This document shows positions 1 to 20,053 of a DNA stretch of 20,053 nucleotides, one piece after another. Origin of the DNA: Frankiales bacterium. GTDB taxonomy: Bacteria; Actinomycetota; Actinomycetes; Mycobacteriales; SCTD01. The stretch spans positions 1-20,053 of the forward strand of contig JAODNQ010000212.1 in the NCBI GenBank assembly GCA_025464695.1, in the 5' to 3' direction. Position 1 is the stretch's first letter, and each line of letters opens with the position of its first letter. The position numbers and the translations under genes are program-made. The notes beneath the pieces were generated by a model. That model had not been told where the DNA came from, ran no database searches, and saw only the letters and a program-made list of their open reading frames with translations.

Positions 1-183
1 GCCGTGGCACGGCTGGCGGCCGAGGCGCGGGCATCGGCGACGGCGCGAGCCGAACAACGGGCGCGGCGGGCGGGCGTCCTCGCGGTCGCCCCGCTCGGCC
101 TGTGCTTCCTCCCCGCTTTCGTGCTGCTGGGCGTCGTGCCCGTGGTCGTGGGCCTGGCGGGGCCGCTGCTGGCGTCGCTGTAG
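1..183 (+). CDS. TadC-like type II secretion system F-family membrane protein, 3' end
   Basis: This is the last 60 codons of a gene that begins before the window. The visible part has an Ala/Arg-rich helix (about residues 1-24) followed by a long hydrophobic stretch containing LGLCFLPAFVLLGVVPVV, which is the typical C-terminal membrane helix of T2SSF/TadC proteins. In Tad systems TadB and TadC form the inner-membrane platform that works with the TadA ATPase to assemble Flp pili. The assignment is supported by the pilin, TadE-like and TadG-like genes downstream. It ends in TAG at 181-183. Only the C-terminus is seen, so TadB versus TadC rests on position; in actinobacterial loci TadC is usually the gene just before the DUF4244 pilin. 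Confidence 0.75.
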   Translation, partial: AVARLAAEARASATARAEQRARRAGVLAVAPLGLCFLPAFVLLGVVPVVVGLAGPLLASL

Positions 184-1198
184 GCCGTCCCTGTTCGGCG
201 GTCCGCGGCCGGCGGTGCTCCTGCCCGCGGCAGAGCGGCGCTCGTGGCTGCCCGGCCTGCGTCGGTCCGCGTACCGGCGACACCCGTCCCCGCTGGCGTT
301 CCAGGTCTGCCGGCTCCGCGAGGCCCGCGTTCCCGCTGGCCGCCCAGGTCCGCGGCTCTACGGCGCCCGTCCCTGCCGCAACATCCCCGCTCGTCCTGCC
401 CGGTCCGGTGTCCCTGTGGCACTCGTCGGGCCCAGCCTGCTGCGCCGGGCAGGCCCGGCTCTGGGCCACGTCTTCCCGTCCAGATGCGGTCCTCCCGAGC
501 TCGACAGCGGGGCCGCGGCGCGCTCGGGCTCGGGTCCACATGGCGACCCCTGCTGGGCCCGTGGCCCTCTTCGGGTCACACCGCGTCGGGGTGGCCGCGT
601 GCGCTGACCACGGTCGCAGGTGGCGGGGGTCGTCCTGGCGCGCGCCTGTCGGGCCGCGCAGCGACCGTCCTCCGCCTCCACCTCCACCTCCACCTTGCCG
701 TCGTCGTCGCCCGCCACGGCCGTGGGCTGTACGACCCTCCTCGTCGGCTCCTGCTTCCTGCTCACTGCGGCCTACGGCCTGAGCGGCCTGCGGCCTGCCG
801 CACGGGCGCCCCCGCCCGCCCGGCCGTGCTGACCCGTGCCCCTCCGCCTGACCCCGGTCGAACCCGCCGCGCGTGCGTGCTTGGCGCTGCCGGCCTGCCA
901 GGCCGCGGGCGTGGCCGAGGCCCCGTCGCGGCGATCCGCCTGCCCGCCCCGTCGGGGGTCGGCAGCCTGCCGTTGTCCCGGTGCGGCTCCGACCGGCCTA
1001 GCGCGTCCGACCTCGCTCCGCCCTGCGCCCGCGGGTCGTGGACCGCCCTTCCCGGCCGCTGTCAAGGCCTCGCGCCGTCGTCCACAGCCGGCTGTGGAGC
1101 ACTCCCGTCCTGGCCCCTCTCCCGGCACCGTCGTCCCTGTCCGGCCAGCAGGTCGGCGCCACCAGACCGGCACGCCGGTCCCGCCAGGAGGTCCTCCC
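184..1198. other. About 1 kb between tadC and the pilin gene with no convincing gene
   Basis: This stretch is GC-rich, and the plus strand is visibly richer in C than in G. Several open frames cross it on both strands, but they lack the strong G/C third-position bias of the real genes nearby, contain low-complexity Arg/Pro/Ala translations, and match no family I recognise. It holds a short CCTCCA microsatellite (675-692) and an 18-bp perfect palindrome at 1081-1098. In related Tad loci the pilin gene usually follows tadC closely, so the gap is unusual. A decayed gene, a long leader, or a C-rich Rho-loading region after tadC are all possible; the sequence does not decide. Confidence 0.5.
1081..1098. 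promoter_or_regulatory. 18-bp perfect palindrome upstream of the pilin gene
   Basis: TCCACAGCCGGCTGTGGA reads the same on both strands and lies about 100 bp before the pilin start codon. This is a typical place and size for a dimeric repressor or activator site on the pilin promoter. It could also form a cruciform or hairpin. No regulator is known. Confidence 0.4.
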
Positions 1199-1308
1199 AT
1201 GCGCGCTCTCTCCCTCGTCCGCACCGCCCCCGTCCGCCTCGCCGTCCGACTGCAGACCGCGGGCTCCGACGACGCCGGCATGACCACCGCGGAGTACGCG
1301 GTCGGGAC
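1199..1308 (+). pseudogene. DUF4244/Flp-type pilin, 5' half (interrupted by the element)
   Basis: The ATG at 1199 has an ideal AGGAGG at 1186-1191, seven bases upstream. The product starts with a basic leader and then DAGMTTAEYAVGT. This is a prepilin processing site (cleavage expected after Gly27) with the conserved Glu at +5 (Glu32), as in Flp pilins and the actinobacterial DUF4244 family. The frame leaves the family sequence at the GGGAC core of attL (1304-1308) and continues out of frame over the integrase gene to a stop at 1552, so the fusion would lack the hydrophobic assembly helix. Its missing 3' half is at 11100-11219. Joining the halves gives a complete 74-aa protein in frame. While the element is integrated this copy should be non-functional. 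Confidence 0.88.
1304..1308 (+). other. attL crossover core
   Basis: GGGAC is shared with attR at 11100-11104. The left flank is pilin coding sequence (TACGCGGTC) and the right flank is element sequence (GGTTGACCGAACG). A very short shared core is normal for large serine integrases, which exchange around a central dinucleotide. The exact dinucleotide cannot be fixed within these five bases. Confidence 0.85.
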
Positions 1309-1324
1309 GGTTGACCGAACGGTC

Positions 1325-1330
1325 TACGCT
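1325..1330 (+). promoter_or_regulatory. Candidate -10 box for the integrase (leaderless)
   Basis: TACGCT fits the TANNNT pattern and ends seven bases before the ATG at 1338, so transcription would start at or next to the start codon. No ribosome binding site precedes that ATG, which agrees with a leaderless message. The -35 region would fall at about 1302-1307, on the crossover core, and shows no clear consensus. Confidence 0.4.
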
Positions 1331-1337
1331 TACGGGC

Positions 1338-2771
1338 ATGACGAAGGCGGCGATCTACACACGGCTCTCTCAGGACCGCACGGGCGAGGCCGTGGTGGTC
1401 GCCCGGCAGGAGCGAGCCTGCCGGGAGCTGGCGGAGCGGCTCGGTTGGGACGTGACCGCCGTCTTCACCGACAACGACACAAGCGCCTATGGCAAAAAGC
1501 CCCGCAGGGAATACCGGGAAATGCTCGAGGACGTGAAAGGCGGGCGCATTGACGCTGTCCTCGCCTATCACTCTGATCGGCTCTACCGGCACCCGGCAGA
1601 CCTCGAGGAGCTGGTCCGGCTCGCCGAGGCCCACTCCCTGCAGATCGCCACCGCACAGTCGGGCGACCTGGACCTGTCGACGAGTGCCGGCCGGATGGTC
1701 GCCCGCATCCTCGGCAGCACCGCGCGCGGCGAGGTCGAGCGGCTCGCCGAGCGGACGAAGGCCGGGAAGAACGACGCCGCCTCCCGCGGCGCGTGGAACG
1801 GCGGGCAGCGGGTCTACGGCTATGAGGTCGTGCCGGTCGCCGAACGTGCGCCCGGAGAGCCCCCGCTGCGCGTCGTCGAGGCCGAGGCAGAGGTTGTCCG
1901 CGACGTTGCTGAGAGGGTGCTGGCGGGGGAGTCGCTGCGCGGGATCGCCCGCACGCTGACCGAGGCCGGCGTGACGACGACGACTGGGAAGACGTGGACC
2001 GGCAGCGCTCTGAGGAAGGTCCTCGTCCGGCCGACGACCGCCGGCCTGCGCGCGACCGGCGGCGAGGTCGTCGGCAAGGGCCAGTGGGAGCCGCTGCTGT
2101 CGGAGGACGTGTGGCGCGGCGTCGTCGCCCTGCTGTCTGACCCGTCGAGGAAGACCACCACGCGGTACACCCGGACCTACCTCGGCTCGGGCATCTACCT
2201 GTGCGGCGTCTGTGGCGGCCCCCTGACCGGCAACACCACCGCGGGCGGAGGCCCCGGCGACCGGCGCGCTGCCTACCGCTGCCGCACCGCTGACAGGGAT
2301 GGGAGCAGCCACGTCGTCCGCGCAGTCGCCACGCTCGACGAGTTCGTGGTGAGCCTCGTGCTCGAGCGCCTGTCCCGCGTCGACGCCGTCGCCGGCATCG
2401 TCCCGCCTCGCCCGGACACCGCACCGCTGCACGTCGAGGCCGGGGCCTTGCGGGAGCGGCTCGACGATGCCGCGAGGGGGTGGGCTGCTGGGGTCCTGTC
2501 GCAGTCGCAGCTCACGGCGGCGACGGCGGAGCTGCGTGCACGGCTCGAGGACGTCGAGGCCCGCATCGGGCAGGCCAACCAGGGGAGCGCCCTCGTCGGC
2601 CTTGCGGGACCGAAGGCGGCGGAGACGTGGGAGACGCTGCTCCTGGACCGGCGTCGCGCTGCCGTCGACCTGCTGATGACCGTCACCGTGCTACCCCGGA
2701 ACCGGACCGGCCGACTGCCCGGTGGGGACTACTGGGACCCGGCTGCCGTGCGTGTCGAGTGGAAGGCGTGA
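1338..2771 (+). CDS. Large serine recombinase (integrase)
   Basis: This 477-aa protein carries out site-specific integration and, with a partner, excision of the element. The N-terminal resolvase domain (about 1-145) begins AAIYTRLSQD with catalytic Ser11. It has the arginine motif YHSDRLYR (Arg81, Arg84) and the helix GRMVARILGSTARGEVERL. A recombinase domain follows (about 155-270), then a zinc-ribbon region with CGVC (Cys289, Cys292) and Cys315, then a coiled-coil-rich C-terminus (about 365-430). Length and order match phage-type large serine integrases. The ATG at 1338 is preferred because it gives the normal start of the resolvase fold; a TTG at 1311 would add nine residues. The gene lies immediately inside attL, as usual. 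A directionality factor is not identifiable but should be one of the small element genes. Confidence 0.95.
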   Translation: MTKAAIYTRLSQDRTGEAVVVARQERACRELAERLGWDVTAVFTDNDTSAYGKKPRREYREMLEDVKGGRIDAVLAYHSDRLYRHPADLEELVRLAEAHSLQIATAQSGDLDLSTSAGRMVARILGSTARGEVERLAERTKAGKNDAASRGAWNGGQRVYGYEVVPVAERAPGEPPLRVVEAEAEVVRDVAERVLAGESLRGIARTLTEAGVTTTTGKTWTGSALRKVLVRPTTAGLRATGGEVVGKGQWEPLLSEDVWRGVVALLSDPSRKTTTRYTRTYLGSGIYLCGVCGGPLTGNTTAGGGPGDRRAAYRCRTADRDGSSHVVRAVATLDEFVVSLVLERLSRVDAVAGIVPPRPDTAPLHVEAGALRERLDDAARGWAAGVLSQSQLTAATAELRARLEDVEARIGQANQGSALVGLAGPKAAETWETLLLDRRRAAVDLLMTVTVLPRNRTGRLPGGDYWDPAAVRVEWKA

Positions 2772-2773
2772 CC

Positions 2774-3385
2774 ATGCCGAAGGACGAGTACCGGGCACCG
2801 CGCGTCATGCAGCCGATGGGCACCGACCCCGGCTGGACCGAGAAGGTCGGGCTCCTCAACGGCAATCCCGACCACAGGGGCAACCCCACGGTGCGCGTGG
2901 TCTGCGAGGGCCGGCACGACAAGGGGACGCACCACAAGGAGACCGTCGTCGCCACCTTCTACGCGCTGCCCTTCGACGCCGCGGGCGGGGAGTGCGGCAA
3001 CTGGATCTGGGACTCGGACGCGTCCGTAGGTGGGGGTAAGCGTCACCACGGCACGCGGATGCGCGGGCAGAAGGCCCGCCGCAAGACCACGGAGGCGGAG
3101 AAGGACGCGGGGTACCGCTGGGATCACATCGAGGTCGACCCGAAGGTCTATGTCGGTATGACCGGGACCGGCAACACCCTGCACCTGTACTGCCCCCGGT
3201 GCCCCCTGGACCTCCACCTCAAGGAGGGCGCACTGCAGGAGTGCCTCGACGAGTTCGTGGCGGCGGAGGGCCGCCTTCAGGGCGACATGGCGGAGCTGCA
3301 GAAGGCCGCAGGTCGGAAGCTGCCGCTCGTCGGGCTGATCGCCCGGCAGACCAAGCCGAAGACACGACGCGACGCGCGCTCGTAG
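2774..3385 (+). CDS. Hypothetical protein with CxxC zinc-knuckle, downstream of the integrase
   Basis: This 203-aa soluble protein is not from a family I recognise. The ATG at 2774 has GGAAGG seven bases upstream (2761-2766) and lies two bases after the integrase stop. A GTG at 2768 would overlap that stop but sits too close to the same ribosome binding site. Visible features are a conserved-looking segment VRVVCEGRHDKGTHHKET near residue 40, a basic central part, and LYCPRC near residue 140, a possible metal-binding CxxC pair that may use the earlier Cys and His residues. The C-terminus is basic. Co-transcription with the integrase suggests a role in recombination or its control, and a recombination directionality factor is one option, but that is inference from position only. 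Confidence 0.8.
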   Translation: MPKDEYRAPRVMQPMGTDPGWTEKVGLLNGNPDHRGNPTVRVVCEGRHDKGTHHKETVVATFYALPFDAAGGECGNWIWDSDASVGGGKRHHGTRMRGQKARRKTTEAEKDAGYRWDHIEVDPKVYVGMTGTGNTLHLYCPRCPLDLHLKEGALQECLDEFVAAEGRLQGDMAELQKAAGRKLPLVGLIARQTKPKTRRDARS

Positions 3386-3415
3386 GTCTGATCTACCGCC
3401 CGTAGTTGCTATGGT
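3382..3415 (+). promoter_or_regulatory. Candidate promoter with overlapping operator for the replication operon
   Basis: A 15-bp imperfect inverted repeat, GTAGGTC-T-GATCTAC (3382-3396, six of seven arm pairs matching), overlaps the stop of the preceding gene. A TATGGT -10-like hexamer lies at 3410-3415. With 17-bp spacing the -35 region would be at 3387-3392, inside the inverted repeat, so a bound regulator could block the promoter. The element's XRE protein is the obvious candidate. The 218-bp gap before the next gene also holds the 10-bp palindrome GTCCCGGGAC at 3535-3544 and no other gene that I can support. Confidence 0.35.
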
Positions 3416-3603
3416 GAGGAAGCACTAGAGCAAGATGCTTCGACGGGCCAAGCACTGGCACTGAGGCGGCGAACGGTGGCCGTCCACCCAGGCTGTCCGA
3501 CCCGGAGTTGTTGAAGACGCTGACCGGATGGGCTGTCCCGGGACCTCGCTCCTACTGGCACGGAAGGTGCCTCTAGGGCTTGCTCCGCCGTGAGGACAAG
3601 CCG

Positions 3604-3819
3604 ATGTCATGGAAGCAGGACCGCGCGAAGGTCGCCGGGCTCTCCCGTAGCCGCGACCCGAATGACCCCGACCTGCAGAACGCCCGCCGCGACCTGCGCG
3701 CGGCGAGGGCCGAGGAGTACATCCGCAAGCTGGTGGACGCGGCACCGCCGCTCAACCCCGACCAGCTCGCCCGCCTCGCGGTCCTGCTCGCTCCGTCCGA
3801 CGCCGGGGCTGCCGCGTGA
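3604..3819 (+). CDS. Small helical protein of actinobacterial integrated elements
   Basis: The 71-aa product has the pattern DPDLQNARRDLRAARAEEYIRK followed by DAAPPLNPDQLARLAVLL. I recognise this arrangement (an Arg-rich amphipathic helix, then a PPL..xQ..RLA..L helix) from many unnamed small proteins of actinobacterial prophages and integrated plasmids, often near the integrase or replication genes; its function is unknown. The ATG at 3604 is chosen because TGAGG lies eight bases upstream; a TTG at 3580 is possible but has no good site. The stop TGA (3817-3819) overlaps the GTG start of the next micro-ORF, so the cassette is probably translated as a coupled unit. Confidence 0.75.
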   Translation: MSWKQDRAKVAGLSRSRDPNDPDLQNARRDLRAARAEEYIRKLVDAAPPLNPDQLARLAVLLAPSDAGAAA

Positions 3820-3932
3820 ACGCGCGAAGGGCGCCCCTGCACGGGACGCCCTCCGTCGACGCCGCCGCCGCCCAGCCGCAGGTCTACGCCGATGGTACGC
3901 AGCCCAACGACACATCGGGTGGCGTCGCGTGA
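3816..3932 (+). CDS. 38-aa micro-ORF coupled to both neighbours
   Basis: A short frame starts at GTG 3816, overlapping the previous stop as GTGA, and ends at TGA 3930-3932, overlapping the primase start as TGATG. The predicted product is 38 aa with a basic N-terminus (NARRAPLHG) and a small-residue tail containing VYADGTQPNDTSGG. There is no recognisable domain. Exact stop/start overlaps on both sides are the signature of translational coupling, and they leave no untranslated gap in the operon. It may encode a real microprotein or serve only to carry ribosomes to the primase start. Confidence 0.5.
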   Translation: MNARRAPLHGTPSVDAAAAQPQVYADGTQPNDTSGGVA

Positions 3933-6688
3933 TGCCCGCTGAGCCGCTCACATGGGTCGAGCGCGTCCGCACGCGGGGCATCAACGGCGTGACTGCGCCG
4001 CCGAAGGCAACCGCTCCTGACCCTGCCGAGATCCGGGCTGCCGAGCTGGCCTGGCACGCAGCCGGCTTCGGCGTCGTGATGACGAAGCAGGACGGCAGCA
4101 AGCGGCCGGACGGCGACTGGAAGCACCTGCAGAGCGTCCGCGCGACCGCCGCCGACATCACCTCGTGGAGCGACCACCGCGGCTTCGGCCTCATCACAGG
4201 GGCGGTGAGCGGCAACGCGGAGATGTTCGAGTTCGAGGGCCGCGCCGTCGAGCAGGGCCTGCACCTGAAGGTGCGCGCCCTCGTCCCCGACGAGCTGTGG
4301 ACCCGCTTCCGCAGGTACCTCGAGGTCACGCCGACCGGGGGCTTCCACATCGTGGTCCGCGTCGAGGGCGACCCGGTGCCCGGCAACCTCAAGCTGGCCC
4401 GCCGCCCCTCGACGGACGAGGAGCTGCAGGCGTTCCGGCTGAAGGAGCACATCAAGGCCGACGCCCTGCCAGCGGACAAGCGCGCCCGCCGCCTCGAGCA
4501 GCTCATCAACCTGACGCCGGAGCAGGTGCCGCAGGTGCTGACCGAGACGCGCGGCGAGGGCGGCTTCGTCGTCGTCGCCCCGTCGGGCGGCGCGGTCCAC
4601 CCGAGCGGCAAGCCGTGGACGTTGAAGGACAGCTCGAAGCCCGGCGTCGTCGGCACCATCACGAGCGAGGAGCGGGACCTCATCGTTAAGGCGTTCGCGT
4701 CCGTCGACTGCCTGCCGAAGCCGAAGCAGGCCGGCCCGAAGCGCGAGAAGGGCGAGCGGGCCACTCCGCGCAACACCGATCCGACCGACGCCTTCGCGGA
4801 CAGCATCCGACCGGGCGACGACTACGCCGCCCGTACCCCCTGGCCGGACATCGTCGAGCCGCACGGCTGGACGTGGGCCTACCGGTACCAGGGCGCGGAC
4901 CACTGGACCCGGCCCGGCAAAGTCGTGCGCGACGGCACCTCCGCAACGACCGGCTACGGGGACGCGGACCTGCTGTACGTGTTCACGTCGTCCGTCGCGG
5001 AGTTCGAGCCGGAGACGACCTACACGAAGTTCGGGGCCTACGCCGCCCTCAACCACGGCGGGGACTTCAAGGCCGCGACGAGGCAGCTCGCGGCCGAGGG
5101 CTACGGCTCCCCGTCGAAGCCGACGACGCCGACCGCTGCGAGCAAGCTCGTGGCCGCCGAGGAGAAGGCCCCGGAGGCGGAGGACGGCGGGTGGGAGCCG
5201 CCCATCCCGCTCGACACCGCGCCCGTGCCGCCCTTCCCCGTCGAGGCCCTACCGCCAGTCCTCGCCGACTGGACGGCGGGCACCGCGACGGCGACGCAGA
5301 CGCCGCCCGACCTCGCCGGCTTCCTGGCCCTTGACGCGGTCGCCACCGCCGCAGCAGGCAAGTACCGGGTCAAGGTCAAGGAGGGTTGGTCGGAGCCGCT
5401 CAACCTCTACACGCTTGTGAGCCTGCCGCCGGGCTCCCGCAAGAGCGCCGTGTTCAGCGCGGCGACCCGCCCGCTGCAGGAGGCGGAGCGACTGCTGATC
5501 GAGCAGCACGCCCCGACGGTCCGGCAGGCGCAGCAGCAGCAGCGCATCCTCGAGCGCGCACGGGAGAAGGCGGAGCGGGACGCTGCCGCGCAGGTCGAGG
5601 ACCGCAGCAAGCTCGTGGACGCCGTGGCTGCAGGGGACAGGCTCGCGCAGCTCGTCGTGCCGCCGATGCCCCGGCTGCTCGCCGACGACGTCACGCCCGA
5701 GGCCCTCGTCGGCCTGCTCGCCGACCACACCCGGCTCGGCCTGCTGTCCGAGGAGGGCGGCATCTTCGAGACGCTCGCCGGCCGGTACAGCGGCGGGGTC
5801 GCCAACATCGACGCAGTCCTCAAGGCCCACGACGGCGGCACGATCCTCGTGGACCGCAAGGGCTCAGCGCCGAGGCAGGTGCGCGGCGCGGCCCTGGTCC
5901 TTGGCCTCGCGGTGCAGCCCGCGGTGCTGGCCGCCATGTCGAGGGTCCCGGAGTTCACGGGACGCGGCCTCGTCGCGCGCTTCGTCTATGCGCTGCCGCC
6001 GACGCACGGGCTGATCGGTCGCCGTGACACGAACGCTCCGCCCGTGGACGTGGCGGTAGCCGAGCGGTACGACGCGCGAGTCCAGGTCCTCGCCCTCGCC
6101 CCGCTCCCGACGACGCCGGTCCTGCTCACCCTCAGCCCCGGTGCGGTCCGGCTGTTCCAGGAGTTCCAGGACGGCCTCGAGCCGCGCCGCAACGCCGACA
6201 CAGGCGACCTCGCCGACCTCGTCGAGTGGTCGGGGAAGCTCGAGGGCCTGACCGCCCGCCTTGCCGGCCTGCTGCACGTCGGCCGCCACGGCGAGGGCTG
6301 CCCGGCCGTGATCGCCGAGCAGGACATGGCCGGCGCGATCCGGCTCGCCGAGTACGCCATCCCGCACGCGCGCGCCGCCCTCGACCTCATGTCGGGGCGC
6401 AACATCAACGGTCCGGCGTTGTCTCTGCTGCGCGTGATCCGCGACAAGGGCCTGGACGTGTTCGCGGTCCGGGAGCTGCACAAGCTGGTCGAGGGGCAGG
6501 TGGTCTTCCACAAGGTCGACGGCGTCCAGCTCGCCCTCGCCGTACTCCTCGAGGCCGGGTACATCCGGCCCGTCCCGGACCCGGCGTCCGACGAGCCGAA
6601 GCGGAAGGGCAGGCCGCCGTCGCCGCGCTACACGGTCAACCCGTTGTGGAGCGCCGGTCCCGTCGCGTCACGCAGGGCGGGCTCGTGA
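3932..6688 (+). CDS. Primase-polymerase-like / DUF3987 replication protein
   Basis: This 918-aa multidomain protein is the element's likely replication initiator, acting on DNA in the cytoplasm. Residues about 30-225 look like a bifunctional primase/polymerase (archaeo-eukaryotic primase) domain: GFGLITGAVSGNAEMFEFEG, with acidic pair Glu100/Glu102 where DxD is usual, then TPTGGFHIVVRV with the GxH motif (His139), then APSGGAVHPSG. Residues about 295-392 form the linker typical of these primases (HWTRPGK, SATTGYGDADLLYVF, YTKFGAYAALNHGGDF). Residues about 430-880 are DUF3987/YfjI-like, with a P-loop-like SLPPGSRKSAVF near 497-508 and a long helical insertion near 515-560. The ATG at 3932 is favoured by TGATG overlap with the micro-ORF; upstream sequence in this frame overlaps other genes and looks non-coding. 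Confidence 0.88.
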   Translation: MPAEPLTWVERVRTRGINGVTAPPKATAPDPAEIRAAELAWHAAGFGVVMTKQDGSKRPDGDWKHLQSVRATAADITSWSDHRGFGLITGAVSGNAEMFEFEGRAVEQGLHLKVRALVPDELWTRFRRYLEVTPTGGFHIVVRVEGDPVPGNLKLARRPSTDEELQAFRLKEHIKADALPADKRARRLEQLINLTPEQVPQVLTETRGEGGFVVVAPSGGAVHPSGKPWTLKDSSKPGVVGTITSEERDLIVKAFASVDCLPKPKQAGPKREKGERATPRNTDPTDAFADSIRPGDDYAARTPWPDIVEPHGWTWAYRYQGADHWTRPGKVVRDGTSATTGYGDADLLYVFTSSVAEFEPETTYTKFGAYAALNHGGDFKAATRQLAAEGYGSPSKPTTPTAASKLVAAEEKAPEAEDGGWEPPIPLDTAPVPPFPVEALPPVLADWTAGTATATQTPPDLAGFLALDAVATAAAGKYRVKVKEGWSEPLNLYTLVSLPPGSRKSAVFSAATRPLQEAERLLIEQHAPTVRQAQQQQRILERAREKAERDAAAQVEDRSKLVDAVAAGDRLAQLVVPPMPRLLADDVTPEALVGLLADHTRLGLLSEEGGIFETLAGRYSGGVANIDAVLKAHDGGTILVDRKGSAPRQVRGAALVLGLAVQPAVLAAMSRVPEFTGRGLVARFVYALPPTHGLIGRRDTNAPPVDVAVAERYDARVQVLALAPLPTTPVLLTLSPGAVRLFQEFQDGLEPRRNADTGDLADLVEWSGKLEGLTARLAGLLHVGRHGEGCPAVIAEQDMAGAIRLAEYAIPHARAALDLMSGRNINGPALSLLRVIRDKGLDVFAVRELHKLVEGQVVFHKVDGVQLALAVLLEAGYIRPVPDPASDEPKRKGRPPSPRYTVNPLWSAGPVASRRAGS

Positions 6689-6861
6689 GCGCCCGCCCGC
6701 AGCGCCGGCAGGACCTCGACGATGCACACGCCGCATCGCTGATCCTGCTCGCCGTCCTCGAGCGGGTGAAGGCCGACGAGGTCGACGCCCGGCCGGCGTT
6801 CGTCGCCTGCCTGCAGGGTGCCGTCCGCGCCCTGCAGGCCGTCAGCGGGAGGCAGGGGTGA
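6685..6861 (+). CDS. Small helical hypothetical protein
   Basis: The GTG at 6685 overlaps the primase stop (GTGA), giving 58 aa. The sequence is predicted all-helical, with HAASLILLAVLERVKADEVD and PAFVACLQGAVRALQAV, and ends before a coupled downstream gene. I do not recognise a family. Position within the replication cassette suggests an accessory factor for the primase or for copy control, which is inference only. Confidence 0.65.
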   Translation: MSARPQRRQDLDDAHAASLILLAVLERVKADEVDARPAFVACLQGAVRALQAVSGRQG

Positions 6862-7106
6862 GCGCCGACGGGAGCCCCGGCTGCGGGCTGTGTGGAGCCG
6901 GGGCCGCGTGCCCCGGAGCCGCGGTCGTCGAGACGCGCGCTGTCAGGCTGTCCCCGACGACCGACGGAGAGTGCCGGGTGGAGGTCGCGCCCATCAAAGG
7001 CGGCCTGTCTGCTGTCTACGTCCGCAGGGCCTACCGGCCGACGCCGACGTCCTCGGAGCAGCCCCTCCTGCAGCCCTGGAAGTACGACCCGGACTGCCCC
7101 TTCTGA
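6858..7106 (+). CDS. Small cysteine-containing hypothetical protein
   Basis: The GTG at 6858 overlaps the previous stop (GTGA) and is preceded by GGGAGG, giving an 82-aa protein. The N-terminus has GCGLCGAGAACPG, a CxxC plus a third cysteine that could bind metal, followed by a likely beta-rich part (ETRAVRLSPT, ECRVEVAPI) and a C-terminus ending DPDCPF. The family is not recognised. It is the last gene of the coupled replication cassette, and a strong hairpin follows at 7117-7156. Confidence 0.65.
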   Translation: MSADGSPGCGLCGAGAACPGAAVVETRAVRLSPTTDGECRVEVAPIKGGLSAVYVRRAYRPTPTSSEQPLLQPWKYDPDCPF

Positions 7107-7116
7107 CCGCTAACAA

Positions 7117-7156
7117 GACGCCCCGTCCTCGCCCTTGCGGCAGGGGCGGGGGCGTC
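7117..7156 (+). terminator. Hairpin ending the replication operon
   Basis: GACGCCCC at 7117-7124 pairs with GGGGCGTC at 7149-7156, and CGCCC/GGGCG inside extends the stem. It begins ten bases after the stop of the 82-aa gene. No U-run follows, which is common in high-GC actinobacteria. Confidence 0.65.
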
Positions 7157-7411
7157 GTGGAGTGGCGCGAGCCGGGAGGCTGGCCGCCGTCGTCGCCTCC
7201 TGCGCGCGCCTCGACGGCCCACACGGCGACAGTCGGCGGACAGTTCCCGTCCAGTTCGCGGAGTTGCTAGGCGGACCTCGCCCGCGACGTCCCTTGCGGG
7301 GCAGCGCAGAAGGCCCGGCCCACATGATGTTGTTACGGAAGTGGTGGATGCCCGCAGCGATCCGCGGGCCGTGGGCACCTGAGACTCCCCTAGGTACTCC
7401 CTAGGTACTCC
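7157..7411. other. Intergenic region between convergent operons
   Basis: No gene with convincing coding character is present. It lies between the plus-strand replication operon and the minus-strand xre operon. The only clear structure is the tandem CCTAGG-containing repeat at its right end. Confidence 0.5.
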
Positions 7412-7416
7412 CTAGG
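7384..7416. repeat. Three tandem CTCCCTAGG repeats
   Basis: Three tandem copies of an 11-12-bp unit (ACTCCCTAGGT, the first with one extra C) run to the end of the xre gene. The TAG stop of that gene is the complement of CTA in the last copy. Each copy contains the palindrome CCTAGG. They may be protein-binding sites or a simple slippage array. Confidence 0.6.
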
Positions 7417-7903
7417 CGACGTCGCCCCGCAGGTCGCCTCGTGCGTTGCGCTGCAGGGCCGCGAGGGTGGCCCGAGCCCGCTGCCGGCGCTCCTCCGGGA
7501 GCTTGCGTCGCCGGGCCTGCCGGGCGAGGCGGTCGGTCCGCATCTCGTCCCAGAACACGCGGCGTGCACGGGCCACCCGGCGCTGCGCGACCTTGTCACC
7601 GTGCTCCGACTCGGGCGCGAGGGCGGGGCCGGCTGCGTCCACGAGCAGGTCGACGAGGTCGTCGTGGTCGACGTCGAGGAACAGCGCGAGGAAGTACGCG
7701 ATCCGGCCGAGGGTCGACGCGCGGGTCCGCCGCTGGCCGGCCTCGAGCCGCTGCAGGAACCGGACTGACAGGGCGGCCCCCTGCGCGAGCTGCTCCTGCG
7801 TCACCACGGCGAGGACTCGTGCGTGCCGCAGGGTCGCGCCGAGGGCCTGCAGGTGGGGCAGCTCCTCGGGCTGCAACGGCCGACGAGTGCCCGACGCGGT
7901 CAT
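7412..7903 (-). CDS. XRE-family transcriptional regulator
   Basis: This 163-aa cytoplasmic DNA-binding protein has an XRE/Cro-type helix-turn-helix at about residues 20-75: LGATLRHARVLAVVTQEQLA (helices 1-2), then ALSVRFLQRLEAGQRRT (recognition helix and turn), then STLGRIAYFLALFL. The C-terminal half is Arg-rich and helical. The start ATG (complement of 7901-7903) overlaps the stop of the upstream gene as ATGA, so the two are coupled. As the only clear repressor-type gene, set opposite to the replication operon, it is the probable switch that keeps the element quiet. Its operator is not proven; the inverted repeat at 3382-3396 is one candidate. Confidence 0.85.
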   Translation of the reverse strand: MTASGTRRPLQPEELPHLQALGATLRHARVLAVVTQEQLAQGAALSVRFLQRLEAGQRRTRASTLGRIAYFLALFLDVDHDDLVDLLVDAAGPALAPESEHGDKVAQRRVARARRVFWDEMRTDRLARQARRRKLPEERRQRARATLAALQRNARGDLRGDVA

Positions 7904-8097
7904 GGGGCTGTGCGCCCCGCAGCGGCGCTTTCCGCCCTGACCCTGGTCGCTGCCTCAAGGCCGACGACGACGCCCTCGAGGCGTCGCAGGAAGCGGCTCC
8001 CTGCGGGTCCCTCGGCGTCGAGCGTGCCGGCCTCGACGTCGGCGAGGACTCGACGCACGATCCGTGCTGCCTCGGCCTGCTCCCGCTGCGTCGCCAT
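7900..8097 (-). CDS. Small helical protein coupled to the XRE regulator
   Basis: This 65-aa product starts MATQREQAEAARIVRRVLAD and is predicted helical and soluble, with no recognised domain. Its stop overlaps the xre start by four bases (ATGA), so it is the first gene of a two-gene operon. TACTCT lies six bases before its ATG and could be a -10 box for a leaderless message. The arrangement of small protein then HTH protein could be a regulator with its modulator or an antitoxin-like pair; no toxin features are visible. Confidence 0.6.
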   Translation of the reverse strand: MATQREQAEAARIVRRVLADVEAGTLDAEGPAGSRFLRRLEGVVVGLEAATRVRAESAAAGRTAP

Positions 8098-8148
8098 GCT
8101 TCGAGAGTAGGGCTTGTGCGCGATGTTGGGCAGCGGTCGGGCCGGCGA

Positions 8149-8310
8149 CTAGCGCAGCAGGTTCTCGAGGTCGCCTACCCACGACCCGAACAAGCCGAGC
8201 GCGATTGCAAGGAGCACCAGCGGCAGGCTGCCACCTGCAATGCCCGCGAAGCCGAGGAAGGCAGCGAGGACGACGAGCAGGCCGCCGACGAGACCGCGGA
8301 AGGTGGTCAC
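8149..8310 (-). CDS. Small two-helix membrane protein
   Basis: This 53-aa product from a GTG at 8310 has two hydrophobic segments (GLVGGLLVVLAAFLGFAGIA and LPLVLLAIALGLFGSWV) and a short acidic tail. A longer frame to 8454 exists, but the added N-terminal part looks like random Arg/Gly-rich translation. No clear ribosome binding site precedes the GTG, so the start is uncertain. Function is unknown. Small membrane proteins of this type are common accessory genes in mobile elements, where some act in exclusion or as holin-like factors. Confidence 0.5.
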   Translation of the reverse strand: MTTFRGLVGGLLVVLAAFLGFAGIAGGSLPLVLLAIALGLFGSWVGDLENLLR

Positions 8311-8584
8311 GCGTCGACGCTTGCACACCTGCACGCCCTCGCTGTCCCCGTTCGCTCGACGGTGCCCTTTCGGGCCTCCGAGCGGGCACAGCGCTGACAA
8401 CGGTTGTCCACAGCCCAGCGCGAGCCGCTCCCTCCGGAGGCCCCTGCGCGGCATCGTGGCCGCCGCTGGTCCTGCCGCCCGGAGTCACGTCGCCCGGTCC
8501 AGGACGGCCCCGCCCACCTTCGAGGGGCAGGGTCCTGAGTCGCGGTCGCCGGAGTGCAGGCGGCAGGGCCAGCCGCTGAGCCGT
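8311..8584. other. Gap between the small membrane gene and the second recombinase gene
   Basis: No gene is supported here. The region holds the inverted repeat and DnaA-box-like motif described at 8396-8412. It lies downstream of the minus-strand recombinase gene and upstream of the membrane protein gene, so it should contain the promoter of the latter. Confidence 0.5.
8396..8412. promoter_or_regulatory. GACAAC-G-GTTGTC inverted repeat overlapping a TTGTCCACA motif
   Basis: GACAAC and GTTGTC are perfect inverted arms around a single G (8396-8408). The right arm runs into TTGTCCACA (8404-8412), identical to the usual actinobacterial DnaA-box consensus. One copy is not enough to call an origin. 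It may equally be an operator for the adjacent minus-strand gene. Confidence 0.4.
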
Positions 8585-9301
8585 CTACGAGGCGACGCGA
8601 CGCCGACGCTTGCTCGGCTCGGGGAGGTCGGCCTTCTTCTGCTTCGTCGGCGGGCGCCGGTAGCCGGCAGCGGTCTGCACGGACGACACGCGCCACTCGG
8701 CGCCACCCCGCGCCGTCGGGACGCCGTCGGCGTTCAAGCCGTCCGCGATGCTCTGCCACGTCGCCCCGCTGCTGCGCTCACGGGCGATCCGGGCCGCGAC
8801 CTCGGGCGCCTTCGTGGCGACGCCAACCAGGCCGCCCCACTGTTTGCCCTGCGCCCGGCTCGCGGCAGCAGCCTCGCGGGTCCGCTCGCCGATGCGGACC
8901 CGCTCCCACTCGGCTACCGCGCCCATCACCTGCGCGACGAGCTTCCCGGTCGACGTCGTCATGTCCAGGCCGAGGTCGAGGGCGACGAGGGCGACACCAT
9001 GCCGGCCTGCCCAGTCCAGGAGGTCGCACAGATGAGGGAGCGAGCGGGTCAGGCGGTCGAGCTTCGACACCACCAGGACGTCGGCGCTGCCGGCGACGAG
9101 GCCGGACAGGGCGGCCTGCAGCTCGGGCCTCGCCATGTCCTTGCCCGACGCCCCCTCCTCGCGGTGGACACCGACGACGTCCCACCCGCGGCGTTCCGCC
9201 TCGGCGCGCAGCGTGGACTCCTGTGCGTCGAGCCCGAGGCCGGACGCCGCCTGCTCGGCGGTGGAGACGCGGACGTACAGGAGGGCGCGGGTCGTGGTCA
9301 C
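8585..9301 (-). CDS. Serine recombinase, resolvase/invertase type
   Basis: This 238-aa DNA recombinase has a resolvase domain at about residues 5-140: LLYVRVSTAEQ with catalytic Ser13, the arginine motif VSKLDRLTRS, and the E-helix TSTGKLVAQVMGAVAEWER. A short recombinase/HTH-like tail follows (SSGATWQSIADGLNADGVPT), then a very basic C-terminus (KRRRR). It is about half the length of the integrase and lacks the zinc ribbon and coiled coil, so it is a resolvase/invertase-like enzyme. The start is GTG (complement of 9299-9301), and the promoter lies in a large inverted repeat just upstream. It may resolve multimers of the excised circle, invert DNA, or be a remnant of another element. Confidence 0.9.
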   Translation of the reverse strand: MTTTRALLYVRVSTAEQAASGLGLDAQESTLRAEAERRGWDVVGVHREEGASGKDMARPELQAALSGLVAGSADVLVVSKLDRLTRSLPHLCDLLDWAGRHGVALVALDLGLDMTTSTGKLVAQVMGAVAEWERVRIGERTREAAAASRAQGKQWGGLVGVATKAPEVAARIARERSSGATWQSIADGLNADGVPTARGGAEWRVSSVQTAAGYRRPPTKQKKADLPEPSKRRRRVAS

Positions 9302-9305
9302 AGGC

Positions 9306-9342
9306 TCTGTCTACCGCAACGCGTGCGTTGCGGCAAGACAGA
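9306..9342 (-). promoter_or_regulatory. 37-bp inverted repeat containing the recombinase promoter
   Basis: The core CCGCAACGC-GT-GCGTTGCGG (9314-9333) is a perfect 9-bp inverted repeat. Outer arms TCTGTCT (9306-9312) and AGACAGA (9336-9342) also match, separated by one and two unpaired bases. Read on the minus strand it contains TTGCCG, exactly 17 bp, then TAGACA, a good -35/-10 pair, with the GTG start six bases after the -10 (a leaderless message). The inverted repeat forms the spacer, so a bound dimer would block transcription. It could be the recombinase's own crossover or operator site. Confidence 0.6.
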
Positions 9343-9422
9343 AGGTCCCGTCAAGTTTCCACGAACAGCAACTTCTGTGCCAACCTGCCCCGGTCCAGTC
9401 CCCTCCACCCCAGGAGCGCCCC

Positions 9423-9656
9423 GTGCTCGCCGTCCTCCTCGCCGTCCTCGCCGTCCTCGCCGTCCTCTTCGCCTACCTACTGGCCTACGAACAGGTGGCG
9501 GGCCTCGGCCTTCCCCTCGACGAGGACGACCCGGTCTACGACTGCATCCCTAACAGGCCGGACCACGAGTGGCACCACGCGCGCCTCGAGGCTCGGACCC
9601 GTGCGAGTGAGCGCGAGCGGAAGCGACTGCTCCGCCGGTACAGCGACGCCGGCTAG
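9423..9656 (+). CDS. Small single-pass membrane protein
   Basis: The 77-aa product starts at GTG 9423 with AGGAG seven bases upstream. Residues 1-22 are a hydrophobic helix made of LAV repeats (encoded by tandem CTCGCCGTC units) ending in AYLLAYEQ. A charged cytoplasmic or external part follows, with LPLDEDDPVYD and a basic C-terminal helix (SERERKRLLRRY). No family is recognised. It is divergent from the second recombinase gene, and the two share the inverted-repeat region between them. Confidence 0.65.
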   Translation: MLAVLLAVLAVLAVLFAYLLAYEQVAGLGLPLDEDDPVYDCIPNRPDHEWHHARLEARTRASERERKRLLRRYSDAG

Positions 9657-9670
9657 GTCGTCAGGCGCAG

Positions 9671-9684
9671 GGGGGGCGCCCCCC
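9671..9684. terminator. G/C palindrome after the small membrane gene
   Basis: GGGGGGCGCCCCCC is a perfect 14-bp palindrome 15 bases after the stop of the 77-aa gene. It may act as a terminator; having no loop, it would need to open at its centre to form a hairpin. Confidence 0.4.
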
Positions 9685-9823
9685 GTTACGCGCGGCCGGG
9701 CGGCCTTGCTGCTGCTGCACCTACGCCTGCCCGGCGCCCACGATGCAGGCCCGCCAGAACCGGTGGCCCGTCGAACGGGAGTTGAGAGCGCAGAAGTCGG
9801 CACGCTCAGCAGCTCGGCCGTGC

Positions 9824-9851
9824 ACGCTCGTCGTGCTGCCTCGACGAGCGT
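9824..9851. repeat. Perfect 10-bp inverted repeat (hairpin)
   Basis: ACGCTCGTCG (9824-9833) pairs fully with CGACGAGCGT (9842-9851) around the 8-base loop TGCTGCCT. It does not follow a gene end closely, so it is more likely a binding or structural site, or part of a small RNA, than a simple terminator. Confidence 0.55.
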
Positions 9852-10028
9852 TGCGCGCCCACCCCAGACGTAGGTGGCGAGGCCCCCTCTCGCCCCCCTG
9901 TTGGCCTCGACAGCAGGTGAGGGAGGGACGTCGCCCTCGAGCAGCGCGGCTCGGCACGAAGCAGCACAGGAGGGGGCCCGCCTTCGAGCAGCGCGCACCC
10001 CTTGCAGCAGGCAGCAGCTCGGCTCAAG

Positions 10029-10058
10029 TTGACGTTTGACCCCGGCTTTACCTAGAGG
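10029..10058 (+). promoter_or_regulatory. Candidate promoter for the small HTH gene
   Basis: TTGACG (10029-10034), an 18-bp spacer and TAGAGG (10053-10058) form a reasonable housekeeping-sigma promoter. The 10-bp palindrome CTAGTACTAG (10074-10083) lies just downstream of the expected start site and may be an operator. Confidence 0.45.
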
Positions 10059-10139
10059 CCCCCCGTCATGGGTCTAGTACTAGCTCGCCCCGACGCTCAG
10101 CAACCAGCGTTGCGCCGCCGACCCCCGTACCTTCGACAC

Positions 10140-10403
10140 ATGGTCAACACAAGCGAGGGCGACCACGACGACGACGAGGACTGGTCCTTCGGGGAGCTGC
10201 TGGTCCTGCTCGACGAGGACGCCGAGGTCGCAGAGGTCGGGCCGGTACTGGTCCGCGCCGTCGCAGACCTCGAACTGCTGCACACGCTGGCAGTCCGCCG
10301 CGCCCGTCAGCGCCGCGAGTCCTGGCCGAGCATCGGTGCGGCCCTCGGCGTGACCCGGCAGGCGGCGCAGAAGAAGTACGGGTACCTCGACGAAATGCTT
10401 TGA
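10140..10403 (+). CDS. Small helix-turn-helix protein
   Basis: The 87-aa product has an acidic N-terminus (EGDHDDDEDW), a helical middle with LLVLLDEDAEVAEVGPVLV, and a C-terminal helix-turn-helix, SWPSIGAALGVTRQAAQKKY. I know this arrangement from small actinobacterial DNA-binding proteins (an Arg-rich helix, then SW..IG.ALG.SRQAA). Two starts are possible: ATG 10140, or ATG 10068, which adds 24 Arg/Pro-rich residues and includes the CTAGTACTAG palindrome. Neither has a strong ribosome binding site. The shorter form is preferred because the extra N-terminus looks non-coding. It could be a regulator of excision or a directionality factor; this is inference. Confidence 0.7.
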   Translation: MVNTSEGDHDDDEDWSFGELLVLLDEDAEVAEVGPVLVRAVADLELLHTLAVRRARQRRESWPSIGAALGVTRQAAQKKYGYLDEML

Positions 10404-10426
10404 CCCGGTTCAGTCGAGAAGCCCAC

Positions 10427-10615
10427 TCAGTCGCGCATCATCATGTTGTAACCAAGCGCGGTCAGCCCGGCAAAGGCGCAGGTGAGGCCGAGCCAAAGCA
10501 GGTTCGTGGTCGAGTTCTCGCTGTTGTTGGACAGCCCGCCGAGTACCAGACCGACGGTAGTCAGGCCGCAGAACCAGCAAAGCATGGTGCCGATGTTGCC
10601 GCGCAGGGCCCTCAT
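10427..10615 (-). CDS. Small two-helix membrane protein
   Basis: The 62-aa product from the ATG at 10615 has two hydrophobic segments (MLCWFCGLTTVGLVLGGL and LLWLGLTCAFAGLTALGY) joined by a polar NSENSTT loop, ending NMMMRD. Codon use and base composition are less GC-rich than the chromosome around the element, which fits foreign origin. The frame runs further upstream to 10744, but that part is Pro/Ser-rich and unlikely. No family is recognised. It converges with the HTH gene. Confidence 0.55.
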   Translation of the reverse strand: MRALRGNIGTMLCWFCGLTTVGLVLGGLSNNSENSTTNLLWLGLTCAFAGLTALGYNMMMRD

Positions 10616-10676
10616 GGGAGGCGAGCGTCCTCGTAGGAGCTGCCCAGGGCAAGCCCGAGCGCGGGGGGCGGGGGGC

Positions 10677-10862
10677 ATGATGAGCGGGAGGGTCGAGCTG
10701 CCGGCCGAGGAGGTCGACGCCGACATCTGCGACCACGAGGGCAACGGCGTGTGGGTGGTCCTGCGCCGCGTCGTCTTCGTGGTCGGCCGACCGCGGGACG
10801 TCGTCGTGCGAAGGCTGCGAGCTGCTGATGTCCTCGAGGTTCGTCAGTCCTCGAGTGCCTGA
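10677..10862 (+). CDS. Small hypothetical protein
   Basis: The 61-aa product starts at ATG 10677 (or ATG 10680) after a G-rich stretch that could serve as a weak ribosome binding site. It has an acidic N-terminal part (LPAEEVDADICDHEGNG) followed by a beta-like VWVVLRRVVFVVGRP and a basic segment. No family is recognised. It is the last possible gene before attR and is divergent from the small membrane gene. Confidence 0.4.
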   Translation: MMSGRVELPAEEVDADICDHEGNGVWVVLRRVVFVVGRPRDVVVRRLRAADVLEVRQSSSA

Positions 10863-11099
10863 CCGGGTGGCGCTCGTCGTCGAGGCCCTCCTGAGAGGGC
10901 TTGTGTCCTTTCTGTCGATGCCCTGTAGGCGTGTGGGGTGGTGAGGGGGGTCAGTTGTTTGAGACTTTCTCCTTCTTCTTCTTCAACTTTAGGCTGGGTG
11001 ACCGCTCGTCGGCTCAGGTACTAGGGACGCGCCGACACAATCGACAGAACTAGCGCGCGCCCTGGGTGCAGCTAGGCGTGGGCTGGTCCCACCACCGTG
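10863..11099. other. Gene-free end of the element next to attR
   Basis: No gene is supported. The region contains the least GC-rich sequence of the window, with a pure 20-base pyrimidine run at 10965-10984 and a spaced inverted pair GTCGGC (11008-11013) / GCCGAC (11031-11036). Together with the first bases inside attL it would make up attP and the region upstream of the integrase in the excised circle. Confidence 0.5.
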
Positions 11100-11104
11100 G
11101 GGAC
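11100..11104 (+). other. attR crossover core
   Basis: GGGAC is shared with attL (1304-1308). The left flank (CCACCACCGTG) is element sequence, and the right flank (TGTCGCGGCGTG) resumes the pilin coding frame. Confidence 0.85.
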
Positions 11105-11219
11105 TGTCGCGGCGTGCGGGTTCGGCGGTGTCCTGGTCGAGGTCATCAAGGACCCGTCGGTGCAGAACGCCATCAAGGGCCTGTTCCTCAAGGCGCTCAG
11201 CTTCGCGGGGCTCGGCTGA
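11100..11219 (+). pseudogene. DUF4244/Flp-type pilin, 3' half
   Basis: From the GGGAC core the frame reads GTVAACGFGGVLVEVIKD and ends KALSFAGLG at TGA 11217-11219. This is the hydrophobic helix and C-terminus expected after the GMTTAEYAV segment seen at 1199-1308. The two halves share the Gly-Thr codons at the core, and joining them leaves the frame intact (75 codons including stop, 74 aa). A GTG at 11097 gives an in-frame start in this half but has no ribosome binding site and would lack the prepilin leader. The lack of stops or frameshifts in either half suggests the insertion is recent or that excision still restores the gene. Confidence 0.88.
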
Positions 11220-11233
11220 CCGTCCGTCCCTGC

Positions 11234-11264
11234 CTCCGGGCCGCCACCCGCTGGCGGCCCGGAG
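11234..11264 (+). terminator. Strong hairpin between the pilin and tadE-like genes
   Basis: CTCCGGGCCGCC (11234-11245) and GGCGGCCCGGAG (11253-11264) are perfect 12-bp arms around a 7-base loop, 15 bases after the pilin stop. It may be a terminator or processing signal that lets the pilin be made in excess over downstream Tad genes. Confidence 0.65.
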
Positions 11265-11284
11265 CGAGGCCGAGGAGGCCGCTC

Positions 11285-11668
11285 GTGAGGTGCAGACCCG
11301 CTCGGTGCAGGAGCCGCGACGCCGGCATGGTGACGGCGGAGACCGCCGTCGTCCTGCCTGTGCTGGTGCTCGTGCTGGCGTTCGCTGTGTGGGCGCTGGC
11401 CTGCGTCGGGGCGCAGCTGCGCTGCGTCGACGCGGCCCGCGAGGCCGCCCGGCTCGCCGCTCGCGGTGAGCCCGCCTCGGAGGTCCAGGCGGCAGCCCGT
11501 CGCGCGGCTCCTCACGGCGCCGTCGTCGAGGTCGCTGTGCGGGGCGACCACGTCGTGGTGCTCGTGCGGCTGGACGTCGAGCCCTTCGGACCTGCCCTGG
11601 CCGGGCTCACCGGCGTCCAGGTGCAGGGCCGGTCGACCGCGCTGCAGGAGCCCGGGGCCGCGCCGTGA
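11285..11668 (+). CDS. TadE-like pseudopilin
   Basis: This 127-aa protein starts at GTG 11285 with GAGGAGG six bases upstream (11272-11278). It has a short basic leader, then DAGMVTAETAVVLPVLVLVL: a prepilin-type site after Gly14 with Glu19 at +5 and a long hydrophobic helix, as in TadE minor pilins. The segment RCVDAAREAARLAARGE after the helix is also characteristic of TadE proteins. The periplasm-side part is mostly beta-like. It would be processed by the prepilin peptidase and sit in or near the pilus. It is coupled to the next gene by a GTGA overlap. Confidence 0.88.
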   Translation: MRCRPARCRSRDAGMVTAETAVVLPVLVLVLAFAVWALACVGAQLRCVDAAREAARLAARGEPASEVQAAARRAAPHGAVVEVAVRGDHVVVLVRLDVEPFGPALAGLTGVQVQGRSTALQEPGAAP

Positions 11669-12039
11669 GGCGCCGGCTGCAGGGCGACCGGGGCTCGGGC
11701 ACGGTGCTCGCGCTGGCCCTGTGCATGGTCCTCGCGGGGTTCGCAGCGGTCCTGGTCGGCGTCGGGCTGCTCGTGGTGACCCGACACCGGGCCGACGCTG
11801 CTGCGGACCTCGCTGCCCTCGCGGCGGCGAGCCGGTCGGCGGACGGCAGCGCGCGTGCCTGCAGCGCAGCCGCTGCCACCGCTGCGGCCGACGGTGCACG
11901 GCTCGTGCTCTGCCGGTTCGCGGGAGCGGACGTGGTCGTCCGCGTCGAGGTGCTCCCGCCCGGTCGCCTCGCTGCTCTGGGGCCCGCGACCGGCACGGCT
12001 CGGGCCGGGCCGGGAGCCGGGCTCGTGACGACGGGCTGA
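11665..12039 (+). CDS. TadG/Rv3654c-like Flp pilus-assembly protein
   Basis: The 124-aa product starts at GTG 11665, overlapping the tadE-like stop (GTGA). It begins with basic residues then GDRGSGTVLALALCMVLAGF, a TadE/TadG-type N-terminal membrane helix, followed by TRHRADAAADLAALAAA, the conserved segment of this group, and two cysteines (in RACSAA and LVLCRF) that may form a disulfide. It matches the family known as the helicase/secretion-neighbourhood TadE-like protein (Rv3654c type). The nearby DECH-box helicase at 15081-17393 fits that neighbourhood. It is the last gene of the Tad cluster here. Confidence 0.85.
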   Translation: MRRRLQGDRGSGTVLALALCMVLAGFAAVLVGVGLLVVTRHRADAAADLAALAAASRSADGSARACSAAAATAAADGARLVLCRFAGADVVVRVEVLPPGRLAALGPATGTARAGPGAGLVTTG

Positions 12040-12106
12040 CCTGACGGCGCTCGGACCGCCCTCCGCGTGAGGACCCGCCGCGGCCGTCGACCCACGCGGA
12101 CGCCGA

Positions 12107-12128
12107 CCGCTGCGGGAACCGGCAGCGG
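12107..12128 (+). terminator. Hairpin after the Tad genes
   Basis: CCGCTGC (12107-12113) pairs with GCAGCGG (12122-12128) around an 8-base loop, about 70 bases after the tadG-like stop. It is a plausible end of the Tad operon. A TAACCT hexamer at about 12162-12167 could be a -10 box for the sortase transcript, but its -35 region is poor. Confidence 0.45.
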
Positions 12129-12245
12129 CCGCCGTACGTCTGATCTCGAGGCCGGCGCTGCGTAACCTCGTGACCCGGAGCATCGTTGCCGTACGGGGAC
12201 GTCAGCGCCGCCCCACCACGCCCGACCGCGCAGGAGCCCGCCCGC

Positions 12246-12947
12246 ATGCAGCCGTCCTACGTCGTCCCGCCTGTCCCCGAGCGGGCCCGGCCGGTGGGTG
12301 CCCTGCTCGGCGACGCGCTGCGGCGGCCGGGAGGTCGGCGGGCGCTGTCGGTGCTGTCGCTCGTGCTGGCCCTGGCGGGGCTGGGCATCTTCGCGTACCC
12401 GCTCGGCACGGACCTCTACGGCAAGTACCGCCAGGGGCAGGCCGACGAGCAGTTCGCCTCGCCGGAGGTCGTCAAGGCCTACACCGAGCGCCGGGTCAAG
12501 GTGGGTCAGGGCCTCACCCGCATCAAGATCCCCGAGATCGGTGTCGACACCGTCGTGGTGGAGGGGACGACGCCGGCGGCGCTGCGCGCAGGAGCAGGTC
12601 ACTACCCCACCACGCCGCTGCCCGGGGAGGTCGGCAACGTCGGCATCGCCGGCCACCGCACGACGTTCGGTCGGCCCTTCAACCGCCTCGACGAGCTGCA
12701 CGTCGGCGACCTCGTCGAGCTGGAGACGCCGCTGGCCGTCTACACCTACAAGGCGATCGCAGGCTTCGCAGGCCACGGCAACCCGTGGGTGGTGCTGCCG
12801 ACGCAGACCGACGTCGTCGCGCAGGTCCCCGGCAAGCGGATGCTGACCCTGACGACCTGTCACCCGAAGGGCAGCGCCAAGCGCCGCCTCGTCATGCGCT
12901 TCGAGCTGACCGGGCAGCGGGCGGTCAAGCGGACGGTGTCGAGCTGA
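12246..12947 (+). CDS. Class E sortase
   Basis: This 233-aa membrane-anchored cysteine transpeptidase attaches surface proteins to the cell wall. A hydrophobic segment at about residues 34-53 anchors it. The sortase fold carries the catalytic His in GIAGHRTTFG (His137), Cys in TLTTCHPKGS (Cys205), and Arg in AKRRLV (Arg213/214). Class E is indicated by the TLTTCHP signature and size, typical of actinobacteria, where this class prefers LAxTG signals. The ATG at 12246 is chosen because GGAG lies nine bases upstream; a TTG at 12186 would add 20 residues. The stop overlaps the start of the next gene as TGATG, so the enzyme and the surface protein are co-translated. Confidence 0.92.
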   Translation: MQPSYVVPPVPERARPVGALLGDALRRPGGRRALSVLSLVLALAGLGIFAYPLGTDLYGKYRQGQADEQFASPEVVKAYTERRVKVGQGLTRIKIPEIGVDTVVVEGTTPAALRAGAGHYPTTPLPGEVGNVGIAGHRTTFGRPFNRLDELHVGDLVELETPLAVYTYKAIAGFAGHGNPWVVLPTQTDVVAQVPGKRMLTLTTCHPKGSAKRRLVMRFELTGQRAVKRTVSS

Positions 12948-14308
12948 TGGACGGACGTCGCGTGACGGCGCTGCTCGTCGGGGCCGGGCTCGCCCTCGGG
13001 CCTGCCGCGCTGTTGGCGCCGGCCGCCTACGCGGACGGCACCATCACGACGCCCGGAGCGGGCACCGCCTTCATGGACGACACCACCGTGCGGGTGGAGG
13101 CGCGGGTCGACGCGCGTACCGCCGCCAGCACCATGCAGCTCGTCGAGCCGGGCGGCACCGTCCACACGGTCGACACGACGGGGCAGAGCCTGCAGGCGCA
13201 GACCATGTCCTTCGGGCTGGACACCTCCTGCCCCGACTACCCGGGCCTGACGTGCTCCGGCCGGCGGCCCGCCCCGAACGGCACCTGGACCGTGCGCCTC
13301 ACCGGCGGCGCCACCGACACCCGCACCTTCTCCCTGCGCATCGGCCCCCAGGCCCCGCAGGCCGTGACGGCGTCGGCCACGAGCCCCCGCACCGTCGCCG
13401 TGACCTGGGACCGCGGCCCGGAGAGCGACCTCACGGGCTACACGGTCGTGGACGGCGACGGCGCGAAGCTGGCCGACGGCGACGAGGTCTGCGCAGGGGG
13501 GACCTGCCGCACCACGATCACCTACGACACCGACGGCCCTCGCACCGAGGCCCTGGCTGTCCGTGCTGCGCGGGCCTGCCCGGACTGCGCCGCCCCGCTG
13601 ACCGCGACGTCCGGTGTCGTGCGGGTCGCCCGGCCCGGCCCCCCGCCCGCCCCGCGTCCCGAGCCCACGACCGGCGGAGACGGCGGCGGCACGACCGGTG
13701 GCGGGACGACGGACGGCGGCACCACCGGTGGGGCCGACGGCGGCAGCACCGGCGGCACGGCCAGCCCCGCCCCGGGCGGCACTCCGGCCGGCACGAGCAC
13801 GGGCGGGGCCGGCGGGACCACAGGCGGCACGACAGGGGCGGGCCCGGGCGGGACGCCGACCAGCATCGCGAGCCCCGGTGCGAGCCCGGCAGCCGGCGCG
13901 GGCACGATCACGGGCGGGGCACCCGGCAGCGCGACCACGGGTGCGGAGGTGCCGCTGGCCTCGACGCCTGCCCAGGCCGCGAACGACTTCGCGCTGACCT
14001 TCAAGGCGTTCGGGCCGAAGCTCGGCCTGCCGAAGCTGCCGCCACTGCCGGCCGCCGGTGTCGCTCTCCCGGACGTGGCCACCACCCTGCCCGACGGCAC
14101 CTTCGACCCGAACCTGCCGTTCGGGCAGAAGGAGGTCACGGAGAAGGTCCCCACGACCGCCAGCGGGCCGGTCGCGCGGGTCGGGGACGCGGTGTCCGCG
14201 GTCGTCGACCAGGACCGGCTGCTGCGCAGCGTCGCCGGTGCCCTGGTCCTCCTGCTGGCCGGTGCGCACGTGCGCCGCTTCCTGGCGCAGAGCCCGACTG
14301 ACGTGTAG
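12947..14308 (+). CDS. Secreted Thr/Gly-rich surface protein with FnIII-like domain and C-terminal anchor
   Basis: This 453-aa exported protein has a signal peptide at residues 1-29 (VTALLVGAGLALGPAALLAP, cleavage near AYA-D), a beta-rich domain (30-132) with a cysteine pair near 95-103, a fibronectin-III-like domain (134-208: PQAVTASATSPRTVAVTWDR, LTGYTVVD) and a Thr/Gly/Pro/Ser-rich stalk (228-335). A second globular part (345-410) and a C-terminal hydrophobic segment (426-441) followed by HVRRF complete it. Coupling to the sortase suggests it is a sortase substrate, yet no LPxTG or LAxTG precedes the hydrophobic segment; the nearest is LASTP at 337-341, far upstream. It may instead stay membrane-anchored. 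Function is unknown; it is probably an adhesin or wall-spanning protein. Confidence 0.85.
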   Translation: MDGRRVTALLVGAGLALGPAALLAPAAYADGTITTPGAGTAFMDDTTVRVEARVDARTAASTMQLVEPGGTVHTVDTTGQSLQAQTMSFGLDTSCPDYPGLTCSGRRPAPNGTWTVRLTGGATDTRTFSLRIGPQAPQAVTASATSPRTVAVTWDRGPESDLTGYTVVDGDGAKLADGDEVCAGGTCRTTITYDTDGPRTEALAVRAARACPDCAAPLTATSGVVRVARPGPPPAPRPEPTTGGDGGGTTGGGTTDGGTTGGADGGSTGGTASPAPGGTPAGTSTGGAGGTTGGTTGAGPGGTPTSIASPGASPAAGAGTITGGAPGSATTGAEVPLASTPAQAANDFALTFKAFGPKLGLPKLPPLPAAGVALPDVATTLPDGTFDPNLPFGQKEVTEKVPTTASGPVARVGDAVSAVVDQDRLLRSVAGALVLLLAGAHVRRFLAQSPTDV

Positions 14309-14651
14309 TCCGACGGGCCCGGCGCCGCTCGGACCCGACAGCGACACCCGGACACCCGGACAGCGGCCCGACGGCCCGACCGGACAGCCAGCCGGCACGA
14401 CCGGTCCGGACCAGCCCGACGGGGGCCGCACCGACCCGACGGGGCCGAACCGGCACGACGGGACCGAACCGGCACGACCGGTCCGAACCAGCCCGACGGG
14501 GCCGAACCAGCCCGACGGCCGAACCAGCCCGACCGGGCCGAACCAGCCGGACGGGCCGAACCAGCCCGACGGGCCGACCCGGCCCGACCGGGCCGAACCA
14601 GCCCGACGGGCAACCGGCCGGCCCGACCCCGCCCGGCGGTGCCCGGACCGC
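14309..14651. other. Gene-free region filled by a minisatellite
   Basis: No gene is supported between the surface-protein stop and the converging lapA-like gene. Most of the interval is the 18-bp tandem repeat at 14405-14610; the flanks are similar low-complexity CCCGAC/CGGCCC sequence. Long frames cross it on both strands only because the repeat unit contains no stop codons. Confidence 0.75.
14405..14610. repeat. 18-bp tandem repeat (minisatellite)
   Basis: About eleven copies of a 17-20-bp unit related to CCGAACCAGCCCGACGGG lie head to tail. Seven are close copies (starting at 14483, 14502, 14519, 14538, 14556, 14574 and 14593) and about four are degenerate at the left end. The units sit between two converging genes. 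There is no spacer diversity, so this is not a CRISPR. Copy number should vary between strains. Confidence 0.85.
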
Positions 14652-15044
14652 CTACCGCCCGAAGACCCCGCGCTTCGGCGCGACCTGCTCGTCCGCCGGG
14701 TACGTCGCCGTCCCCGTGCTCCCCGCGCTCCGGCTCTGCTCGAGCTCGGCGGCCAGCCGTGCGTTCTCCTCGGCCAGCGTCTCGGCCTCGCCGCGCACCG
14801 ACCGGACCTCGCGCTTGGCCTCGACCCGCTTGTGCCGACGCCGGATGCCGCCGCCCAGGAACAGGGTCAGCCCGAGCATGGCGACCGCCCCGGTGACCAC
14901 CCCGACTAGGAAGAGCCCGCCGAGCGACACGTTCGACAGGGTCACCCCGAACGCCGCGGCGTTGGCGGGGTCGGTGTTGCTGAAGACGATGCCGAGCGTG
15001 AGCAGCGCCGCGAGGACGAGCAGGACGAGGCCGAGGGCGACCAT
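14652..15044 (-). CDS. LapA-domain (DUF1049-like) membrane protein with coiled coil
   Basis: The 130-aa product starts at the ATG at 15044 with TGGAG eight bases upstream. It has two membrane helices (about residues 2-22 and 43-64) separated by VFSNTDPANAAAFGVTLSNV, the typical pattern of LapA/DUF1049 proteins. RRRHKR follows, then a charged coiled coil (about 72-105: AETLAEENARLAAELEQS) and a flexible C-terminus. In E. coli LapA-type proteins are linked to LPS assembly, but in actinobacteria the role of this domain is unknown. It follows the helicase gene on the same strand with a 36-bp gap, so the two may be co-transcribed. Confidence 0.8.
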   Translation of the reverse strand: MVALGLVLLVLAALLTLGIVFSNTDPANAAAFGVTLSNVSLGGLFLVGVVTGAVAMLGLTLFLGGGIRRRHKRVEAKREVRSVRGEAETLAEENARLAAELEQSRSAGSTGTATYPADEQVAPKRGVFGR

Positions 15045-15080
15045 GCGGGGCTCCAGGGGTCAGGGAGTGGTGAGCAGCCC

Positions 15081-17393
15081 TTACCCGGCGGACACCTCGT
15101 CCAGACCGCTGGCCAGCACGACGTCGAGCAGCCGGACGGCACCGGCCTTGTCGAGCGGCTCGTTGCCGTTGCCGCACTTGGGCGACTGGACGCACGACGG
15201 GCACCCCGACGCGCACTCGCAGGAGGCGATCGCGTCGCGGGTCGCGCGCAGCCAGGCCGCCCCGCGCTCGTAGCCCCGCTCCGCGAAGCCCGCCCCGCCG
15301 GGGTGGCCGTCGTAGACGAAGACCGTGGCCTGGCCGGTGTCCTCGTGCAGGGCCGTCGAGACGCCGCCGATGTCCCAGCGGTCGCAGGTGGCGAACAGCG
15401 GCAGCAGACCGATGGCGGCGTGCTCGGCGGCGTGCGCCGCGCCAGGGACGTCGGTCCAGCCCAGCCCGGCCGCCTCCAGGAGCTCGGTCGTCACCGTGTA
15501 GACGACGGCCCGGGTGCGCAGCTGCCGGGCCGGCAGGTCGAGCGGCTCCTCGCCCAGCACCTCGCCCGACCCGACCCGCTTCTTGAGGAACGACACGACC
15601 TGGTGCGTGACGTCGACGGTGCAGAACGACAGCCGGACGCCGTCGAGCTGCCGTGCCCGCAGCTCCTCGACGACCCGGATGTCGGTGACGTCGCGCGCCG
15701 ACGTCGAGTGGTCGGGGTCGTCGCGGTGCACGAGGGCCACGGACTCGTCGAGGTCGAGCCGGTCGACGACGTACGTCTCGCCCTGGTGCAGGTAGACGGC
15801 CCCGGTGTGGGCCTGGCTGTGGGAGGCGTCGTGGTCGACGGTGCCGAGCAGCCGGCCGGTCCCCGCCTCGACGAGCCGGACGGGCGGGCCGCCGCCGCCG
15901 CGCAGGTCGGCCTCCGGGCGGTCGCGCGACGTCCAGAACCACCCCTGGGCGCGCGACCGGAGCAGACCGCGCCGCACGAGGTCGTTCAGGACGAGCCGCA
16001 CGTCGTCGGGCGACCCGAACAGCGGCAGGTCGGCCTCGGTGAGCGGCAGCTCGGAGGCGGCGCAGCACAGGTGCGGGCCGAGGACGTAGGGGTTCGAGGG
16101 GTCCAGCACGGTCGCCTCCACCGGGCGCCCGAACAGCGCCTCGGGGTGGTGGACGAGGTAGGTGTCGAGCGGGTCGTCGCGTGCGACGAAGACCGCCAGC
16201 GCCCCCTGCCCGGCCCGTCCCGCGCGGCCCGCCTGCTGCCACACCGACGCCACGGTGCCGGGCCAGCCGGTCAGGACGACGGCGTCGAGCCCGGCGACGT
16301 CGACCCCGAGCTCGAGCGCGTTGGTGGCGGCGACGCCGAGCAGGTCGCCGCTCTGCAGCCGCCGCTCGAGCTCGCGCCGCTCCTCGGGCAGGTAGCCCGC
16401 CCGATACGCCGCGACCCGCCCGACCAGCTCCGGCTCGACCTCCCCCAGCGCGCGCCGCGCCGTCAGCGCCACCGACTCCGCGCCCCGACGCGAGCGGACG
16501 AAGGCGATCGTGCGGGCCCCCTCGACGACGAGGTCGGCCAGCAGGTCGCCGGTCTCCGCGGTCGCGGCCCGCCGCACTGGCGCGCCGTTCTCCCCGCCGT
16601 AGTCCGGCATCAGCGGCGGCTCCCAGAGCGCGAACTCCGTCGTGCCGCGCGGTGACGCGTCCTCGCTGACGGCCTCGACCGGCAGCCCGACCAGCCGCGA
16701 CGCGGACGCCGCCGGGTCGCTCGACGTCGCCGAGGCGAGCACGAAGACGGGGGAGGAGCCGTAGCGGGCGCAGACCCGGCGGAGGCGCCGAAGGACCTGG
16801 GCCACGTGGCTGCCGAAGACCCCCCGGTAGGTGTGGCACTCGTCGACGACGACGTAGCGCAGGCCGCGCAGGAAGGACGCGAAGTCGCTGTGCCGGGGCA
16901 GCACGCCGCGGCTGACCATGTCGGGGTTCGTGAGCACGAGCCGCCCGTGCCGCCGCACCCAGTCGCGCTCCTCGCGGGGGGTGTCGCCGTCGTACGTCGC
17001 GGCCCGCACCGCCATGAGGTTCAGCGCCCGGACGGCGCGCAGCTGGTCGGTGGCGAGCGCCTTGGTGGGGGCGAGGTAGAGCGTGGTGGCGCGGTCGTCG
17101 GTGAGCATCGACGACAGCACCGGGAGCAGGTAGGCGAGCGACTTCCCGCTGGCCGTGCCGGTGGAGACGACGACCGACTGGCCGCCCCAGGCCAGCTCGG
17201 CCGCCCGTGCCTGGTGCTCCCACGGTGCGGGGACCCCGGCGAGGGCGAGCCGGTCGACGAGCAGCGACGGCACCCAGGAGGGCCACGGCGCCGTCCGGCC
17301 CTCGCGCGCCGGCACGTGCTCGACGTGGGTGATCCGGTCGGCCCGGGTGGGGTCGAGGAGGAGCCGGTCGAGCAGGCTGCGGGGCGCGGTCAC
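15081..17393 (-). CDS. DECH-box helicase with DUF1998 domain (MrfA/YprA-like)
   Basis: This 770-aa superfamily 2 helicase starts at GTG 17393. It shows WEHQ (Q-motif region, about 58-61), Walker A STGTASGKS (77-85), APTKALA (Ia), LTNPD, the DECH box in VVVDECHTYR (184-187), LASATS (motif III), NALELGVDVAGLD (motif V) and QQAGRAGRAGQG (motif VI). The C-terminus has the DUF1998-type region ending in a cysteine cluster, CECASGCPSCVQSPKCG. This matches B. subtilis MrfA (YprA), a helicase for repair of mitomycin-type DNA damage, and the actinobacterial helicase/secretion-neighbourhood DECH helicase found beside Tad genes. Here it lies on the opposite strand to the Tad genes, separated by the sortase module. 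Why it accompanies Tad loci is not known. Confidence 0.93.
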   Translation of the reverse strand: MTAPRSLLDRLLLDPTRADRITHVEHVPAREGRTAPWPSWVPSLLVDRLALAGVPAPWEHQARAAELAWGGQSVVVSTGTASGKSLAYLLPVLSSMLTDDRATTLYLAPTKALATDQLRAVRALNLMAVRAATYDGDTPREERDWVRRHGRLVLTNPDMVSRGVLPRHSDFASFLRGLRYVVVDECHTYRGVFGSHVAQVLRRLRRVCARYGSSPVFVLASATSSDPAASASRLVGLPVEAVSEDASPRGTTEFALWEPPLMPDYGGENGAPVRRAATAETGDLLADLVVEGARTIAFVRSRRGAESVALTARRALGEVEPELVGRVAAYRAGYLPEERRELERRLQSGDLLGVAATNALELGVDVAGLDAVVLTGWPGTVASVWQQAGRAGRAGQGALAVFVARDDPLDTYLVHHPEALFGRPVEATVLDPSNPYVLGPHLCCAASELPLTEADLPLFGSPDDVRLVLNDLVRRGLLRSRAQGWFWTSRDRPEADLRGGGGPPVRLVEAGTGRLLGTVDHDASHSQAHTGAVYLHQGETYVVDRLDLDESVALVHRDDPDHSTSARDVTDIRVVEELRARQLDGVRLSFCTVDVTHQVVSFLKKRVGSGEVLGEEPLDLPARQLRTRAVVYTVTTELLEAAGLGWTDVPGAAHAAEHAAIGLLPLFATCDRWDIGGVSTALHEDTGQATVFVYDGHPGGAGFAERGYERGAAWLRATRDAIASCECASGCPSCVQSPKCGNGNEPLDKAGAVRLLDVVLASGLDEVSAG

Positions 17394-17431
17394 GGGTCTC
17401 CAGTGTCACCCACCGGCGCGGGGCGGGCCGC

Positions 17432-18007
17432 TCAGGCGCCGGCGACCTGGAAGGCCGCGACCTCCGTCACGAGCCCGGACCGGACGGTGATCTCCCACAC
17501 GCGGTACTCCGGCGGGGTGTCGACGTTGGCCTGGGCGCCGAGCAGGTCGACCAGCTGCGAGGGCCGGTAGGGGTCGGGGAGGCCGCCCTCGTTCTGCACC
17601 TCGACCCGCGCGCCGGGGGCGAACCGCACGGTGCGCAGGCGGGCGTTGACGTTGCTGAAGCACGCGGCGGTCTTCACGTCGTACCGCAGGTTGTCGTCGC
17701 CCTCGACGGCGAAGCAGCGCTTCTCGTCGTAGGTGACCTTGTCGTAGGTGAACCCCTCCGCCGTCGCCGACGTGATCTTCCCGTAGACGACGCCCTCGTC
17801 GGTGGTCGACGCCTCGGGCACACCGGCCGGCCGCGGGGACCGGGAGGCGGACGGCGCGGCGGAAGCCGGGACCGCCGAGGAGGTGGGCGACGCGGCGGCC
17901 GCGGAGGCGGTCGACACCGGGTCCAGCGCCGCGGGGGCGGGGTCGTCGCTGCAGGCGGCCAGGGGCAGGGCGACCGCGAGCAGGGCGAGAGCGAGGCGAG
18001 CGCGCAC
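17432..18007 (-). CDS. Predicted lipoprotein
   Basis: The 191-aa product starts at GTG 18007 with GGAG seven bases upstream. It has a lipoprotein signal peptide, [20 protein letters not shown], with lipobox LAAC and the lipidated Cys19, followed by a Ala/Ser/Pro-rich linker (about 20-65). A folded domain (about 70-190) carries [23 protein letters not shown] and [19 protein letters not shown] with two cysteines that could pair. It would sit on the outer face of the membrane. I do not recognise a functional family. It lies upstream of the helicase on the same strand and 185 bp from the divergent STAS gene. Confidence 0.8.
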
Positions 18008-18108
18008 AGGGGACTCCAGGGAGGGGGAGGGGCGTGCGGCGTCAGCATGGCCGCTCCCGGCGGGCGCGGGGTCGCGTCGTCCCCAGGGCGAGTGCCCGAG
18101 GCTCGTGC

Positions 18109-18133
18109 GGTTGGATGCAGGAGCGCCGGGTAC
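18109..18133 (+). promoter_or_regulatory. Sigma-B/F-like promoter for the STAS gene
   Basis: GGTTG (18109-18113), 14 bp, and GGGTAC (18128-18133) resemble the GGTTT-N14-16-GGGTAC promoters of alternative sigma factors of the SigB/SigF family in actinobacteria. The -10 lies inside GCGCC-GGGTAC-GGCGC, a short inverted repeat. The start of transcription would be about 50 bp before the gene. Confidence 0.5.
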
Positions 18134-18144
18134 GGCGCCGGGGA

Positions 18145-18161
18145 CCCCCTCGGAGAGGGGG
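18145..18161 (+). promoter_or_regulatory. Leader hairpin before the STAS gene
   Basis: CCCCCT (18145-18150) pairs with AGGGGG (18156-18161) around CGGAG. It lies in the expected leader, about 20 bases before the ribosome binding site, and may stabilise or modulate the transcript. Confidence 0.4.
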
Positions 18162-18192
18162 CTCTCGTTGCCTGTCCTTTGAAGGAGATGTC

Positions 18193-18534
18193 GTGGACCT
18201 GTCCCTGTCGACCCGCACCGAGGGTGACCGCACCGTCGTCGTGGTGGGGGGCGAGATCGACGTCTACACGGCGCCGAAGCTCCGCGAGCAGCTGATCGAC
18301 CTCGTGAGCAGCGGTCAGTACCACCTGGTCGTCGACATGGAGGGCGTCGAGTTCCTCGACTCCACCGGCCTCGGCGTCCTGGTCGGCGGCCTCAAGCGCG
18401 TGCGCGCGCACGAGGGCTCGCTGCGCCTGGTCTGCACGCAGGAGCGCATCCTCAAGATCTTCCGCATCACCGGCCTGACCAAGGTCTTCCCGATCCACGG
18501 CTCGGTCGAGGAGGCCGTGGCCGCGACGGACTAG
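18193..18534 (+). CDS. STAS-domain anti-sigma factor antagonist (BldG/RsbV family)
   Basis: This 113-aa cytoplasmic protein binds an anti-sigma kinase when unphosphorylated and so frees a sigma factor. The STAS fold is clear: [20 protein letters not shown] (15-34), [20 protein letters not shown] with the phosphorylatable Ser57 in DSTGLG, and the C-terminal half with [13 protein letters not shown]. The GTG at 18193 has GAAGGAG five bases upstream (18181-18187). It resembles BldG of Streptomyces. The gene after it encodes an RsbW-like protein, its probable partner. The sigma-B/F-like promoter suggests feedback by the sigma factor it controls. Confidence 0.92.
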
Positions 18535-18558
18535 GGCGGACGAGACGGAGACGACGCG

Positions 18559-19002
18559 ATGGCCGTCGTCGAGCTCAGGCTGTCCCCGCTCCCCTCGCAC
18601 GTCCGCACGGCGCGGCTCGTCGTGGTCGCCGCCGCCCGGCGGGCCGGCCTCGACGACGAGCGCGTCGACGAGCTCCGGCTGGCGCTGGGTGAGGCCTGCG
18701 GTCGTGCCGTGAGCCTGCACGCCGCCCACGCCCCGGGCGTGCCCGTCACGGTGCTCGTCCAGGACGACCCCGGCCGTCTGGTGGTGACCGTGGTCGACCG
18801 CGGTCCCGCCGCCGGCCCCCTGCCCGACGACGTCGCGGAGGACCTGCTGGGCGGCCCCGAGGACGACGACGCCGTCGACCCCGACGTCGCCCTCGCCGTC
18901 GTCACCGGGCTGGTCGACGACGTCGCGGTCGAGCCCGGCCCCGACGGCACGTCCGTGCGCATGAGCTGGCCGCTCGCGCGCCGGGGAGCCGGTCTCTCCT
19001 GA
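18559..19002 (+). CDS. RsbW-like ATP-binding protein with degenerate N-box
   Basis: The 147-aa product starts at ATG 18559 with GGAG eight bases upstream, 24 bases after the STAS gene. It has the HATPase fold of anti-sigma kinases: a helix with RVDELRLALGEACGRAVSLH (36-54) at the N-box and VVTVVDRGPAAGP (75-87) at the G1 box. In active RsbW/SpoIIAB proteins the N-box reads E-x-x-x-N; here Glu45 is followed by Arg49 instead of Asn. The G1 glycines are also spaced unusually. Such changes are expected to weaken Mg-ATP binding, so it may bind the STAS partner or a sigma factor without kinase activity. Other actinobacterial proteins of this type probably share the change; I cannot verify this here. 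Confidence 0.82.
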   Translation: MAVVELRLSPLPSHVRTARLVVVAAARRAGLDDERVDELRLALGEACGRAVSLHAAHAPGVPVTVLVQDDPGRLVVTVVDRGPAAGPLPDDVAEDLLGGPEDDDAVDPDVALAVVTGLVDDVAVEPGPDGTSVRMSWPLARRGAGLS

Positions 19003-19069
19003 CGACTCCCCGGGTGTGACGCTTGCCACACCGGCTCCCGTCTGGTCGTCTCTGCCCTGCCGCACCTGA

Positions 19070-19087
19070 CCGGTCCCTCCGGACCGG
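19070..19087 (+). terminator. Hairpin between the STAS/ATPase pair and hppA
   Basis: CCGGTCC (19070-19076) pairs with GGACCGG (19081-19087) around CTCC, 67 bases after the stop. It may end the two-gene operon. The rest of the 207-bp gap should contain the hppA promoter, but I see no clear box. Confidence 0.5.
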
Positions 19088-19209
19088 CAGGGGCGGCGTC
19101 CGGCCACTGCTCGTGAGGGGAGCGCCCGGACCAGGCCCGGTCGGGCACGTGCCCGCCGGTCGACGTGGACGGGCCCGCACGGAGCCCGCCCGTGACCTGG
19201 AGGTCGTGC

Positions 19210-20053
19210 GTGCTCCACCTCTCGTCGTCCCTCACACCGCTCGCCGTCCAGGCTCCGACCCCGAACGGCCAGCTGGCCGACGTCTCGGGCGACGACACGA
19301 ACCTCGTCCGGCTGATCCTCGTGGTGTCCCTGGTGGCACTCGTCTTCGCCGCCGTCTTCGCCCGTGAGGTCCTCGCCGCGGGGCAGGGGACGCCGAAGAT
19401 GATCGAGATCGCGAAGGCGGTGCAGGAGGGCGCGGCCGCCTACCTGCGGCGGCAGTTCCAGACGCTCGCGGTCTTCGCGGCGCTGGTCTTCGCCCTGCTG
19501 TTCCTGCTGCCGGCGGACGACACCCGGGTGCGCGTCGGGCGGCCGATCTTCTTCCTGGTCGGGGCCCTGTTCAGCGCCCTGGTCGGCTTCATCGGCATGA
19601 CGCTCGCGACCCGGACCAACCTGCGGGTGGCGAACGCGGCCAACGAGTCCGGGACGAAGAAGGCGCTGCGGCTGGCCTTCCGGGCCGGCGGCGTCGTCGG
19701 GATGTTCACGGTCGGGCTGGGCCTGCTGGGCGCCACGACCGTCCTGCTGATCTACGGGCGGGACGCACCCCGGGTGCTCGAGGGCTTCGCCTTCGGCGGC
19801 GCGCTGCTCGCCATGTTCATGCGCGTCGGCGGCGGCATCTTCACCAAGGCGGCCGACGTCGGGGCCGACCTCGTGGGCAAGGTCGAGCAGGGCATCCCCG
19901 AGGACGACCCGCGCAACGCCGCCACCATCGCCGACAACGTGGGCGACAACGTCGGCGACTGCGCCGGCATGGCCGCCGACCTGTTCGAGTCGTACGCCGT
20001 CACGCTGGTGGCCGCGCTGATCCTCGGGCAGGTCGCCTTCGGCGAGAAGGGCC
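19210..20053 (+). CDS. hppA: Membrane-bound proton-translocating pyrophosphatase, 5' part
   Basis: The gene runs off the window; 281 codons are seen. The GTG at 19210 has GGAGG six bases upstream (19199-19203). The protein pumps H+ (possibly Na+) across the membrane using pyrophosphate. It shows a first membrane helix (LVRLILVVSLVALVFAAVFA), the conserved EGAAAYLRRQ segment, and the substrate-binding signature GGGIFTKAADVGADLVGKVE then EDDPRN and ADNVGDNVGDCAGMAADLFE with its Mg-binding aspartates. These are diagnostic of HppA. The residue that decides potassium dependence lies beyond the window. The neighbouring sigma-regulator pair may be part of its regulation, but the hairpin between them argues for separate transcription. 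Confidence 0.95.
   Translation, partial: MLHLSSSLTPLAVQAPTPNGQLADVSGDDTNLVRLILVVSLVALVFAAVFAREVLAAGQGTPKMIEIAKAVQEGAAAYLRRQFQTLAVFAALVFALLFLLPADDTRVRVGRPIFFLVGALFSALVGFIGMTLATRTNLRVANAANESGTKKALRLAFRAGGVVGMFTVGLGLLGATTVLLIYGRDAPRVLEGFAFGGALLAMFMRVGGGIFTKAADVGADLVGKVEQGIPEDDPRNAATIADNVGDNVGDCAGMAADLFESYAVTLVAALILGQVAFGEKG

What the first reader, a model, noticed from the sequence alone, without database searches (positions are those of the whole stretch)
1199..11219. A 9.8-kb element splits a Tad/Flp pilin gene exactly, and excision would restore it
The 5' half (ATG 1199, prepilin site GMTTAE) and 3' half (ending 11219) share GGGAC at the junctions. Joining them at the core gives VGTVAACGF in one frame, 74 aa, with no stop or frameshift. 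The insertion falls just after the prepilin signal, so the integrated form loses the whole hydrophobic pilin helix. A serine integrase starts 30 bp inside attL. I know of no description of a serine integrase using a DUF4244 pilin gene as attB.
Basis: partly seen in the sequence, partly recalled or inferred. Interest (0 to 1): 0.88.

Follow-up and report, generated by a model that had tools for sequence, protein, structure and literature searches.

The report
Mobile element splits a pilin gene
A 9.8-kb mobile DNA element sits exactly inside the gene for the main surface-pilus protein of a soil-type actinobacterium, and other mobile elements have hit the same gene and related DNA-uptake genes again and again, which suggests they may gain from switching off DNA uptake.

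Summary
A 9,796-bp element sits between two GGGAC copies inside a DUF4244 (Flp/Tad major pilin) gene; the joined host flanks give a 74-aa protein matching PF14029 from end to end, and intact relatives (88%, 84%) carry the same junction residues. A 477-aa large serine integrase starts 29 bp inside attL.

The case is not isolated. In 397 genomes of one actinobacterial order, 378 have a DUF4244 match and at least 10 of these are split (8 with both halves found), against 0 complementary splits among 383 genomes matching a control gene (yraN). Three to four serine-integrase lineages and tyrosine recombinases are involved. Of 80 cousin-integrase loci, 18 lie in comM, 12 in tadA, 7 in an eccC-like gene; 43 are unplaced.

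Best reading: an integrative element that removes the major pilin while integrated, one of many actinobacterial elements sitting in DNA-uptake genes. That serine recombinases favour competence genes is published (Durrant 2022), as is TP901-1 in the comGC pilin gene; Flp pilin and tadA as targets appear to be a new variant. Excision and transformation were not tested.

The parts
1199..1308 (+). 5' part of the DUF4244 (Flp/Tad major pilin) gene, with processing site GMTTAEY; ends in core GGGAC (attL)
   Evidence: intact relatives P0121, P0122
1304..1308 (.). attL core GGGAC
1338..2771 (+). large serine integrase, 477 aa: Resolvase, Recombinase and zinc-ribbon domains
   Evidence: 42 of the 120 listed homologues (659 found) are at 52-80% identity near full length, none with an organism name
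2774..3385 (+). 203-aa protein of unknown family
3604..3819 (+). 71-aa protein; relatives in 13 cousin-integrase loci, within about 1.3 kb of the integrase in 10 of them; candidate directionality factor (inference only)
3932..6688 (+). 918-aa replication protein: Prim-Pol N-terminal plus DUF3987 domain
6858..7106 (+). 82-aa ORF, unknown (GTG start)
7412..7903 (-). 163-aa helix-turn-helix regulator
7900..8097 (-). 65-aa ORF, unknown
8585..9301 (-). second, short serine recombinase (238 aa, catalytic domain plus a stub of the Recombinase domain)
10143..10403 (+). 86-aa helix-turn-helix protein (PHROG 686)
10677..10862 (+). 61-aa ORF, unknown
11100..11104 (.). attR core GGGAC
11105..11219 (+). 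3' part of the DUF4244 pilin gene (attR side)
11285..11668 (+). host TadE-like minor pilin gene
11665..12039 (+). host Tad (TadE/G-like) gene
1..183 (+). end of a T2SSF (TadC-like) gene, weak match below the curated cut-off
   Evidence: E 0.0085

Best explanation
A small integrative element carrying a large serine integrase and a Prim-Pol/DUF3987 replication protein inserted by one attP x attB crossover in GGGAC within the flp (DUF4244) pilin gene. Shown from sequence: the exact split, the in-frame join, the intact gene in relatives, the integrase type. Inferred: while integrated the cell makes no major pilin, so no Flp/Tad pilus; excision, which would need a directionality factor that I did not identify, restores the gene. 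The site is one case of a recurrent choice: actinobacterial serine-integrase elements insert in conserved codons of Flp-pilus genes (pilin, tadA) and comM. My preferred cause, inferred and not shown, is that disabling natural transformation protects the element from removal by recombination with incoming empty-site DNA, as proposed for prophages in comYC, comK and comM.
For: Split, join and Pfam match; intact relatives; P0122 and the 94% helicase relative P0242 both have a longest contig of 676,697, so probably one genome. Other splits of the same gene: Longimycelium, G366 and nine more. Control yraN: 0 complementary splits among 383 genomes with a match, 19 rechecked. Trees: the pilin target needs 4 changes (4 forced by well-supported branches, 3). 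Cousin targets comM 18, tadA 12, eccC-like 7 of 80. flp and other tad genes absolutely required for transformation in Micrococcus luteus (PMC4322843, passages); mobile elements disrupt comYC, comFA, comK, comM (PMC4774983, passages and section 11); serine recombinase targets enriched in competence genes (PMC10083194, passages).
Against: No read or PCR evidence of excision; no directionality factor identified. att-site dyad symmetry not significant. 43 of 80 cousin loci have no identified target, and 7 of 80 abut an eccC-like ATPase gene, not a competence gene. In both trees rows of unknown target count as a group of their own, which can inflate the number of changes, and the G620 integrase is a long branch of unsure place. 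Transformation is unproven in the window's host, whose genome is not held, so a second flp gene cannot be excluded. The close metagenomic-type integrases (P0002-P0043) could not be placed in a genome context.
Confidence: 0.8

Rival explanations
1. Neutral target choice: integrases settle on highly conserved coding DNA in dispensable genes (processing-site codons, Walker A codons, a comM motif); loss of the pilus is a tolerated side effect with no benefit to the element.
For: Seven of the 12 tadA breaks are at Walker A codons, as are the two eccC-like breaks that I read (L010, L033); eccC is not a transformation gene; 43 of 80 targets are unidentified.
Against: The pilin site and the common comM site are not Walker A. 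Different integrase lineages meet on the same genes, while yraN, next to comM and about as widespread, shows no complementary split. Published enrichment in competence genes.
Confidence: 0.3
2. Receptor removal: the element abolishes Flp pili to keep pilus-dependent phages out of its host (superinfection exclusion).
For: Both the pilin and its motor gene tadA are hit; Flp pili are phage receptors in Caulobacter (recalled, no call).
Against: Does not explain comM, the commonest placed target (18 of 80), which has no surface role. No actinobacterial Flp-pilus phage was examined here.
Confidence: 0.08
3. Regulated switch: the element excises on cue so that the host makes pili only at certain times, as described for comK prophages (recalled).
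For: The exact split would restore the gene; prophage PhiBM6001.3 excises from comGC in about 3% of cells (PMC10383233, passages).
Against: No excision evidence here. In the comGC case restoration did not bring back competence. In G633 only a 239-aa truncated integrase is left beside the split pilin.
Confidence: 0.06
4. Assembly artefact or chance arrangement rather than integration.
For: The core is only 5 bp and its dyad is weak; the window's own genome is not held.
Against: In-frame full-length protein, identical junction residues in relatives, integrase beside attL, and equivalents in other genomes.
Confidence: 0.02

Closest known systems
Lactococcal phage TP901-1 in comGC
   Same: Resolvase-type (serine) integrase, attB inside a small competence-pilin gene, gene disrupted on integration (PMC6882331 and PMC7693887, passages; the serine class and the pilin role of ComGC are partly recalled)
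   Different: Full phage in Firmicutes, ComG competence pilus rather than Flp/Tad; no virion gene was recognised in the window element
Pneumococcal prophages in comGC/comYC (e.g. PhiBM6001.3)
   Same: Insertion at the 5' end of the competence-pilin gene; excision restores it (PMC10383233, passages; PMC4774983, passages and section 11)
   Different: Different pilus family and phylum; integrase type not stated in the passages seen
Large serine recombinases targeting Mg-chelatase (comM) and competence genes, Durrant et al. 2022
   Same: Same enzyme class; competence genes enriched among targets; Mg-chelatase homologues hit by 12.4% of predicted site-specific integrases (PMC10083194, passages)
   Different: Flp pilin and tadA are not named in the passages seen ('pilus' occurs 0 times in the main text); its supplements were not seen
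Actinobacterial integrative elements with Prim-Pol replication proteins (AICE type; features recalled, PMC3218068 seen only as listing and abstract start)
   Same: Small size, integrase plus Prim-Pol replication protein
   Different: No FtsK/TraB-type transfer gene was matched among the ten element proteins scanned

Membership tests
Large serine integrase | N-terminal Resolvase domain PF00239 | tested here: met
   E 1.7e-27, full profile
Large serine integrase | Recombinase domain PF07508 and zinc ribbon PF13408 | tested here: met
   E 1.5e-14 and 5.7e-7
Large serine integrase | Short shared core and att site next to the integrase gene | tested here: met
   GGGAC core, integrase ATG 29 bp away
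Large serine integrase | Imperfect inverted repeats in attB and attP | tested here: inconclusive
   best dyads no better than shuffles
Large serine integrase | Recombines attP with attB | not testable with these tools
   needs an assay
Flp/Tad major pilin (DUF4244) | Match to PF14029 over its length | tested here: met
   positions 2-54 of 54, for the joined protein
Flp/Tad major pilin (DUF4244) | G/XXXXEY processing site and 50-80 aa (definition in PMC4322843, passages) | tested here: met
   G-MTTAEY, 74 aa
Flp/Tad major pilin (DUF4244) | Lies in a tad cluster | tested here: met
   TadE and Tad downstream over cut-off; T2SSF upstream weak, below cut-off
AICE / ICE | Conjugal transfer gene (FtsK/TraB or relaxase) | tested here: not met
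   none among the ten element proteins scanned; a few smaller ORFs not scanned
Prophage or capsid-bearing satellite | Capsid, portal or terminase genes | tested here: not met
   none among the ten element proteins scanned; a few smaller ORFs not scanned
Competence-gene-disrupting mobile element | Insertion in a gene needed for transformation of that host | not testable with these tools
   flp and tad needed in M. luteus (PMC4322843, passages); not tested for this host

The most novel reading that the evidence does not exclude
Actinobacterial mobile elements, through several unrelated integrases, have converged on the Flp/Tad pilus (pilin and motor) and comM because these are the DNA-uptake genes of the phylum. 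If so, Flp-pilus-dependent natural transformation, documented in Micrococcus, is widespread across Actinobacteria, and the map of integration hotspots is a fingerprint of it.
Probability: 0.4. Interest if true: 0.82.

Novelty: new variant of a known kind. Interest (0 to 1): 0.62.

Why it matters
The Flp pilin gene turns out to be a recurrent integration hotspot in Actinobacteria, so some pilus-negative natural isolates may carry reversible mobile-element insertions rather than decayed loci. The shared target list (flp, tadA, comM) gives a sequence-based hint that Flp-pilus transformation is common in a phylum where it is documented in few members. The junctions also give candidate attB/attP pairs for new integrases.

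Tried and rejected
Rejected: tRNA or RNA-gene target (no tRNA; no Rfam match at gathering scores). Prophage: no virion genes among the ten proteins scanned. Defence cargo: one weak HTH match in PADLOC. Long terminal direct repeats: none seen among the 20 largest families listed. Viral-contig scan with the integrase alone found no relative; with the clade alignment, 16 loci at 25-48%. Viral-contig scan for pilin DNA gave 3 contigs whose frames do not read as pilins. Viral scan with the 542-aa integrase gave 2 distant hits. G403 first looked like an element carrying its own pilin 3' end, but TadE-region DNA is duplicated too, so it was not counted. G460 and G619 matches do not read as split pilins. 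G321 shows a 3' part only, with no serine recombinase found on the 2.8 kb of contig beyond it, and was not counted. In L012 dprA lies beside the hit; the break is in comM.

Limits of the counts. Pilin survey: I rechecked 30 of 397 genomes: 24 with weak or double matches and 6 of the 19 without a match; G593 and G696, about as weak, were not rechecked. Control: 19 of 397, among them 9 of the 14 without a match. Splits may be missed in both. G366 came from the phylum sample and was made the centre of the order sample because it was split; without it the count is 9 of 377. Several halves scored below the threshold (5' part of G404 E 0.91, of G633 0.005; 3' part of G620 0.06, of G330 0.01) and were accepted on reading. 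L007/L008 and L016/L030 are identical integrase rows. L041 was left out of the tree for low coverage, and rows shorter than 230 aa were left out. L064 and L026 were added to one search's counts. The 80 cousin loci are the best of 108 found with two peptide patterns. In G444 and G527 only serine recombinases were searched for, apart from one Pfam scan at a G527 contig end. A 1.6-kb gap of the G647 element was not read.
Full report
Observation. The window holds a DUF4244 gene cut in two by 9,796 bp. The 5' part (1199-1308) and 3' part (to 11219) share GGGAC; joined there they read 74 aa in frame and match PF14029 from position 2 to 54 of 54 (E 7.3e-21). The core alone proves little: seven shared words of 5 bp or more occur in the stretches compared and the dyad symmetry of the rebuilt sites is not significant. 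The proof is the protein: 1,942 homologues were found (120 listed), and the best two, P0121 (88%) and P0122 (84%), both on very long contigs, are intact and carry the same residues across the junction. P0122 and the nearest helicase relative of this window (P0242, 94%) have longest contigs of identical length, probably one genome. Where hits bear names these are mostly Frankiales or Mycobacteriales MAGs; the window's own genome is not held.

Anatomy. The 477-aa integrase (1338-2771) has the three domains of large serine recombinases. Then follow a 203-aa unknown, a 71-aa protein with relatives in 13 cousin-integrase loci, a 918-aa Prim-Pol/DUF3987 protein, an HTH regulator, a second short serine recombinase and a small HTH protein. 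No capsid, terminase or transfer gene was matched among the ten proteins scanned, so I call it a small integrative element and file it under neither prophage nor AICE. PADLOC gave one weak HTH match.

The integrase's kin. Of 659 homologues found (120 listed), rows P0002-P0043 (42) lie at 52-80% identity; none bears an organism name, and I take them for environmental contigs. The next full-length relatives are at 47%. Named genomes gave 108 relatives, of which the best 80 loci (32-47%) were kept. Matches in phage and plasmid records were below 60% identity throughout.

The same gene is hit elsewhere. In Longimycelium tulufanense another serine recombinase (549 aa) abuts the pilin 5' part, and the 3' part lies on another contig beside a mirror-image attP arm. 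A PF14029 survey of 396 genomes of the phylum (174 with a match) and 397 of one order (378 with a match) was followed by a recheck of 30 order genomes and by reading the sequence. Both halves were found in G366, G404, G444, G527, G620, G633, G647 and G330; in G461 and G601 the 3' part alone lies beside an integrase. That is at least 10 of 378, or 9 of 377 without the centre G366. In G404, G527 and G330 the halves lie on different contigs, and in G633 their order is rotated. The breaks cluster at three places: the E-Y-A codons of the processing site, the V-G-T-V-A codons (the window's site), and the V-V-T-G codons downstream. Recombinases beside the breaks are serine type in G366, G620, G404, G461, G601, G633 (truncated) and Longimycelium, and tyrosine type in G647 and G330; no serine recombinase was found for G444 and G527, where tyrosine types were not searched for, and a G527 contig end has an IS-type DDE domain.

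Control and tree. yraN (PF02021) in the same 397 genomes matched in 383. Nineteen rechecked genomes gave no complementary split; G549 and G648 have lone partial matches, and G718, G541 and G779 have a partial copy besides a full one. In the trees the pilin-target label needs 4 changes, 4 of them forced by well-supported branches and 3. Rows of unknown target were counted as a separate group, which can inflate such numbers, and the G620 integrase sits on a long, unsure branch.

Related genes are hit too. Cousins of the window integrase break tadA in 12 of 80 loci: 11 plus L026. Seven of these lie at the Walker A codons (L003, L009, L015, L025, L034, L060, L074), with both halves in hand for L015, L025 and L060. 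Eighteen of 80 lie in comM: 17 plus L064. In 11 of 11 yraN-flanked loci the translation shows the comM start broken at the same place, just after an F/Y-D-L/V motif. Seven of 80 abut an FtsK-family ATPase gene that I call eccC-like from recall; 43 of 80 remain unplaced. The labels change often on the tree (at least 7 forced changes each for comM and tadA, with the caveat above). One genome, Prescottella defluvii, has both comM (L029) and tadA (L060) hit; Longimycelium has both tadA and the pilin hit.

How it most likely works. Shown: exact insertion, integrase type, intact relatives, recurrence. Inferred: loss of the major pilin while integrated, and restoration on excision. Why these genes? 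Micrococcus luteus needs flp and other tad genes for transformation (PMC4322843, passages). Croucher 2016 argues that elements disrupt comYC, comK, comFA and comM to avoid removal by transformation (PMC4774983, passages and section 11); the word Actinobacteria does not occur in that text, nor do Actino-, Flp or Micrococcus in a 2025 paper on the same conflict (PMC12637031, passages). Durrant 2022 reports competence-gene enrichment among serine-recombinase targets, with Mg-chelatase homologues hit by 12.4% of site-specific integrases (PMC10083194, passages). The pattern here fits and extends that to the Flp pilus. Against it stand the eccC-like hits, the Walker A preference and the unplaced majority, so a neutral conserved-site reading stays open at about 0.3.

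Novelty. Within the searched library DUF4244 occurs in 3 papers; by their titles and abstract starts none concerns integration. The listings of searches on pilin, Tad or comM attB sites showed nothing on the Flp pilin as target. TP901-1 in comGC is a direct precedent for such an integrase in a pilin gene. I therefore rate it a new variant of a known kind.

Noticed in passing
window 8585-9301: A second serine recombinase of only 238 aa (catalytic domain plus a stub of the Recombinase domain), closer to recombinases in L002, L013 and L050 (45-53%) than to the element's own integrase (29%).
   Followed up: partly
L003 7300-7620 and L101 1500-1700: The Longimycelium pilin element has attP arms that form a 24-bp palindrome (12 of 12 inner pairs) centred in the TAC codon of the processing site; the same cluster also has tadA broken by a second integrase.
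   Followed up: partly
L146 and L147 (G633): Pilin halves lie in rotated order about 29 kb apart, with a truncated integrase between the 5' part and a tadA gene, as if the region had been rearranged after integration.
   Followed up: no
L148 (G403): Full pilin plus TadE region, then about 13 kb of other genes (phage-like by eye), then a second copy of the pilin 3' part and TadE region: a duplication around an element.
   Followed up: partly
L050 8113-10001 (Arthrobacter sp. ISL-65): A tadA-like ATPase fragment lies between two divergent serine recombinases, as if hit twice.
   Followed up: no
L010, L011, L016, L018, L024, L030, L033: Cousin integrases abut eccC-like FtsK-family ATPase genes; L010 and L033 read as broken at Walker A codons.
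   Followed up: partly
L133 14549-15400 (G366): The 9.8-kb pilin element of G366 carries an ORF that looks like an HK97-type capsid protein (by eye, no family search), so it may be a satellite or small prophage.
   Followed up: no
window 184-1198: About 1 kb without a clear gene between the TadC-like end and the pilin start (an ORF at 102-782 has no Pfam match), wider than I would expect in a tad cluster.
   Followed up: no
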